Shown in pieces: positions 1 to 64,000 of a stretch of DNA of 64,000 nt; position 1 is the first letter of the stretch; each line of letters opens with the position of its first letter. The DNA comes from a candidate division WOR-3 bacterium. Lineage in GTDB: Bacteria; Hydrothermota; Tepidihabitantia; Tepidihabitantales; Tepidihabitantaceae. Under the pieces are notes generated by a model. That model did no database searches. It had not been told where the DNA came from and worked only from the letters and a program-made list of their open reading frames with translations. Location of the stretch: NCBI GenBank assembly GCA_013177935.1, contig JABLXZ010000003.1, positions 62,001-126,000 of the forward strand, in the 5' to 3' direction. Made by a program: the position numbers and the translations under genes.

Positions 1-64
1 TACGGTTTTGTCGAGTTTACCTGTTTTAACCTCGGGCTCTTTGCGAGATTAAGTATGCTAAAAT

Positions 65-88
65 CAATTGCAGGCGTGCAATTGTTTT
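65..88. terminator. Perfect 8-bp hairpin with T-tract
   Basis: Positions 65-72 and 77-84 are perfect inverted repeats of eight bases (CAATTGCA / TGCAATTG) closed by a GGCG loop. Four T's follow on the plus strand, and an ATTTTA follows on the minus strand. It could work as a terminator in both directions. The gene it would serve lies outside the window. Confidence 0.45.
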
Positions 89-254
89 ACCTTCAATCGT
101 CATAGTGGTAATGGTTCGATAAGTTAACAAGATAGCGGTTCGCCAATTCAATTCTGGATTCGCTGGCAGGACGAATCCCGGATTGGCTACCTGAGTCATT
201 ACCCGGTTCAAATAGATGGGGAATGGGAGATTGAGTTGCCAAGCCCTTATATAA

Positions 255-286
255 ACCCGGTCTGGCGTTAGGGCCGGGTAATTTTT
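255..286 (+). terminator. Probable intrinsic terminator
   Basis: ACCCGG (255-260) pairs with CCGGGT (274-279), and the stem can extend inward by three more pairs including G-U. The hairpin is followed by AATTTTT, as expected for Rho-independent termination on the plus strand. No plus-strand gene lies upstream within the window. Confidence 0.4.
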
Positions 287-508
287 AACGGGTGTCTGGT
301 ATGCTGATTTATTTGCTTTTAGCAGGTTAACATTGCAGTTACTCTGATGCACCCTTTCTATCACAGTTTTATATTGTACCGTTTTTACCCATTTGTGGGG
401 ATTTTTCGATTGCTTCGCAAGAGGTTTAGATAGAGGAAAGTGATAAGAAAAATGGTGGTAAGATAGAGCATTTCAATAAGCAGGCAATTTCTCAGGAACA
501 CCGAACCC

Positions 509-537
509 TTGACTTAAGGTAATTTTTTAGGTATAAT
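509..537 (+). promoter_or_regulatory. Promoter of nfnA-nfnB-ddl
   Basis: TTGACT (509-514) and TATAAT (532-537) are separated by 17 bp, a near-ideal sigma-70 promoter. The predicted start is near 544, giving a leader of about 70 nt that ends in a strong Shine-Dalgarno (AAAGGAGG, 603-610). Confidence 0.8.
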
Positions 538-614
538 TCGCATCAATTTATTGGTTAGTTTAGTTAGAACGGAAATGAAGGAATAGTTTTTTGTTTTATC
601 CCAAAGGAGGAATT

Positions 615-1475
615 TTGGTTAAGATATTGAAAAAGCAGGTGTTAGCGCCACAAATTAAGATGTTTGAACTGGATGCGCCCGAAATCGCCCAAAAGGCGCA
701 GCCAGGGCAGTTTGTTGTAGTGCGGGTGAATGAAGAGGGGGAAAGAATACCTTTGACTGTGGCGGATACTCGTCCTGAGGAGGGGGTGTTGGTAATCGTT
801 TTTCAGGAGGTTGGTAAGTCCACAATGCTTTTAGGTACGCTTGAAGAGGGTGAGATGATTATGGACCTGATTGGACCCCTTGGGAAACCCAGTGAAATTG
901 AGCGGTTCGGAACGGTGGTGTGTGTTGCCGGGGGTGTTGGAACGCCGGAGATTTTTCCGGTTGCCCGGGCGCTGAAACAGGCGGGAAATAAGGTGATTTC
1001 AATCATCGGGTTCCGGAATCGGGAGCTGGTTTTGATGGAGGAAAAGATGCGTGCTGTTTCCGATGAGTTGATTGTTGCGACCGATGATGGTTCGTACGGG
1101 GTTAAGGGTTTTGTCACCGATGTTTTAAGGCAGGTCTTGAATCGGGGGGAAAAGGTGGATAGGTGTTTTGCAGTTGGTCCGGTAATTATGATGAAAATGG
1201 TTTCGCTTCTTACGAAGGAGTATGGTGTACCGACCGTTGTCAGTTTGAACCCAATAATGTTAGATGCGACCGGGATGTGTGGTGTTTGCCGGGTTGAGGT
1301 CGACGGTGAGACAAAGTTTGCCTGTGTTGATGGCCCGGAGTTTGATGGCCACAAGGTCAATTTTGACCAGTTGATGGCACGGTTACGCACTTATGTTAAT
1401 GAGGAAAAACAGGCGGTGGAACTTTTCCTGAAATCCCGGGGTTGCGGTTGCGAAAAAGGAGGTGCCCGTGGCTAA
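615..1475 (+). CDS. nfnA: NADH-dependent ferredoxin:NADP oxidoreductase, small subunit (NfnA-like)
   Basis: This is the FAD/NAD-binding partner of the NfnB-like protein encoded next, of the family also annotated sulfide/dihydroorotate dehydrogenase-like. In Nfn the pair performs flavin-based electron bifurcation between NADPH, NAD and ferredoxin in the cytoplasm. An N-terminal FAD-binding beta-barrel is followed by an NAD-binding domain (GGVGTPEIFPVARAL) and a C-terminal [2Fe-2S] site. Asp217, Cys222, Cys225 and Cys237 match the three-Cys-one-Asp ligand set described for NfnA. The TTG at 615 is chosen because AAAGGAGG sits five bases upstream; a longer frame from 591 would place that site inside the gene. 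It overlaps nfnB by 8 nt. A role as a glutamate synthase or sulfide dehydrogenase partner cannot be excluded from sequence alone. Confidence 0.88.
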   Translation: MVKILKKQVLAPQIKMFELDAPEIAQKAQPGQFVVVRVNEEGERIPLTVADTRPEEGVLVIVFQEVGKSTMLLGTLEEGEMIMDLIGPLGKPSEIERFGTVVCVAGGVGTPEIFPVARALKQAGNKVISIIGFRNRELVLMEEKMRAVSDELIVATDDGSYGVKGFVTDVLRQVLNRGEKVDRCFAVGPVIMMKMVSLLTKEYGVPTVVSLNPIMLDATGMCGVCRVEVDGETKFACVDGPEFDGHKVNFDQLMARLRTYVNEEKQAVELFLKSRGCGCEKGGARG

Positions 1476-2865
1476 GATCAGTCCAAAACGAACACCGATG
1501 TCCGAGCAACCGGCGGACAAGCGGCGGCACAATTTTGATGAGGTCCCTTATGGGTACACGCCCGAGCAGGCAATGGCTGAGGCACAGCGTTGTCTCCAGT
1601 GCAAAAAACCCTCCTGTGTTAGCGGTTGTCCGGTTCAGGTGGATATTCCGGGTTTTATCCGTGAGGTAGCACAGGGTAATTTCCTTGAAGCGGTTAAAAT
1701 TATGAAGCGGACGAATGTGTTGCCCGCAATATGTGGCAGGGTTTGTCCCCAGGAAGTACAGTGCGAAGGTGCCTGTATTTTAGGTAAGAAAATGGAGCCG
1801 GTGGCGATTGGCAATCTGGAACGGTTTATCGCCGATTGGGAGGCAACCCAGCCCGAGTGTGTGATGTGCGAAATTCAGCCGGCAACCGGGAAGAAGGTGG
1901 CGGTTGTTGGTGCCGGACCCGCCGGGTTAACAATTGCTGGTGATATGAGGAAGTTAGGGCACAGCGTGACGATTTTTGAGGCGCTGCATAAACCGGGCGG
2001 GGTGCTGATGTATGGAATTCCTGAGTTCCGGTTACCTAAGGCGGTGGTGGAACGGGAGGTGAACTTTCTGCTTTCGATGGGTGTGGAACTGAAACTTGAT
2101 TATGTGGTTGGGAAGTTGAAGACAATTGATGAGTTGCTGGGCGAATACGATGCGGTTTTTGTCGGCACCGGTGCCGGTTTGCCACTCTTTATGGGAATCC
2201 CTGGTGAGAATAGCCTCGGGATTTATTCGGCGAATGAGTATCTTACCCGTTCCAATCTGATGAAGGCTTACCTGTTTCCCAAGTACGATACGCCGATTGT
2301 TCGGGGTAAGCAGGTGGCGGTGATTGGCGGCGGCAATGTGGCGATGGACGCCGCGCGCACCGCCTTACGATTGGGTGCGGAACGGGTGGTTTTAATTTAT
2401 CGCCGCTCTCGTGATGAGATGCCAGCGCGGGCGGCAGAGATTCACCATGCAGAAGAAGAGGGTGTGGAGTTTCAGTTATTGACCAATCCGGTGCGCTACA
2501 TCGCTGATGAGCAGGGTTGGGTTAAGGAGGTGGAGTGTCTGCGCATGGAATTGGGCGAACCGGATGCTTCGGGCCGGCGGCGGCCCGTACCGGTGCCGAA
2601 TAGCGAATTTCGCATCCCGGTTGATACGGTGGTAGTGGCGATTGGCAACAGTCCCAACCCGCTAATCCCCCAGACAACACCGGGTTTAGAGACTACCAAG
2701 CGGGGAACGCTGCTCGTTGACCCGAATACCGGCAAGACCACAAAGAAGGGTGTTTTCGCCGGGGGCGACATTGTTACCGGGGCGGCGACCGTGATTCTGG
2801 CGATGGGGGCAGGAAGGGTTGCGGCTAAAGCGATGGATGAGTTCCTGCGCACCGGGCAGTGGTAG
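1468..2865 (+). CDS. nfnB: NADPH-binding large subunit of Nfn-type oxidoreductase (GltA-like)
   Basis: This 465-residue protein belongs to the small-subunit glutamate synthase family used as NfnB. Two [4Fe-4S] sites are supported by an N-terminal cysteine cluster (Cys42, 45, 50, 54) and a second cluster near residues 95-115 (CGRVCP, CEGAC). The first FAD motif is VVGAGPAGL, followed by a second nucleotide-binding motif GGGNVAMDAART and a C-terminal GGDIVTGAATV FAD site. The GTG at 1468 is preferred over 1462 because it lies five bases after AAAGGAGG. No glutamate synthase large subunit is adjacent, which favours an Nfn role over GOGAT. Homologues are often labelled gltA or sudA. Confidence 0.88.
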   Translation: MAKISPKRTPMSEQPADKRRHNFDEVPYGYTPEQAMAEAQRCLQCKKPSCVSGCPVQVDIPGFIREVAQGNFLEAVKIMKRTNVLPAICGRVCPQEVQCEGACILGKKMEPVAIGNLERFIADWEATQPECVMCEIQPATGKKVAVVGAGPAGLTIAGDMRKLGHSVTIFEALHKPGGVLMYGIPEFRLPKAVVEREVNFLLSMGVELKLDYVVGKLKTIDELLGEYDAVFVGTGAGLPLFMGIPGENSLGIYSANEYLTRSNLMKAYLFPKYDTPIVRGKQVAVIGGGNVAMDAARTALRLGAERVVLIYRRSRDEMPARAAEIHHAEEEGVEFQLLTNPVRYIADEQGWVKEVECLRMELGEPDASGRRRPVPVPNSEFRIPVDTVVVAIGNSPNPLIPQTTPGLETTKRGTLLVDPNTGKTTKKGVFAGGDIVTGAATVILAMGAGRVAAKAMDEFLRTGQW

Positions 2866-2886
2866 CAAAATGGGAGGTGTTCAGTT

Positions 2887-3834
2887 ATGAGTAGAAGCGA
2901 CATTGTCCGCCGGTTGCGGAAAAGGAAGATTGGCGTTTTGATGGGCGGTTGGTCAAGTGAGCGGGAGGTTTCGCTCCTATCTGGTCAAAGGGTTCTGGAG
3001 TCGTTAAAACGACAGGGTTATCAAGCGGTTGGCATAGATATAAACCGTAGCTTTGTTGACCAGATACGCCAGGCAAAGATTGATATGGCGTTCATTATCC
3101 TCCATGGCCGCCCCGGCGAAGATGGAACGATGCAGGGTTTTTTAGAGCTTTTGGGGATTCCCTATACCGGTTCCGGGGTTACCGCATCAGCCATTGCGAT
3201 TGACAAGGTGTTTACCAAGATGCTTTTCCGACAGATTGGCATCCCGACCCCGGATTTTGTAAGCGTTGGTAAGGATGATGATGTTGCGGAAGGGTTAGCA
3301 GAAGCGGAAAAACGTTTCGGGTATCCAATGATTGTCAAACCGCGCTGTGAAGGTTCGAGTGTCGGGATTGAACTCCTCGAAGGTAAACGGGGTGCTCTGG
3401 ACCGATGCGAGCGGGTCTGGCGTGGTTTTAGTGAAATGCTTATTGAACCGTTTATCGATGGAATGATTGCCACGGTTGGTATTGTGGGCGAGCAGGTTTT
3501 ACCGATACTGGAACTGGTCCCAAAACAGCACAGATTTTACAGTTATGAGGCAAAATATATCCGGGGTGAAACCGAGTTTATTGTCCCGGCACGCTTGAGT
3601 AGCCGGGTCGAGGCGAAAATTAAAGAACTGGCGATGAAAGCCTATCGGGGCCTGGGTTGCGAAGGGTTTGCTCGGCTCGATTTGATTGTCAAAGATGAAC
3701 GTCAACCATACTTTCTCGAGGTGAACACCCTTCCTGGATTGACCGATATTTCCGACCTGCCGGTGCAAGCCGAAGCCGCGGGCATCTCTTACGACGACCT
3801 GATTTTCCGAATTCTGGCTGATGCGCTGGAATGA
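2887..3834 (+). CDS. ddl: D-alanine--D-alanine ligase
   Basis: This ATP-grasp enzyme joins two D-alanines for the peptidoglycan stem peptide. The N-terminal GGWSSEREVSL motif, the ATP-binding segment (MIVKPRCEGSSVGIEL), the metal-site region FARLDLIV and the C-terminal FLEVNTLPGLTDISDLP are all present, and 315 residues is normal for the family. The ATG at 2887 follows a GGGAGG site. It lies 21 bp after nfnB in the same transcript. Alanine racemase, which supplies its substrate, is encoded elsewhere in the window (33081-34253). Confidence 0.96.
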   Translation: MSRSDIVRRLRKRKIGVLMGGWSSEREVSLLSGQRVLESLKRQGYQAVGIDINRSFVDQIRQAKIDMAFIILHGRPGEDGTMQGFLELLGIPYTGSGVTASAIAIDKVFTKMLFRQIGIPTPDFVSVGKDDDVAEGLAEAEKRFGYPMIVKPRCEGSSVGIELLEGKRGALDRCERVWRGFSEMLIEPFIDGMIATVGIVGEQVLPILELVPKQHRFYSYEAKYIRGETEFIVPARLSSRVEAKIKELAMKAYRGLGCEGFARLDLIVKDERQPYFLEVNTLPGLTDISDLPVQAEAAGISYDDLIFRILADALE

Positions 3835-3859
3835 CATTAACAGATGATGCGGGTATTTC

Positions 3860-3887
3860 TTGACTGAAAATATTTTATGAATAAGAT
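3860..3887 (+). promoter_or_regulatory. Promoter of the rplR-secY operon, apparently leaderless
   Basis: TTGACT (3860-3865), 16 bp, TAAGAT (3882-3887), then only 8 nt to the ATG of rplR at 3896. No Shine-Dalgarno of normal strength fits in the gap. Transcription should start within one or two bases of the start codon. Confidence 0.6.
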
Positions 3888-3895
3888 TGGTGATT

Positions 3896-4243
3896 ATGAT
3901 TCGTGACCGAAGGTTAAGAAGACATTTGAGTATCCGGCACCGGATTACCGGAACACCGGAGCGACCCCGGTTGTGCGTCTTTCGAAGCAACCGGCATATG
4001 TATGTACAGTTGATTGATGATACTACGGGTCGGGTGCTGACCGGTGTTTCTACTCTGACGCCGGAGTTAAAAGATAAAAAGGGAAAACCCACCGAGATGG
4101 CGCTTGAGGTGGGAAAACTGGTCGCGGCTAAGGCGAAGGAACGGGGGATAACAAAAGTGGTTTTTGACCGCGCCGGTTATCGGTACCATGGCCGGGTCAA
4201 AGCAGTTGCTGAAGGAGCGCGCCAAGGAGGTCTGGAGTTTTGA
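3896..4243 (+). CDS. rplR: 50S ribosomal protein L18
   Basis: L18 binds 5S rRNA in the central protuberance. The 115-residue protein begins with a basic arm ([17 protein letters not shown]) and carries the family segments [19 protein letters not shown] and [16 protein letters not shown]. The ATG at 3896 is preferred to TTG at 3887, which lies inside the predicted -10 box. In most bacteria rplR follows rplF; here the gene upstream is ddl, so the operon is broken at this point. It overlaps rpsE by 4 nt. Confidence 0.97.
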
Positions 4244-4785
4244 TTGAGGTTTTAACTGAGGGTGAGATTACCCAGCAGGAACCCGAATTTATTGAACGGG
4301 TTATTAATATTAAGCGAATTTCCAAGGTGATGAAAGGCGGCAAGCGGATGCGAATTTCGGCGGCGGTGGTTGTAGGCGATGGCAAAGGACAGGTAGGAGT
4401 TGGACACGGTAAGGCGGTAGAGGTGGCGAGTGCAGTGCGGAAAGCGGCGGCGCGGGCGCGCAAGGAGATGGTAAAGATTTCTTTCCGGGGTCATACTATT
4501 CCTCACGAAACAACGGGCAAGTTTGGAGCGACCAGGGTGTTGATTAAACCCGCCGCACCAGGTACCGGTCTGATTGCCTGCCCCCAGGTGCGCGCCGTAC
4601 TCGAAGCGGTGGGGTTGCGCGATGCCCTGAGTAAGGCTTATGGGTCGCGTAATCACTACAATACCGCCAAGGCAACGATAATTGCTTTGTCCAAGTTGCG
4701 GACGCTTGACCAGGTGGCAGCGGCCAGAAACAAGCCGATAGGTTATTTTGTAGAGCGGAAGGGCGATGAAAAGGTTGAAGGTTAA
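4240..4785 (+). CDS. rpsE: 30S ribosomal protein S5
   Basis: S5 takes part in decoding fidelity and mRNA entry. The 181-residue product has the N-terminal S5 dsRBD-like fold ([36 protein letters not shown]) and the C-terminal domain ([22 protein letters not shown] is shared by all S5, with [15 protein letters not shown] after it). Initiation is at TTG 4240, overlapping the rplR stop and preceded by AAGGAGG. It shares 20 nt with rpmD. Confidence 0.97.
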
Positions 4786-4945
4786 ACTGATCAAGAGTCT
4801 TATTGACGAAAAAGAGGAGCATAAGCGGACCGCTTGGGCGCTTGGTTTGCGTCGGGTTGGTGCCGAGCGGACCCATAACGATTCGCCGGTTGTGCGGGGA
4901 ATGATTTTCAAAATCAGACATCTGGTAAAAGTGGAGGAGTTATGA
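4766..4945 (+). CDS. rpmD: 50S ribosomal protein L30
   Basis: This is a 59-residue L30, shorter than most gene-calling cut-offs. It begins [14 protein letters not shown] and contains the L30 signature ALGLRRVG, followed by a C-terminal part ending [10 protein letters not shown]. The ATG at 4766 overlaps the end of rpsE by 20 nt and the stop overlaps the rplO start by 4 nt, as is usual for rpmD between rpsE and rplO. Confidence 0.95.
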
Positions 4946-5403
4946 GAATAAATGAGTTGAAGCCGGCAACCGGTGCGGTGAAGAAAAAGAAGCGGGTAGG
5001 CTGTGGGCCTGGTTCCGGGCACGGGAAAACATCGTGTCGGGGCCACAAGGGTATGGGGCAACATTCGGCGCCAGAATTTGACTCCCGGTTCGAAGGCGGC
5101 CAGATGCCATTCTATCGCCGGATTCCTAAAAGAGGTTTTAAAAATCCAACCCGCGTTGAGTATGAGGTGGTTAATCTTGATGACCTGGCGAAATTGAGTG
5201 AGGAACAGATTACGGTTGAGACACTTTTAAAAAATAAACTGGTCCGACGCGGAAAGTATGTGAAGGTCCTGGGCAAGGGTGAAATAAATCGTCCCATTAC
5301 AATCACCGCCCATGCATTTTCCGCAACTGCCCGGCAGAAGATTGAAGAAGCCGGCGGCAGGGTGGCGATTCTTACATCAAAACCGACAGGAGTTGTTAAT
5401 TGA
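4942..5403 (+). CDS. rplO: 50S ribosomal protein L15
   Basis: L15 is a late 50S assembly protein. It has the glycine- and lysine-rich N-terminus ([20 protein letters not shown]), the segment [17 protein letters not shown] and the C-terminal region [15 protein letters not shown]. The length of 153 residues is typical. The ATG at 4942 overlaps rpmD by 4 nt and has GGAGG upstream. Its last codons overlap the TTG start of secY. Confidence 0.97.
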
Positions 5404-6704
5404 CCGGTAGCGTTCCCAATATTTTTAAAATTCCGGACCTGCGAAAAAAGATTTTGTTTACGCTGGCAATGGTGGTGGTTTACCGTTTGGGTACTCACAT
5501 ACCGGTACCGGGGATAAACGCTCAGGCGCTGGGCTGGACTTTGCGGCAGCTTCAGGGAACGATATTCGGTCTTTACGATATATTCGTAGGAGGCGCACTT
5601 TCCCGGGCGTCGGTTTTTGCCTTAGGAGTAATGCCTTACATCTCAGCGTCAATTGTATTTCAGTTGCTGGGCTCGGTTTTCCCATTTCTTGAGAAATTGC
5701 AGCGGGATGAAGAGGGGCGGAAGAAAATCAATCAGTACACACGCTATGCCACCGTGCTCTTGGCGGTAATTCAGGCGGCAAGCATCTCGGTTTACCTTGA
5801 GTCGCAGCCCCCCACACAGTTTGGTTCGATTGTTCTCCAGCCCGGTCTATTCTTCCGTTTAATGACTATATTTACCCTTACTGCCGGCACAATTTTTGTA
5901 ATGTGGCTGGGTGAACAGATTACCGACCGGGGTATTGGCAATGGCATTTCCTTTATAATTCTTATTGGCTGTCTGGACAGCACCCCACAGGACCTGGCGC
6001 GGACCTTCCAGCAGGCTCGTATTTCTTCCTGGTTCTGGCTTTTGATTGTAGTGGCGATGGTTTTCGTAGTTTATGCGGCGGTGGTTTTGATGACGATGGC
6101 GGTGCGTAAGATTCCGGTGCAATACCCTAAGCGCTTCGTGGGGCGGCGTATGTATGGTGGCCAGAGTACCTATATCCCACTGCGGGTTGTTACTGCCGGC
6201 GTCATTCCCATCATTTTTGCTCAGAGTTTAATTGTTTTTCCTTCGACCTTTGCCACTTTTCTCAAACTGCCGTTCCTCGATTGGGTGGGGAGATTTCTGG
6301 CGCCCGATGGTTGGCTATACAACCTACTTTACGCGGTGTTAATTGTGTTCTTTACTTACTTCTACACTTCAATTGTGTTTAACCCCCGTGACCTTGCCGA
6401 TAATATGCAGCGCTATGGTGGTTTCATTCCCGGTATCCGCCCCGGTGAAAAGACCGCCGCTTATATCGACCGTAGTCTTTCATTACTTACTCTACCCGGT
6501 GCGCTGTTTCTGGTAGTTATTGCACTTTTACCCTGGGTTTTGATGAGCGCCTTCCGGGTGCCTTTCTATTTTGGTGGCACAACACTGTTGATTATCGTTG
6601 GAGTCGCTCTTGATACTCTGCAACAGATTGAAGCCCATCTGGTGATGCGGCACTACGAGGGTCTGGTCAAGGGCGGCAAATTCACGGGCCGGCGTTTCGG
6701 CTAA
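5400..6704 (+). CDS. secY: Protein translocase subunit SecY
   Basis: SecY forms the ten-helix inner-membrane channel of the Sec translocon. The 434-residue sequence starts with the SecY N-terminus (VPNIFKIPDLRKKILFTL, RLGTHIPVPGI), contains the plug region (GGALSRASVFALGVMPYISA) and ends with the family C-terminus (VMRHYEGLVKGGKFTGRRFG). Initiation is at TTG 5400 with AGGAG upstream, overlapping the rplO stop. The usual downstream partners adk and map are absent here and lie at 34608-36032. Confidence 0.97.
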   Translation: MTGSVPNIFKIPDLRKKILFTLAMVVVYRLGTHIPVPGINAQALGWTLRQLQGTIFGLYDIFVGGALSRASVFALGVMPYISASIVFQLLGSVFPFLEKLQRDEEGRKKINQYTRYATVLLAVIQAASISVYLESQPPTQFGSIVLQPGLFFRLMTIFTLTAGTIFVMWLGEQITDRGIGNGISFIILIGCLDSTPQDLARTFQQARISSWFWLLIVVAMVFVVYAAVVLMTMAVRKIPVQYPKRFVGRRMYGGQSTYIPLRVVTAGVIPIIFAQSLIVFPSTFATFLKLPFLDWVGRFLAPDGWLYNLLYAVLIVFFTYFYTSIVFNPRDLADNMQRYGGFIPGIRPGEKTAAYIDRSLSLLTLPGALFLVVIALLPWVLMSAFRVPFYFGGTTLLIIVGVALDTLQQIEAHLVMRHYEGLVKGGKFTGRRFG

Positions 6705-6722
6705 AGACCGGCGCTCCCGGCG

Positions 6723-8081
6723 GTGGAATTTCTCGAACTTCTCCGGCGCAAAAGAGACCGGGGTCGCCTTACTCCCCAAGAGATCAATTGGTTAATAAAT
6801 AGCTTCACCGGCGGGTCAATTCCTGATTATCAGATGGCGGCGTTTTTGATGGCGGTCTATATTCAGGGGATGAACGTGCGGGAGACGGTGGCGATGACGC
6901 GGGCGATGATGAATTCGGGCCGGGTATTGGATTTAAGCACGCTATCCGGGCCAAAAGTTGATAAACATTCTACCGGCGGTGTGGGCGATAAGGTTTCACT
7001 AATTCTCGCGCCACTGGTTGCGGCCTGCGGTGTAATTGTGCCGATGGTATCAGGTCGCAGTCTCGGGCATACTGGTGGAACTCTTGACAAATTGGAGGCG
7101 ATTCCCGGTTTTAAAACCAATTTGGGACTGGACGAATTCACCCAGATTCTGAAAAAAATTGGTGTCGCAATTATCGGACAGACCGCCGAGATGTGTCCGG
7201 CAGACAAAGAGATGTACGCGTTGCGTGATGTTACCGCAACGGTCGAATCGCTGCCGCTTATTACCGCAAGTATTATGGCGAAGAAACTCGCCGAAGGTAT
7301 CGACGGGCTGGTGCTTGATGTAAAAACCGGTCAGGGCGCCTTTATGCGCCGTTTGCGAACAGCACGACAACTGGCACAACTGATGCTTGCGGTTGGTGCC
7401 AAAATGGAGAAAAAGGTCGTGGCATTGATAACGGCAATGGAACAACCGCTTGGTAATACGGTGGGTAATGCGCTCGAGGTGCGCGAGGCGATTGCGGCGT
7501 TGAAAAACCATTGGGCACCAGACCTTAAAGAGTTAACATTTGCTCTTGCCGAGGAGATGCTTCTTCTGGCAGGGCGCGCGCAAACACGACCGCAGGCGCG
7601 CCGGCAAATTCTACGGGTTTTAGAAAGCGGCCGGGCACTACAAAAATTTCAACAGATGGTTGAAGAACAGGGAGGAGATCCGGCAGTGGTAGAAGACGAG
7701 AGACTACTGCCCGTGGCGAATTATAAGCGTGAGTGCTTGGCTGAAAGAGAAGGTTATATTCGGGTGATTGATGCTTATCAGGTGGGAATGCTGGGGCTGG
7801 ATATCGGTTTAGGCCGAAGGCGGCTTACGGACCGGGTTTCACCGGGTGCCGGTTTTGTTTTTCGCAAAAAAGTGGGTGACCAGGTGCAGAAAGGTGAGGT
7901 TCTGGCTGAGGTTTTTGCCGACACGGATATTAGCGCTGAGCGGGTTGCCGCGCGTCTTGCAAAATGCTTTACCTATTCGGAACGTCCGGTGACAACGGGC
8001 AGAATGATTCTTGAACGTCTGATAACACCTAAAGAGTCCCCAAAGGGTCGAAGAGGCCGGCACCGGCATAATTGTGAGTAA
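6723..8081 (+). CDS. Pyrimidine-nucleoside (thymidine) phosphorylase
   Basis: This enzyme splits thymidine or uridine with phosphate to free base and (deoxy)ribose-1-phosphate. The 452-residue protein has the glycosyltransferase family 3 fold: an N-terminal helical domain (FTGGSIPDYQMAAFLMAV), the phosphate-binding signature (KHSTGGVGDKVSLILAPLVAACG, of which KHSTGGVGDK is the core), SGRSLGHTGGTLDKLE and the C-terminal PyNP domain (GAGFVFRKKVGDQVQKGEVL). Whether it is deoA (thymidine-specific) or pdp (broad) cannot be told by eye. Initiation is at GTG 6723, 18 bp after secY, and it overlaps the next gene by 8 nt. Confidence 0.93.
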   Translation: MEFLELLRRKRDRGRLTPQEINWLINSFTGGSIPDYQMAAFLMAVYIQGMNVRETVAMTRAMMNSGRVLDLSTLSGPKVDKHSTGGVGDKVSLILAPLVAACGVIVPMVSGRSLGHTGGTLDKLEAIPGFKTNLGLDEFTQILKKIGVAIIGQTAEMCPADKEMYALRDVTATVESLPLITASIMAKKLAEGIDGLVLDVKTGQGAFMRRLRTARQLAQLMLAVGAKMEKKVVALITAMEQPLGNTVGNALEVREAIAALKNHWAPDLKELTFALAEEMLLLAGRAQTRPQARRQILRVLESGRALQKFQQMVEEQGGDPAVVEDERLLPVANYKRECLAEREGYIRVIDAYQVGMLGLDIGLGRRRLTDRVSPGAGFVFRKKVGDQVQKGEVLAEVFADTDISAERVAARLAKCFTYSERPVTTGRMILERLITPKESPKGRRGRHRHNCE

Positions 8082-9660
8082 CAATATTATCGGACCCGAA
8101 CCAACGGTTCAGAGTCGGGTTAATGAATTGCTTGAGCCTGCCCTATACGGGGGTGGGGTGAAGCGGGTGCGATTGATTCAGACTCACACCTCCTGGGTTT
8201 TTATCGCCGGTGATTTTGCCTATAAGGTGAAAAAGCCGGTGAATTTTGGTTTTCTTGACTACACGACGCTTTCTGCCCGGAGGTTTTTCTGCTACGAGGA
8301 GTTGCGGTTGAATCGGTATCTATCACCGGACCTTTACCTTGGTGTTGTGCCGATTGTGGAAAGGAAGGGACGGTTGCGATTAGGTGGCGGCGGTCGGGTG
8401 ATTGACTACTGCGTGAAGATGCGGGCGTTGCCCCAGCGGGCAATTATGACCGAGCGACTGAAAAGAGGCGAGGTGAGTTTTCAGCATATTGATGAGATTG
8501 CCCGGCGGATTAGTGAGTTTCATCGGAAAGCGGAGCGAGGCAAACAGGTTGCACAGTACGGCAGTAGCGAGATAATTAAACTGAACTGGGATGAGAACTT
8601 CGCCCAGACAATGGAGTTTCGGGGAAAAACGATTTCCCCCCGGATGTTTCAAGAGATTAAAGGGGCGGTGGAACGGTTTATCGCTGAAAATCGGGACACC
8701 TTCCGCGACCGAAGGCAGCGCGGTTTTGTTCGGCGCTGTCACGGTGACCTGCATTCGAAAAATATCTTTCTTGCCGACCGGGTTTATATCTTTGACTGTA
8801 TTGAGTTTAATCCTCGTTTTTCCTGCGGTGATGTGGCTTCTGAGGTGGCGTTTATGGCGATGGATTTAGACTTTTTTAACCGCCACGACCTTGCAAACTT
8901 TTTTCTTGAACGGTACCTGGTTTATTCGGAAGACAGGGGTTTTCTCAAACTTTTGGATTTCTACCGATGTTATCGGGCATATGTTCGGGGTAAAGTCACC
9001 AGTTTTCAATTGAACGACCCCACGGTTCCCCAACGGGCAAAAAAGGTAGCGCTTGTCACGGCGCGACGGTATTTTGCACTTGCCAGCCGTTATGCCCGGT
9101 TAATGACAGAGAAAAATTGGCTGATGGTGGTGTTTGGACTGCCTGGTGTTGGCAAGAGTTACCTGGCAAAGCGATTTGCGATGAGACGCCTGGCGATTCA
9201 TCTGTTGTCCGATTCGATTCGCAAACAGTTGCTCGGGATTCCGATTGATGAGTCGCGGTTTGAGGGGTATGGTAAAGGGATTTACACCGCCGATGTCAGC
9301 AAAAGGACATATGAAGAGTTGCTCAAGCGGGCAGAAATTTTTTTACGAGGAAAGCAGAGCGTGATTCTGGACGCAACCTTTCTTTCGCCCGAGACCCGCA
9401 ACCGATGTCGCGAGCTCGCACAAAGGTTGGGTGTTAAGGTGTTATTTGTCTGGGCAAATTGTCCGGAGAAGACGGTGGAAAGGCGACTGCAACGGCGGGC
9501 AAAAGAGGGCGGTTTTTCAGATGCTAATCTTGAAGTTTATCAGGCGATGAAGGCAAGGTTTCAACCCCCGGAAGACCGTGCTGATTTAATTACGGTTGAC
9601 ACCCGGGTTCCGATAACAAAACTGTTTAAGAAAATTGAGCGCGCATTACTTTATTTCTGA
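8074..9660 (+). CDS. Fusion of APH-like kinase domain and AAA-type small-molecule kinase
   Basis: The 528-residue protein joins two kinase-like domains. The N-terminal part (about residues 1-330) resembles the aminoglycoside-phosphotransferase-like COG2187 family, with HGDLHSKNIFL and the following metal-binding IFDCIEFNPRF. The C-terminal part (about 345-528) is a P-loop kinase of the COG0645 type, with Walker A GLPGVGKSY and a later arginine-rich lid (RRLQRRAKEGGF). This fusion is widespread in bacteria but its substrate is unknown to me. It starts at GTG 8074 inside the end of the phosphorylase gene and overlaps lpxH by 26 nt, so it belongs to the same transcript. No antibiotic-resistance role is implied. 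Confidence 0.85.
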   Translation: MSNNIIGPEPTVQSRVNELLEPALYGGGVKRVRLIQTHTSWVFIAGDFAYKVKKPVNFGFLDYTTLSARRFFCYEELRLNRYLSPDLYLGVVPIVERKGRLRLGGGGRVIDYCVKMRALPQRAIMTERLKRGEVSFQHIDEIARRISEFHRKAERGKQVAQYGSSEIIKLNWDENFAQTMEFRGKTISPRMFQEIKGAVERFIAENRDTFRDRRQRGFVRRCHGDLHSKNIFLADRVYIFDCIEFNPRFSCGDVASEVAFMAMDLDFFNRHDLANFFLERYLVYSEDRGFLKLLDFYRCYRAYVRGKVTSFQLNDPTVPQRAKKVALVTARRYFALASRYARLMTEKNWLMVVFGLPGVGKSYLAKRFAMRRLAIHLLSDSIRKQLLGIPIDESRFEGYGKGIYTADVSKRTYEELLKRAEIFLRGKQSVILDATFLSPETRNRCRELAQRLGVKVLFVWANCPEKTVERRLQRRAKEGGFSDANLEVYQAMKARFQPPEDRADLITVDTRVPITKLFKKIERALLYF

Positions 9661-10345
9661 TGTGCATCTCGGAATGGGGTCACCTGTTGCCGAGAAGCGG
9701 TTTACCGATTTCCTTTTGAGTATAAAAGGCAAGGCCCAAGGGCTTTATATCCTTGGCGATCTATTTGAGTTCTGGTTCGAATATCGGCGGGTGGTGCCGA
9801 AAATCGAGTTTGAGGTTTTGGGCCGGATGCGAGATTTATCGGAAAGCGGCACGAAAATTTTCCTATTTCGAGGGAATCACGATATCTGGTTCAAAGGGTG
9901 GTTAGAAAAAGGATTGAAGGTCGAGGCGCTGTATGATGAACAGGAGATGATGATTGATGGGTTACGGGTTTACCTGGCGCACGGTGATGCCTTAGACCGG
10001 GGCTTTGTACCCAGAATTTTTCGTTCCTTGATGCGATGTTCAATCAACGGTTTTCTATTTTCCTGGTTGCATCCTGATATCGGCATCGGGCTGGCGCGCC
10101 GTATTGCGGTTCGGAGCCGGCAGGGGATGGAAAAACAGGGTGCAGCGTTGAAAGTGCAGGCGGCAATGCTTCAGTTTGCACGCGAGAAGATTGCGGCCGG
10201 TTGCGATGTGGTGATGTTGGGGCACTCCCATATTCCTGAGATAAGAAATTTCGATGCCGGGGTTTATATCAACATTGGAGACTGGCTAAAAAATTTTACC
10301 TACGGGATGATTAGCAACGGTAAAGCAACGCTTGAGCGTTTTTGA
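9635..10345 (+). CDS. lpxH: UDP-2,3-diacylglucosamine diphosphatase (LpxH-like)
   Basis: LpxH hydrolyses UDP-2,3-diacylglucosamine to lipid X in lipid A synthesis at the cytoplasmic face of the inner membrane. The calcineurin-like metallophosphatase motifs are in order: ISDVHLG, GDLFEFW, FRGNHDIWF, AHGDALD and LGHSHIPE. The arginine/tyrosine-rich insert near residue 50 fits LpxH. Length is 236 residues. It starts at TTG 9635, overlapping the preceding kinase gene by 26 nt, and its TGA overlaps the next gene's ATG. A general phosphoesterase is the alternative, but the other lipid A and Lpt genes in the window support LpxH. Confidence 0.82.
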   Translation: MSAHYFISDVHLGMGSPVAEKRFTDFLLSIKGKAQGLYILGDLFEFWFEYRRVVPKIEFEVLGRMRDLSESGTKIFLFRGNHDIWFKGWLEKGLKVEALYDEQEMMIDGLRVYLAHGDALDRGFVPRIFRSLMRCSINGFLFSWLHPDIGIGLARRIAVRSRQGMEKQGAALKVQAAMLQFAREKIAAGCDVVMLGHSHIPEIRNFDAGVYINIGDWLKNFTYGMISNGKATLERF

Positions 10346-11289
10346 TGAAGAATTTCTGGCAATTTTTAAGACTTGGTGCCGAGCGGGGTGTTCGGGCATT
10401 TGGGAAACTTTTATTGATTGTTGCACCGGTTTATACGCTCGTTACCGCATTGAAGTATACGCCGGTTCTTGCTGCTTTTGCCCAGTTTATGGCGCCGTTT
10501 ATGCGTTTTTTCCGTTTGCCGGGTGAGGCGGCGATGGCACTGATTTTGGGCAATTTCATCAATATCTACGCTTCCCTGGGAGCGATTACGGCACTAAAAA
10601 TCACCGGTGGTCAATTGACGGTGTTGAGTTTGATGATACTTATTTCTCATTCACAGATTCTTGAAACGGCGGTCTTCTTTCAGATTCGGGCAAAGTGGTG
10701 GCTTTTGTGGTTTGTTCGGCTGGTGGTTTCACTACTGGCGGGTGCGGGACTCGCAGTGCTCATTGTGCGGAACGGTTCTGGAGGGGGCGGAAATACGGAT
10801 TTTTCTCTCCTGCGGCAAGAGTTTGTGCTTGGGCCGGCTTTACAGGGATGGGCGGAAGGGCTTTTCAGTACCGGGGTCAAGATGCTATTGGTGCTGGTGG
10901 GTATTTTTATCCTGCTGGAACTGGCACGGGGTTACGGGGTGCTAAAAAAAGTGCTATCCGCGGTGAAGCGGGTTATTGGATTTATGGGCTACAACGAGGC
11001 AGCGGCAATGCCCTGGCTTGCCGGTAATGTGTTTGGAATTGTGTTTGGCGCCGGACTGATTGTTGAGTCGGTCAAAGAGGGTGGATTGACACCGAAACAG
11101 GTGACTCTGGTTGCTCAGTTTCTGGCGCTGTGTCATGGTCTATTTGAGGACACCGCAATATTTATCGTTCTCGGCGCAAACCTTTTCTGGATTGTGGTGC
11201 CGAGGATAGTTCTGGCGGTTATTGTCACTTGGATTTTAAACCGGTGCCTGAAGGAAAATCAGGGGTTGACAGAAGTGAAGGAAAACTGA
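10345..11289 (+). CDS. Nucleoside-recognition (Gate) domain membrane protein
   Basis: This 314-residue integral membrane protein has about eight hydrophobic segments and two copies of the Gate-type motif seen in nucleoside transporters and spore maturation proteins SpmA/SpmB (first copy near GNFINIYASLGAITAL, second near NEAAAMPWLAGNVFGIVFGA). It lies directly after lpxH with a 1-nt stop-start overlap. Proximity to a nucleoside phosphorylase in the same operon is compatible with nucleoside or small-solute movement, but this is inference and the substrate is unknown. Confidence 0.78.
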   Translation: MKNFWQFLRLGAERGVRAFGKLLLIVAPVYTLVTALKYTPVLAAFAQFMAPFMRFFRLPGEAAMALILGNFINIYASLGAITALKITGGQLTVLSLMILISHSQILETAVFFQIRAKWWLLWFVRLVVSLLAGAGLAVLIVRNGSGGGGNTDFSLLRQEFVLGPALQGWAEGLFSTGVKMLLVLVGIFILLELARGYGVLKKVLSAVKRVIGFMGYNEAAAMPWLAGNVFGIVFGAGLIVESVKEGGLTPKQVTLVAQFLALCHGLFEDTAIFIVLGANLFWIVVPRIVLAVIVTWILNRCLKENQGLTEVKEN

Positions 11290-11317
11290 TAATAAAAAGA
11301 GCAAGAAAGGAGCAAAG

Positions 11318-12763
11318 GTGAAAATCAACTTGACGATCAAAAGAAAATGGCGGGGTAAAGTAAGAGTGCTACTTGTCTTTGAAGGGGAATTTGATACCGA
11401 TGGATTGATTGACCGGCGTTTTGGCGGAAAATTTGCCGAGACGGGAATTGCGGTGAAGGGTGACAATAGAGTGGTGCTGGGTGGTTTAGGGAAACGGACC
11501 GAGTTTGAATTGGAACGGGTTCGAGTCGCCCTGGCAAAGGTTTTGCGCCGGGCTGGTGAGTTGGGTGCGGACGAGGTCGGGCTTCCCATCACTGCCGGAC
11601 TCAAGGTGGATAGTAAAAGTTTTGTATCCGCTGCGGTTGAGGGGGCGATACTCAGCGGTTATCAATTTCGTAAGTTTCGCACAGTGAATGAGGATGTTGT
11701 AAAGGTTGATAGAATGGCTATTTTAGCCGAGAGCGAGAGGGAGGTCACCGAGTTGCGGCCAGTGGCTGATGATGCGGAGCGCCGTGCTCGAGCGGTTTGT
11801 TATGTCCGGGATTTGGTTAACGAGCCTTCTGCCAGCAAAGCGCCGATGATGCTTGCGGACCGGGCAAAGGAACTGGCGCAAGGAGAACGGGTTACGATTA
11901 AAGTGATGGATGCAGCGGAACTCGAGCGGCTGGGAATGGGCGGCATAATCGGTGTTGGTAAAGGTTCCCACAATCCACCCTGTATGGTCCATCTGACCTA
12001 TAAACCTAAAGTCAAGCCCAAGCGGACGATGGTAGTCGTCGGTAAGGGCATCACATTTGATTCGGGTGGACTCTCCCTGAAAACTGCCCAACAGATGGAG
12101 TCGATGAAAGATGATATGGCGGGTGCGGCTACGGTTTTCGGGTTATTTAATTATCTTCGGGAGGTTGATATACCGGTCGTAGTTCATGGGTTGACACCAC
12201 TGGCTGAGAATTTGCCCGGGGGTGGTGCCCAGAAGCCTGGTGATGTGATTCGCCACTTTAATGGTAAGACGGTTGAGGTGATGAATACCGATGCGGAGGG
12301 CCGCTTGATTCTTGCGGATGCGCTTGCCTACGGTGCAACTTTGAAGCCTGACTTGATGATTGACATTGCGACCCTGACCGGTGCCTGTGTTGTGGCGCTG
12401 GGCAATGAGATTTCAGGAGTACTGGGTACCGATGAAAAGACGATTGCCCGGCTGATTGCCATTGGTAAGGAAATGGGTGAGTACTTCTGGCAGTTACCGT
12501 TGTTTGAGCGGTACCGTTCCCACATGAAAAGCGGGGTTGCGGACTTTAAAAATATCGGCAAACCGCAAAATGCCGGGACAATCATCGGTGGACTATTTCT
12601 ATCCGAGTTTGTGCCGAAAACGGTGCCCTGGGTGCATATTGACATTGCCGGCACCGCCTATACCAATGAGGACCGGGATTATTGCCCGGCGGGCGCCACC
12701 GGGGTACCGTTGCGAACACTCATCGCGCTTTTTGCCGGAACAATCGATGACACCGGCAGTTGA
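11318..12763 (+). CDS. pepA: Leucyl aminopeptidase, family M17
   Basis: This is a cytosolic di-metal aminopeptidase of 481 residues. The N-terminal domain is divergent, while the catalytic domain carries the metal-ligand segments VGKGITFDSGGLSLK, MKDDMAGAA and the M17 signature NTDAEGRL, followed by ATLTGACVVALG. GTG at 11318 has AAAGGAG upstream. It sits 28 bp after the Gate-domain gene and overlaps znuC by 17 nt. The same family can act as a site-specific recombination accessory factor in enteric bacteria; nothing here suggests that role. Confidence 0.95.
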   Translation: MKINLTIKRKWRGKVRVLLVFEGEFDTDGLIDRRFGGKFAETGIAVKGDNRVVLGGLGKRTEFELERVRVALAKVLRRAGELGADEVGLPITAGLKVDSKSFVSAAVEGAILSGYQFRKFRTVNEDVVKVDRMAILAESEREVTELRPVADDAERRARAVCYVRDLVNEPSASKAPMMLADRAKELAQGERVTIKVMDAAELERLGMGGIIGVGKGSHNPPCMVHLTYKPKVKPKRTMVVVGKGITFDSGGLSLKTAQQMESMKDDMAGAATVFGLFNYLREVDIPVVVHGLTPLAENLPGGGAQKPGDVIRHFNGKTVEVMNTDAEGRLILADALAYGATLKPDLMIDIATLTGACVVALGNEISGVLGTDEKTIARLIAIGKEMGEYFWQLPLFERYRSHMKSGVADFKNIGKPQNAGTIIGGLFLSEFVPKTVPWVHIDIAGTAYTNEDRDYCPAGATGVPLRTLIALFAGTIDDTGS

Positions 12764-13526
12764 GTTTACCGGGGTTACCGTTGTATTTCAAGATACGGTT
12801 GCCCTGCAGGATGTTTCGTTCAGTCTTGCCAAAGGGGAGTTTTTAGGTGTCATCGGTCCAAACGGCTCGGGCAAGACCACGCTTTTGAAAACGGTATTGG
12901 GATTGATTCAACCAATTCAGGGTAAAGTGACTGTTTTAGGCGCAAGCGGCGGTCGCATCGGTAAGGTAAGAACCTTGATTGGTTATGTGCCCCAGCGTAA
13001 GCCGATTGATGTAAACTTTCCGGTAAATGTGCGGGATGCGGTTTTGATGGGAACTTACGGGCGGATAGGACTTTTAAAGTTCCCCGGGAAAAAAGAACAG
13101 GCAAAGGCACAAGCGGCGCTGGCAGCGGTTGGTTTGGAGGATATGGCGTTTCATACGGCAGGCCATCTTTCGGGTGGGCAGCAGCAGCGACTGTTTCTTG
13201 CCCGGGCACTTGTAGGAGACCCAGAGTTACTTTTGCTTGACGAGCCTACGGCCGGAGTTGATGTGGCAACTCGAGGACAGATTGTGGAATTGATACGGAG
13301 GGTTCATCGGGAGCGGCGGTTGACGACGATTTATGTAACGCATGATGTCAATGAGGTGTTGCCTTGTGTAGACCGAGTGATGTTTCTCAACCATACAGTC
13401 AAGGCTCTTGGTTCCTGCGATGAGGTTTTAAACCCGGCGGTTTTAGGTCAACTTTATGGCACGCCGGTTGCGGTAGTGGAAAGAGAGGGCCGAAAATTTT
13501 TGCTGGTCGATGACCGCCATGCTTGA
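12747..13526 (+). CDS. znuC: Zinc/manganese ABC transporter, ATP-binding protein
   Basis: This ATPase subunit has Walker A (GPNGSGKTTLLK), the Q-loop region (GYVPQRKPID, whose QR-K-IDxxFP pattern is typical of ZnuC/MntB-type importers), the signature LSGGQQQR and Walker B LLLLDEPTAG with the following H-loop (VTHDV). The 259-residue start at ATG 12747 is chosen over a longer frame because it begins directly with the ABC domain. It overlaps pepA by 17 nt and the permease gene by 17 nt. Confidence 0.92.
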   Translation: MTPAVEFTGVTVVFQDTVALQDVSFSLAKGEFLGVIGPNGSGKTTLLKTVLGLIQPIQGKVTVLGASGGRIGKVRTLIGYVPQRKPIDVNFPVNVRDAVLMGTYGRIGLLKFPGKKEQAKAQAALAAVGLEDMAFHTAGHLSGGQQQRLFLARALVGDPELLLLDEPTAGVDVATRGQIVELIRRVHRERRLTTIYVTHDVNEVLPCVDRVMFLNHTVKALGSCDEVLNPAVLGQLYGTPVAVVEREGRKFLLVDDRHA

Positions 13527-14352
13527 TTTTTTGAATTACGGGTTTGTTCGTAACGCCATTCTCGGTTCCCTACTTGTGGGTACAGTCTGTTCGCTCATCG
13601 GGGTGTTTGTTGTTTTACGCGGGCTGGCATTTGCTGGCGCCGGTATTGCCCATGCGGCGTTCGGGGGAGTGGCGCTCGGATTTTTACTTGGGGTTGATCC
13701 CCTTTTAACCGCAGTTGTCTTTTGCCTTGTTACCGCCGGATTGATTCAGGTAACCGGTAAAAGGACAAGTTTGCGTCAGGACACCGCTATCGGCGTCTTT
13801 TTTGCCTTTACGATGGCGCTGGGGGTTTTGTTTATCGGGTTTATGCGCCGCTACGACGCGCGAATTTATGGTTACCTGTTCGGAAACATTTTAGGAGTTA
13901 CACCGGGAAATTTGCTGATTATGGCGGGGCTGACAGGCATCGTGCTGCTTTTCATCGGGTTGTTTTATAACCAGTTCAAGTTTCTGGCTTTTGATGAGGA
14001 GATGGCGCAGGCAAGCGGTTTGCCGACGGGCGTTCTCGGGGGGTTACAACTTGGACTGCTGGCGCTTGTTGTGGTAGTTTCCATTAAGGCGGTTGGGGTG
14101 ATTTTGGTTGAGGCGTTGCTTGTGATACCAGCGGCAACCGCCTATCAACTTACTAACCGGTACGGAATGATGTTCTTTTTATCCTGGGTGGTGGCGATTG
14201 GTGCCTGTTGTATCGGATTGATACTTTCATATCTGCTTGGTGTCCCTTCCGGAGCCACAATCGTTTTGGTGGCAGCGGTAGGGTTTGGTCTGGCTGCAAT
14301 ATTTTCGCCCAAAAGAAGAAGGTGTAAGGTATGCGGGAAAAAGTTGTCCTGA
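13510..14352 (+). CDS. znuB: Zinc/manganese ABC transporter, permease
   Basis: This is a membrane protein of 280 residues with about eight transmembrane segments and the ABC-3 family motifs (GLAFAGAGIAHAAFGGVALGF near residue 35, VGVILVEALLVIPAATAYQLT near residue 195). An unusual feature is the tail: after the last membrane helix come SPKRRR and a CKVC pair (CKVCGKKLS), which would be cytoplasmic and could bind a metal. ATG 13510 is used; ATG 13519 is an alternative. It overlaps both neighbours in the znuCBA unit. Confidence 0.92.
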   Translation: MTAMLDFLNYGFVRNAILGSLLVGTVCSLIGVFVVLRGLAFAGAGIAHAAFGGVALGFLLGVDPLLTAVVFCLVTAGLIQVTGKRTSLRQDTAIGVFFAFTMALGVLFIGFMRRYDARIYGYLFGNILGVTPGNLLIMAGLTGIVLLFIGLFYNQFKFLAFDEEMAQASGLPTGVLGGLQLGLLALVVVVSIKAVGVILVEALLVIPAATAYQLTNRYGMMFFLSWVVAIGACCIGLILSYLLGVPSGATIVLVAAVGFGLAAIFSPKRRRCKVCGKKLS

Positions 14353-15263
14353 TGGCGTTAACCTTAATTTTTGTTACCGGATGTCCTGAAGCGAACAGAG
14401 AAGGCCGGTTTGTCGAGACCGATTCACGCCCATTGGTTATCACAACGCTTCCTGACCTTGCCGATTGGGTACTTCAGGTGGGTGGTGAATCGGTAGCGGT
14501 TCAATCGCTTATTACCGGGGCAGAAGAGCCGCATAGTTACGAACCGCGGGTTGCCGATGCCGAAAAGCTAAAGAAGGCGACATTGGTTGTGCGGGTCGGT
14601 CTGGGTTTAGATGATTGGCTAAACGGTTTAATCGAAAATGCCCGTAACAAGAGGCTGAAAATACTAACGGTTTCCGACAAGGTGGAGGTTATCAAAGATG
14701 AGGATGTTGCGGGAGCGGCAAAAACGCACCATCATACTCATGAGTATGGCAATCCGCACATCTGGCTCGACCCTGATGTTGCTAAAATAACGGTTAAGAA
14801 GATTGTTGAGATATTAAGCGAATTCAATCCAGCGAGGAAAGAATTTTACCACAAAAGGGGCGATGCTTACATTAAAAGGATTGACAGTACCGTTGCCGAG
14901 TTGAGAAGGTTCGCTGAAGATTTACCGAGTCGAAAGTTTGTTGCAATGCACGAATCCTGGCCCTATTTCTGCCGGGCTTTTGGGTTTGAGATGATAAGGG
15001 CGGTTGAACCTTTACCAGGACAGGAGCCATCGGCGCAAGACATCGCCCGTCTCGTTCAGATAATAAGGCAGGAAGAAGTGCGGGCAATAGTGATCGAGCC
15101 GCAGCACAATCGGGATTTGGCAGACGCCCTTGCCCGCGAGACCGGAGCAAAGGTTATTGTCCTGGCATCGACAACCGGTTCGCTGCCTTCAGTTACCAAC
15201 TATCTAACTCTTCTCGAATACGATGTGAAGACGCTGGCAGCTGCGTTGTCCGGCAGCGATTGA
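14331..15263 (+). CDS. znuA: Zinc-type ABC transporter substrate-binding lipoprotein
   Basis: This solute-binding protein of the ZnuA/TroA cluster is 310 residues long. It has a lipoprotein signal (LIFVTGC, lipidated Cys18), a first metal-ligand segment near EEPHSYEP, a histidine-rich loop (THHHTHEYGNPHIW) typical of zinc-specific members, MHESWPYF, and a final acidic ligand segment (VIEPQHN). The loop favours zinc over manganese. It overlaps the permease gene by 22 nt and ends the operon. No Zur-like gene or obvious operator is visible nearby. Confidence 0.93.
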   Translation: MREKVVLMALTLIFVTGCPEANREGRFVETDSRPLVITTLPDLADWVLQVGGESVAVQSLITGAEEPHSYEPRVADAEKLKKATLVVRVGLGLDDWLNGLIENARNKRLKILTVSDKVEVIKDEDVAGAAKTHHHTHEYGNPHIWLDPDVAKITVKKIVEILSEFNPARKEFYHKRGDAYIKRIDSTVAELRRFAEDLPSRKFVAMHESWPYFCRAFGFEMIRAVEPLPGQEPSAQDIARLVQIIRQEEVRAIVIEPQHNRDLADALARETGAKVIVLASTTGSLPSVTNYLTLLEYDVKTLAAALSGSD

Positions 15264-15271
15264 GCAATTGT

Positions 15272-17095
15272 TCAGGATAAGGTGTAAACGGTAAGCAACT
15301 GGCCACGGATTCGGTACTGGCGGAGCGGTCTCATTCGTTCTTTTAGTGTCAGCGGAATTTTATTCCAGAGGAGTTGGTCAACTTCGTTTTCCCCGATAAT
15401 GATATGGGTGACACCAAAGCGATTTATTGGGTCGTTGATGTTTGCCCAGTCGGTGATGGCGACTGCCCTTTTTCGGGATTCAATCATCAGGGGTGGTGCC
15501 CAGGAGCCAGCGACGACCGCATCCTGTGGCAAGATTTGGTCCAGGTCGCGGGCTGAAGAAATTAGAATGTAGGTACGGTTGGAAAACCAGTTGAAAAATT
15601 GTCCCAGGTCAAGGCGCAGGGAAAACAAAAGCAGCAGGGCGGCGATAAATGGTTTCAGCGCCCGCAGTGCGCCCAATTTTTTGGCAGTGAAAAAACGGTA
15701 TAGTGCGGTACCGATAATGCCGGTTGCCAGCGCGATTATTAAAGCGAGTATTGTTATGCCCGACTCGTTACCCGGTGCCGGGTAGTTGCGGAATCCGGCA
15801 ATATGAAGAAGTAACTGAACGACAAGGGGCCAGAGATAAATGGCGTAGAGGATGCTATTCAAGAAAGAAAGCGGACTTTCGGTTTGCGTTCTCGTTTTCG
15901 CGTTCCGAAAGGGACCTTGTGTTCTGTCCTTTCCCGACATAGGAGAGGCAGAATTTGGTTTTGGGAAAAGCCATTGGCTGATGGTAATAGCAGCGGCGGC
16001 AATTAGAGGGGGAAGGATGACAATTTCGTAGCGGGGTGGTCGGTAGTTCATATAGCCGAGCATCAAAACGCCAAAGATAAACCAAAAGAGGAGATAGCGC
16101 GAGGATTGCTTCTCCTCGGGTTCGGCTTGACGGGTGGCGTGCATGGGCAGGGACAAAAATCCTAATAGGGCAATCCACACTAACCGGGGCAAAAGTCTTG
16201 AACGGACACCGATGGTAAATGTATTGAATAGGTACGCAATCAAAGTTTGAGGATGGCCAGCCGGCGATTCACTTGAGTGCCGAAGGACATATTGAAGGTA
16301 CTGATTGCGATAGGGAAGGAAAACTACTATCAACCAGATGAGGATTGCACCGATTGCGCCAGCAGTAAACCAGCCAAGGCTAACGAGAAACCGACGGCGT
16401 TCTTCCTGCTGGGAACGAGCCGAAAGCCCGCGGTTAATGAAGAGCAAAAGCAGCGCGGGCAGGATGAAAACGGCGGAGATTTTTATTAAGAGAAATGTGG
16501 CGAAGGCAAAAAAACCGCTCAATAACATCAGGATGGGTTTTTTCAGTGATTTTACCCAGAAGAAACCGGTGAGTAATAGAAAAAGAATCTGGACTGTTTC
16601 GATAAGTCCGAGACGGCTGTACATCACCAAGGGGTAACTCAAAGCAAGGAACAGACCGGCGAGCAGTGCCGCGATTTCTCGAGCGGTATGGCGAATCAAC
16701 AGCGCCATTATCAGTACCCCAAGGACCCCACTGAGAACCGAGAGAAGTTTTACCTGAACGAACCCGATGCCTAACAGTTTGAATATCAGGGCAACAAGGA
16801 TATTAACCAGCGGATAGATGCAGAAGGGTAAAAAGTCGTCTTGGTGCCAGTTGCCATAGAGGACAAAGTTGCGTGCCGAGTAGGTGTTCAAACTTTCATC
16901 GGTGTATGGAGCAAAACTCCAGGAAAGGTCTGGTGGTGGGTCAGCACGCAGGTCGGCGGTTCGTACGAGAAGGGCGATTAAAAGAATAGCAGCGAGGAGA
17001 AGCCAGAAATGGCGGTGGGCAAATAGTTCAATCTTGTGGGCGATGTTGGGACGATTATCTGGTTGATTTTTACGCACTGGAGAGTTTTTTTTCAT
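15272..17095 (-). CDS. GT-C family (GT39/PMT-like) membrane glycosyltransferase
   Basis: This 607-residue protein has about eleven hydrophobic segments. The first large loop carries an acidic motif (YTDESLNTYSARNFVLYGNW) typical of lipid-linked-sugar glycosyltransferases of the GT-C fold, in which Asp-Glu is catalytic. A soluble C-terminal domain follows (ARDLDQILPQDAVVAGSWAP). The ATG at 17095 is chosen because it lies four bases after the stop of the upstream PAS gene; a longer frame from 17188 would overlap that gene and lacks family similarity. The acceptor is unknown; protein or envelope-glycan glycosylation is plausible. Confidence 0.75.
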   Translation of the reverse strand: MKKNSPVRKNQPDNRPNIAHKIELFAHRHFWLLLAAILLIALLVRTADLRADPPPDLSWSFAPYTDESLNTYSARNFVLYGNWHQDDFLPFCIYPLVNILVALIFKLLGIGFVQVKLLSVLSGVLGVLIMALLIRHTAREIAALLAGLFLALSYPLVMYSRLGLIETVQILFLLLTGFFWVKSLKKPILMLLSGFFAFATFLLIKISAVFILPALLLLFINRGLSARSQQEERRRFLVSLGWFTAGAIGAILIWLIVVFLPYRNQYLQYVLRHSSESPAGHPQTLIAYLFNTFTIGVRSRLLPRLVWIALLGFLSLPMHATRQAEPEEKQSSRYLLFWFIFGVLMLGYMNYRPPRYEIVILPPLIAAAAITISQWLFPKPNSASPMSGKDRTQGPFRNAKTRTQTESPLSFLNSILYAIYLWPLVVQLLLHIAGFRNYPAPGNESGITILALIIALATGIIGTALYRFFTAKKLGALRALKPFIAALLLLFSLRLDLGQFFNWFSNRTYILISSARDLDQILPQDAVVAGSWAPPLMIESRKRAVAITDWANINDPINRFGVTHIIIGENEVDQLLWNKIPLTLKERMRPLRQYRIRGQLLTVYTLS

Positions 17096-17099
17096 TCTC

Positions 17100-18866
17100 T
17101 TATTTCTGCCAGCGGTCAAACTCCTGTTTGAGGCTGGCAAGGAGGTTTTCGAAGAATTCCCGACGGCGAGAAAGTTCCTGCTGGGCACGGACGCGGCGCG
17201 TTATATCAAAGCCGATGTCCAAAATTCCAATCACTTCGTTGCTTGTGTTACGCCAGGGCTGCTTGGCAATCGCCAGCCAGATGGTTGTTTCCTGTTTGGG
17301 GTCACCGAGCGCAAACTCCAGTTGCGCTCCTTTGCCTGTTTCCAGAACCTGGCGGTCATAGGAACCAAGGAGCGCGGTGACCGTGGCTGAGAACAGTTCG
17401 GCATCGGTTTTGCCTACGATGTCGGTGCCGGAACCAAGTAACCTGCGGGCGGTTTCATTGGCCGCGACATAACGGTGTTCCCGGTCTTTAAATGCGACCA
17501 GCACCAGTGGGTTTTCGATAATTGCCTGGAGCCGGGATTGGGAGTCCTGCCACGCCTGTTCTACTTTTTTCCGGCTGGACAGATTTTTCACGAGAGCCAG
17601 CGCGCCGTTGTCCAGAGGATAGGTGGTCAAAGAGAACCAGCCAGCGAATCGGTCGCGGCCATCGTTATAAAAAAACTCCTGATACTGAGAAGTACGTTCG
17701 AGCAGGGTGCGACGAAAAGGAAGCGCCATCCCGGTTTTTTCCATCTCCGGGTAAAGTTCCCAGAGTCGTTTACCCACGGCTTCTGCAGCGCTGACCCGGG
17801 TTTCCTTTTCCGCACCTTTGCTCCAGGCGGTTACTGTCCACTCTTGATTAATCGCAAAAAAGCCGTCAGCAGGGCTGTTGAGTAATGAGGTGATATCGGC
17901 ATTTTTTTTGCTCAACAGTTCTTCGAGGCGCTTCTCCCGGGTAATGTCAATGGCAAGGGCTTCAAATGTGCGGCGGCTGGCAAAAGTTATTGCCCGGCCA
18001 GTCATTTTGACCCAGTTTGTTTCGGTCGGTGTTTTTACGACCCGAAACTGGTAATCAGGTGGATAAATACCGCTCTTTTTTGCTTCCGACTCAATCTGCT
18101 GAACTCGGCTGATGTCTTCAGAATGGATGCGGGCAAAAAGCGCCGAGTTGTCGGTCATAACCACTTCCCGGGATACGCCAAAGATATTTTCTACTGAAGG
18201 GCTTATGGCGATGATGCGTCCTTCGTCGCTGAATCTGATGATACAGACATCCTGGGCAGACTCTACCAGGCCGCGGTAGCGTTCCTCACTCTCGCGCAGC
18301 GCCTGTTCGATTTTCCTCCGGGCGAATTCGATATCCCGGATGTCACCCGGAACTGCTGTCCAGTTGTTCTCAGTCTGTTGAGTTTGCGAGAGTTGTTCCT
18401 GAGCCTTTTTCAATTCGGTTAGGTCTTCATAAATTATCGCAATTTGCTGGACCACGCCTTCGGCGTTCAGTAAAGGAAAAGCGGTGGTGCGGACACACAC
18501 CTTTTTCCCGGGTGTGCTGGCGAGTCCGAGTTCTGCAGCATCGTACCAAAATGGCGGGGTTTCGACCCGGGCACCGGCAAGCAGGCGTTTTATCTGAGGT
18601 TCCAGCAAACCGGTGCGTTTTAACCCTTTTTCTTCAAACAAGTTTATGCCGGGTGGTGGTAATTTACCCAGCAGTCGTTCGGCTGCTTTATTACTCTTTA
18701 TGAGATTACCGCTGGTATCAAAGATTTCCACTCCCACCGGGCTGAAGTCGATAAAACTATCAAAGAGTACCCGGGCGCGGGCTTCGGCTTTTTTCCTTTC
18801 CGCCTCTTCAAATGCCGCCTGCTCTTCAAGCAGCCGCTTGGGGTCTGGTCCCTTCGGAAAAATCAT
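17100..18866 (-). CDS. Multi-PAS protein without an output domain
   Basis: The 588-residue protein has an N-terminal coiled stretch (EEQAAFEEAERKKAEAR) and about four PAS domains at roughly 35-150, 195-315, 320-440 and 450-565. PAC-type ends are visible (IIYEDLTELKKAQ, ALAIDITREKRLEEL, DIGFDITRRVRAQQ). No histidine kinase, GGDEF, EAL or helix-turn-helix follows; it ends with a short helical tail. It may sense redox or small ligands and pass the signal by protein contact. It starts 22 bp downstream of tRNA-Thr and is probably transcribed with it, and runs into the glycosyltransferase gene 4 nt later. Confidence 0.8.
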   Translation of the reverse strand: MIFPKGPDPKRLLEEQAAFEEAERKKAEARARVLFDSFIDFSPVGVEIFDTSGNLIKSNKAAERLLGKLPPPGINLFEEKGLKRTGLLEPQIKRLLAGARVETPPFWYDAAELGLASTPGKKVCVRTTAFPLLNAEGVVQQIAIIYEDLTELKKAQEQLSQTQQTENNWTAVPGDIRDIEFARRKIEQALRESEERYRGLVESAQDVCIIRFSDEGRIIAISPSVENIFGVSREVVMTDNSALFARIHSEDISRVQQIESEAKKSGIYPPDYQFRVVKTPTETNWVKMTGRAITFASRRTFEALAIDITREKRLEELLSKKNADITSLLNSPADGFFAINQEWTVTAWSKGAEKETRVSAAEAVGKRLWELYPEMEKTGMALPFRRTLLERTSQYQEFFYNDGRDRFAGWFSLTTYPLDNGALALVKNLSSRKKVEQAWQDSQSRLQAIIENPLVLVAFKDREHRYVAANETARRLLGSGTDIVGKTDAELFSATVTALLGSYDRQVLETGKGAQLEFALGDPKQETTIWLAIAKQPWRNTSNEVIGILDIGFDITRRVRAQQELSRRREFFENLLASLKQEFDRWQK

Positions 18867-18888
18867 ACCTCGATTATTAGCTTTCGTA

Positions 18889-18961
18889 AGCCGGCGGCCC
18901 GGCTCGAACGGGCGACCTGCGGTTTACGAAACCGCTGCTCTGCCTGCTGAGCTACGCCGGC
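18889..18961 (-). tRNA. tRNA-Thr, anticodon CGU
   Basis: The minus strand folds as a complete 73-nt cloverleaf: acceptor GCCGGCG (18961-18955) pairs with CGCCGGC (18896-18890). The D stem is GCTC/GAGC and the anticodon stem GCGGT/ACCGC carries loop TTCGTAA (anticodon CGT, reading ACG). The T arm is GCCCG-TTCGAGC-CGGGC. The discriminator base is T and CCA is not encoded. It lies between its own promoter and the PAS gene. Confidence 0.95.
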
Positions 18962-18973
18962 ATTTTTCGAACG

Positions 18974-19002
18974 ATTTTAGCGATTGAACAGGGTCTGGTC
19001 AA
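18974..19002 (-). promoter_or_regulatory. Promoter of tRNA-Thr and the PAS gene
   Basis: On the minus strand, TTGACC (complement of 18997-19002), a 17-bp spacer and TAAAAT (complement of 18974-18979) lie so that transcription would start 5-7 nt before the tRNA 5' end. The PAS and glycosyltransferase genes follow on the same strand with no visible terminator. Confidence 0.75.
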
Positions 19003-19223
19003 GGAGACGGTATTTCCTGATAATTTCTGTTTAACATGATTGAGGTTAATACTGAAGTAAAAGATGTATTTATATCCGAAAAAGTCGCAAAAAGTGACAA
19101 AATTTCATATCCTCCACAGTCCGGGTACAGTTCCCGGGATAGCCTTCCATCCCCCGGTTTCATTGTCCTTTTAACCATATCCATTTGGATAATGAAGACT
19201 TTTCTACATTCCGTTCTATTGTT

Positions 19224-20708
19224 CTATCTAACTCCTGGCAGACGTACAACCCTTTTGATTATCGGCGGCGTGGTATTAATGCGAACAAAGTAGGTGCCGG
19301 CAGGAAGATTGCGTAGATTAAGAAAAGACCCTGGTGTAACGGTCTGAGTTGCTACAGGTGAACCGGTGATGTCGAACAGAGTGACGGTTAGCGGTGTTTT
19401 AGAAGTTCCGTCTACGATGAGCCGGACGATTGAGTGTGTCGGGTTGGGTACAAGAGATACATCTGGTATAGTCAGGATGGGTTGTTCAGCGATGCCGGTG
19501 CCAATGACGGTGAAGGTGTCGGGAGGAGTGGTAACATTAGCCATTCCGTCCGAAAATTGGAAGTAAAACTGATGTTGTCCGGGGGCAAAGCCTGTCCGGC
19601 TAACGGAAAAGATAACACCACTGGCATAATTATGGCTTGACGGAATTAGATTGAAGGTGTCCTGATCGACAATTACGGTGCGAATTGTCGGTAAATTGGT
19701 GTCGGCGTCGACATAGCGAATATTGAACCAGAAGGGTGTAGTTTCTTCCCCGCTGTCCGGAATGACGCGGGCGTTAGTGAGGAGGGGCGGCGAATTCCGA
19801 TTTACGGTAAAAGTTGGCGTTCGATCGGCGTAAAAACGACAAGGTACGGTAGTGTCGCGAACATAACTGCCACCAATTGGATATACCGCCTGGGTGACAG
19901 CCGCCGCATAAAGGTAGCCGGATGAGTTAGGCCAGGGCCCAAATCTGCGGTCGGCAGTAAACCGTGATATCGGACAGCGAAGAGAGAGAAGGTTCCCATT
20001 TGTCTGGGCTTCGATATCACCGACCCGTTCGTAGGACTGGGTATAACGGTTGATGGCATAAAGGCCCGTGGTGTAGATTGTAAGAATGTTGGCATAGCTC
20101 ATTACGAAGACGAAGCTATCGGTTGGAGCTTCGGGATTGACAAAACCGAGGGAGTAGATGTAATAAGGTTGCGGGAATGTGTAAGTGGGCCAGCTGTTAT
20201 GGTTGTTGCGGAGACGGGCGTAAAAATGGTCATTAGAGCGAGAAACCCAGGCGCCGTTAATGTCGAGCCAGGGACCTTCGGGTTGGATAGCATCTCCGGT
20301 GGTCTCAGCAGCAACCGAAGCGAGAAGTGACGAACCCGGGGGCCAGATATTATTAATGTTAAAAGGGGAGTGGGTGGCGTAACCTGATTCGTCGGCAGCG
20401 CGGATGTAATAATAAACGGTACCCGATGCTGGCGCGACAAGAGATGCCTGCCAGGTACTTTCGTATCCCGGTTCGGTGAGGCGGGTCATAATTTCTTCCT
20501 GCCAGGAGTTTTGACCATCAAGAGAGTAAAAGAGCGTTACCGTTGGGTTGAGGTTTTTTGTCTGGAGGGCAAAATGGCAGTCAGCATTGATAAATACTGT
20601 TTGTGCCGGGGCAGGCGCTGAATTGCAAACAGCTGCTAATGTGGGTTGCGCAGTTGTGGTTTTTAGAAAGAGCGGAATTAGCAGCAAAACGGCTCGAGTG
20701 AAGTTCAC
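19224..20708 (-). CDS. Exported protein with type IX secretion C-terminal sorting domain
   Basis: This 494-residue protein starts with a signal peptide (MNFTRAVLLLIPLFL, cleavage near TTTAQP). A beta-rich N-terminal domain follows, with CBM/Ig-like features (TVTLFYSLDGQNSWQ, GTVYYYIRAADESG), then a central region of unknown type. The C-terminal 80 residues form a T9SS type A sorting domain: VPNPTHSIVRL, VTLFDITGSPV, LPAGTYFVRIN and a terminal basic KRVVRLPG. It should be exported by Sec and then cross the outer membrane. The start is GTG 20708, five bases after a -10 box; an upstream GTG at 20756 would lie ahead of the promoter. No function can be assigned to the central part. Confidence 0.82.
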   Translation of the reverse strand: MNFTRAVLLLIPLFLKTTTAQPTLAAVCNSAPAPAQTVFINADCHFALQTKNLNPTVTLFYSLDGQNSWQEEIMTRLTEPGYESTWQASLVAPASGTVYYYIRAADESGYATHSPFNINNIWPPGSSLLASVAAETTGDAIQPEGPWLDINGAWVSRSNDHFYARLRNNHNSWPTYTFPQPYYIYSLGFVNPEAPTDSFVFVMSYANILTIYTTGLYAINRYTQSYERVGDIEAQTNGNLLSLRCPISRFTADRRFGPWPNSSGYLYAAAVTQAVYPIGGSYVRDTTVPCRFYADRTPTFTVNRNSPPLLTNARVIPDSGEETTPFWFNIRYVDADTNLPTIRTVIVDQDTFNLIPSSHNYASGVIFSVSRTGFAPGQHQFYFQFSDGMANVTTPPDTFTVIGTGIAEQPILTIPDVSLVPNPTHSIVRLIVDGTSKTPLTVTLFDITGSPVATQTVTPGSFLNLRNLPAGTYFVRINTTPPIIKRVVRLPGVR

Positions 20709-20713
20709 ACTAA

Positions 20714-20742
20714 ATTCTACAATAAACAACAACAACGGGCAA
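20714..20742 (-). promoter_or_regulatory. Leaderless promoter of the T9SS-type protein gene
   Basis: On the minus strand, TTGCCC (complement of 20737-20742), 17 bp and TAGAAT (complement of 20714-20719) end 5 nt before GTG 20708. No Shine-Dalgarno can fit. It is divergent from the peroxiredoxin promoter. Confidence 0.6.
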
Positions 20743-20812
20743 GTAATTTTTGACACTAAAGTTTGGTGATGTCAGTACCGATTGCTATCGTGTCGATTTG
20801 TTTGGGTTAAAT

Positions 20813-20840
20813 TTTACACTAAAGTTATATAAGATATAAT
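20813..20840 (+). promoter_or_regulatory. Promoter of the peroxiredoxin gene
   Basis: TTTACA (20813-20818), 16 bp and TATAAT (20835-20840) precede a short leader with AAAGGAGG. The 11-mer ACACTAAAGTT overlaps the -35 box (from 20816) and also occurs 63 bp upstream (20753); a partial copy, ACACTAAATT, is at 20707. These could be binding sites for a regulator. Confidence 0.6.
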
Positions 20841-20863
20841 ATATAACCTAAAGGAGGAAAAAG

Positions 20864-21538
20864 ATGGAAAATATCACCGAAAAAAGAGGGATGCCCCTTT
20901 TAGGGGACGATTTTCCGGAAATCAAAGTGTCAACGACGCACGGGTTAATAGAACTGCCGAAGTTCTTTGCCGGTAAGTGGTTTGTGCTTTTCAGTCACCC
21001 GGCAGATTTTACTCCGGTGTGCACGACAGAGTTTGTTGCGTTTCAAAAGCGCTACGATAAATTTCGAAATCTTAATTGCGAACTGATTGGATTGAGCGTT
21101 GACCAGGTGTTCTCGCATATCAAGTGGGAGGAGTGGATTAAAGAGAAACTGGGAGTTGAGATTGAATTCCCGATTATCGCCGATACCGGCAGGGTTGCCA
21201 GTATGTTAGGACTAATTCATCCGAATAAGGGGACGAATACGGTGCGGGCGGTTTTTGTGGTTGATGACCGCGGTAAAATCAGGATTATTCTTTACTACCC
21301 GCAAGAACTGGGGAGAAATATGGATGAGATTTTACGTGCGGTTGAGGCGATGCAGATTGCCGACAAGTATAAGGTGGCGATGCCCGCCAACTGGCCCAAC
21401 AATGAACTCATTAAGGACCGGGTGATTGTACCGCCGGCGAGCGATGTCAAAACGGCAAAGGAGCGATTGGAAAGGGCAAAGGCGGGCGAGTTTGAATGTT
21501 TTGACTGGTGGCTCTGCCACAAGAAGTTAAATCTGTAA
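20864..21538 (+). CDS. Peroxiredoxin, Prx6 (archaeal-type) subfamily
   Basis: This thiol peroxidase reduces hydrogen peroxide and organic peroxides in the cytoplasm. The 224-residue length and the peroxidatic site [13 protein letters not shown] (Cys53) fit the Prx6/AhpC-TSA group. Two additional C-terminal cysteines (Cys212 and Cys218 in CFDWWLC) match the three-cysteine arrangement of the well-known thermophile and archaeal enzymes. ATG 20864 follows AAAGGAGG. The ferritin-like gene starts 12 bp downstream, so the two form an oxidative-stress and iron unit. Confidence 0.95.
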
Positions 21539-21550
21539 AGGAGGAAAATT

Positions 21551-21833
21551 ATGCTATCCCGTATTCCTATAGAGCTTGATGAAATCAAGCGGAGAACTAT
21601 CGAGTTAGAGGTTTTGCGGGCGGCGATGATTGCCGAGCTGGATGCGATAAATCTTTATGAACAGATGGCAGCAATGGTAGAAGATGAAACAATAAGAAAG
21701 GTGTTACTGGATGGCTCGAGAAGAAAAGACCCACTTAGGGGAATTCGAGGCTTTACTATTGAAGAGTGATAAAGAGCAAAGAGAGGAACTGGAAGCGGGT
21801 GAGCAGGAGGTTGATGAGTTGATGGAAGGGTAG
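21551..21833 (+). pseudogene. Ferritin-like diiron protein of the encapsulated-ferritin type, frameshifted
   Basis: The N-terminal part (ATG 21551, AAAGGAGG upstream) encodes a family helix with diiron ligands (AMIAELDAINLYEQM, IRKVLLD). The reading frame then goes wrong near 21712 and stops at 21769. In the frame one base further on, the sequence continues exactly as expected: AREEKTHLGEFEALLLKSD up to a TAG at 21831-21833. This restores the E-x-x-H ligand pair and the acidic tail typical of encapsulin-associated ferritins. The intact protein would have about 95 residues. Two missing bases at ATGGCTCG would explain it (expected LLD-V-AREE). It may be a sequencing error, a recent mutation or recoding. 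No encapsulin shell gene is in the window, so it may instead be a free rubrerythrin-like protein. Confidence 0.75.
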
Positions 21834-21855
21834 TTTTTAAGCGCCGCAGGAAAGA

Positions 21856-21883
21856 TTTGTCCCGAAGATATTTTTAGTATAAT
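21856..21883 (+). promoter_or_regulatory. Probable leaderless promoter of the 21892 gene
   Basis: A perfect TATAAT (21878-21883) ends 8 nt before ATG 21892. The -35 is weak (TTTGTC at 21856-21861, 16 bp spacing). No Shine-Dalgarno is present. Confidence 0.45.
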
Positions 21884-21891
21884 TACCCAGT

Positions 21892-22440
21892 ATGATGCTT
21901 CCGGAACAAGAGAAACAGAAACAACCGGATAACGACTCGTCCCAGAGCGGTCCGGTCTTCTGGCAAAAGCCGGTATTTTTTATTCCGATGGCGGTGTTTT
22001 TGCTCCTGGTGCTGACAACAGCGGTCGTCGTTGTGGTTAAGAATGCGGGCCGAGTGCAAATTGGACCGGCGCCGGTTCCACTCGGTCCAATTACTCCGGA
22101 TACAACGATGAGTCGCGTAAGACGACAACTGGCGCGGGGTATTACAAGACTGGAGCGGCGATTGCAGGAGTATCGGGGGAAAATAGAAACGCTCTCTTTT
22201 TATCAGGATTCACTTTACCGGAGTTGTAGTCTGGGATTGAAACAGTTGTGGATTGAGTTTGCAGCGGTCGAGAGCGCGCGTTCTTATGCCGAGCGTAAAC
22301 CGTTGTTTACCAAAGCGAGAAAAAGGTATGTAGAACTCCGGAACAGTGTCAATGACTTTGTTTTTTCCGTTGATTCGGCAATCAGTGGTCGAGTGCTTGA
22401 CTCTTTAGACCAGGAGTTCCGTAAGTTGATCAGTGAGTAA
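21892..22440 (+). CDS. Single-pass membrane protein with coiled-coil domain, unknown function
   Basis: I do not recognise a family. The 182-residue product has a polar N-terminus (EQEKQKQPDNDSSQSG), one transmembrane helix at about residues 27-50 (FFIPMAVFLLLVLTTAVVVV), a proline-rich linker (GPAPVPLGPITPD) and a long charged helical domain (about 65-182) with coiled-coil character (ARGITRLERRLQEYRGKIE). The helical domain would be in the periplasm if the N-terminus is cytoplasmic. Its stop overlaps the purL start region by 8 nt, but a role in purine synthesis is not implied. Confidence 0.7.
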   Translation: MMLPEQEKQKQPDNDSSQSGPVFWQKPVFFIPMAVFLLLVLTTAVVVVVKNAGRVQIGPAPVPLGPITPDTTMSRVRRQLARGITRLERRLQEYRGKIETLSFYQDSLYRSCSLGLKQLWIEFAAVESARSYAERKPLFTKARKRYVELRNSVNDFVFSVDSAISGRVLDSLDQEFRKLISE

Positions 22441-25318
22441 GACACGAATGGCGGTTTGGCGGATTGATATCAATAAAAAGGGTTTTGACCCTGAGGCACG
22501 GGCGTTTGAGGTTGATGCTCGGGATATGGGTTTAAAATCGCTTTCACCGGTAAGGATTACCCGGGTGTGGTTCATCGAAGGGGCATTGAGCGTCAACAAT
22601 GTGGAGGCAATTGCTCAGGAGTTGTTGTGCGACCCGGTTGTTGAAGAGTGGCGGGCTGAGGTCCTTGAGAACGGCGTTTTGAAGGCTGGTGATGAAACTT
22701 TAGTCCTTTACAATCCAGGAGTAATGGATCCGAGTGTTGCGACGGCGCTACGGGCGCTTGAGGATATGGGGTATAAAAAGGTTCGGGTACGCACCGGGCG
22801 AAGTTATCGATTGGGAAGAGCGCTGACTGCCGAAGAACGAATGATGCTCAGCCGGGGTTTGATGTTTAATCCCCTGATACAACATCTGGCGTCTCCTGGA
22901 GAGAAAGTTTTTGCCCAGCCCAAACCCTACCGTTTTAAGCCGGTGGTAATCCCTTTGCGCGGTCAAAGTGACGGTGAATTGGAAAGAATTTCTCGAAACC
23001 GACTCCTTGCTTTATCGGTTGAGGAGATGAAGATTTTACGGCGATTTTATGAAAAGATCGGGCGGGACCCGACCGATGTTGAGTTAGAGACTTTTGCTCA
23101 AACCTGGTCCGAGCACTGTCAGCATAAAACATTTCGGGGGGAGATTGTTTTCGGTAGGAGACGGATAAACAATTTATTAAAGTCGACAATTATGCGGGTT
23201 ACTGAAGAACTTGCCCTGCCGTGGGTGCTTTCGGCGTTTGAGGATAACTCCGGGGTAATTGAATTTGACGAAAAGTACGGAATCAGTTTTAAGGTGGAGA
23301 CGCACAATCATCCTTCTGCGCTGGAACCTTATGGTGGCGCGGCAACCGGCATCGGCGGTGTAATTCGGGACTGTCTTGGGACCGGCTTGGGTGCAAAGCC
23401 GATTTTGAATACCGATGTGTTCTGTTTTGGTCATCCGGGCACCGATTTTAACGATTTGCCCAGAGGGGTATTACACCCGCGCCGGGTGATGAAAGGGGTG
23501 GTAACCGGTGTGCGGGATTATGGCAATCGCATGGGAATTCCAACGGCGAATGGAGCGGTCTATTTTGACCAGGGGTATTTAGGCAATCCTTTGGTATTCT
23601 GTGGTACGGTCGGGATCATTCACCGCTCGAAGCTAAAGAAAAAGGTGCAAGCCGGACAAATGATTATGCTGCTCGGAGGACGAACTGGCCGCGACGGAAT
23701 TCACGGAGTTACCTTTGCGTCGTTAGAACTTGATGAACGTTCCAGTGAATTTTCTTCGGGTGCGGTCCAGATTGGTAACCCGATTGAGGAGAAGAAACTG
23801 CTGGACCTGGTTCTGGCGGCAAGGGATAAAGGGCTCTTCAGTGCGATTACCGATTGCGGAGGCGGTGGTCTTTCCAGTGCCGTGGGTGAGATGACAGCGC
23901 GGACCGGTTGTGAGGTGTGGCTTGATAAGGTCCCGCTGAAGTATCCGGGTTTGAGTCCGGCGGAAATCTGGGTTTCCGAGGCTCAGGAGCGGATGGTGTT
24001 ATTTGTTGAACCAGAAAAGGTCAAACCGCTTTTACAACTGGCAAAGGAAAACGATGTTGAGGCAACGATAATCGGGAAAGTGACCGGGACAAAAAGGCTG
24101 GTGTTGAAGTATCGGGAGCGAATTGTTGCGGATTTACCGATGCGGTTCCTTCATCATGGTTGGCGTCAGGTCAAGCGAATAGCACACTGGGAAAGGCAGG
24201 ACATTCCGGAGCCGTTTGTGCCCCATCGCCGGGAATTGACCGAAATAATGCTCAAGTTGCTGGCAACGCCCAATATCGCCAGTAAGGAGTGGGTGACAAG
24301 GCAGTACGACCATGAGGTGCAAGCCGGTACGGTTTTGAAGCCGTTCGCGGGCCGGGACAGTTTTGGACCAACTGATGCCTGCGTCATTGTGCCGGTAAAG
24401 GGTTCTAATCGGGCGTGTGTTGTATCTTGCGGATTGTGCCCAAGGTTTGGATTGGTTGACCCTTACTGGATGGCGGCTTCGGCAATTGATGAAGCGTTGC
24501 GGAATTGCGTTGCCGCGGGCGGGGATATTGAACGCACCGCAATCCTGGACAACTTCTGCTGGGGGAGTCCGGAAAAACCTGAGCAGTTAGGTGGTCTGGT
24601 GCGAGCGGCCGAAGGTTGTTATGATACCGCACGCGGTTTCCGGGTACCGTTTATCTCTGGAAAGGACTCTCTTTACAATGAGTTTAAAACCGAGCAGGGG
24701 GAAACATTACCAATACCCGGCACCCTGTTGATTTCGGCGATAAGCGTAATTCCCGATGTTCGTAAGACAATGACGCCGGACTTTAAAAAGCCCGGTTCAT
24801 TAGTGTATCTGGTGGGCGAGACCTTTTTAGAATTGGGCGGGAGCGAGTTTATGCGGGTGCACGGTGGTATCGGGCGCGATGTGCCCAAGGTGGAACCGCG
24901 GCGGGCAAGGCGGCTGATGATTAAGATGTTTCAGGCAATCCAGCGGGGGCTGGTGCTTGCCTGTCACGACCTTTCCGAGGGTGGTCTTGGTGTAGCACTT
25001 GCCGAGATGAGTTTTGCCGGTGGGATAGGTGTCGAGGTGCAACTGCGCCATGTGCCCGGGGCGCATCGGTTTGAACGCGACGACTTTTTACTTTTCAGTG
25101 AGTCCAACAGTCGTTTTCTCTGTGAGGTGGCACCACAGAAACGGGAGGCATTTGAAAGGATTTTTGCCGGGTTGCCTTTTGCTATGATCGGGAAAACAGG
25201 GGAAGGTCAATACATAACGATTGCAGGGCTGGATGGAGGGGAAGTGGTAAAACTTGACCTTAATGAGGCGGGCAAAGTATGGCGAACATCATTGACCAAG
25301 CGACTCGCCGAGCAGTAG
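22433..25318 (+). CDS. purL: Phosphoribosylformylglycinamidine synthase, PurS-PurL fusion
   Basis: This is the ATP-dependent FGAM synthase of de novo purine synthesis. The 961-residue protein is longer than stand-alone PurL (about 730) because residues 1-150 form a doubled PurS-like region (VRITRVWFIEGALSVNNVEA). The PurL part follows: TFAQTWSEHCQHKTF, VETHNHPSALEPYGGAATGIGGVIRD, and a second AIRS-like half (FISGKDSLYNEF, ACHDLSEGGLGVALAEMSFAGG). Each motif is only part of its family block. No glutaminase domain (PurQ) is fused or adjacent. The start is GTG 22433 or ATG 22448; neither has a strong Shine-Dalgarno. Confidence 0.92.
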   Translation: MSKTRMAVWRIDINKKGFDPEARAFEVDARDMGLKSLSPVRITRVWFIEGALSVNNVEAIAQELLCDPVVEEWRAEVLENGVLKAGDETLVLYNPGVMDPSVATALRALEDMGYKKVRVRTGRSYRLGRALTAEERMMLSRGLMFNPLIQHLASPGEKVFAQPKPYRFKPVVIPLRGQSDGELERISRNRLLALSVEEMKILRRFYEKIGRDPTDVELETFAQTWSEHCQHKTFRGEIVFGRRRINNLLKSTIMRVTEELALPWVLSAFEDNSGVIEFDEKYGISFKVETHNHPSALEPYGGAATGIGGVIRDCLGTGLGAKPILNTDVFCFGHPGTDFNDLPRGVLHPRRVMKGVVTGVRDYGNRMGIPTANGAVYFDQGYLGNPLVFCGTVGIIHRSKLKKKVQAGQMIMLLGGRTGRDGIHGVTFASLELDERSSEFSSGAVQIGNPIEEKKLLDLVLAARDKGLFSAITDCGGGGLSSAVGEMTARTGCEVWLDKVPLKYPGLSPAEIWVSEAQERMVLFVEPEKVKPLLQLAKENDVEATIIGKVTGTKRLVLKYRERIVADLPMRFLHHGWRQVKRIAHWERQDIPEPFVPHRRELTEIMLKLLATPNIASKEWVTRQYDHEVQAGTVLKPFAGRDSFGPTDACVIVPVKGSNRACVVSCGLCPRFGLVDPYWMAASAIDEALRNCVAAGGDIERTAILDNFCWGSPEKPEQLGGLVRAAEGCYDTARGFRVPFISGKDSLYNEFKTEQGETLPIPGTLLISAISVIPDVRKTMTPDFKKPGSLVYLVGETFLELGGSEFMRVHGGIGRDVPKVEPRRARRLMIKMFQAIQRGLVLACHDLSEGGLGVALAEMSFAGGIGVEVQLRHVPGAHRFERDDFLLFSESNSRFLCEVAPQKREAFERIFAGLPFAMIGKTGEGQYITIAGLDGGEVVKLDLNEAGKVWRTSLTKRLAEQ

Positions 25319-25358
25319 TTAGAGGCGCGGGTTGCGGTATTTTTCCGACTTCTTTGGT

Positions 25359-26348
25359 TTATTCCTGGTCTTCAGTTATATAAGGGTCAATAGGTGACTT
25401 GCTCATTACCCGCATCAGTTCATCGTTAAACCGCCGCGCCGGAAAATAACCGAAAACTTTAAGGATGTGATTTTTGGCAATGACTTCGTGCACCAGAGCA
25501 AGGTTTTTGCCCGGGACAACAGGAATTGTTACCAGAGGGATTTTGACCCCAAGGATTTCGGAATACTGTTCTTCTATGCCGGCTCTTTCACATTCGACGC
25601 CACTTTGCCACTGGATGAGACGAACCTCGACTTCGACCCTTTTCTGGATGCGGATTGCCCTGACCCCGTACAGGCTATAGACATCAACAATGCCGACACC
25701 CCGCACTTCTATATGATGGGCAAGCGCCGGCGATTTTGCCGCCGGGTACCCCATAAGAATTCCCGTGCCCCGGCGTAATACCCGGACCAGGTCGTCGGCA
25801 ACCAGACGATGACCACGGTCAACAAGGTCAAGGGCACATTCACTTTTTCCGATGCCTGATTCGCCGGTGATGAGCAGTCCCACACCAAAGACATCGACCA
25901 GGTCGCCGTGGATGTAAGTTTCTGGTGCCAGTCGGTAGTCAAGAAAGACACTCAAAAGGTGAATGAAAGGTGTGGTATCGAGTGGTGTGCGGATTATCGG
26001 CACGCCCAACCGGTTGCCTTCCTGAATCCAGACCTCAGCCACCGGTAATTTTTTGGTGATGATGACCGCGACCGGTTTCAGTTCCAGAAGGGTGCGGACC
26101 GCTTGAGCGTACTGCTCTAAGGATAAGTTTTCCAGGTAGGAAAGTTCGGTGCTACCGACAATCTGAATTCGTTCCCGCAGGAATACGCCGGTGTAACCGG
26201 CGAGTGCCATTCCGGGTCGGTTGATATCCGGAGTGGAGATGAAGTTGGTCTCCAGCCCATTGTGACCGGCGAGCAGTTCAAGTTGCCAGTCGGCTTTTTT
26301 TTCTTCCAGTAAGGTCCCGACCGTAATTTGCTTGGAAGAAATTTCCAT
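25359..26348 (-). CDS. hprK: HPr kinase/phosphorylase
   Basis: HprK phosphorylates and dephosphorylates Ser46 of HPr, linking carbon status to regulation. The 329-residue protein has the N-terminal Mur-like domain and the catalytic domain with Walker A GESGIGKSECAL (near residue 158), the loop DDLVRV and the HprK signature (HHIEVRGVGIVDV). It follows hpf directly, with stop and start abutting, a common hpf-hprK pairing. No HPr or enzyme I gene is in the window; a PTS IIA-type protein is at 31167-31664, so an incomplete, regulatory PTS is likely. Confidence 0.95.
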   Translation of the reverse strand: MEISSKQITVGTLLEEKKADWQLELLAGHNGLETNFISTPDINRPGMALAGYTGVFLRERIQIVGSTELSYLENLSLEQYAQAVRTLLELKPVAVIITKKLPVAEVWIQEGNRLGVPIIRTPLDTTPFIHLLSVFLDYRLAPETYIHGDLVDVFGVGLLITGESGIGKSECALDLVDRGHRLVADDLVRVLRRGTGILMGYPAAKSPALAHHIEVRGVGIVDVYSLYGVRAIRIQKRVEVEVRLIQWQSGVECERAGIEEQYSEILGVKIPLVTIPVVPGKNLALVHEVIAKNHILKVFGYFPARRFNDELMRVMSKSPIDPYITEDQE

Positions 26349-26690
26349 TTACCCTTGCGGGTTTGACTTTTCCGGGCGGAATTTGTGTCCAGGTGCCCGT
26401 CGCCGCCGGGTGCGGATTTTTCCCAGACGGCGTTCCAGTTGAATTACCAATTTGTCAGCGAGGTCATTTACCGCCTGATAAGAGTCGCTGCCGTGGCCCT
26501 TGGCGGTGACGACAAAATGCCCGGTATGAACTTTGCCCTCGGCGACCTCATATGCCCGGTCCGGAAAGAGAACTACCTCACTTTTCAAAATCTGATGGTC
26601 AAACTTTCCCAGTTTTTCTAACTTCTTGGTTACATATTCACGGAGATGAGGGGTAATTTCGAGATGACGCGCGGTGAGTGTAATCTGCAT
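26349..26690 (-). CDS. hpf: Ribosome hibernation-promoting factor, short form
   Basis: This S30AE-family protein of 113 residues binds 30S subunits in stationary phase. Family segments are LEITPHLREYVTKKLEKLGKF, split by the usual turn, then VAEGKVHTGHFVVTAKG and YQAVNDLADKLVIQLERRLGK. The last 15 residues are basic (RRRRAPGHK). The C-terminal dimerisation domain of long HPF is absent. ATG 26690 has AAAGGAGG upstream. Its stop codon touches the hprK start codon. Confidence 0.93.
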   Translation of the reverse strand: MQITLTARHLEITPHLREYVTKKLEKLGKFDHQILKSEVVLFPDRAYEVAEGKVHTGHFVVTAKGHGSDSYQAVNDLADKLVIQLERRLGKIRTRRRRAPGHKFRPEKSNPQG

Positions 26691-26709
26691 TTTTCCTCCT
26701 TTGTATATA

Positions 26710-26737
26710 ATAATAGCCTTTTAATTTCTGCAGTCAA
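26710..26737 (-). promoter_or_regulatory. Promoter of hpf-hprK
   Basis: On the minus strand, TTGACT (complement of 26732-26737), 16 bp and TATTAT (complement of 26710-26715) precede a short leader carrying AAAGGAGG before ATG 26690. Confidence 0.65.
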
Positions 26738-26776
26738 GAAAGGTTAAGCAGGGCGCGGCAATTTTTGCTTGGGCGG

Positions 26777-27388
26777 CTAAAAATCGGGGATGGGTTCGAA
26801 GATGGCAAGGTAGTGAAAGGGGTTGAGTCGCTGGTGGTGGCAGAGGGCGAAGCCAGCACTTCGGGTTAGTTTTTTCAATTGTGTTTGTGAGATTCTTTCA
26901 CGGATAGGGGGTCCCGGAGGAGGTTTTACTTTTTCCCATTCAACAACAACCAGAACGCCTTCGGGTTTTAGCAGGCGCCGCGCTTCGAGAAGCGCAGCAG
27001 TTTTGTTACCGACTTCGTGGAGAACGAGTACCATCAAAATGCGATCGGCGATTGCAGCAGGCAGGGGGATTTTTTCAGCTCGTGCTTGAAGGAGCTGAAC
27101 ATTTCCGGTGTTTGGGGGAAGTTTGCGTTCAAGGTCTTTAAGCATCTCCGATTCGATATCGACGGCGATGATTGTACCCTTTTTGCCCAATTTTTTCAGC
27201 GCCGGTAAGGTGATGTAGCCGGTACCGGCGCCAATGTCAAGCAGGGTTAAGCCGGGTTTTAAGTTGAGCGCCTTTATTACCGGTTGGGGTGGGAGGCGTT
27301 TTTGCCGTTCCGAGCTGAAGAGCGCAGCGCGGTTTTTCGGGTCAAACCGATGAGGCACAGTGGTAGTTATAATTGAACGACGAAGCAC
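26777..27388 (-). CDS. Class I SAM-dependent methyltransferase
   Basis: The 203-residue protein has the Rossmann methyltransferase motifs: motif I LLDIGAGTGYITLPAL, post-I acidic residue in IIAVDIESEML, motif II/III VQLLQARAEKIPLP and motif IV region ADRILMVLVLHEV. It resembles the UbiE/MenG-like group (PF08241/PF13847 type). The substrate cannot be inferred. It starts at GTG 27388, 33 bp downstream of the DUF2703 gene on the same strand. An inverted repeat (AACAAC ... GTTGTT) lies in the gap. Confidence 0.85.
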   Translation of the reverse strand: MLRRSIITTTVPHRFDPKNRAALFSSERQKRLPPQPVIKALNLKPGLTLLDIGAGTGYITLPALKKLGKKGTIIAVDIESEMLKDLERKLPPNTGNVQLLQARAEKIPLPAAIADRILMVLVLHEVGNKTAALLEARRLLKPEGVLVVVEWEKVKPPPGPPIRERISQTQLKKLTRSAGFALCHHQRLNPFHYLAIFEPIPDF

Positions 27389-27421
27389 CGGATAAACAAC
27401 AAAAATGGTTGTTGCGTAACA

Positions 27422-27805
27422 TCAGGCGACGCCCGCGGCAATGAGGGCGGCACGGACAATTAAGTCAGCGGGCACGGTTTCGTAAGAAGTCTCATCGACT
27501 TCAATCGTTCGGCATTGAGCCGGCCCGCACACATCGCAACAGGGGCTTTGTCCGGTATGCGCCGCAAGGTACTCCTCAATCGGGCGGTCGTTAAGCAGAA
27601 CGAGGTTTGATGACAATGGTGCTTTATCAAATTGTTCTTTGGAGAGCGGTTTCTTTTCGACAACGATTTTCCAGCCGAGCGGTGCCAGTTTTTCTTCTAA
27701 TACTGCAACCGCCTTATCCAGTTCCCTTTCCGTATCATTACACCGCGGACAGGTGCGGTCTTCAATTAAGAGCCTTTGCCAGGTGATTTTCAGAACCTTT
27801 TGCAT
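27422..27805 (-). CDS. DUF2703 family protein, cysteine-rich
   Basis: This 127-residue protein matches the DUF2703 pattern as I remember it: an N-terminal TWQRLLIEDRTCPRC with a CxxC pair, a thioredoxin-like alternation of helices and strands, and a C-terminal cysteine cluster (SPCCDVCGPAQC). The clustered cysteines suggest metal binding or a redox role; no function has been shown to my knowledge. It starts at ATG 27805, ten bases from a -10 box, and is divergent from carbamate kinase. Confidence 0.75.
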   Translation of the reverse strand: MQKVLKITWQRLLIEDRTCPRCNDTERELDKAVAVLEEKLAPLGWKIVVEKKPLSKEQFDKAPLSSNLVLLNDRPIEEYLAAHTGQSPCCDVCGPAQCRTIEVDETSYETVPADLIVRAALIAAGVA

Positions 27806-27815
27806 TGCGCTGATA

Positions 27816-27843
27816 AGTTTAGTGTGGGGTGAAGTGAAATCAA
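27816..27843 (-). promoter_or_regulatory. Near-leaderless promoter of the DUF2703 gene
   Basis: On the minus strand, TTGATT (complement of 27838-27843), 16 bp and TAAACT (complement of 27816-27821) end 10 nt before ATG 27805. The divergent carbamate kinase promoter begins 17 bp away. Confidence 0.55.
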
Positions 27844-27860
27844 GTTTTAAATCTACAGGC

Positions 27861-27888
27861 TTGATTCACCGCCCGGGCGGTGTATGAT
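27861..27888 (+). promoter_or_regulatory. Leaderless promoter of carbamate kinase
   Basis: TTGATT (27861-27866), 16 bp and TATGAT (27883-27888), then 7 nt to ATG 27896. The spacer contains the GC palindrome CCGCCCGGGCGG (27869-27880), which could be an operator. An ATG at 27884 lies inside the -10 box and is therefore rejected as the start. Confidence 0.6.
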
Positions 27889-27895
27889 TACCAAT

Positions 27896-28831
27896 ATGGC
27901 GATAACGGTTGTAGCGATTGGTGGTAATTCTCTTATCCGGAATAAGGAGCGGAGTTCGTTTGCGGACCAGATGGCAACATTGCAGAGCAGTTGTCGTCCG
28001 ATTGCCGAAATGGTACGTGCGGGTGAGCGGGTTTTGATTACCCATGGCAATGGTCCGCAGGTTGGATTTGTGCTGTTGCGTTCGCACCTGGCGCGAATGC
28101 GGGTCCCGGAGATTCCGCTCGATGCCGCAAATGCTCAGACCCAGGCGGAAATTGGTTATATGATTCAACAGGTTCTGGACAATGAGTTCCGGCAGATGGG
28201 TATTAAGCGGCGCGTGGTAACGGTTGTCACCCAGGTGATAGTGGATAGAAATGACCCGGCGTTTTCGGTGCCGTCCAAGCCGGTGGGACCATTTTACACC
28301 CGGGAGGAGGCGGTACGCTTGCAGCGGGAACTGGGCTGGGTATTAAAGGAGGATGCCGGTCGTGGGTTCCGGCGATTTGTGCCGTCGCCGATACCTCAGG
28401 CGATTGTTGAGATTGAGGAGATAAAACGGCTGGTTGAGGCGGGCGCAGTGGTCGTTGCCTGTGGTGGTGGGGGGATACCGGTGGTTGAAGAAAACGGTAA
28501 ATTGAAGGGTGTGGCAGCGGTAATTGACAAAGACCTGGCATCGGCACTTCTTGGTAATCTTGTTGGCGCAGAACGGCTGATAATCTCCACCGCGGTGGAA
28601 CAGGTGTATCTCCATTATGGCTTACCTGATGCCCAGCCATTGACAAGGGTAACAGCAGCGGAAATGGAAAGTTATTTAGGTGCCGGGCATTTTCCCGAGG
28701 GCAGTATGGGACCAAAGGTGAGCGCCGGACTTAAGTTTCTGGAGCGGGGAGGGAAAGTGGTTTTTATTACCGACCCGGAGCATATTCTCGCAGCGGTCGC
28801 GGGAAAAGCCGGGACAACGATTGTGCCGTAA
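27896..28831 (+). CDS. arcC: Carbamate kinase
   Basis: This amino-acid-kinase-fold enzyme converts carbamoyl phosphate and ADP to ATP and carbamate, or the reverse. Its 311 residues show VVAIGGNSL, LITHGNGPQVG, VTQVIVDRNDPAF, the ATP-site region VACGGGGIPVVEE and the C-terminal FPEGSMGPKVSAGLKFLERGG, split by normal spacing. The start at ATG 27896 fits both family length and the promoter. No arginine deiminase or ornithine transcarbamoylase is adjacent, so the source of carbamoyl phosphate is not evident. The next gene starts 1 nt after its stop. Confidence 0.95.
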   Translation: MAITVVAIGGNSLIRNKERSSFADQMATLQSSCRPIAEMVRAGERVLITHGNGPQVGFVLLRSHLARMRVPEIPLDAANAQTQAEIGYMIQQVLDNEFRQMGIKRRVVTVVTQVIVDRNDPAFSVPSKPVGPFYTREEAVRLQRELGWVLKEDAGRGFRRFVPSPIPQAIVEIEEIKRLVEAGAVVVACGGGGIPVVEENGKLKGVAAVIDKDLASALLGNLVGAERLIISTAVEQVYLHYGLPDAQPLTRVTAAEMESYLGAGHFPEGSMGPKVSAGLKFLERGGKVVFITDPEHILAAVAGKAGTTIVP

Positions 28832-28832
28832 G

Positions 28833-30068
28833 ATGAGCGGTCTTACCGTACTGGTTTACCTTTTGTTTTCCCAGACGATGATGCTTATTCCGATGGATTT
28901 GACCCAGAGTGACCATCTGAAAGCGTATGGGGTTGCCTATCGTTTGCTGACAAGGGGTGTGCGGGTTGAGTGGCTTTTGAACTATCGCGGCGGGTCCTTT
29001 TTATTTCCGGAAGATGGACAGGCAATAAAGGAGTGCCGTTGGAACGGGGTCTTCTTTGAGGAGGTGACACCTGCGCAGCTGGTGATGATTCGCTCGACAA
29101 TAGAAGCGAACAATATGGCTTCGGTTGTTCTGGAGCGGCCGACCAAGATTGCAATTTATGCACCGCCGACCGCAGACCCGTGGGACGATGCGGTGCGGCT
29201 GGCTCTGGACTACGCCGGGATTCCTTACGATGTGGTATGGGATAAAGAGGTTCTTGCCGGAAAACTTGCCCAGTATGACTGGCTACACCTGCATCACGAG
29301 GATTTTACCGGTCAGTTTGGTAAGTTTTACGCTTCGTACCGACAGGAAAAGTGGTATCAGGAGGAAGTGGCGCTTAACATAAAGACCGCCCGCGAACTCG
29401 GGTATCAGAAGGTAAGTAAGTTGAAACTGGCGGTTGTTGAGGCGATTAGAAAGTATGTTGCCGAAGGTGGAATGCTGTTTGCGATGTGTTCGGCAACCGA
29501 TACCCCGGATATTGCCTGGGCGGCACGAAACACCGATATCTGCGATGCGGTGTTTGACGGTGACCCGGCCGACCCCAGCTGCAATCAAAAACTGAATTAT
29601 GAGGGGTGTTTTGCCTTTGAGAATTTTAAGGTTATCACCGACCCCTGGGTTTACGAACATTCTGATATCGACACTTATCAAGAGGCAACGGCGCGGGGTC
29701 CAGAGGTTTACTTTACCCTTTTTGACTTTTCCGCCAAGTACGACCCAGTACCGACGATGCTGGTGCAGAACCATGTTGGACTGGTCAAGGAGTTTTTAGG
29801 TCAGAATTGTGGGTTCCGGCGCACCTTGCTGAAGAAAAATGTGGTAATTATGGGTGAGGTGACAAACACTGAGGAGGCGAAGTATATTCACGGACAGTTT
29901 GGAAAGGGGACAGTTACTTTTCTGGGCGGACACGACCCAGAGGATTATGCGCATCGAATTGGAGACCCTCCTACCGACCTCTCTTTATACAAAAATTCAC
30001 CCGGGTATCGGCTGATTCTCAACAATGTGCTTTTCCCGGCAGCAGAGAAGAAACCGCTCAAAACATAG
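28833..30068 (+). CDS. Exported protein with glutamine-amidotransferase-like features, unknown function
   Basis: The 411-residue protein begins with a short hydrophobic signal (LTVLVYLLFSQ) and then IPMDLTQSDHLKAYGVAYR and VEWLLNYRGGSFLF, blocks I recall from a conserved family in Bacteroidetes- and Ignavibacteria-type genomes that databases label asparagine synthetase B. That label is not supported: there is no N-terminal Cys2 glutaminase and no PP-loop. The middle part looks like a class I amidotransferase or ThuA-like fold, with LHLHHEDF, GGMLFAMCSATDT (Cys in an elbow-like turn) and FLGGHDPEDYAH. The substrate is unknown. It lies 1 nt after carbamate kinase and 3 nt before the DUF89 gene. 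Confidence 0.65.
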   Translation: MSGLTVLVYLLFSQTMMLIPMDLTQSDHLKAYGVAYRLLTRGVRVEWLLNYRGGSFLFPEDGQAIKECRWNGVFFEEVTPAQLVMIRSTIEANNMASVVLERPTKIAIYAPPTADPWDDAVRLALDYAGIPYDVVWDKEVLAGKLAQYDWLHLHHEDFTGQFGKFYASYRQEKWYQEEVALNIKTARELGYQKVSKLKLAVVEAIRKYVAEGGMLFAMCSATDTPDIAWAARNTDICDAVFDGDPADPSCNQKLNYEGCFAFENFKVITDPWVYEHSDIDTYQEATARGPEVYFTLFDFSAKYDPVPTMLVQNHVGLVKEFLGQNCGFRRTLLKKNVVIMGEVTNTEEAKYIHGQFGKGTVTFLGGHDPEDYAHRIGDPPTDLSLYKNSPGYRLILNNVLFPAAEKKPLKT

Positions 30069-30071
30069 GCG

Positions 30072-30917
30072 ATGAACTCAATTTCGGACTGTTTTGATTG
30101 CGGCTTGAGACAGTGCGAACGGATTGTCCATTTGTGCGGGGGAAATGATGAGGTAATTCAGAGATTAAAGGAGCGGCTCGAGAGGTTGCGAGGTCAACTT
30201 GAGTTAAGACAACCACCCAGCACCTACACATCCAAGATGCTGATTGCCGCGATGGAGTTTTTGGGTAATAAGGACCCGTTTTGGCAGATGCGGCAGGAGC
30301 AGAACGAGAAGAGCCGGGAATGGGCGGAGCGCTGTGATGCGGAACTGGAACGAAAAGAAGAGCCGTTGAAGGCGGCACTGGTGTGCGCTGCGGCGGGCAA
30401 TGTGATTGATGTTGGACCAAGACACCGGTTTGACTTTGCGGCGACTCTGGCGCGGGCGCGTTTGGCGCACGATGATACCGCTCGGCTGCAGGAAAAGTTG
30501 AAGAAGGCACGGCGACTGGTTTACATCCTTGACAACGCCGGGGAGGCGCTGTTTGACCAACTGGTACTCAAGCGGCTGGCGGTGCCGGAGGTGACGATTG
30601 TTGCCCGGTCCACACCGATTCTCAACGATGTGACCGTTGACGAGGCGCGGCAACTGGGTTTTGAACAGCTGGGGCGGGTGATTGGTACCGGTTCGGCTTA
30701 TCTCGGCGTTGACCTCAATACCGTTTCCGATGAGTTTCGTGAGGTTTACTACGATGCCGATGTGGTGATTGCCAAGGGGCATGCAAACTTTGAGTCTCTG
30801 GTTGACGATGGCCGGGATGGGTTTTACCTGCTGACCGCTAAGTGTGAACTGGTAGCGGGTCGGCTGGGCGTGAATCTGGGGGATTCGGTTCTTTACTATT
30901 CTAAGGGGAGAGGTTGA
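30072..30917 (+). CDS. DUF89 family (damage-control phosphatase-like) protein
   Basis: This 281-residue protein matches the bacterial/archaeal DUF89 subfamily with an N-terminal cysteine pair (CFDCGLRQC). The metal-binding and active-site segments are GNVIDVG, VYILDNAGEALFDQLVLK, VVARSTPILNDVT and VIAKGHANFESL. Characterised relatives are metal-dependent phosphatases acting on damaged phosphometabolites; the substrate of this subfamily is not known to me. ATG 30072 is used. hypC starts 1 nt after its stop. Confidence 0.85.
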   Translation: MNSISDCFDCGLRQCERIVHLCGGNDEVIQRLKERLERLRGQLELRQPPSTYTSKMLIAAMEFLGNKDPFWQMRQEQNEKSREWAERCDAELERKEEPLKAALVCAAAGNVIDVGPRHRFDFAATLARARLAHDDTARLQEKLKKARRLVYILDNAGEALFDQLVLKRLAVPEVTIVARSTPILNDVTVDEARQLGFEQLGRVIGTGSAYLGVDLNTVSDEFREVYYDADVVIAKGHANFESLVDDGRDGFYLLTAKCELVAGRLGVNLGDSVLYYSKGRG

Positions 30918-30918
30918 T

Positions 30919-31170
30919 ATGTGTCTGGCGATACCGACGAAGATTGTGGCGATTGAAGGCGAAAGGGCGATTGGTGAGGTTGGTGGGGTGCAGCGGGAGA
31001 TTTCAATTGTGATGACGCCCGGGGTGAAGGTGGGCGATTATGTGATTGTTCACGCCGGGTTTGCGATTCAGGTGCTGGACAAAACCGCGGCGGAAGAAAC
31101 AAGGGCGATTTTTGAGCAGATGGCGCAACGGGTGAGCGAGCAGCAGCGGCAGGCGCGGCAACGCCGCTAA
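30919..31170 (+). CDS. hypC: HypC/HupF family hydrogenase assembly chaperone
   Basis: HypC carries the Fe(CN)2CO precursor with HypD and delivers it to the [NiFe]-hydrogenase large subunit. The 83-residue protein has the diagnostic N-terminal MCLAIP with the essential Cys2, a beta-barrel core (GVKVGDYVIVHAGFAIQVLD) and a helical tail (AEETRAIFEQM) with an arginine- and glutamine-rich end. No hypD, hypE or hydrogenase genes are adjacent. Its stop codon overlaps the convergent IIA gene by 4 nt. Confidence 0.92.
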   Translation: MCLAIPTKIVAIEGERAIGEVGGVQREISIVMTPGVKVGDYVIVHAGFAIQVLDKTAAEETRAIFEQMAQRVSEQQRQARQRR

Positions 31171-31664
31171 CAGACCGGTTCAATTAATGGTTCACCACCT
31201 TCGGTTTGTGCCTGGGCGCTCTGGGTAATCAATCTTGCGGCATCTGCGGCGGTGGGTGCGGAAAGCGCCAGTTTGCGCACCGGTTCGAGGTGCAGCGCTC
31301 GGGCAAGGGTGGCAAGAATCTGAAGATAGACCGAGTACATCGAAGGCGGCGAAATTAGTGCGACGACGAGGTTGACCGGTTCGTTGTCACGGGCGTGCCA
31401 GTCAATCGGAGTGGTGAGACGAACCACCACCACAACAATTCGGTCGAGTGAAGCAGGGGCAGAGTGGGGCAGAGCAACCCCATGGCCCACACCGGTTGAG
31501 CACAGTTCCTCTCTTTTTCGGAATCCTTCAATTACTTCATCGTGGTCCTGGGTGATGCCGGCTTCGAGCAGGCGGTCGGCAACAAGGTCGAACAGTTGCT
31601 CTTGCGAACCAACCGGCGGGGCATCAAACGCCAGTTCGGGCAGGACAAAGTCGGCGAGGTTCAT
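31167..31664 (-). CDS. PTS IIA-type (PtsN/fructose class) domain protein
   Basis: The 165-residue protein has the type-2 EIIA fold: the conserved regulatory segment REELCSTGVGHGVALPHS contains the phosphorylatable histidine, followed by VVVVRLTTPIDW and the C-terminal helix ILATLARAL. It stands alone, without IIB or IIC domains, so a regulatory role like PtsN is more likely than sugar uptake. ATG 31664 is used because it overlaps the stop of the aminotransferase gene (TGATG), implying translational coupling; ATG 31667 is possible. HprK is encoded 5 kb away. Confidence 0.88.
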   Translation of the reverse strand: MNLADFVLPELAFDAPPVGSQEQLFDLVADRLLEAGITQDHDEVIEGFRKREELCSTGVGHGVALPHSAPASLDRIVVVVVRLTTPIDWHARDNEPVNLVVALISPPSMYSVYLQILATLARALHLEPVRKLALSAPTAADAARLITQSAQAQTEGGEPLIEPVC

Positions 31665-32716
31665 CATAAGCACGCAAAGAAGTCTATTATCTTATTGATA
31701 ATGACATCCTGTTCGGCATCTGTCAAGTTATGTCGGATGGGCAGGCAGACGATTTCATCACTTGCCTTTTCCGCGACCGGAAACGACTGGTTGTTAAATA
31801 AGGAGACAAATCCGGGTTGAAGGTGGATTGGTTTGGGGTAGTAAATCATTGTTTCAATACCATTAGCGAAAAGAAAGTCACGGAGTTTGTCGCGCTGTGG
31901 GGTAAGCAAAGCAAACTGGTGATAGTTGACCGTGCTGTCCGGGACGGACTGGACGATGCGAACATATTGATTGAGTGCAGTGGAGTAGCGGTGGGCAAGT
32001 TGTCGGCGCCGGGCAAGCCACTTTTCGAGATGGTTAAGTTTTAAAAGGAGAAATGCCGCCTGGAGTTCGTCAAGCCGGGCTGAGGTTGGGCAGGAAATCG
32101 GTAATGCGACACTGGCGATGGCGCCACCGTTGCCGAGCGCGCCAAGGTTTTTGGTCGGGTAAAAACTGAAGGTGGCGACGGTGCCAAATGAGCCCAGTTT
32201 TCTTTCTTGATAGGTTGAGCCGAGCGCTTGGGCGGCGTCTTCAACTAAAAAGATGCCTTTTTGCTGGCAGATGGTGATGAATCGGTCAAGGGCGGGACAG
32301 TTACCAAACAGATGTACCAGGACAATTGCTTTGGTTCGAAAGGAGATTTTTTCTTCAACTGCCAAAGGAGAAAGACAGAGGGTTTCGGGTTCGATGTCGG
32401 CAAGTACGGGCACGGCACCGGTCCGCAAAATCGCCTCTACCGTAGCGGGAAAGGTGAACGGAGTGGTAATGACTTCGTCGCCCGGACCGATGCCCAGCGC
32501 CTTCATTCCGTAAAACAGAGCATCGGTGCCGCTTTTGAGCCCGATAACTTGCGGTACCCCGAGGTAAAGGGCAAGGGTCTGCTCGAACTTTTTGAGTTCA
32601 TCGCCCAGAACAAATCTGCCCGAATCGATGATGCGACTCAGCGCCTTTTCAAACTCGGGCTTGAACTCAATGTTTTCTGACCTCAGGTCATAGAACGGGA
32701 TGCGGCAGGAGTTCAT
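31664..32716 (-). CDS. DegT/DnrJ/EryC1 family aminotransferase with an internal deletion
   Basis: This PLP-dependent sugar-nucleotide aminotransferase family protein starts IPFYDLRSENIEFKPEFE and has SGTDALFYGMKALGIGPGDEV, VEDAAQALGS and the PLP lysine in SFYPTKNLGALGNGGAI. Immediately after this, the usual stretch of about 40 residues (LRNHG ... H ... IGxNSR) is reduced to about a dozen, and the sequence resumes at RLDELQAAFLLLKL. The 350 residues are therefore about 25-30 short at one place. Whether the enzyme is active is uncertain. The ATG at 32716 is chosen because IPFYDL should lie near the N-terminus; TTG 32752 is possible. Confidence 0.85.
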   Translation of the reverse strand: MNSCRIPFYDLRSENIEFKPEFEKALSRIIDSGRFVLGDELKKFEQTLALYLGVPQVIGLKSGTDALFYGMKALGIGPGDEVITTPFTFPATVEAILRTGAVPVLADIEPETLCLSPLAVEEKISFRTKAIVLVHLFGNCPALDRFITICQQKGIFLVEDAAQALGSTYQERKLGSFGTVATFSFYPTKNLGALGNGGAIASVALPISCPTSARLDELQAAFLLLKLNHLEKWLARRRQLAHRYSTALNQYVRIVQSVPDSTVNYHQFALLTPQRDKLRDFLFANGIETMIYYPKPIHLQPGFVSLFNNQSFPVAEKASDEIVCLPIRHNLTDAEQDVIINKIIDFFACL

Positions 32717-32776
32717 CTTAAGAAATGTTAACCGGGAAAGAAGCCGAGGCAAATCAGGGAAAGCGTTGCGGCGGCT

Positions 32777-33088
32777 TTATGTTTTATTTTCCGGGTTCTC
32801 TGCCGGCTTTTGCGTTGCCTGAAGATAGGCAAGGCGCAGCTGATACAGGAGATCATTTAGCAGTTCGGTTTCTTCTGTTGAGCGGTTGCCTTCGGTTTTG
32901 GTTTTGAGCATCTCAAGGGTGTCAATGGTGTGACGGGCTAATGGTAAGTTGAGTTCGGTTTTGGTGCTTTCTCCGGTCAAGGGCCGGCCCAGATAGTGCA
33001 GGGCGGTGGCAGCAATGCTCAAAATCAGGGCTGAGAGCGTGGCGGGAATTTCTTCCGGAGTTTGATTCTGGGAATTTTCGTTACTCAT
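32777..33088 (-). CDS. DUF1844 family protein
   Basis: This small 103-residue protein matches DUF1844, with the core helix pair SALILSIAATALHYLG and LPLARHTIDTLEMLKTKTEGN and the later helix ETELLNDLLYQLRLAYL. The ends are low in complexity (NENSQNQTPEE at the start, KPAENPENKT at the end). The family is uncharacterised. ATG 33088 overlaps the alr stop (ATGAGTAA), so translation is probably coupled to alanine racemase. Confidence 0.82.
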   Translation of the reverse strand: MSNENSQNQTPEEIPATLSALILSIAATALHYLGRPLTGESTKTELNLPLARHTIDTLEMLKTKTEGNRSTEETELLNDLLYQLRLAYLQATQKPAENPENKT

Positions 33089-34253
33089 TGTGGAGCAGGG
33101 TTTTGATATGGGTGATTTTGCCGTTACTGAGGTAAATCCGGGGCACACGCGGGCTGACCCGGCAGATGATTTCATAGGGGATGGTGCCGGCAAGGAGCGC
33201 CAGTTCGTTGGCGCAGATTTTTTTGCCGTCCGCGGCGCCGAGGAGTGTTACCGTGTCACCCAGTTTTGCCTCGGGGATGTCGGTGACATCAAGCATTGTC
33301 AGGTCCATTGACACATTGCCGACAACCGGCGCCTTTTTACCGTGCACCAGGCAGTAACCTTTGTTGGTTAAAGAGTGGGGATAGCCATCACCATAGCCAA
33401 CCGAGATGACGGCGATGCGAGAGGGTCGTGTAGTGAAGTAGGTGCGTTCGTAACTGACCGATGTGCCGGCGGGGAAGTGGCGCAGGTTGACGATGCGGGA
33501 GCGCAAAGTCATTACCGGCTTCAGGTCAAGGGGAGCCCGGCGGTGGCCAAAATGGTAACTCAATGGCATTATGCCGTAGAGCACAAGTCCGGGACGGACC
33601 ATATCAAGGTGGGCTTCGGGAATGTTAAGGCAGCCGGCTGAGTTTGCGGCATGGCGCAAAAAACCGGTGATACCCTTTTCGGCAAGTTGCTCAAGGAGCC
33701 GGTTGTAGGATTTAACCTGGTGTTGGGTGAAAAAGATGTCGGTGTCCGCAGCGGGAAAATGGGTGAAGACGCCGGTAAGTTTGACTCCTGGTAACTGGAC
33801 AACCTTGATGATAAAGTCAAGTGCCTCGTCGACGCTAACCCCGGTTCTGCCCATACCGGTGTCCACTTCAATGTGCACTGGGATAACGGTGTTATGGGTA
33901 ATTGCCTGTTCGGATAGAGCCTGGGCAAATGATAACTCGGTTACGGTTGGGGTCAGGCGGTGCGCAATGAGTTCGGGAATACCTTCTTTCGGAACCGGGG
34001 ACAGGACGAGGATGGGAGTTTCTTTTACGCCCGCAAGCCGGCAGGAAACCCCTTCTTCAATGCTGGCAACACCGTAGGCATCAACCAGGTGGTAACTGGC
34101 TCGGGCAATTTCGCGCAAGCCATGACCATAGGCGTCGGCTTTGATGGCAAAGAGCAGCTGGCGGTTGCCAATCTGCTGCCGTACTTCGAGGATGTTGTGT
34201 TTTAAGGCGTCAAGGTCAATCTCTGCCCAGACTCTGCCGAAGTGATTCTCCAT
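33081..34253 (-). CDS. alr: Alanine racemase
   Basis: This PLP enzyme interconverts L- and D-alanine for peptidoglycan. The PLP lysine is in FAIKADAYGHG near residue 38, the second catalytic base is the tyrosine in SYERTY, and HIEVDTGMGRTGV, HAANSAGCL and GNVSMDLTMLDVT are conserved. Length is 390 residues. ATG 34253 lies ten bases after a -10 box. Together with ddl (2887-3834) it supplies D-Ala-D-Ala. Confidence 0.96.
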   Translation of the reverse strand: MENHFGRVWAEIDLDALKHNILEVRQQIGNRQLLFAIKADAYGHGLREIARASYHLVDAYGVASIEEGVSCRLAGVKETPILVLSPVPKEGIPELIAHRLTPTVTELSFAQALSEQAITHNTVIPVHIEVDTGMGRTGVSVDEALDFIIKVVQLPGVKLTGVFTHFPAADTDIFFTQHQVKSYNRLLEQLAEKGITGFLRHAANSAGCLNIPEAHLDMVRPGLVLYGIMPLSYHFGHRRAPLDLKPVMTLRSRIVNLRHFPAGTSVSYERTYFTTRPSRIAVISVGYGDGYPHSLTNKGYCLVHGKKAPVVGNVSMDLTMLDVTDIPEAKLGDTVTLLGAADGKKICANELALLAGTIPYEIICRVSPRVPRIYLSNGKITHIKTLLHNE

Positions 34254-34263
34254 CGGTAATGAT

Positions 34264-34291
34264 ATATTAAATAAAAATGTTGTAAGGTCAA
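34264..34291 (-). promoter_or_regulatory. Near-leaderless promoter of alr
   Basis: On the minus strand, TTGACC (complement of 34286-34291), 16 bp and TAATAT (complement of 34264-34269) end 10 nt before ATG 34253. There is no Shine-Dalgarno. Confidence 0.55.
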
Positions 34292-34552
34292 GGATGCATG
34301 AGGAACAACAGGCGAAACCGGAGATTGTACTTTAAAGTATAATGCCCAACACGCGGGTGTTTTTGTCTAACACCTTAATATTACAAGAGTTAAACTGTTG
34401 AAACCCAATTTTCCATACCCAACCCCGGGGTAGTTTCGGGGATGGTAAGGGAAATTGTGTTTTTCGCGGTCCGGTGGGCATTTTTTTGACCAGTTTCCGA
34501 TTTTTATTGTCAGTTAGTGGTCGGTCGGGAAGCAGTTTCAATGTGGGTGTTC
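34292..34552. other. Non-coding part of the alr-adk divergent region
   Basis: No gene is supported here. Besides the alr and adk promoters at its two edges, this stretch holds a TATAAT (34338-34343) without a good -35, a small hairpin (AACAC/GTGTT) followed by T's, and the large imperfect hairpin at 34406-34457. A minus-strand open frame of 69 codons (34332-34541) covers the hairpin and is not thought to be coding. Confidence 0.5.
34406..34457 (+). other. Long imperfect hairpin, possible terminator or small-RNA end
   Basis: CAATTT (34406-34411) pairs with AAATTG (34452-34457), TCC with GGG, TACC with GGTA, and CCCCG (34423-34427) with CGGGG (34437-34441). This gives about 18 base pairs with one mismatch and a small internal loop, and a nine-base loop. 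TGTTTTTCG follows on the plus strand, so it could be the terminator of an unannotated short transcript. Confidence 0.4.
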
Positions 34553-34581
34553 TTGACTAATAGCGATAAGGAGACTACACT
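34553..34581 (+). promoter_or_regulatory. Promoter of the adk-to-selD run
   Basis: TTGACT (34553-34558), 17 bp and TACACT (34576-34581). The predicted start is near 34588, leaving a leader of about 20 nt with GGAG (34594-34597) before ATG 34608. Twelve genes follow in the same direction with no gap larger than 30 bp. Confidence 0.65.
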
Positions 34582-34607
34582 ATACAAAATTACGGAGTTG
34601 TAAGATT

Positions 34608-35282
34608 ATGGTACAGAGAAATTCAGTTGACAGTATGCGTCTGGTTTTATTGGGTCCGCCCGGTTCTGGTAAGGGAACCCAGGCGGAGTTGCTGGCAAGC
34701 CGGCTGGGTTTTGTCCACTATTCAACCGGTGAGGTTTTCCGCGAGCAAATCAGCCGCCGGACTCCATTAGGTTTAAAGGTGGAAAGTTATGTGGTTTCGG
34801 GCGGGCTGGTGCCGGATGAGATTGTACTTGAGGTGGTGGAGCAGTTTATTCGCGACCACACCGGCAAGCCAGTTGTGTTTGACGGGTTTCCCCGAACGAT
34901 TCCTCAGGCACAGGGGCTTGATGCGCTTTTAGGTCGGATGGGGTTGGAGCTTTCGCTCGTCGTCCTGGTGGATTTGAGCGATGATGAGGTGGTACGGCGA
35001 CTTTCGAGCCGGAGGCAGTGCAAGGTGTGCGGCAAGATTTACAACCTGACCTTCAGTCCTCCTAAAAAGGAAGGGGTTTGCGATGAGTGCGGGGGCGAAC
35101 TTTATCAACGGGATGACGACCGGGAGGAGACGATTCGGGCGCGCCTGCGGATTTACAAGGAGCAAACCAGCCCCTTGATTGACTATTATGAAAAACAGGG
35201 GAAACTGATTCGGCTTGATGGCGCCCTGGGCCGGGACCGGGTGTTTGAGCGCTTGAGCGCCCTTGTTAACGCAACGAGATGA
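34608..35282 (+). CDS. adk: Adenylate kinase
   Basis: Adk converts ATP and AMP to two ADP. The P-loop is LLGPPGSGKGTQAELLA, the AMP site includes STGEVFREQI and VFDGFPRTIPQA, and the long-form LID carries a zinc site of four cysteines (CKVC and CDEC). Length is 224 residues from ATG 34608, which has GGAG ten bases upstream. ATG 34635 would give a more standard N-terminus (MRLVLLGPPG) but lacks a ribosome site. In most bacteria adk follows secY; here it heads a separate run. Confidence 0.96.
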   Translation: MVQRNSVDSMRLVLLGPPGSGKGTQAELLASRLGFVHYSTGEVFREQISRRTPLGLKVESYVVSGGLVPDEIVLEVVEQFIRDHTGKPVVFDGFPRTIPQAQGLDALLGRMGLELSLVVLVDLSDDEVVRRLSSRRQCKVCGKIYNLTFSPPKKEGVCDECGGELYQRDDDREETIRARLRIYKEQTSPLIDYYEKQGKLIRLDGALGRDRVFERLSALVNATR

Positions 35283-35285
35283 TGG

Positions 35286-36032
35286 ATGGCGCTTTACATA
35301 AAAAGCCCGGTCGAGGTGGAGGGAATCAGGCAGGCAGGGAAAATTGCCGCGGAACTGCTCAGGCTTCTGGAAGGTCAGGTGGCACCGGGGGTCAGTTTGA
35401 AGGAGCTGGAAGATTTTTGTGCCCGGTTTATCAGAGAAGCGGGAGCGGTTCCGACCTTTTTAGGTTATCAAGGGTTTCCAGCCGCGGTGTGTATCAGTGT
35501 GAATGAGGAGGTGGTGCACGGAATTCCGGACCATCGGGTGCTCCAGGAGGGTGATGTTGTGAAGGTGGATGTTGGTGTAACAAAGAAGGGGTTTATTGCG
35601 GATGCGGCACGTACCTATCAGGTGGGCAGGGTTGCGGCTGAAGTGGCGCGGCTGGTCGAGAAGACCGAAGAGGCGTTTTACCAGGGTTTGAAGTTTGCGC
35701 GTGCCGGCTATCGGGTTGGTGACATCAGCGCCGCAATTCAGAGGTTTGTTGAAGAACAGGGGTTTTCGGTAGTGCGGGAGTTGCATGGGCACGGGGTGGG
35801 AATTGAACTTCATGAGGAACCAACCGTGCCCAATTTCGGCACGCCGGGAAAGGGCCGGGAGCTGGTGAAGGGGATGACAATTGCGATTGAGCCGATGGTG
35901 AATATGGGTTCGCCCAAGGTGAAGACACGGGCTAATGGCTGGACCGTGGTTGCGGCGGATGGGAAACCGTCAGCCCATTACGAAAATACTGTGCTCATCA
36001 CCGATGGTGAGCCCGAGATATTGACCGTTTGA
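35286..36032 (+). CDS. map: Methionine aminopeptidase, type I
   Basis: This enzyme removes the initiator methionine from nascent proteins. The 248-residue protein has the N-terminal KSPVEVEGIRQAGKIAAELL, the conserved VCISVNEEVVHGIPD and the five metal ligands in VDVGVTKKGFIADAAR (two Asp), GHGVGIELHEEP (His), IAIEPMV (Glu) and HYENTVLIT (Glu). There is no N-terminal zinc finger or SH3-binding extension. It starts 3 nt after adk, keeping the classic adk-map-infA order. Confidence 0.96.
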   Translation: MALYIKSPVEVEGIRQAGKIAAELLRLLEGQVAPGVSLKELEDFCARFIREAGAVPTFLGYQGFPAAVCISVNEEVVHGIPDHRVLQEGDVVKVDVGVTKKGFIADAARTYQVGRVAAEVARLVEKTEEAFYQGLKFARAGYRVGDISAAIQRFVEEQGFSVVRELHGHGVGIELHEEPTVPNFGTPGKGRELVKGMTIAIEPMVNMGSPKVKTRANGWTVVAADGKPSAHYENTVLITDGEPEILTV

Positions 36033-36053
36033 AAGAGGCAAAACCGGAGGTGT

Positions 36054-36272
36054 ATGGCTAAAAAGGATGTAATTCAGTTAGAAGGGGTGGTGACCGAATC
36101 GTTGCCCAATGCCACCTTTCGGGTGCAGCTGGACAACGGTCATCTGGTCCTTGCCCACATTTCGGGTAAGATGCGGATGAACTGGATTAGAATTCTGCCA
36201 GGGGACCGGGTTACGGTGGAACTTTCACCTTATGACCTTACCCGGGGACGGATAGTTTACCGGTTTAAGTAG
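36054..36272 (+). CDS. infA: Translation initiation factor IF-1
   Basis: IF-1 is a 72-residue OB-fold protein bound at the A site of the 30S subunit. The sequence starts [20 protein letters not shown] and has the OB-fold segments [20 protein letters not shown] and [21 protein letters not shown] 36054 follows GGAGG, 21 bp after map. Confidence 0.97.
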
Positions 36273-36298
36273 CGCATAATATAAGAAAGGGGTTTATT

Positions 36299-36415
36299 AT
36301 GAAGGTGCGTTCTTCAGTTAAGAAGCGGTGTGCCCACTGTGTGGTTGTGCGACGCCGGGGCAAAGTGCGGGTAATTTGCAAGCGCGAGCCCAAGCACAAT
36401 CAGCGGCAGGGTTAG
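36299..36415 (+). CDS. rpmJ: 50S ribosomal protein L36
   Basis: This is a 38-residue L36 of the zinc-binding type, starting [14 protein letters not shown], with Cys11, Cys14, Cys27 and His33 as the zinc ligands. It follows infA as in the standard alpha operon, but the expected rpsM-rpsK-rpsD-rpoA-rplQ do not come next; pyrG does. AGAAAGG lies upstream of the ATG. Confidence 0.96.
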
Positions 36416-36433
36416 ATGTCAAACAGCAGGTAG

Positions 36434-38905
<2,472 letters not shown>

Positions 38906-38906
<1 letters not shown>

Positions 38907-39436
38907 TGGTACGGCTGAGGGCTTACGTATTTTTTATATTTATTCTATTGGGTGTTCGCTGCAAAGAGGGCTCAATGCCGGATGTTAGCGAAGGGTTGCC
39001 GGACCAGATTGTACACGAGTTTGTGCTGCAGGAGTCGGCAAGTGGTCGGCGACTTTACCGGCTGACAGCGATTGAGGCGGTGGTACTTGAACGGGAGGGA
39101 CGAATTGATGTTAAGTCTCCTGAGGTCGTGTTTTACGATGATGGTGGAGCGGTCTATTCAAGGCTGCGGGCTGATGCCGGGGTTGTATTGAGCCGAAACG
39201 AGGATTTGGTGGCACGGGGTAATGTGGTGGTGGAAACCGCGGAAAGCACCCGACTTTACACCGATTCTCTGGTCTGGAACAACACCCGTAAACTTATTCT
39301 GACCGACGCCGTAGTGACAATCGAGTCACCCAAAGGCAGAATCGTTGGTAAGGGTTTGGTGGCGGATGCCGGACTGAACAAAATTGAGATTGTCAGTGAG
39401 GTGCGCGGGAGTTCCAACTATGAGTTTGCGCCGTAA
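38906..39436 (+). CDS. lptC: LPS export protein LptC-like
   Basis: LptC is the bitopic inner-membrane protein that passes LPS from LptBFG to LptA. The 176-residue product has an N-terminal membrane segment (AYVFFIFILLGVRC, with a possible lipobox-like Cys) and a beta-jellyroll of OstA/LptC type (TAIEAVVLEREGRIDVKSPEVVFYD, split at the usual strand breaks; VARGNVVVETAESTRLYTDSL). It starts on the last base of the acyltransferase gene and overlaps lptA by 17 nt. Confidence 0.82.
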
Positions 39437-40352
39437 GATTGCCTGCGGTTTCGGTTTTTTGATTCTTAGCGAAATTGGGTTCGGGGCTGATATCTATGCC
39501 CGAAAGATGGAGATTGTAAAGACGCCGACCGGTCCCGCGACAGTGTTTCGCGACAGTGTGGCGATAATCGAAGACGGGACAGTTTTGGTCAGCCGGCAGG
39601 CGGTGATACAGGAGCGGGCAGGCTGGGCAGTATTATCGGAATCGGTCTATATCCGGACTCCGGAGGCGCAGGTGTGGGCAGATTCGGTAATGTACGACTT
39701 TAAAGAAAAAAAGGCGACAATCCTGGCACCAGTGCGAGAGAGCGTTGTTGTTAAACAGGAGTCAACTGTCATCCGGGCACCGCAGGTTGACTACTTAATT
39801 GGCAGGCGGTGGCTCGGAGCACCACGGGGATTGGAGATTACCAATGAGGGTGGTTATTTTTTAACCGGTGCCCGGGGCAGTTATGATTTAAACGAGCGGA
39901 CCGGAGTTGTTGATTCCGCACCACTGCTGACGATTGAGCGAGAACAGGCGCCGGTTCAGGTGACGGCAAATCGGATGCTTTATCAAGAGGCAGGTGCGGT
40001 TGCCCGGGCTGAAGGTCAGGTTCGAGTTCAGTCCGCGGCAAGTTCGCTTTTGTGCGATACCGCGATATTCTTTCCTAATCGCGATTCAGGATTTGCCTGG
40101 GGCAGTCCGGTACTCGAAGACAGCGCGGGTCGTGCCGAGGGAGATACGGTTGTGTTTCTTGTTTCCAGTGGTACCCTGCGCGAGGTCGCGTTGCGGGGCA
40201 GAACGACCGGAAGGTATCGAACCGAAGGTGGTGATACGGTGGTGGTTCAGGGAAAGGGGATTTCGGTTTTGATTACCGAAGGCAAAATCGAGCAGATTGA
40301 GGTGGCGGAGTTGAGTTCAGGACAGTTGATTCGGAAGGCAGTGAAGCGATGA
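39420..40352 (+). CDS. lptA: LptA/OstA-like periplasmic protein
   Basis: The 310-residue protein has a signal peptide (MSLRRKIACGFGFLILSEIG, cleavage near GFGAD) and repeated OstA-type beta strands (QVWADSVMYDFKEKKATIL, VTANRMLYQEAGAVARAEGQ, FLVSSGTLREVALRG). It is longer than E. coli LptA (185 residues), about two jellyroll lengths, which recalls the N-terminal part of LptD or a fused LptA. No outer-membrane barrel follows. ATG 39420 is chosen for the signal peptide. Confidence 0.78.
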   Translation: MSLRRKIACGFGFLILSEIGFGADIYARKMEIVKTPTGPATVFRDSVAIIEDGTVLVSRQAVIQERAGWAVLSESVYIRTPEAQVWADSVMYDFKEKKATILAPVRESVVVKQESTVIRAPQVDYLIGRRWLGAPRGLEITNEGGYFLTGARGSYDLNERTGVVDSAPLLTIEREQAPVQVTANRMLYQEAGAVARAEGQVRVQSAASSLLCDTAIFFPNRDSGFAWGSPVLEDSAGRAEGDTVVFLVSSGTLREVALRGRTTGRYRTEGGDTVVVQGKGISVLITEGKIEQIEVAELSSGQLIRKAVKR

Positions 40353-41068
40353 AACTGATTGCTGAGGGCCTGGTTAAGTCTTACGGCGGTCGCAAGGTGG
40401 TAAATCGGGTTTCGCTGGAGTTGAGCCGGGGCGAGGTTGTCGGGCTTTTGGGACCGAATGGCGCGGGGAAAACAACAACCTTCCATATGATTACCGGTTT
40501 TATCAAGCCCGAGCAGGGTAAGATTTTTCTCGATGGAATGGACATCACCCATATGCCGGTTTACAAACGGGCGCGACAGGGAATCGGGTATCTTTCCCAG
40601 GAGCCATCGGTATTTCGCAGGTTGACGGTTGAGGAGAATATCAGGGCGATTCTTGAGATGCTGGGTGTACCCAGAGATGAGCAGCGGCGTCAGGTTGATG
40701 AACTGTTAGACAAACTGAATATCGCGCATCTGGCGCATCAGCGCGCCGGCACACTTTCCGGTGGTGAGCGCCGACGGGTTGAACTTGCCCGGGCACTGGC
40801 ACCAAAGCCCGCTTTTCTCTTACTGGATGAGCCGTTTACTGGAGTTGACCCGATTGTTCGAGCCGAGATTCAAAAGATTGTCCGGCGACTGTGCGAGGAA
40901 GGGTTGGGAATTTTAATCACCGACCACAATGTCCGGGAGACGCTGGAGATTACCGAAAGGGCGTATTTGATGTATGATGCACAGGTTTTGATTTCCGGTA
41001 CCGCGGCGGAGTTGATTCAGAACGAACGGGCACGGGAAGTTTATCTCGGGGAGAAGTTTCAAATATGA
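40349..41068 (+). CDS. lptB: LPS export ABC transporter ATP-binding protein
   Basis: LptB powers LPS extraction with LptF and LptG. The 239-residue ATPase has Walker A GPNGAGKTTTFHMITG, the LptB-type Q-loop GIGYLSQEPSVFRRLTVEENI, signature LSGGERRRVELARAL and Walker B FLLLDEPFTGVDP. The end ([12 protein letters not shown]) is characteristic of LptB. lptF and lptG are not in the window. The gene overlaps lptA and rpoN by 4 nt each; lptB-rpoN adjacency is common in bacteria. Confidence 0.95.
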   Translation: MKLIAEGLVKSYGGRKVVNRVSLELSRGEVVGLLGPNGAGKTTTFHMITGFIKPEQGKIFLDGMDITHMPVYKRARQGIGYLSQEPSVFRRLTVEENIRAILEMLGVPRDEQRRQVDELLDKLNIAHLAHQRAGTLSGGERRRVELARALAPKPAFLLLDEPFTGVDPIVRAEIQKIVRRLCEEGLGILITDHNVRETLEITERAYLMYDAQVLISGTAAELIQNERAREVYLGEKFQI

Positions 41069-42555
41069 GTGGTGACAGGATGCGGATGGGGCAAAATCTT
41101 GAACAGCGGCTGGAGCAACGGTTGACGCCGCAGTTGATAATTAATATGAAACTGCTTCAGTTGCCGATAATGGAACTGGAGCAGTTGATTCGAAATGAAC
41201 TTGAACAGAATCCAGCACTGGAGCAGGTTGAAGGCGATGGCGGAATTGATGTTGAAGAGTCCGGTTGGGATGGCGAGGAGTCAAATGAGCCGGGCAAGGT
41301 TGAGGAAAGTACTGTTGACCAGGTTCCTGAGGGCGATTTGGCAAGCGGCTCCGATAAACTGGAAATAGCCGCGAATACCGAAAATGAGGAGTACTCTTTT
41401 GAAGAGTTGTTGCCACCTGATGGCTGGGAAATTCTCCCGGGTTCTTCAACCCAGGGCGATGATGGGGAGCTGGCACGAGCTGAGGTTATGGCGGACCCAC
41501 GAATTACGCTGCGGGAAACGGTTTTACCTCAATTGCAAGCGATGCTATCGCCGGACGATGCGGTCATTGCGGAAGAGGTTGTTGAGTGGCTGGATGAAGA
41601 TGGATTTTTAACGGTACCGCTCGAGGAGCTGGCTGAGAGGTTAGGAAGAGAAGAGTCCCGTTTGCGGGAGATAGTTTACCATTTACAGCGCATTCCACCC
41701 GGGGGTATTGGTTGCCGTAATGCCCGGGAGTCGCTTTTAGTTCAACTTGAGGTTAAAGGGTGTGCACCGGATTCGCTCGAGTGCCGATTGATCGCCGAGG
41801 GCTGGGAGTTGCTGGAGCGGCGCGATATCGCTCGGCTGTCAAAGAAATTGGGGCGAAGTGAAGATGAAATTAAACAGGCGATTTCTCGATTGTGGGGACT
41901 CGAACCCAGGCCGGCGCGGCGTTTTGTTGACAATGCGGTACAGTATGTTTCACCCGATTTCTCAGTTGTGTGGCAGGGTAACAGATTAGTCCCGATTGTG
42001 AACGACGAGTCGGTGCCGCGGCTGCGTGTCTCCCGGTACTTCCTTGAGGTGCTCCGGAACCCCCGGCAATATTCCCGGGAACAGGTCGAGTATGCCAAGA
42101 AGCGGGTTGAGGCGGCACGCCAGTTGCTTAAGGCGCTGGAATCCCGACGCCGGATGCTGCGGCGGCTGGTTGAGTTAATCGTTGAGTTGCAGCGGGACTT
42201 TTTTGTGGGCGGACCAGAGCATCTAAAGCCTGCCACCCTGCGCGCGGCGGCTGAGGTGCTTGGTGTGCACCCGGCAACGGTGTCCCGTGCGATCAGTGGT
42301 AAGTATATTGAGACCCCGAACGGCATTTTCCCGCTCAAGTTCTTCTTTCAGTCCGGGACCGAGGATGTATCCCGGGCGTCAATCAAGGAAAAAATCAGGG
42401 CGATGATAGAAGCGGAAGATAAAAGGTCGCCGTTGAGCGACGATGAGATTGCTGTTCGCCTGAAAACTGAGGGGATTGAAATTTCGCGACGGACGATTGC
42501 CAAGTACCGGAGTGAGATGGGAATACCTGGTTCCAGCGAAAGAAAGAGTTTTTAA
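41065..42555 (+). CDS. rpoN: RNA polymerase sigma-54 factor
   Basis: This alternative sigma factor needs AAA+ activators to open promoters. Region I is the glutamine- and leucine-rich N-terminus ([21 protein letters not shown]), region II is an acidic linker (residues about 60-140), the core-binding domain follows, and the C-terminal RpoN box is SRRTIAKYR with the helix-turn-helix segment [15 protein letters not shown] before it. Length is 496 residues. No sigma-54 activator gene is in the window. It ends 2 nt before selB. Confidence 0.96.
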
Positions 42556-42557
42556 AG

Positions 42558-44456
42558 ATGCATTTTGTTGTTGGTACTGCTGGACATATTGACCATGGTA
42601 AAAGTGCACTGGTCAAGGCGTTGACCGGGACTGACCCGGATCGGTTGAAAGAGGAGCAGGAACGGGGAATGACAACCGATTTAGGGTTTGCCTTCTTGGG
42701 TGACGATATTACGATTATTGATGTCCCGGGACACGAGAAGTTTGTTCGGCATATGTTAGCCGGTGCCAGTACAATCGATTTGGTGATGCTGGTGGTGGCG
42801 GCAGATGACGGGGTAATGCCGCAAACCCGGGAGCATTTTGAGATTTGTCGGCTTTTAGGGATTAAAAAAGGGCTGGTGGTGCTTAACAAGATTGACCTGG
42901 TCGATGAAGATTGGCTCGAAATGGTGCGGCTGGATGTTGCGGAACTGGTGCGGGGTTCTTTTCTCGAAGGGGCACCGGTGGTTGCGGTTTCAGCCCGAAC
43001 CGGCGCAGGAATTGAGGAGTTGAAAAAAGTTCTGTATCAGGTGACCAAGACGGTTGAGCCCAAACCGGACCGGGGTGTTTTTCGGTTGCCGATAGACCGT
43101 TGTTTTACAATAAAAGGGTTTGGCACGGTGGTTGCAGGCACGGTGCTTTCCGGAACCTGTCGGGTTGGAGACCGGTTGGAACTTTTGCCCCAGGGTATAG
43201 AGGTGCGAGTCCGGGGAATTCAACGCCACAATAAACCGGTTGAATACACCGTGGTGGGCGAGCGTGCCGCTTTGAACCTTCAGGGGGTGGAGGTTGATAT
43301 GATTGTGCGTGGCAACATTCTATCAACTCCGGGTTATTATCGACCGACTACGGTGTTTAACGGTTCGTTTTATCTTTTGAAAGATGCGGGCAAACCGTTG
43401 CGTAATATGACGCGGGTTCATCTTCACATTGGAACTGCGGAGGTGATGTGCCGGGTGTGTCTTCTTGATAAGAAGGAGCTTCAGCCCGGTGAAGAGTGCC
43501 TGGTTCAGATTCGAACCGAGAGCCGGGTGGTGTGCGATTGGAACGACCACTATGTGATTCGGCACTACTCACCCCAGCAGACAATCGGGGGTGGTGTTGT
43601 GCTTGAGGCGCAGGGTAAAAAGGTGCGCCGGTTTGATGATGAGACATTGAGCAGATTGCAGGAGTTAAAGTCAGGTAAACGAGGTGCGGTTCTGGAGCAG
43701 TTTTTGATTAAGTCCGGGTTTGATGTAAAAACTATAGGAGCCATCTCCCGGGAACTGGCGCTAACCGAATCGGATGCTCAGCGGATGGCGGATTTTCTTG
43801 TTAAAGATGGTAAGGCGCGCTGGGTCGAATGGGAAGGGAAGAACTATTTGATACTTGAGCGAGTGATTGCTGATGGGTTAGAAAAAATTAAAGAGGTGTT
43901 AAGGGAGTATCATCAGGTAAACCCGCTTCGGGTCGGAATGAAACGGGCTGAGGCGCGAGTAAAGTTAGCACAGGCGCCCGCGTTGTTTGAGACCTTGGTC
44001 AGGATGCTAAAAGAGCAAGGTGTGGTGAGTGAAGAAGGGGACCGGTTGCGCCTCGCAACCCATCAGGTGAAATTAAACCCGCAGGAGCAGGCGATTTTTG
44101 AGCGGGTGGTACAGGCATTAAAACAGGCAAAATGGCAACCGCCTGATACCGATGAAGTTTTTGCCGGGATCGAGAAAAAACTTGCGGACCGGGTGAAAAC
44201 AGCACTGCTGGAAACCGGCGAGATTGTTGATATTGGCGAAGGAGTGCTTTTACATTCGGAAATGGTGGCGGAAGCGGAAAAAATATTGAAGGAGCTTTTT
44301 ATTAGGAAATCGGAACTGACCGCCTCGGAGTTCAGGCAGGCACTGGGTACAACCCGAAAGGTGGCGATTCCGCTTTTGAACTACTTTGACCGGACCGGTC
44401 TTACCCAGCGCCGTGGTGATATACGGGTGCTAAGGCAGAATAAAGAGCCAAAATAA
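42558..44456 (+). CDS. selB: Selenocysteine-specific elongation factor SelB
   Basis: SelB is the EF-Tu-like GTPase that brings Sec-tRNA to UGA codons and binds the SECIS hairpin. The G domain has [14 protein letters not shown], the SelB-specific [27 protein letters not shown] and NKIDL. Domains II-III follow, and the C-terminal half (about residues 370-632) holds the winged-helix domains that bind SECIS RNA ([36 protein letters not shown], with an RRGD element near the end). Length is 632 residues. selD starts 8 bp downstream and itself needs SelB. selA and selC are not in the window. Confidence 0.96.
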
Positions 44457-44464
44457 AGGAGTGT

Positions 44465-45499
44465 ATGGCAAAACGCGGAATACTGGCAACTGTTACCTGT
44501 GCCGGCTGAGCGTCGAAACTGAGTAAGGCGCAGTTGGCGCAGGCATTAGCCGGGCTGGAGCAGCCCGAGGACCCGAGACTTTTGGTTGGTATCAATACGG
44601 CAGATGATGCGGGGGTATTTCTTTTAACGGACGGGCTGGCGCTGGTGCAAACGGTTGACCTGTTGACACCGATGGTGGAGGACCCATACACCTTTGGCCG
44701 AATTGCGGCGGCAAACTCGCTTTCCGATGTTTATGCAATGGGCGGAGAACCCTTGACGGTGCTTAACATTGTGGGTTTCCCGGCGCCGCTGGACAAGACC
44801 ATTCTGCGAGAGATTTTAAGGGGTGGTCAGGATACGGTGAAACAGGCGGGAGCGGTTGTTGTTGGGGGCCATACCTTTAATGAGAAGGAGATAAAATACG
44901 GTCTGGCGGTAACCGGACGAATTGACCCGAAGCGGATTGTAACCAATGCCGGGGCAAAGTTAGGTGATGTTCTTGTGCTGACCAAACCGCTGGGTATCGG
45001 TGTCTATGCGCAGGCGGTGATGACGCTGGACCAGGTGGACCCGATTTTTGAGCAGGCGGCAAAGGATTCAATGATGCGGTTGAACCGGGATGCGGCGACG
45101 ATAATGGTTGCCTGTGAAGCGAGTGCGGCAACCGACATTACCGGTTATGGCCTTCTTGGCCATACCCAGGAGATGGCTGAGGCTTCGAGCGTGAGAATCA
45201 GGATTTATGCCGAGCGGGTGCCAGTTTTACCCCGGGCAAAAGAACTGGCGAAAACACTTATTGACCCGGGGGTTTTAATGAATGAGAATTCGTTTGGTAA
45301 GCAGGTGGAATGGAAAAGTCCGGTGCCTGACGAGATTAAAAATCTGCTCTGGGAGTCGGAAAGTTCGGGTGGACTTTTAGTGGCGTTAAAGCCAGAAAAG
45401 GTAGGGGTATTTCAGAGCCGGGCAAAAGAGGTCGGAATTATCGCACCGGTTATCGGCGAAGTTGTTCAGGGTCAACCCGGGACAATTGAAATAGTGTAA
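44465..45499 (+). CDS. selD: Selenide, water dikinase, itself a selenoprotein (Sec15 at TGA)
   Basis: SelD makes selenophosphate, the selenium donor for Sec-tRNA. Read from ATG 44465, the frame contains one in-frame TGA at 44507-44509 (codon 15) in the context TCAG-U-ASK. Cys12, Sec15 and Lys18 place Sec exactly where the catalytic Cys sits, three residues before the essential lysine. A SECIS-like hairpin follows immediately. After the TGA the 344-residue protein continues as a typical SelD (NTADDAGVFLLTDGLALVQT, YAMGGEPLTVLNIVGFP, VVGGHTFNEKEIKYGLAVTG, DITGYGLLGHTQEMA). A gene caller that stops at TGA would miss the first 23 residues. AAAGGAG precedes the ATG. Confidence 0.93.
44510..44540 (+). 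promoter_or_regulatory. Bacterial SECIS element of selD
   Basis: The stem-loop begins right after the UGA: GCGTC (44510-44514) pairs with GGCGC (44536-44540), a two-base bulge GA follows, then AACTG (44517-44521) pairs with CAGTT (44531-44535). The apical loop of nine bases (44522-44530) contains the GU expected for SelB recognition, 14-15 nt from the UGA. Size and spacing fit bacterial SECIS elements. Confidence 0.8.
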
Positions 45500-45502
45500 A
45501 GA

Positions 45503-46813
45503 TCAGGCTTCTACCATTTCCGGTGGCGCCGGGTTGGTGATGATGACAATGGCACCGGTTATGGCTCCGTTACGGTCGCGCAGGGTTTCAAAGCAGAGTG
45601 CCGAGCCGGGTAGTTCAGGAAGAATCTCACACTCCTGGTGGCTGGAACTGCCAGAAAGGATTTGTTCAAGCCGGGGTTTAAGTACGGCGAGGTTGGGCAG
45701 GTCTTTTATGTTATGGCCAATGCTGTCAGAAGATTTGATACCCAGGAACGGTTCTGCAGCCGGATTGGCATAGACAATTTTCGGTTCACGGTCGAACACA
45801 ATGACCCCTTCATTGATGTTGTTGGCAAGCAATCGGAAGCGCCGTTCCAGTTCAAGGATGTAGTTGGCTTTGCGCTCGTCAAAATCCCGCAGGTGAGCAA
45901 ACGCCCGGTTTAGTTGACGGGCAAGGTCGCCCAGTTCATCATTTGCCGGCAGTGTCACTCTAATGTTTAAGTCACCCTGTTCGGCTCGAATCAGGGCGTT
46001 GTTTATCCTCTTGATAGGCAGGACAATGGAACGGGGTAAACGGACAATAAGGTAGACAAGTACAGCGGTTAGGACGATGATGGCGGAGATGATATTGCGC
46101 TGACTCCAGTTGAAGAGGCGGGTGATTCTTGATTTGTGTTCAGCGATACGCTGGTTGGCATGAGCCATTATCTTTTCCCCGGCGGTAATGATTTTCTGGG
46201 CGGTTTCATTCATACGCTGGGCAAACAGCTGGTTGACGATTCCGGTCAGTTCGGTCCGTTCAATCTCCTGGTCAATTAAACTGATTGCGGTCAGGAGGGA
46301 GTCTTTCAGTCTCGGGTTTTGGGTTTCTTCCAGTTCCGCCACCATCTGGCGATGAGTCTCGCGCAGCTTTTGAAGTTCGCTGCGAGCGGGCGAGCGTAAG
46401 CGGACAGTTCTCATCATAAAAAGCGAATCAAGAAGCCGGCGATAGGTCAGAAGAGCGTTGATAAGTGAGTCAAAGTTTTGTGTCAGTTTTGGGTCGAGCC
46501 GCCGTGCCCGCTCACAGAGGAGTGCAATTTGAACAAGACGAGCGCGACCGGCAGAAAGGTAAAAGGTGTCGTTGTAAATCAAGAAGTTCCGTTCTAAGTT
46601 ACGGACTTCAAGAAAGTTATGGACGATGGTGTTACCGGTTCGGAGCAACTCGGTATCCTCTTCGGCGATGACATTGGCAAGGGAGTTCATCTGGCTCGCA
46701 TAGTAAAGGGCGAGGATGGTAACGGGCAGGACAAGAATTGCCGAGAAAATCATCGCCAGAGCGATGCGCCCGCGAATCGAAAGACGGCGCCGGTCGTGGT
46801 TGTTGTTACCCAT
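45503..46813 (-). CDS. Membrane-bound HAMP-PAS sensor protein without kinase domain
   Basis: The 436-residue protein has a first transmembrane helix (IALAMIFSAILVLPVTILALYY, residues about 16-37), a helical periplasmic domain (about 40-240), a second helix (IISAIIVLTAVLVYLIV), a HAMP domain (LPIKRINNALIRAEQGDLNI) and one PAS domain (VIVFDREPKIVYANPAAEPFLGI). It ends after the PAS domain. No histidine kinase, methyl-accepting or cyclase domain follows. It lies 2 nt after ktrA on the same strand, so it may report envelope or ionic state to the potassium system, but this is inferred from position. Confidence 0.82.
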   Translation of the reverse strand: MGNNNHDRRRLSIRGRIALAMIFSAILVLPVTILALYYASQMNSLANVIAEEDTELLRTGNTIVHNFLEVRNLERNFLIYNDTFYLSAGRARLVQIALLCERARRLDPKLTQNFDSLINALLTYRRLLDSLFMMRTVRLRSPARSELQKLRETHRQMVAELEETQNPRLKDSLLTAISLIDQEIERTELTGIVNQLFAQRMNETAQKIITAGEKIMAHANQRIAEHKSRITRLFNWSQRNIISAIIVLTAVLVYLIVRLPRSIVLPIKRINNALIRAEQGDLNIRVTLPANDELGDLARQLNRAFAHLRDFDERKANYILELERRFRLLANNINEGVIVFDREPKIVYANPAAEPFLGIKSSDSIGHNIKDLPNLAVLKPRLEQILSGSSSHQECEILPELPGSALCFETLRDRNGAITGAIVIITNPAPPEMVEA

Positions 46814-46815
46814 AG

Positions 46816-47547
46816 TTATTCACTTTCCTGTGGTTCCACCTTTTTCCGGGCATCAGGTTCCGCGCCCTGGGCAAGGCGTTCAATATCCTCATCGTTGCCG
46901 ACCACGACGAGGATGTCGTCTTGCTCAATGATATCATCCGGTCCAGGCAGGTCGTTAATCTGTTCTTTGAAGCTGCTTTCGCCTTCCGGGGTGATAACCG
47001 GAACCTTCTTTTTGATGGCGATAATGTTCACCCCGTAACGCCGGCGAATGTCCAGTTTGCCCAGTTTCTTGCCAATCATATGACGGGGTGCGTGCATCTC
47101 TATCAGACTGTGATTGCTGGTCAGCGGGATTTGTTCTAAAAGGTCCGGGGTGATGAGGCTTTTCGCAAGATGGTCTGCCATCTGTTCTTCAATCAAAATG
47201 GTTCGGTCGGCACCGACATCTTTGAGAATCCGGGCAAACAGTGATGAGGCGGCGCGGGCAATTACCTGACCGGCACCCAGTTTTTTCAAAAGCGAGGTGG
47301 TGATGATTGCTGCCTCCATGCGCTCGCCCATTGCCACCACCACGGCATCGACATCGAGAACCCCGGAGTGAGCGAGTGCCTCCTCATCGGTGGAATCCAG
47401 ACATAGCGCCTGGGTGACATCATCCTTTATTGCCTCAACTCTTTTCGGGTCCGCGTCAATCGCAATTACTTCAGCGCCTTTTTCCATTAAGGTGCGAGCC
47501 ACGCGGGCACCAAAGGTGCCCAGACCGATTACTGCAAATTGTCTCAT
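46816..47547 (-). CDS. ktrA: Potassium uptake regulatory protein KtrA/TrkA
   Basis: This cytoplasmic RCK protein gates the KtrB/TrkH channel according to bound nucleotide. The Rossmann motif is VIGLGTFGARVARTL with the acidic residue in IAIDADPKRV, followed by a TrkA-C domain (about 150-235; LIEMHAPRHMIGKKLGKLDI). Length is 243 residues including a charged tail (ARKKVEPQESE). ATG 47547 has AAGGAGG upstream. A single RCK unit matches KtrA better than the doubled TrkA of E. coli. Confidence 0.93.
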   Translation of the reverse strand: MRQFAVIGLGTFGARVARTLMEKGAEVIAIDADPKRVEAIKDDVTQALCLDSTDEEALAHSGVLDVDAVVVAMGERMEAAIITTSLLKKLGAGQVIARAASSLFARILKDVGADRTILIEEQMADHLAKSLITPDLLEQIPLTSNHSLIEMHAPRHMIGKKLGKLDIRRRYGVNIIAIKKKVPVITPEGESSFKEQINDLPGPDDIIEQDDILVVVGNDEDIERLAQGAEPDARKKVEPQESE

Positions 47548-47715
47548 ATTATTAACCTCCTTGTTGTTCCTAGGTTTTGGTTTGTATTGCCCACATCAGG
47601 CGAGGGTGGATTATTAGTAGAGAGGATACTGGTCATCAGTCCCCGGTTTTCGGCCCTTTTTGTTGGGCTCAGGGCAAGCTTTGTATTTCGCACACTAAAG
47701 ACTAACGCCATAACA
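47548..47715. other. ktrB-ktrA intergenic stretch
   Basis: These 168 bp hold the ktrA ribosome-binding site (AAGGAGG on the minus strand) and a copy of ACACTAAAG (from 47692) like the repeats near the peroxiredoxin promoter. A 68-codon minus-strand frame crosses the region but has no recognisable product. I see no clear promoter or terminator. Confidence 0.4.
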
Positions 47716-49473
47716 TCAGCCGACAATAATATCAGCCTCGGGATGGGCAACCAAAGGTGTTTTCTTTGTGCCTACCAGTGCGAAGGTGAGGGCAAATGGG
47801 CCCACCCGGCCAAAGAACATAGTGAAAATAAGGAGTAGTTTACCCAATACGCTGAGCTGTGCGGTTATACCAGTAGATAGACCAACTGTGCCTAAAGCGG
47901 AGATAGTTTCAAACAGGAGGGCGAGGAAATTTACTGATTGGGGCAGTCGGGAACTACTTTGCATCTCAGTAGAGGTGAGGATCAAGACGGTGACCGCTCC
48001 CCACAAAAGGAATGCGGTTGCGATTGCCGCAGCGGTGCTGACAGTCTGACTGTTGATTCGACGCTGAAATACAACAGGTGACTTGCGATTTCGGAGATGG
48101 GCGGAGAGTGAAAGAAAGAGCACACTGAAGGTTGTGGTTTTTATCCCGCCGCCGGTTCCACCCGGTGAGGCGCCAATGAACATCAGAAGGAGAAGGAGGA
48201 ACAGACTGGTTGAAGTCATTCCTCCAATATCCACGGTATTGAATCCGGTCGTTGTTGCTGCGCTGATACTCTGGAAGGAAGCGGTGAGTACTCTTTCTAC
48301 AATTGTGAGCTGCGGTGGTTGCCAGTCCGCAAAAAGGATAAAGAGCGTACCTGAAAGAATTAAGATTCCGGTAGTGGTGAGTGCGAGTTTGGAGTGAGTT
48401 GACAATCGGTGGGGTGCAGAAGATGCGCCAGAGCGGTGGCACCACTGATAGAAGTCAAATATGACAAAGAAACCAAGACTGCCGGCAAGACAAAGCAGTG
48501 CAATGGTGAAGTTGAGAAGGAGACTGTTACGATAGGCTATAAAACTCCCCGCCCCGAGAGTGAAGCCAGCGGTGCAAAATGCGGAGACAGAATGGAATAT
48601 GCTCCAGTAAAGGGCACGTGTCAGTGGAAAGTACCGGCTGAACTCAACAAAGAGGAGCAGGGCACCACCGACTTCAAATAGGAGAGTTATGGCGACAACG
48701 GCGCGGACGAAACGTTTCACATCAAGAGTGAAAGGCTGGGCAATGGATTCGCGGAACAGGGTCCTAAGATTAACCGACAACCGCCCGGTAATGCCGAGCA
48801 TCGCAAAGCCAATAAATGCCATATAACCCACGCCGCCGATCTGAACTAAAAACAAAATTACCAGCTGTCCCAAAAGTGTGTAATAACTCTCGATATTTAC
48901 CACCGTAAGACCGGTTGTTGAAATAGCGGAGGTAGCAGTAAAGAGGGCGGTAAGAAGGCTTGCACCACGACCATCAGTAGTTGCATGAGGAAGGGTGAGT
49001 AGGAGTGTGCCAATGGCAATTGCTGCCACAAAACCCAAGACCAGGAGTCGTACCGGATGTTGACGCAGGTTACCGAAGCGAGGGGTAGCAAAACTCGCAC
49101 GGGAAAGGCGCATAGAGATATTTACCATCTGATAGAGAACGAGGAGAGGTAGAACAAGACGCTGAAAGATTAGAGTGGGGATTAAGAGAATTGCAATGCA
49201 GTAGTCAAATATCTGTCGGGTTCGGGATAGGCTAACCGATGGTCCGATAATTTTGTTAAGAATGATTTCGGTCAAGATTCCCAATCCAGCGATGTTCACA
49301 AGTAGCCGGATTAAAAGCGATACAATCGGTCCAAACGAGAGACGATAGCCTTGGAAAAGGAGGACGAGGATTATCGCAACAAAAACCAGTCCGAACACAC
49401 AATAGGAAAAGAGGTTTAACCAGTTAGGTGCGGGTCGGGTAGTTTTGATAATCCGGAAACGTTTAACTAACAT
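47716..49473 (-). CDS. ktrB: Potassium transporter membrane subunit KtrB/TrkH
   Basis: The 585-residue protein has an N-terminal extension with about four extra hydrophobic segments (to about residue 130) before the KtrB/TrkH core of four membrane-pore-membrane repeats. Selectivity-filter-like turns are visible: TATSAISTTGLTVVN, SVSAFCTAGFTLG, SAATTTGFNTVDIG and SALGTVGLSTGIT. The third-repeat region has the glycine-rich intramembrane loop (GASPGGTGGGIKTTT). It is followed by ktrA on the same strand after 168 bp. A possible promoter with an AATAAT box 7 nt before the ATG is too weak to list separately. Confidence 0.93.
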   Translation of the reverse strand: MLVKRFRIIKTTRPAPNWLNLFSYCVFGLVFVAIILVLLFQGYRLSFGPIVSLLIRLLVNIAGLGILTEIILNKIIGPSVSLSRTRQIFDYCIAILLIPTLIFQRLVLPLLVLYQMVNISMRLSRASFATPRFGNLRQHPVRLLVLGFVAAIAIGTLLLTLPHATTDGRGASLLTALFTATSAISTTGLTVVNIESYYTLLGQLVILFLVQIGGVGYMAFIGFAMLGITGRLSVNLRTLFRESIAQPFTLDVKRFVRAVVAITLLFEVGGALLLFVEFSRYFPLTRALYWSIFHSVSAFCTAGFTLGAGSFIAYRNSLLLNFTIALLCLAGSLGFFVIFDFYQWCHRSGASSAPHRLSTHSKLALTTTGILILSGTLFILFADWQPPQLTIVERVLTASFQSISAATTTGFNTVDIGGMTSTSLFLLLLLMFIGASPGGTGGGIKTTTFSVLFLSLSAHLRNRKSPVVFQRRINSQTVSTAAAIATAFLLWGAVTVLILTSTEMQSSSRLPQSVNFLALLFETISALGTVGLSTGITAQLSVLGKLLLIFTMFFGRVGPFALTFALVGTKKTPLVAHPEADIIVG

Positions 49474-49614
49474 ATTATTTATTATTTAAATAACAAAGAC
49501 AAAGGTAATATAGGTTGCGCATGAGGCTTATTTAATAGATATTTTCATTTGACTGAGGTTAATTGTAGCGAAAAATTTCCCTTTGGCAAGATGGGGCAAT
49601 GTTTCACTTTTGAC

Positions 49615-50766
49615 TCAAATAAAAAGCGCCAGCCCAAGCGCAGCGATAAGCCCGAGTGCGCTGCCGAATAAAAATGGTGCCTGAGGTCCTAACAGGCTCC
49701 AGAGCCCACCGGCGATGAGCGAAGCGGGTAAGAGCCCGATGCCGGTAAGGGTGGCGTGTAAGCCAATAAAGGTTGCCCTTTGTTCTACGGGTGCGAGGTC
49801 GGTAACGAGCGCCTTCTCCTGTCCTTCGGTTAATGCGCTGAAAATGCCATAAACGGCAAACAGAATGTAGGGTAGAACCGCCCAGCTTTCCGGTTTGAGA
49901 AAGGCAAAGCCGGAATACACCAAGCCATAAAGTCCATAACCAATAACTAACAGGCGTTTTCGGCCAATTTTATCGGACAATCTACCCGCGGGATAGGAGA
50001 AGATGGAGTAGGTGATGTTGTAAATAAGGTAGAGGATAAGGACCGATATGGTGGTCCAGCCGATATTTTTCATTCTTAGCAGGAGGAATCCGTTGGAGGA
50101 GTTACCCAGTGCGAAACAGGTGACGATGATAAGAAAAGAGCGCAGTCTTGGCGTAAGCCCTTTCCAGGTGATTCTGGGTCGGGACGGTGCGCAGGTCGCA
50201 ACTCTTTTTTCCCGGGCAAAAAAGAGGACAATAACACCTAATAATGCGGGGATTAATGACAGGAGGAAGATTTGCTGGAATTTATGAGGGGTGAGGTTTG
50301 CGCCCAATCGCGCGGTAATGTAGATGGCGAGCAGAACACCGATGACCGCGCCAAGGGTATCCATCGCCCGATGAAGACCAAATGCTCTGCCCCGGTTGCT
50401 TGCTGTCGTGCAGTCGGCGATGAGGGCATCGCGCGGGGCAACTCTGATTCCTTTGCCGATGCGGTCAATCATCCGGCCGGCAAAAACCAGACCCCAGTTT
50501 TGCGATAGGTAAAGCAGAAGTTTCCCGATGGTTGAGCCCGAATACCCTAAAATGGCAAGCGGTTTGCGTCGTTGCAGGCGGTCGGATATTGTTCCGGAAA
50601 ACACCTTGAGAATCGAGGCGGTACTTTCGGCAAAACCTTCAATAAGACCGAGAATTGCCGGTTGCGCCCCAAGCGTGGCAAGATAGAGCGGTATTAACGG
50701 GTAAACCATCTCGGTTGAGATGTCGGTTAGAAGGCTGGTAAAACCGGTGATAATGATGTTGAACAT
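49615..50766 (-). CDS. Major facilitator superfamily transporter
   Basis: The 383-residue protein has about eleven or twelve transmembrane segments and MFS loop motifs: the first loop FSGTISDRLQRRKPLAI (motif A, between helices 2 and 3) and its second-half copy SYPAGRLSDKIGRKRLLVIGY, plus GRMIDRIGKGIRVAPRDALI, which is typical of a bacterial group with no known substrate. ATG 50766 is 13 nt from a -10 box. It stands alone between ktrB and the divergent giant gene. Confidence 0.88.
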   Translation of the reverse strand: MFNIIITGFTSLLTDISTEMVYPLIPLYLATLGAQPAILGLIEGFAESTASILKVFSGTISDRLQRRKPLAILGYSGSTIGKLLLYLSQNWGLVFAGRMIDRIGKGIRVAPRDALIADCTTASNRGRAFGLHRAMDTLGAVIGVLLAIYITARLGANLTPHKFQQIFLLSLIPALLGVIVLFFAREKRVATCAPSRPRITWKGLTPRLRSFLIIVTCFALGNSSNGFLLLRMKNIGWTTISVLILYLIYNITYSIFSYPAGRLSDKIGRKRLLVIGYGLYGLVYSGFAFLKPESWAVLPYILFAVYGIFSALTEGQEKALVTDLAPVEQRATFIGLHATLTGIGLLPASLIAGGLWSLLGPQAPFLFGSALGLIAALGLALFI

Positions 50767-50779
50767 TGATTCTAAGTTA

Positions 50780-50807
50780 AGTATAGAGGTGAGCGGATAG
50801 CTGTCAA
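50780..50807 (-). promoter_or_regulatory. Promoter of the MFS gene, very short leader
   Basis: On the minus strand, TTGACA (complement of 50802-50807), 16 bp and TATACT (complement of 50780-50785) lie 13 nt before ATG 50766, implying a leader of about six bases and no ribosome site. Confidence 0.6.
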
Positions 50808-51021
50808 ACTACAAAGTCAGGAGCCGGGGATACCATCTCAAGCATTCTTTTTCAAATGACTATCGTTTTGTCAGTCGTGAGGTTGAGTAGGACGGTAAAA
50901 TCGTCCGGCACAATCAGGAAATGCCTGGTAATTTTAACTTGAAGAGAAATGGGCAAAGGAAAGGCAGGAGGCGAAGGTTATTCTGCAGTAGAGAAAGAAC
51001 TTAGATGTTTAAGGGGGTGAC

Positions 51022-51136
51022 CGGCAATAATTGGAAGCAAAATTTATTGGAGGAGACCGGACAAAATAACCTCCAAAAGGGTTCAGGGAGCCGTTCCAGG
51101 AACGACTCCCGGAGTGGTTACCGGATTAAATTGCCG
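51022..51136 (+). ncRNA. Candidate structured RNA with three helices
   Basis: CGGCAAT (51022-51028) can pair with ATTGCCG (51130-51136) as a closing stem. Inside it are GGAGG/CCTCC (51049-51053 with 51070-51074) and a strong hairpin of GGAG-rich type: GGGAG and CGTTC (51086-51096) pairing with GAACG and CTCCC (51100-51110) around one mismatch and a three-base loop. It matches no RNA family I know. Strand and expression are unknown, and no own promoter is obvious. Confidence 0.3.
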
Positions 51137-51200
51137 AACGCTTTTGGGGACCCGTTTAGAGACAGAACCCGGTTGGGTCTTTATAAAGATAAGAGGCAGA

Positions 51201-51232
51201 CCGTTACAAATTATTAAGTTTGACCGTAACGG
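51201..51232. repeat. Inverted repeat next to the giant-gene promoter
   Basis: CCGTTAC (51201-51207) and GTAACGG (51226-51232) are perfect 7-bp inverted repeats separated by 18 bp, ending 4 bp before the -35 box at 51237. It is a candidate operator or activator site. Confidence 0.4.
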
Positions 51233-51236
51233 ATTG

Positions 51237-51265
51237 TTGACTTATAGTTCATTTTCAGTTATAAT
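51237..51265 (+). promoter_or_regulatory. Promoter of the giant repeat-protein gene, probably leaderless
   Basis: TTGACT (51237-51242), 17 bp and TATAAT (51260-51265), one of the best promoters in the window. GTG 51274 lies 8 nt after the -10 box. A TTG start at 51298 behind AAGGAAGG is an alternative but would remove the basic part of the signal peptide. Confidence 0.75.
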
Positions 51266-51273
51266 TGAAAACG

Positions 51274-54200
51274 GTGGTTGCGGAAGGAAGGATAGGGTTG
51301 TTTCTCGTTTTGGCTTTTACTGCCGTATTTCCGGCAGAAAGTCCTCTTACACAATTCAATCGGGTGTGGACCGAAAGTCGGGTTGAGGATTTTACCGATG
51401 GCCAGCTCGACCCGATGATGTATGTATCCCGGCGCACGGCTGCTGACCCAGATTCGGGCTGCATTGAATTCTTTTCCCGTTTTGACCTTGATAACAATGG
51501 CTATTTTGACCTAATAAGTGCCGATGACTCAGGTCCATATCTGCGGGTTTATTTTGGTTCTCCATCCGGCTACAGTGTAGCGAACAGCCGATACTATCCT
51601 GTTGCTGGCGGTGGTAATGTTGATGTAGCGGATTTGAATCTTGATGGCAATGCCGAACTGATTCACTCGGGCTGGCGGAGCGGGCATATTACAATTTACT
51701 GGGGAACAGACTCCGGACCTTCACCGGTTGATACCACCTGGGTGGTGATTTCCGGGCAGAGTGAAGCGGTTACGGTTTACGACCTGGACCGGGACTCTTA
51801 TCTTGACATCATTGCCGGGTCAGACAACGGAATGGTTTATATCTTCTGGGGCGGTGCCGATGGTTATAGCAGTAGCCGTCGTTCCAGCATCTTCTTGAAC
51901 GGTTCGGTTGGGCACAACCTCGAGGTGGCTGATTTTGATAAAGATGGGTTTGGCGATATTGTGGCGTCACTCTGGAGCAGAAATCAGGCACCAGTAATTT
52001 ACTGGAGTTCGGGCCGTTCACCTCGGGGAATAGTGTGGCTGCCGGTTTCGGGCAATAACCCGCATGGCGTCACGGTTGCCGATTTCAACGACGACGCCTG
52101 GCTCGATTTGGTGTTTACCGGTTACGACACGGTTACCTCGGCATTTATCTACTATGGCAGCGCGAGCGGCTTTTCTATAACCAACCGGGAGATAGTTCAT
52201 CCGGGCCAATGCTATGGAGGGAGCGCCGCGGTTTTGTGGAATTACGACAAGACGCTGGACCTGGTTTTCTATCGGGGCGATTGGGGAAGAAATGTTGCTT
52301 ATCGACCACGGGTCTATTTTAACCGTCCCGATACCGCACCTTATTTCAGTGATGACCGTTTCAGTGAAATTGGGGAACTGGAGTTTAACGCCTCAGGCGG
52401 TCTTATTGCCGATTTAAACTACGACGGGTTTCAGGACATCTTCATCAACAATATGATGCCCGACAGTGCCAGTTTTATCCTCTGGGGGCCGTATTACAAC
52501 TCCGTAACCGCGCTTCCGGTTGACCGCGACCATCACGGTTTGTGGCGCGAAGTGGGTAATATTTATACCCGGGGCTTCTATGCCCGGTATCTATCTTCCA
52601 TTTACTATGTTGGGGAAGATTCGGTTATTGATGGCGGCAGTTGCTCCTGGGTTGCCAATGAACCACCTGGGTCTTCAGTGGGAATTGAAGTGCGGGCAGG
52701 GAATACGCCTGTGCCGGACGGAACCTGGACCGAATTTACACCGGTTCTAATTAATGGCGGCAGCCTGCCTCAGACAGTAAGCGGATATCGGTATCTTCAG
52801 TACCGGACATTTTTCTCCTATTCTCGCCCGTGTTATTTACCGTATCTTGAGCGGGTGAGCTTTAACCTTACTCTGCGACCGTTGATTGATGTGGCGGTGC
52901 GTGAGGTTATTGCGCCCCGGGGTGAGGTGGACTCTGGTAGTGTGGTAACACCGCGGGTGGTGCTTGAGAACCTTTACTCCGGCACACCGGTTGCGACGGT
53001 GACGCTTAAAGTCGGGGACGATTACTTTGCGGTGCGGACCGAGACGCTACCGCCTTTAGCGTTAGACACGGTGGTATTTGCCGACTGGCAGGCGAATGTC
53101 CTTGGGGTGCATGCGGTGCGGTGTTCTGTGTCTGTGGTGGGTGATGAGAACCCTGCCAACGACACGCTCAGCACTCTGGTGGAGGTGGTGATTGGCTCGG
53201 ATGTGGGACCGGTGGCGATTGTCGCGCCGCCGGTGCGTGCTGAGTCGGGTGCGGTTTATCTGCCCGCGGTGGTGGTGGGCAACTTTGGCACCCGGCTTGA
53301 GATTTTCCCGGTGCATCTGGTTATCGGGGATGATTACCATCAGGTGGTGCTTGACACCCTGGGCCCGGGTGCGACTGACACGGTGACTTTTCCGGCCTGG
53401 GTGGCGCATCCGGTTGGGCAGGTTGTGGTGCGGTGTTCTACCGGACTGGACCGTGACCTGCGGCCTGCCAACGACACCCTTTCCCGGACAGTTGAGGTCG
53501 GGGTAGAGCTTGATGCGGCGGCGCTGGCAATCCTGGCGCCTGCGGGAGTGGTGGATTCTGGGAGCGTGGTGGTGCCGCGGGCGCTGGTTGCCAACTACTC
53601 TACGGGTGCGCAGGCAATACCGGTGCGGTTGTGGATTGATGGTGGTTACAGTGACATTGACACGGTGCTGGTGGCAGCCGGTGATACGGTACTTGTGTCC
53701 TTTGCCTCCTGGGTAGCGTCGCCGGTGGGTGTACTCACGGTGCGCTGCTCCACGGCGCTGGTGGGAGACACAATTTTTGCCAACGACACCGCTTCGGCAC
53801 TGGTGACGGTAAGGGCGTTACCGGATGTGGAGCTGACATCGATTCTGGCGCCTTTGGGTGAGGTCGATTCGGGCAGTGTGGTAGTACCGCGGGTGGTGGT
53901 GCGCAACTTAGCGGCCCGTGTGGACACGGTGCCGGTGGCGATAGTGATTGGTGCGGTTTATGGTGACAGTGTGCGGGTGGTGCTGGGTGCGGGTGGTGTG
54001 GACACGGTGCAGTTTACCGCCTGGGTGGCATCACCGGTGGGTGTGCATCAGGTGGTGGCGTGGACCTATTTAACCGGTGACCGCGACCCGGGCAACGACA
54101 CCGCCTATGCGCAGGTCGAGGTGGTGCGGCGTGAGGAGGTTGATGTTGGTGTGTGTGAGGTTATTGCGCCCCGGGGTGAGGTGGACTCTGGTAGTGTGGT

Positions 54201-57200
54201 AACACCGCGGGTGGTGCTTGAGAACCTTTACTCCGGCACACCGGTTGCGACGGTGACGCTTAAAGTCGGGGACGATTACTTTGCGGTGCGGACCGAGACG
54301 CTACCGCCTTTAGCGTTAGACACGGTGGTATTTGCCGACTGGCAGGCGAATGTCCTTGGGGTGCATGCGGTGCGGTGTTCTGTGTCTGTGGTGGGTGATG
54401 AGAACCCTGCCAACGACACGCTCAGCACTCTGGTGGAGGTGGTGATTGGCTCGGATGTGGGACCGGTGGCGATTGTCGCGCCGCCGGTGCGTGCTGAGTC
54501 GGGTGCGGTTTATCTGCCCGCGGTGGTGGTGGGCAACTTTGGCACCCGGCTTGAGATTTTCCCGGTGCATCTGGTTATCGGGGATGATTACCATCAGGTG
54601 GTGCTTGACACCCTGGGCCCGGGTGCGACTGACACGGTGACTTTTCCGGCCTGGGTGGCGCATCCGGTTGGGCAGGTTGTGGTGCGGTGTTCTACCGGAC
54701 TGGACCGTGACCTGCGGCCTGCCAACGACACCCTTTCCCGGACAGTTGAGGTCGGGGTAGAGCTTGATGCGGCGGCGCTGGCAATCCTGGCGCCTGCGGG
54801 AGTGGTGGATTCTGGGAGCGTGGTGGTGCCGCGGGCGCTGGTTGCCAACTACTCTACGGGTGCGCAGGCAATACCGGTGCGGTTGTGGATTGATGGTGGA
54901 TACAGTGACATTGACACGGTGCTGGTGGCACCTAATGATACGGTCCTTGTGTCCTTTGCCTCCTGGGTGGCGTCGCCGGTCGGTGTACTCACGGTGCGCT
55001 GCTCCACGGCGCTGGCCGGGGACACAAATGAGTTTAACAACCTGGCGGTTGATATGGTACAGGTAGTAACCCATCCCGATGCCGCGGTAACCGACATATA
55101 TGCTCCAATCGGCGTGGTCGATTCCGGGGCGGTCGTTACTCCCTGGGCACGAATCTGTAATTATGGAAGTTCGGCGGTTGTTGTGCCGGTGCTGATGCGC
55201 ATCGGCGATGATTACGAGGAGGTACGAACTAAATTTCTCAATACTGGGGCAAAGGATACTGTGGTCTTCCCGCAATGGATTGCGTCTCCGCTGGGAGTTC
55301 AGCCCGTGGTGTGTTCAACAATGGTGACGGGTGATGAAAATCCAGATAATGACCGGCGGGTTGATTCAGTCCGGGTGGTTAAGTTTGTTGATGTAGCGGC
55401 GCTGGCGATAATTGAACCGGTGGGCATAGTGGACTCCGGAGCGACTGTGGTACCGCGGGTGGTGATTGCCAATCTCGGCGTTTCGCCTGTTGATGTACCG
55501 GTAAGATTACAGATTGGGACAAATTACGATTTTTGGATAACAACACGGATATCACCTGGGGCGAGTGATACGATTTCTTTTCCCGAGTGGCAGGCGATAG
55601 AGTTGGGTGAACAAATGGTGCGCTGTTCGACAGCATTGGATGGCGACCTTAATGACGCTAATAATGTGGTCAACTCCACGGTTATGGTGGTGCGCCGCAT
55701 TGATGCCGCCTGCAATGGGATACTATCGCCCCAAGGGATGGTGGAGCTGGGTGATAGCGTTGTTCCATCGGCGGTGATTGTTAACTACTCGACATCAACT
55801 CAGGAGATACCGGTTTGGATGTTAATCGGTGCCGGCTATAAAGATTTTCAGAGTAGAATTGTTGAGCCGGGGGAAAGTGATACGGTAACTTTCAGGCTGT
55901 GGCAGGCAGGGGGGCGCGGTTATATCGGCGTGAAATGCTCCACCGCGCTTGTCGGGGATGAGCGGCCTGAAAACGATGTTAAGGTTGAAAGTATTTTTGT
56001 CCGGAGTTATCCGGATGCGGCGGTGAATGCGATTCTTGCGCCAGCAGGTATTGTTGATTCCGGTCGCCGGGTAATACCGAAGGCGCTGGTTGCCAATCTC
56101 GGGTCAGCGCCTCAGATAATTCCGATAGAGATGCGGATTGGTGATTTTTATCGCTCATATCGGGAGAAGTTAATTGCACCGGGGCTGGTAGATACGGTGC
56201 TGTTTGATGATTGGTTGGCGGTTGAAGTTGGTCAACACAGCGTTAGGTGCAGCACCAGTCTTGAGGGAGACAGTAACCCTGCTAATGACTATCAGGATGC
56301 CCTGGTTGAGGTGTGCTGGCGTGATGTGGGCTGTGAGGCGATTCTTGCGCCGGTGGGTACGGTACCCGCTGGAGAAAGTGTAATTCCGTTAGTGCGGGTG
56401 CGTAATTTTGGTACGACAAGAGAGCGAATTCCGGCGCTGTTGCGCATTGGTGAACGTTATGCGGTTACTGTCTGGAGTGACACCATTGAGCCGAATAACG
56501 CGGCAGAGTTGACATTTCCACCGGTATTGATTGAGGAGGGAGAGCAGATTGTGAGTTGTTCGACAGCGCTCTCCGGCGATATGAATCTGGCAAACGATAA
56601 GATTGAAATTAGTGTTTTCGGAGTTACGCGAAACATTGACTTAGCCGCGGACAGCGCGGCGACAGTCCCGCCCGGTGGAATAGTTAATTATCGGTTGACC
56701 TGTTACAATAATGGCAATTTTGTTGATACCGTTGACATCGTTTCTTACCGGACGCGCGCTAACTGGGTTGTTGAATTCCTTGATTCGAGAGGAACGAATT
56801 ACCTGAATGATAACAACGGTAACGGTATACCGGACCTTGGTTCAGTGCCGGCAGGCGGTGCGGTTGGATTTGTGGTGCGGGTGACGGTACCTTTCAATGA
56901 ATTGGGGTTGATTGTTGACTCGACAGAGGTGGAGGCGATATCAGCGAGCAATCCGCTGGTGCGGGACCGGGTGCATTTGTTAACCGCGGTGGCGCCGGTT
57001 GTGAATTTAGTAATTCAACCTGACCAGTTTCATACCGTCGTACCCGGGCAGGCAAACAACTTCATTTTTACAATTAATAACTTCGGAAATATTCCGGATT
57101 ACGCCGACCTGAGTTATCAAGTAACGCAAGGGGGATGGCAACATCGCTTCCTTGATGGAGGAGGAGCGGTACTCGAAGACCGTAACAACAACGGGCGCCC

Positions 57201-58053
57201 GGATATCGGCCCGATTGCACCTTATGGCGGGAGTACCGAGATAATATTTGAGGTTACTCCTTCCTGGTCAGCGATGTTAGGACAGCGGGATACCGCACGG
57301 GTGAGCATCTGGTCTTTTGCGGATAGCCGGGTGAGCGATGAGGCGGTGGCAATTGCCGAAGTGGATGGTGTGGTGACCGGGATTGACATCACGCCCGACC
57401 TGACCGATGTGCTGGCACCAGGCGAGAGCCGCGATTACGAGTTTACTGTTGTTACCACCGGAACAATCCGAACGATTGTCAATCTTGCTCTTATTGCTCA
57501 GGACAGTTCTTGGGGCTGGGAGTTGCTTGACCAAACAGGCAATATCCACCTGCGCGACTCGGACTTTGACCACGAACCGGACCTGGGATTTGTCGCGCCC
57601 GACACACCGGTTAAGTTTAAACTCAGGATAAAGGCACCACGCCTGACCCAGTTAGTCAACAGTTCCAATCCCAATGAGGCCGAATTCTCTTTACGGGCTC
57701 GTGCTGGTCAGGATTCAATGCTGTGCGATTCGGTGCGGTTGAGGTTTACCTTAACACCGCAGTTCCAGATTTTCTGTTATCGCCTGTCAGCGGAAGGCAG
57801 GATGCGGTTTATCTTCTCGATACCAGAACGGGGTGATGTGACGCTCTTGGTTTACAACCGTTTAGGAGAGCGGGTTCGAACTTTGCTGGACCGCGAGCGA
57901 AGCAGAGAGGGGATTTATGTTCTGGACTGGGACGGAACAAACGATGCGGGCAGAAGATTGGCACCGGGAGTTTATGTTTACCGGTTCGAAATGCGACCGG
58001 AGACCGGGCGATTACAGCGGCTGGTTAAGAAATTTGTGTTTACGCGCGGATGA
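51274..58053 (+). CDS. Giant exported protein: FG-GAP propeller, twelve CARDB-like repeats, C-terminal FlgD/T9SS-like domain
   Basis: The 2,259-residue protein starts with a signal peptide (GRIGLFLVLAFTAVFPAES). Residues about 60-440 hold FG-GAP/VCBS repeats with calcium-type loops (DLDNNGYFDLI, DLNLDGNAELI, DFDKDGFGDIV, DFNDDAWLDLV). From about residue 540 to 1785 there are twelve CARDB-like units of about 100 residues, each with an opening like ILAPxGxVDSG, a middle turn, TVxFxxW and CSTxLxGDxxPxND. Units 1-3 and 5-7 are almost identical. Three further domains of about 120 residues with NNNG or DxDxxPDLG loops follow. The last 95 residues are FlgD-like (VTLLVYNRLGERVRTLLD, GRRLAPGVYVYRFEM, LVKKFVFTRG), resembling T9SS-type sorting ends. 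It is probably a surface or released adhesin-like or matrix protein; ligand unknown. A PorV-like gene follows. Confidence 0.85.
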   Translation: MVAEGRIGLFLVLAFTAVFPAESPLTQFNRVWTESRVEDFTDGQLDPMMYVSRRTAADPDSGCIEFFSRFDLDNNGYFDLISADDSGPYLRVYFGSPSGYSVANSRYYPVAGGGNVDVADLNLDGNAELIHSGWRSGHITIYWGTDSGPSPVDTTWVVISGQSEAVTVYDLDRDSYLDIIAGSDNGMVYIFWGGADGYSSSRRSSIFLNGSVGHNLEVADFDKDGFGDIVASLWSRNQAPVIYWSSGRSPRGIVWLPVSGNNPHGVTVADFNDDAWLDLVFTGYDTVTSAFIYYGSASGFSITNREIVHPGQCYGGSAAVLWNYDKTLDLVFYRGDWGRNVAYRPRVYFNRPDTAPYFSDDRFSEIGELEFNASGGLIADLNYDGFQDIFINNMMPDSASFILWGPYYNSVTALPVDRDHHGLWREVGNIYTRGFYARYLSSIYYVGEDSVIDGGSCSWVANEPPGSSVGIEVRAGNTPVPDGTWTEFTPVLINGGSLPQTVSGYRYLQYRTFFSYSRPCYLPYLERVSFNLTLRPLIDVAVREVIAPRGEVDSGSVVTPRVVLENLYSGTPVATVTLKVGDDYFAVRTETLPPLALDTVVFADWQANVLGVHAVRCSVSVVGDENPANDTLSTLVEVVIGSDVGPVAIVAPPVRAESGAVYLPAVVVGNFGTRLEIFPVHLVIGDDYHQVVLDTLGPGATDTVTFPAWVAHPVGQVVVRCSTGLDRDLRPANDTLSRTVEVGVELDAAALAILAPAGVVDSGSVVVPRALVANYSTGAQAIPVRLWIDGGYSDIDTVLVAAGDTVLVSFASWVASPVGVLTVRCSTALVGDTIFANDTASALVTVRALPDVELTSILAPLGEVDSGSVVVPRVVVRNLAARVDTVPVAIVIGAVYGDSVRVVLGAGGVDTVQFTAWVASPVGVHQVVAWTYLTGDRDPGNDTAYAQVEVVRREEVDVGVCEVIAPRGEVDSGSVVTPRVVLENLYSGTPVATVTLKVGDDYFAVRTETLPPLALDTVVFADWQANVLGVHAVRCSVSVVGDENPANDTLSTLVEVVIGSDVGPVAIVAPPVRAESGAVYLPAVVVGNFGTRLEIFPVHLVIGDDYHQVVLDTLGPGATDTVTFPAWVAHPVGQVVVRCSTGLDRDLRPANDTLSRTVEVGVELDAAALAILAPAGVVDSGSVVVPRALVANYSTGAQAIPVRLWIDGGYSDIDTVLVAPNDTVLVSFASWVASPVGVLTVRCSTALAGDTNEFNNLAVDMVQVVTHPDAAVTDIYAPIGVVDSGAVVTPWARICNYGSSAVVVPVLMRIGDDYEEVRTKFLNTGAKDTVVFPQWIASPLGVQPVVCSTMVTGDENPDNDRRVDSVRVVKFVDVAALAIIEPVGIVDSGATVVPRVVIANLGVSPVDVPVRLQIGTNYDFWITTRISPGASDTISFPEWQAIELGEQMVRCSTALDGDLNDANNVVNSTVMVVRRIDAACNGILSPQGMVELGDSVVPSAVIVNYSTSTQEIPVWMLIGAGYKDFQSRIVEPGESDTVTFRLWQAGGRGYIGVKCSTALVGDERPENDVKVESIFVRSYPDAAVNAILAPAGIVDSGRRVIPKALVANLGSAPQIIPIEMRIGDFYRSYREKLIAPGLVDTVLFDDWLAVEVGQHSVRCSTSLEGDSNPANDYQDALVEVCWRDVGCEAILAPVGTVPAGESVIPLVRVRNFGTTRERIPALLRIGERYAVTVWSDTIEPNNAAELTFPPVLIEEGEQIVSCSTALSGDMNLANDKIEISVFGVTRNIDLAADSAATVPPGGIVNYRLTCYNNGNFVDTVDIVSYRTRANWVVEFLDSRGTNYLNDNNGNGIPDLGSVPAGGAVGFVVRVTVPFNELGLIVDSTEVEAISASNPLVRDRVHLLTAVAPVVNLVIQPDQFHTVVPGQANNFIFTINNFGNIPDYADLSYQVTQGGWQHRFLDGGGAVLEDRNNNGRPDIGPIAPYGGSTEIIFEVTPSWSAMLGQRDTARVSIWSFADSRVSDEAVAIAEVDGVVTGIDITPDLTDVLAPGESRDYEFTVVTTGTIRTIVNLALIAQDSSWGWELLDQTGNIHLRDSDFDHEPDLGFVAPDTPVKFKLRIKAPRLTQLVNSSNPNEAEFSLRARAGQDSMLCDSVRLRFTLTPQFQIFCYRLSAEGRMRFIFSIPERGDVTLLVYNRLGERVRTLLDRERSREGIYVLDWDGTNDAGRRLAPGVYVYRFEMRPETGRLQRLVKKFVFTRG
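52901..53645 (+). repeat. Intragenic repeat, copy 1
   Basis: This 745-bp block encodes CARDB-like units 1, 2 and part of 3 of the giant protein. By eye it shows no difference from 54155-54899, an offset of 1,254 bp (418 codons). Beyond 53645 the two copies continue with scattered substitutions for about another 120 bp. Confidence 0.9.
54155..54899 (+). repeat. Intragenic repeat, copy 2
   Basis: Second copy of the 745-bp block at 52901-53645, in frame and in direct orientation. A single different unit (unit 4, DVELTSILAPLGEVDSG) lies between the copies. Such identity within a gene whose other units differ widely points to recent duplication or gene conversion. Confidence 0.9.
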
Positions 58054-58198
58054 TGAATAGAAGGGTAATAAAATCAGTAGGATACCCGAGCCGAAACCGT
58101 ATTATGATTGAGCAACGCGGCAGGAGAAGGCTGCGCATTGAGTTGTTTCGACCGTTTCGAATAACGGAGATGGTAAGAGTTTTAGGCAAGGGAGGGTT

Positions 58199-59689
58199 AT
58201 GTTTGCGCTGGTGTTATTCACGCTCCTGACCAATTTTGGCTGGGGCAATGCGGGAAGTACCGCATTCCCTTTGCTCCGGGTTCCTTTAGGTGCGCGTCCC
58301 TGTGCGTTGGGCGAGGCGTTTACCGGTGCGGCGGATGATATCAACGCCATTTACTTCAATCCTGCAGGTCTGGGATACCTCGCTGATATACAACTTGCAT
58401 TAGCCCATCAAGAATGGTTTGCCGATATCCGGGATGAAAATCTGAGTTTTATGGCACCGTTAGGTTCGGGGACTTTAGGCATAAGCGGTGTGCTGTCAAC
58501 GATGCGCAATGTGGAAAACTGGTATGCCGGGGCGAGTTATCCGGAGACAATTGCCCTTTCGAGCGGTTATGCTACGGTTGCTTATGGGGTAAAACTGGGT
58601 GATGCGATTGCGTTCGGGATTGGCGCAAAAGGCCTCTATGATGCGCTTCCGGACGATAATGTTGGTCGCGGGGTGTGTTTTGACCTCGGGTTTTTGTATC
58701 GCATAAGGAGTGGTTTCCGGGTGGGCATCGCAATTCAGAATCTGGGACCGGGCATCAAATACGGCAGTGAGCGGTTTGCGCTGCCGCTGGGAGTTCGTAC
58801 TGGAGTGAGTTATAGAGTAAATCGGGAGCGGTCGTGGTTGAATGGGCTCCGGGTTTTGTTTGATGCCAACGCTGCGCGGGGCGGTTTTCCGGATTTTCAT
58901 TTCGGTATGGAGTATCCGCTTTACGAAATTCTTTTCTGTCGAATTGGGTACCGCTTGGGACCGCAGGACTACCGCTCGCTTTCACCCTGGGCAGGGTTTA
59001 CCGCCGGTGTTGGTGTTGCACGGGAAAGGTGGGCGCTTGATTACGCTTATGTTCCCTACGGTGAACTCGGGGCGACTCATCGACTAACGATTCGCACCGG
59101 CTTTGCCCAGCCCGGTTACGGCAGGATTAGAATCCGGGTCACAGAAGTGGGAACCGGTTTACCGATTGCCCACGCCCATTTTACCATGGAGGGAACACAT
59201 TTTGGACAGTCTTATACTGAGTCAAACGGCATCTTTGTTGTTGATGGTGTCCAGACCGGCTGGGTCAAGATTAAAGTGAATGCGGACAGTTTTTTCTCTC
59301 AAAGTGAGTCACTTTTTGTTGAACCGAGGGAAACCCATACGGTAAATTTTGTGCTGCGGCGGGCTGGTTATGGTTCATTGTGGGGCGGAGTTTACAGTGA
59401 GCGGAGCCGATGGCCTCTTGCCGCAAAAGTGCACTACTGCGGTCCGGATTCCGGGACGGTACAGACCAATAACATTGAAGGGAGTTTTGTTATCCGTAAA
59501 CTGGCGGCAGGTTTTTATCGCCTGACGATAACACCGGACGACATTAGTTATCTTGCAACTGTTGATTCGCTCACGGTTGTGCCCGGGGCACTGGTATCAC
59601 GCACCTTCTTATTGAAGGAGCGAGCGGCAGCCGGGGCAACCGATACGCTTGATAACGACGAAGTAAAGCAGGACAATCAGCAGCAATAG
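58199..59689 (+). CDS. PorV/PorQ-family outer-membrane protein with C-terminal carboxypeptidase-regulatory-like domains
   Basis: The 496-residue protein has a signal peptide (MFALVLFTLLTNFGWG) and the PorV/PorQ N-terminal block (LGARPCALGEAFTGAADDIN, IYFNPAGLGYL). A beta-barrel of FadL/UPF0164 type follows to about residue 300 with alternating strands (GVSYRVNRERSWLNGLRVLFD). The last 190 residues are two beta-sandwich domains like carboxypeptidase regulatory repeats (IRVTEVGTGLPIAHAHFTM, LWGGVYSERSRWPLAAKVHY). PorV shuttles cargo in the T9SS of Bacteroidetes; here the neighbouring exported protein is the likely partner, which is inference. ATG 58199 has GGGAGG upstream. The tail is acidic and glutamine-rich. 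Confidence 0.83.
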   Translation: MFALVLFTLLTNFGWGNAGSTAFPLLRVPLGARPCALGEAFTGAADDINAIYFNPAGLGYLADIQLALAHQEWFADIRDENLSFMAPLGSGTLGISGVLSTMRNVENWYAGASYPETIALSSGYATVAYGVKLGDAIAFGIGAKGLYDALPDDNVGRGVCFDLGFLYRIRSGFRVGIAIQNLGPGIKYGSERFALPLGVRTGVSYRVNRERSWLNGLRVLFDANAARGGFPDFHFGMEYPLYEILFCRIGYRLGPQDYRSLSPWAGFTAGVGVARERWALDYAYVPYGELGATHRLTIRTGFAQPGYGRIRIRVTEVGTGLPIAHAHFTMEGTHFGQSYTESNGIFVVDGVQTGWVKIKVNADSFFSQSESLFVEPRETHTVNFVLRRAGYGSLWGGVYSERSRWPLAAKVHYCGPDSGTVQTNNIEGSFVIRKLAAGFYRLTITPDDISYLATVDSLTVVPGALVSRTFLLKERAAAGATDTLDNDEVKQDNQQQ

Positions 59690-59700
59690 CAAAATTTTCC

Positions 59701-59728
59701 TTGACAACGGGTAAAAAAATATTATATT
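59701..59728 (+). promoter_or_regulatory. Promoter of the lysine-rich peptide gene
   Basis: TTGACA (59701-59706), 16 bp and TATATT (59723-59728), then a leader of about 20-25 nt with AAAAGGAGG before ATG 59758. Both boxes are close to consensus, so expression may be high. Confidence 0.7.
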
Positions 59729-59757
59729 AAATCGTTGGTTCTTAAAAAGGAGGTACG

Positions 59758-59844
59758 ATGGCATGCATGAAGCGCGGTGTTAAGAAAACCGCAAAGAAGA
59801 CAGCGAAGAAGACCGTTAAGAAGACAGCGAAGAAAAAGAAATAG
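59758..59844 (+). CDS. 28-residue lysine-rich, histone-H1-like peptide
   Basis: A short gene with its own strong promoter and a full Shine-Dalgarno (AAAGGAGG, spaced by five bases) encodes 28 residues: MACMKRGV and then repeats of KKTAKKT type, ending KKKK. About half of the residues are lysine, and there is no acidic residue. The composition resembles the tails of bacterial histone-H1-like proteins and would bind DNA or RNA. A stable GC hairpin follows 17 bp after the stop. The two cysteine/methionine-containing N-terminal residues show no known motif. The function is unknown. Confidence 0.7.
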   Translation: MACMKRGVKKTAKKTAKKTVKKTAKKKK

Positions 59845-59860
59845 CTGTCGGTAGAATAAA

Positions 59861-59890
59861 GAAGGGGGCAGATGCCCCCTTCGTATTTTA
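59861..59890 (+). terminator. GC hairpin with T-rich tail between the small peptide gene and mfd
   Basis: GAAGGGGGC (59861-59869) pairs perfectly with GCCCCCTTC (59874-59882) around a four-base loop, followed by GTATTTTA. It looks like an intrinsic terminator for the lysine-rich gene. The same hairpin contains a possible Shine-Dalgarno (AAGGGGG) and an ATG at 59872, and its tail ends at the ATG of mfd (59890), so it may also control mfd translation. Confidence 0.65.
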
Positions 59891-62823
59891 TGGAGGAGAT
59901 TCGGGGACATTTCGCTTCAGACCCATATCTTGACAAACTTATCGAGGAACTGCGCCGCCGGGGTCGGGTTACAGTTGCTACGCCACCGCCCTCAGTACAG
60001 GTGCTTTTAGCCGGTGTGGTGGCAGACCGGTTGCAACTGCCGGTGGTGCTCGTCGGTGCGGACGAGGCTGCGGCTAACACCGCATATCAGGATGCTCTGG
60101 CTCTTTATCCCGATACCGAGGCGGTGCTTTTTAACCCCGGTTCACTGGCATCGGTTGAGAAAATAAAAAGGATAAAAAAGCAGCCGGCGGTCATTGTTAC
60201 TACAGCTGAGGAACTGGCAGCGCCGGCGCCCGAATGGTCAGTTGAAGGCGGGATGGTGAAACTGGAGTTGGGTGGTTTTGCACTTGACTTTCTGGTGCAA
60301 TGGCTGGAGCAGGCGGGTTATGAGCGGGTTGACCTTGTGACCGAACCGGGCGAATATGCGGTGCGGGGTGGAATTGTTGATGTGTATGCGGAGAACCAGG
60401 AGTTACCGCTCCGGGTGGAGTTTGCCGACGATGCGATTGTCTCGCTGCGGGCGTTTGAACCGCTTTCTCAGCGGTCGCGCCAGACGCTAAAGCAGGCGGT
60501 GTTGTTTACCCGGCAACCACCCGGGTTCGGAATGAAACCGGCGGTTTCATTGTTACCGGAAGAGGTTGTGGCTATCGGGAGCGGTAACGAGGCGTTCGGG
60601 AAGTGGGAGATTGAGTTTGTTGAGAGCGGCGCAGGTGAGGAGCTCGGGTATCAGCCGGCACCAAACTATCTCGGTAATTTGAAGTTGCTGCAGGAGGAGA
60701 TTGCGCAAACCGATGAGGAGTACTTTATCGTGGCGGTCTCCGAGCATCACCGGAGGCGTTTGACAACCCTGCTCGGCGATAAACCGAACTATCTGGTGGG
60801 CGGCTTGAGTTGCGGGTTTGTCAATACGAGGCGGGGCTGGGTGGTTCTAACCGAGCGGGAGATTTACGGCGCGCCCGTAGGTCGGCTGGTGCGGCGCCGA
60901 TTTAAGGGGGTGCCGGTTGACAATCTTCTGACGCTGCGGCCCGGTGATTATGTGGTTCATATCGATTACGGCGTCGGAATTTTCACCGGCACAAAGCGTC
61001 TGGTACAGGGCGGAGTGGAGAAGGACTACCTGGTGATTGAGTACGAGGGCAAGGACCGGGTTTATGTACCGGTGGAGAATCTCGGACTGATCGACCGTTA
61101 CATTGGCGCCGGTGATGAGGCACCGAAACTGGACCGGCTGGGCGGGCGTTCCTGGCTTTTAGCCAAGGCAAAGGCAGCACGGGCAAGCGCGGCGTACGCT
61201 GAGGAGTTGCTCGAGACTTATGCCCGGCGCGCGACTGCCCGCACCACGCCGCTCCTTGCTGATTCGCCCTGGCTGGCAGAACTGGAGGCGTCGTTTCCCT
61301 ATGAAGAGACCCCGGACCAGTTGAAGGCGCTAGCTGAGGTCCGGGAAGACCTTGCCCGAACCAAACCGATGGACCGATTGGTGTGCGGTGATGTTGGTTT
61401 TGGCAAGACCGAAATCGCCTTGCGCGCGGCATTCCAGACCGTGGTCAACTTCAAACAGGTGGCGCTACTCGCACCAACCACGGTGCTCTGCTATCAACAT
61501 TACCAGACCTTTCGGCGCCGGCTGGAGCGGTTTCCGGTCCGGGTTGAGATGCTGTCAAGATTTGTTGCGCCCGCGCAGCAGGCGGCAATCCGGCGTGGTT
61601 TGAAGGATGGGACGGTGGACATTGTCATCGGTACTCACCTTTTGCTCAATCCGAAAGTTGAGTTCCGCGACCTTGGGCTTTTGATTATCGATGAAGAGCA
61701 ACGGTTCGGGGTGCGGCAGAAGGAGCGGTTGCGCCGGTTACGGTCCGATGTAAATGTCCTGGTACTTTCGGCAACACCAATTCCCCGCACCCTGTATATG
61801 GCGCTTGCCGGGATTCGGGACATTTCGGCGATTCATACACCGCCGCCGGGCCGTAAAGAGGTGTTGACCGAGGTGACAGAGTGGGACGATGGGCTGATAA
61901 GAAGTTATGTTTACCGCGAGTTGAACCGGGGCGGACAGGTGTTTTTTGTCCACAATGAGATTATGAGTCTGGGGGCGCTGGAAAAAAGGCTGCGCCAGAT
62001 TTTGCCCGATGTCGAGATGGTGGTCGCCCATGGCCGGCTTTCCAGCCGCCAACTGGCAGAGATTTATCTTGACTTCGCCAGCGGCAAGTATCAGATGCTC
62101 CTTTCGACCGCAATCATTGAATCGGGATTGGACTTACCCAATGTCAATACCATTATTGTCAACCGTGCCGAGCGGTTTGGGCTTGCCGATTTGCACCAGT
62201 TGCGGGGTCGGGTGGGAAGGGCGGATATTCAGGCGTATGCGCTGTTTTTAGTCTCCCGGCGCGAACGGGTAACCGCGGACGCCCGCAAGCGGCTCTCGGC
62301 GCTTTTAGCCTACTCCCGCTTGGGTGCTGGTTACCGGCTGGCGCTGCGGGATATGGAGATTCGGGGGGTTGGCAACCTTTTAGGAACCGAGCAGCACGGT
62401 CACATTGCCCGGGTTGGCTTTAACCTTTACACCCGGTTACTCAAGGAGGCGATTGCGAAACTGCGGGGCGAGCACGAGCCGGTGGAGCCGAAACTGGACC
62501 TGGACCGCACGGTGTTTATACCGCCCGAGTACATCCCGGACCCATTGGGCAGGATTGCGATTTACAAAAGGCTGTTAGGGGTTGAGGCGGAGGAGGAACT
62601 GAATGAACTGAAGGCGGAGTTGATTGACCGGTTTGGTAGATATCCACCGGTAGTTGAGGAGCTGTTTACGATTGCCCGCATCCGGCTGTTGTGCCGGAAA
62701 CGCGGTGTCCTTGAAGTGAAGTTGAAGGGCGAAAAGGCGACGGTCATCACTGCGGAGAGGACCGTTACCGTTGATGGTGGTGAACCGGGGTTACTTGAGT
62801 TCCTCAGTCAGCCCGCGGTCTAA
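59890..62823 (+). CDS. mfd: Transcription-repair coupling factor Mfd
   Basis: Mfd removes stalled RNA polymerase and recruits UvrA. The 977-residue protein has the UvrB-like N-terminal domain (VDLVTEPGEYAVRGGIVDVY), the RNA-polymerase-interaction domain (LRPGDYVVHIDYGVGIFTG, VIEYEGKDRVYVPVENL) and the RecG-like helicase: motif I CGDVGFGKTEIALRAAF, motif II IIDEEQRFGV, motif III LSATPIPRTLYMAL, motif VI QLRGRVGR. The C-terminal TRCF domain follows. It is shorter than E. coli Mfd (1,148), mainly in the N-terminal part. The start is ATG 59890 or ATG 59872, the latter inside the hairpin with a better ribosome site. The 3' end overlaps tsaE by 33 bp (convergent). Confidence 0.94.
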   Translation: MEEIRGHFASDPYLDKLIEELRRRGRVTVATPPPSVQVLLAGVVADRLQLPVVLVGADEAAANTAYQDALALYPDTEAVLFNPGSLASVEKIKRIKKQPAVIVTTAEELAAPAPEWSVEGGMVKLELGGFALDFLVQWLEQAGYERVDLVTEPGEYAVRGGIVDVYAENQELPLRVEFADDAIVSLRAFEPLSQRSRQTLKQAVLFTRQPPGFGMKPAVSLLPEEVVAIGSGNEAFGKWEIEFVESGAGEELGYQPAPNYLGNLKLLQEEIAQTDEEYFIVAVSEHHRRRLTTLLGDKPNYLVGGLSCGFVNTRRGWVVLTEREIYGAPVGRLVRRRFKGVPVDNLLTLRPGDYVVHIDYGVGIFTGTKRLVQGGVEKDYLVIEYEGKDRVYVPVENLGLIDRYIGAGDEAPKLDRLGGRSWLLAKAKAARASAAYAEELLETYARRATARTTPLLADSPWLAELEASFPYEETPDQLKALAEVREDLARTKPMDRLVCGDVGFGKTEIALRAAFQTVVNFKQVALLAPTTVLCYQHYQTFRRRLERFPVRVEMLSRFVAPAQQAAIRRGLKDGTVDIVIGTHLLLNPKVEFRDLGLLIIDEEQRFGVRQKERLRRLRSDVNVLVLSATPIPRTLYMALAGIRDISAIHTPPPGRKEVLTEVTEWDDGLIRSYVYRELNRGGQVFFVHNEIMSLGALEKRLRQILPDVEMVVAHGRLSSRQLAEIYLDFASGKYQMLLSTAIIESGLDLPNVNTIIVNRAERFGLADLHQLRGRVGRADIQAYALFLVSRRERVTADARKRLSALLAYSRLGAGYRLALRDMEIRGVGNLLGTEQHGHIARVGFNLYTRLLKEAIAKLRGEHEPVEPKLDLDRTVFIPPEYIPDPLGRIAIYKRLLGVEAEEELNELKAELIDRFGRYPPVVEELFTIARIRLLCRKRGVLEVKLKGEKATVITAERTVTVDGGEPGLLEFLSQPAV

Positions 62824-63237
62824 ACCGGTGATTTCGATGCGGCGGCGCTGGTCAAGAATGGAGAGTTTTACCCGGATGGTGGTTTGGGGTAGTAGTTTTT
62901 CGGCGCGTTCTGCCCACTCAATTAAACAGACGCCCTCACCGCTGAGATAGGAGTCAAAGCCGGTTTCAACAAGTTCATCGATTGAGCGGATACGATAGAG
63001 GTCGATATGGTACACCGGCATGCGGCCCTGATATTCGGTGATGATAACAAACGATGGACTCTTGACAGTCTCTTTCACGCCGAGGCCCCGGGCAAAACCT
63101 TTAATCATCGTTGTTTTGCCGGCGCCAAGGTCGCCGTAAAACGCCACCACCGCACCGGGTTTTAAAAACAGGGCAAGTCGTTCACCCAGAGCAATAGTGG
63201 CAGCGGTATCGGCGGTCTCATATACAACCGGTTTCAT
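62791..63237 (-). CDS. tsaE: tRNA threonylcarbamoyladenosine biosynthesis ATPase TsaE
   Basis: TsaE is the ATPase that supports TsaB-TsaD in t6A37 synthesis. The 148-residue protein has Walker A YGDLGAGKTTMIKGFARGLG, SPSFVIITEY, the characteristic HIDLYRI and LIEWAERAEKLLP. ATG 63237 is 8 nt from a -10 box. Codons decoded by t6A tRNAs include ACG, read by the tRNA-Thr in this window, but this is not a special link. Confidence 0.95.
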   Translation of the reverse strand: MKPVVYETADTAATIALGERLALFLKPGAVVAFYGDLGAGKTTMIKGFARGLGVKETVKSPSFVIITEYQGRMPVYHIDLYRIRSIDELVETGFDSYLSGEGVCLIEWAERAEKLLPQTTIRVKLSILDQRRRIEITGLDRGLTEELK

Positions 63238-63245
63238 CTGATAAT

Positions 63246-63273
63246 GTTATACCTTATTTTCCCGCACTGTCAA
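63246..63273 (-). promoter_or_regulatory. Leaderless promoter of tsaE
   Basis: On the minus strand, TTGACA (complement of 63268-63273), 16 bp and TATAAC (complement of 63246-63251) end 8 nt before ATG 63237. No Shine-Dalgarno is present. Confidence 0.65.
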
Positions 63274-63457
63274 AGGTGGTAGGGGAAACATCCCCATAGT
63301 TTAGAGCCCGAAGTTAGGAAAGATTAACACCGAGAATGAAAATGCGCTATCTAACAGACGAGTTTAGAGATAGTTAGAGAATTCTGAGAAACACAACAGG
63401 GGTCAACTAAGGGTCCGTTACGGGGATGGTATCGGTACCGATGTCCGTTTCTATCCA

Positions 63458-63482
63458 CCCGAGAGATTTATCAACTCTCGGG
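63458..63482. other. Strong hairpin downstream of the thiolase gene
   Basis: CCCGAGAG (63458-63465) and CTCTCGGG (63475-63482) are perfect inverted repeats around a nine-base loop. It lies 34 bp past the thiolase stop on the minus strand. There is no T-tract on either side, so it is a weak terminator candidate. The 12-bp palindrome ATCGGTACCGAT (63431-63442) lies just beside it. The rest of 63274-63516 holds nothing else I can name. Confidence 0.4.
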
Positions 63483-63516
63483 AGCCGGTTTATCGGGCTA
63501 ACAGGTTCCTTTTTTC

Positions 63517-64000
63517 CTAAACCAGTTCGAGGCTCAGCGCCACCGCTTCACCGCCGCCGAGACAGATTGCCGCTAACCCCTTTTTCAGCCCCCGGTCTTT
63601 CAGGGCATAAATCAGGGTCACAAGGATGCGCGCGCCCGAGCAACCAATCGGATGACCCAGGGCGATGGCACCGCCATTGACATTGACCCGGGATTCATCC
63701 CAGCCCAGTTCTTTACCGTCAGCCAGAACCTGAGCGGCGAAGGCTTCGTTGACCTCAATCAGGTCAAAGTAGTTGATGTCAACACCCTGAACTTTGAGCA
63801 GGGTCTGAACCGCTTTAATCGGTGCGTAGAATAGCATCTTTGGTTCGACACTACCGGTGGCATAGGCGACAATGCGGGCGAGCGGCTTGATGCCCCGTTC
63901 TTTAATGAAGTCTTCGCGGGCGATGGCGAGTGCCGCGGCACCGTCGTTGATAGAGGAGGCGTTGCCTGCGGTTACCGTGCCGTCTTTGGTGAACACCGGT
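63517..64000 (-). CDS. Acetyl-CoA acetyltransferase (thiolase), C-terminal part
   Basis: The gene runs off the right edge; about 160 C-terminal residues are visible. They carry the thiolase motifs TVTAGNASSINDGAAAL, LIEVNEAFAAQVLA, the active-site histidine in NVNGGAIALGHPIGCSGARI and the final catalytic cysteine in AAICLGGGEAVAL. These fit a degradative or biosynthetic thiolase II that condenses or splits acetoacetyl-CoA. Substrate length preference cannot be judged from this part. Confidence 0.93.
   Translation of the reverse strand, partial: PVFTKDGTVTAGNASSINDGAAALAIAREDFIKERGIKPLARIVAYATGSVEPKMLFYAPIKAVQTLLKVQGVDINYFDLIEVNEAFAAQVLADGKELGWDESRVNVNGGAIALGHPIGCSGARILVTLIYALKDRGLKKGLAAICLGGGEAVALSLELV

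Follow-up and report, generated by a model that had tools for sequence, protein, structure and literature searches.

Selenophosphate synthetases (SelD) that carry selenocysteine (Sec) in the active site form an established family, amounting to 19% of prokaryotic SelD (PMC4561486). Replacement of Sec by Cys in SelD has been mentioned before, and HdrA is a known selenoprotein family as well (PMC13188914). Bacterial SECIS elements vary widely (PMC12013277), and it has been proposed that SelD may keep the Sec trait going in organisms without FdhA (PMC1794560).

The selD gene described here (product, SelD1) lies in the window, i.e. the whole 64,000-nucleotide stretch of a candidate division WOR-3 genome that was analysed. 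Its predicted product belongs to the same family as the Sec-containing SelD of Aquifex aeolicus (2yye/2zod; TIGR00476, UxxK motif), with Sec at the same position and a putative SECIS element within the gene, after the UGA codon. Compared with Sec-containing SelD elsewhere, the WOR-3 SelD1 proteins have a predicted Sec that is invariant throughout one clade and a CxxU motif, and in the family of the window genome their genes lie directly behind selB. The Cys-type SelD of Escherichia coli (3u0o) is of the same fold family, but has Cys in place of Sec, no UGA codon and no SECIS. As selenoprotein SelD is known in other bacteria, a point that an earlier note made from this DNA alone had already mentioned, the window gene is an unusually well-supported addition to an established family. 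The more interesting part of the findings is a pair of Sec- and Cys-type SelD, together with an apparent relict SECIS.

The selD reading frame and conservation of codon 15

The features of the locus are listed in Table 1. From its ATG, the selD frame reaches an in-frame TGA at codon 15, as the earlier note had stated, and then remains open to the TAA at 45497-45499. The read-through product begins MAKRGILATVTCAG-U-ASKLSKAQLAQ... and scores 345.4 bits against the TIGR00476 profile (cut-off 125). The alignment with 3u0o matches residue 15 with Cys17 and Lys18 with Lys20, which bears out the proposal that the TGA occupies the catalytic Cys position in an arrangement of Cys12, Sec15 and Lys18. The Lys residue three positions past Sec completes a UxxK motif, which reads UASK in this protein and its relatives. 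The Cys residue three positions upstream of Sec (CxxU, 44498-44509) is present in 47/47 SelD1 and absent from the Cys-type SelD2 proteins checked; the Cys and Sec of SelD1 may pair as a selenenylsulfide.

Table 1. Features of the selB-selD locus, in positions of the window
Feature	Position	Strand	Evidence
selB, Sec-specific elongation factor, 632 aa	42558..44456	+	TIGR00475; SelB winged-helix domains; selD neighbour
Ribosome-binding site AAGGAG of selD	44456..44461	+	Sequence
selD (SelD1), selenide, water dikinase, 344 aa with predicted Sec15	44465..45499	+	TIGR00476; alignment with E. coli SelD 3u0o and Aquifex SelD 2yye
Cys12 codon, CxxU motif	44498..44500	+	Cys in 47/47 SelD1
In-frame UGA (predicted Sec15), catalytic position equivalent to E. 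coli Cys17	44507..44509	+	TGA in 47/47 SelD1 orthologues; 3u0o alignment
Catalytic Lys18 codon, equivalent to E. coli Lys20	44516..44518	+	3u0o alignment; invariant in SelD1
Putative SECIS apical hairpin GCGC-AGUUG-GCGC, invariant G-U-U in loop	44528..44540	+	Covariation; synonymous constraint in codons 22-26
TTG, apparent start for a caller stopping at the TGA; inside the SECIS loop	44534..44536	+	Open reading frame

The product of selB scores 383.5 bits against the TIGR00475 profile (cut-off 242.25), and the gene ends 8 bp before the selD ATG, exactly as noted earlier. selB adjoins selD in all 21 loci read from the family of the window genome, and the order lptB-rpoN-selB-selD is common to the window and its six nearest named relatives, all of them WOR-3 (65-72% protein identity). 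In two loci (L-numbers denote loci and G-numbers genomes, G000 being the genome of the window), L010:2196-3850 and L080, the SelB match is split into two abutting pieces, perhaps through a frameshift or an assembly error in that genome.

SelD was searched for in 147 genomes of the phylum and found in 62; the catalytic codon was read for each locus and a tree was then computed. SelD1 forms one clade (support 100/99) that spans several families, and TGA stands at codon 15 in 47/47 orthologues, i.e. 45/45 full-length genes and two partial ones. The TGA might nevertheless be a genuine stop or a sequencing error, with a functional SelD made from the TTG at 44534 or with the gene decaying. A start at that TTG does give an open frame of 321 aa that still matches the AIRS domains; however, it removes both Sec15 and Lys18, and none of the SelD1 orthologues examined starts downstream of the TGA. 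Sequencing error or decay is untenable given the same TGA codon in 47 genes of several families, the conserved active-site residues upstream of it and the covarying hairpin behind it, and we consider this explanation extremely improbable. As the earlier note anticipated, standard gene callers would lose the first 23 residues and with them the active site, so that the selD annotation is corrected here across a whole uncultured lineage.

A covarying hairpin downstream of the UGA codon

RNAalifold, run unaided on the 47 sequences, returned a stem of 44528-44531 with 44537-44540 around the loop AGUUG. In this hairpin 94.6% of the cells are paired, compared with 86.9% in shuffled alignments, and 0/500 shuffles reached as high a value, although the shuffle control ignores the kinship of the sequences. 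All four pairs show compensatory changes with both sides altered, and sliding the partner strand by one to three columns brings pairing down to 6-46%. The compensated variants are GCAU-CGUUG-AUGC in L105, where two amino acids change as well, GCAC-AGUU(G/A)-GUGC in L120 and L131, UCGC-AGUUA-GCGA in L128, and ACGC-AGUUA-GCGU in L130 and L132. The G-U-U of the loop (44533-44535) is invariant in the 46 distinct SelD1 sequences. As exceptions, the outermost pair is broken in L098 and L100, and a register shift of one base is required in L121, L126, L091 and L096, the last two having GAGC-CAGUUG-GCUC.

Codon usage points the same way in an analysis that assumes no structure: codons 22-26 have the strongest synonymous conservation of the 304 five-codon windows in selD, and codon 23 is CAG in every sequence pair compared, against about 38% identity expected. 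The single-sequence fold of the window copy is unremarkable (z = -1.49). Rfam, which we did not rely on for bacterial SECIS, gave no SECIS match at its gathering threshold.

The earlier note had placed a SECIS directly after the TGA, and a hairpin does follow the TGA, at 44528-44540. The two-part stem that it drew, 44510-44514 with 44536-44540 and 44517-44521 with 44531-44535 (10 bp, nine-base loop), is not conserved: 80.2% of its cells are paired, against 79.4% in shuffles, and several of its pairs fail in between a quarter and two thirds of the sequences (up to 31/46).

The SelD1 element is a stem-loop that lies within the coding sequence, a short way past the UGA; it is more conserved than the protein requires and has G and U in its apical loop. 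In position, in the make-up of its loop and in constraint it agrees with a bacterial SECIS (bSECIS), and the gene thereby adds a candidate SECIS backed by compensatory base changes. The E. coli fdhF SECIS is a hairpin just after the UGA with G-U in its apical loop, and SelD1 is alike in these respects; it differs from fdhF and the bSECIS model in its short, 4-bp stem, its AGUUG loop and its lack of a conserved lower stem.

Selenocysteine machinery and a second selenoprotein gene

The earlier note had proposed a search for selA and selC, and both are present in the genome of the window, which is 98.6% complete: selA scores 567.6 bits, and selC (tRNA-Sec, anticodon UCA) 74.2 bits (cut-off 47). 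With selB, all the Sec machinery genes are there.

Some uncultured bacteria are known to have reassigned UGA, and the TGA of selD could then simply encode an amino acid such as Trp or Gly, as it would throughout the genome. In the stretches read from this genome, 94 open frames reach 300 codons or more; TGA and TAA terminate 39 each and TAG 16. Genome-wide reassignment is excluded in practice by these 39 TGA stops. In addition, no conserved gene in the same stretches was seen to have TGA in place of Trp or Gly, every in-frame TGA accepted here stands at a redox Cys position, in SelD or in HdrA, and tRNA-Sec, SelA and SelB are all encoded. We therefore give reassignment next to no credence.

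An HdrA-like gene is another UGA-containing gene of the kind that the earlier note suggested looking for. It lies at L162:7765-10314 (G000 C1:81764-84313), with its TGA at L162:8356 and a C-terminal FlpD/MvhD-like part. The TGA replaces the second Cys of a DCxxC motif (YPTMDCAI-U-ILAPK, CxxU) and is common to nine genomes of the window's family, including that of the window. Downstream of it lies a hairpin, GGAUGU-CGGUCG-(A/G)CAUCC, with GGU in the loop. This predicted Sec-containing HdrA is a second selenoprotein of the genome, and on finding it we dropped the idea of SelD as the sole selenoprotein, serving only its own synthesis. The other families searched gave no further candidates in the same genome: FdhA-type proteins (PF00384) gave no match over the cut-off, tRNA selenouridine synthase gave none, the FlpD/MvhD matches have no TGA, and a hydrogenase-like match is partial and without TGA. 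The GrdA search matched nothing in this genome, but no control genome gave a match either, so that GrdA may yet be encoded. The missing FdhA-type match fits the proposal of PMC1794560.

Read-through of UGA with a standard amino acid, aided by the hairpin, would resemble the non-Sec SPS1-UGA of Hymenoptera, and such read-through of SelD/SPS UGA without Sec has been described in insects (PMC4561486). Nevertheless, the complete Sec machinery, the constant adjacency of selB at family level, the additional Sec gene (HdrA) and the related SelD2 proteins, in which Sec alternates with Cys only, all speak against it, and we regard it as most unlikely.

TGA conservation, compensatory changes, synonymous constraint and the presence of selA, selB and selC uphold the earlier identification of selD as a selenoprotein gene. 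We are nearly certain that it encodes a Sec-containing selenophosphate synthetase whose UGA 15 is decoded as Sec through SelB and the GCGC-AGUUG-GCGC hairpin. SelB, made from the gene just upstream, would carry Sec-tRNA(Sec), the selC product charged through SelA, and bind the hairpin, whose loop starts 23 nt past the UGA, so that codon 15 would be read as Sec. In the predicted active site, Sec15 and Lys18, possibly with Cys12, would turn selenide and ATP into selenophosphate for Sec synthesis, that of SelD itself and of Sec-HdrA included. Selenium status might in this way feed back on the level of SelD.

A second SelD and a probable change from Sec to Cys

The genome of the window encodes a second SelD (SelD2, C2:440578-441588) with TGT (Cys) as its active-site codon. 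The gene heads a cluster at L106:9575-18057 (G000 C2:440575-449057), in which it is followed by genes for a corrinoid protein, two MtaA/CmuA-type methyltransferases, a RACo-type corrinoid activator, two double-cubane/HgdD-type proteins and a BadF-type ATPase. The cluster is complete in L107 and L108, and most of it is found in L112 and L115. Kountz and Balskus connected type 1 mlp clusters to methyl-selenide metabolism (PMC10418091). By gene content, the SelD2 locus resembles these clusters, the likeness extending to the corrinoid protein, the pair of MtaA/CmuA-type methyltransferases, the activator of RACo type and the homologues of double-cubane reductases. That article makes no mention of WOR-3, a SelD paralogue undergoing a Sec-to-Cys change did not come up in the text examined, and our literature search found no account of two selD genes with selenocysteine.

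The SelD2 clade is supported in the tree and has predicted Sec members both in sister genera (L112, L113, L114 and L115) and in other families (L131, L139, L142 and L144); across these relatives the catalytic residue alternates between Sec and Cys only. The simplest reading is that the ancestor of SelD2 had Sec, and that one or two changes to Cys occurred within the window's family. Sec-type members have hairpins of the type CUGAUGCAG-GUU-CUGCAUCAG, in which 8-9 of 9 pairs form; L139 is the exception, with 5. A first guess for this hairpin, GACCUG/CAGGUC, was replaced by the present one, which is better paired and has GU in its loop. The E. coli SECIS reads UGCAGGUCUGCA, and the SelD2 hairpin, UGCAGGUC(C)UGCA, is closely similar to it.

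Two loci with a Cys codon (TGC) retain the hairpin, L111:3228-3281 (G115 C140) intact (9/9 pairs) and L109:3354-3407 for the most part (7/9). The window's own genus and L110 have lost it (4-5/9 pairs). Judging from pairing, the hairpins of L111 and L109 are apparently relict SECIS elements left after a change from Sec to Cys, useless in L111, and the series would look like one recent and one older change. Together with the relict SECIS of a sister genome, such a Sec/Cys pair is relevant to how an enzyme whose synthesis depends on its own product may be replaced or started.

The earlier note had also raised autogenous control, in which a lack of selenium or SelB would leave SelD incomplete. This is plausible for SelD1 alone. 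All-or-none control is weakened by the Cys-type SelD2 of the same genome, which has no need for Sec decoding; as SelD2 should still be made in the window's genus, the cell as a whole would not be locked. The two enzymes might even share the labour, although we hold this only tentatively and think it rather unlikely. SelD2, beside a putative corrinoid methyl-selenide salvage cluster, would then yield selenophosphate without Sec decoding and (re)start the Sec system, and SelD1, its production translationally tied to SelB and selenium, would be the high-activity form when selenium is at hand. Members of the SelD2 lineage would form a natural series of Sec-to-Cys replacement: Sec and SECIS both present, then Cys beside a relict SECIS (L111), and finally Cys with the SECIS lost (the window's genus). 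Four sister genomes (G106, G110, G116 and G120) have two Sec-type copies and only Sec-type SelD was found in others, so a Cys-type copy is dispensable.

In G112, of the same genus as the window and assembled in 360 contigs, only the Cys-type SelD2 was found, yet Sec-HdrA is present. SelD1 is probably missing there through assembly gaps; a real loss, if true, would be a natural test of SelD2. At L131:1172-12857 (G072 C17), a stretch of 12 kb holds Sec-type SelD2, Sec-type SelD1 and a divergent homologue of SelB (36%). Lastly, in other families a SAM methyltransferase 69-92% like that near the window genome's SelD2 lies near SelD1 (L105:1504-4010, L093 and L103), with a corrinoid protein also near SelD1 in L105, a hint that selD and the corrinoid cluster have perhaps long been associated.
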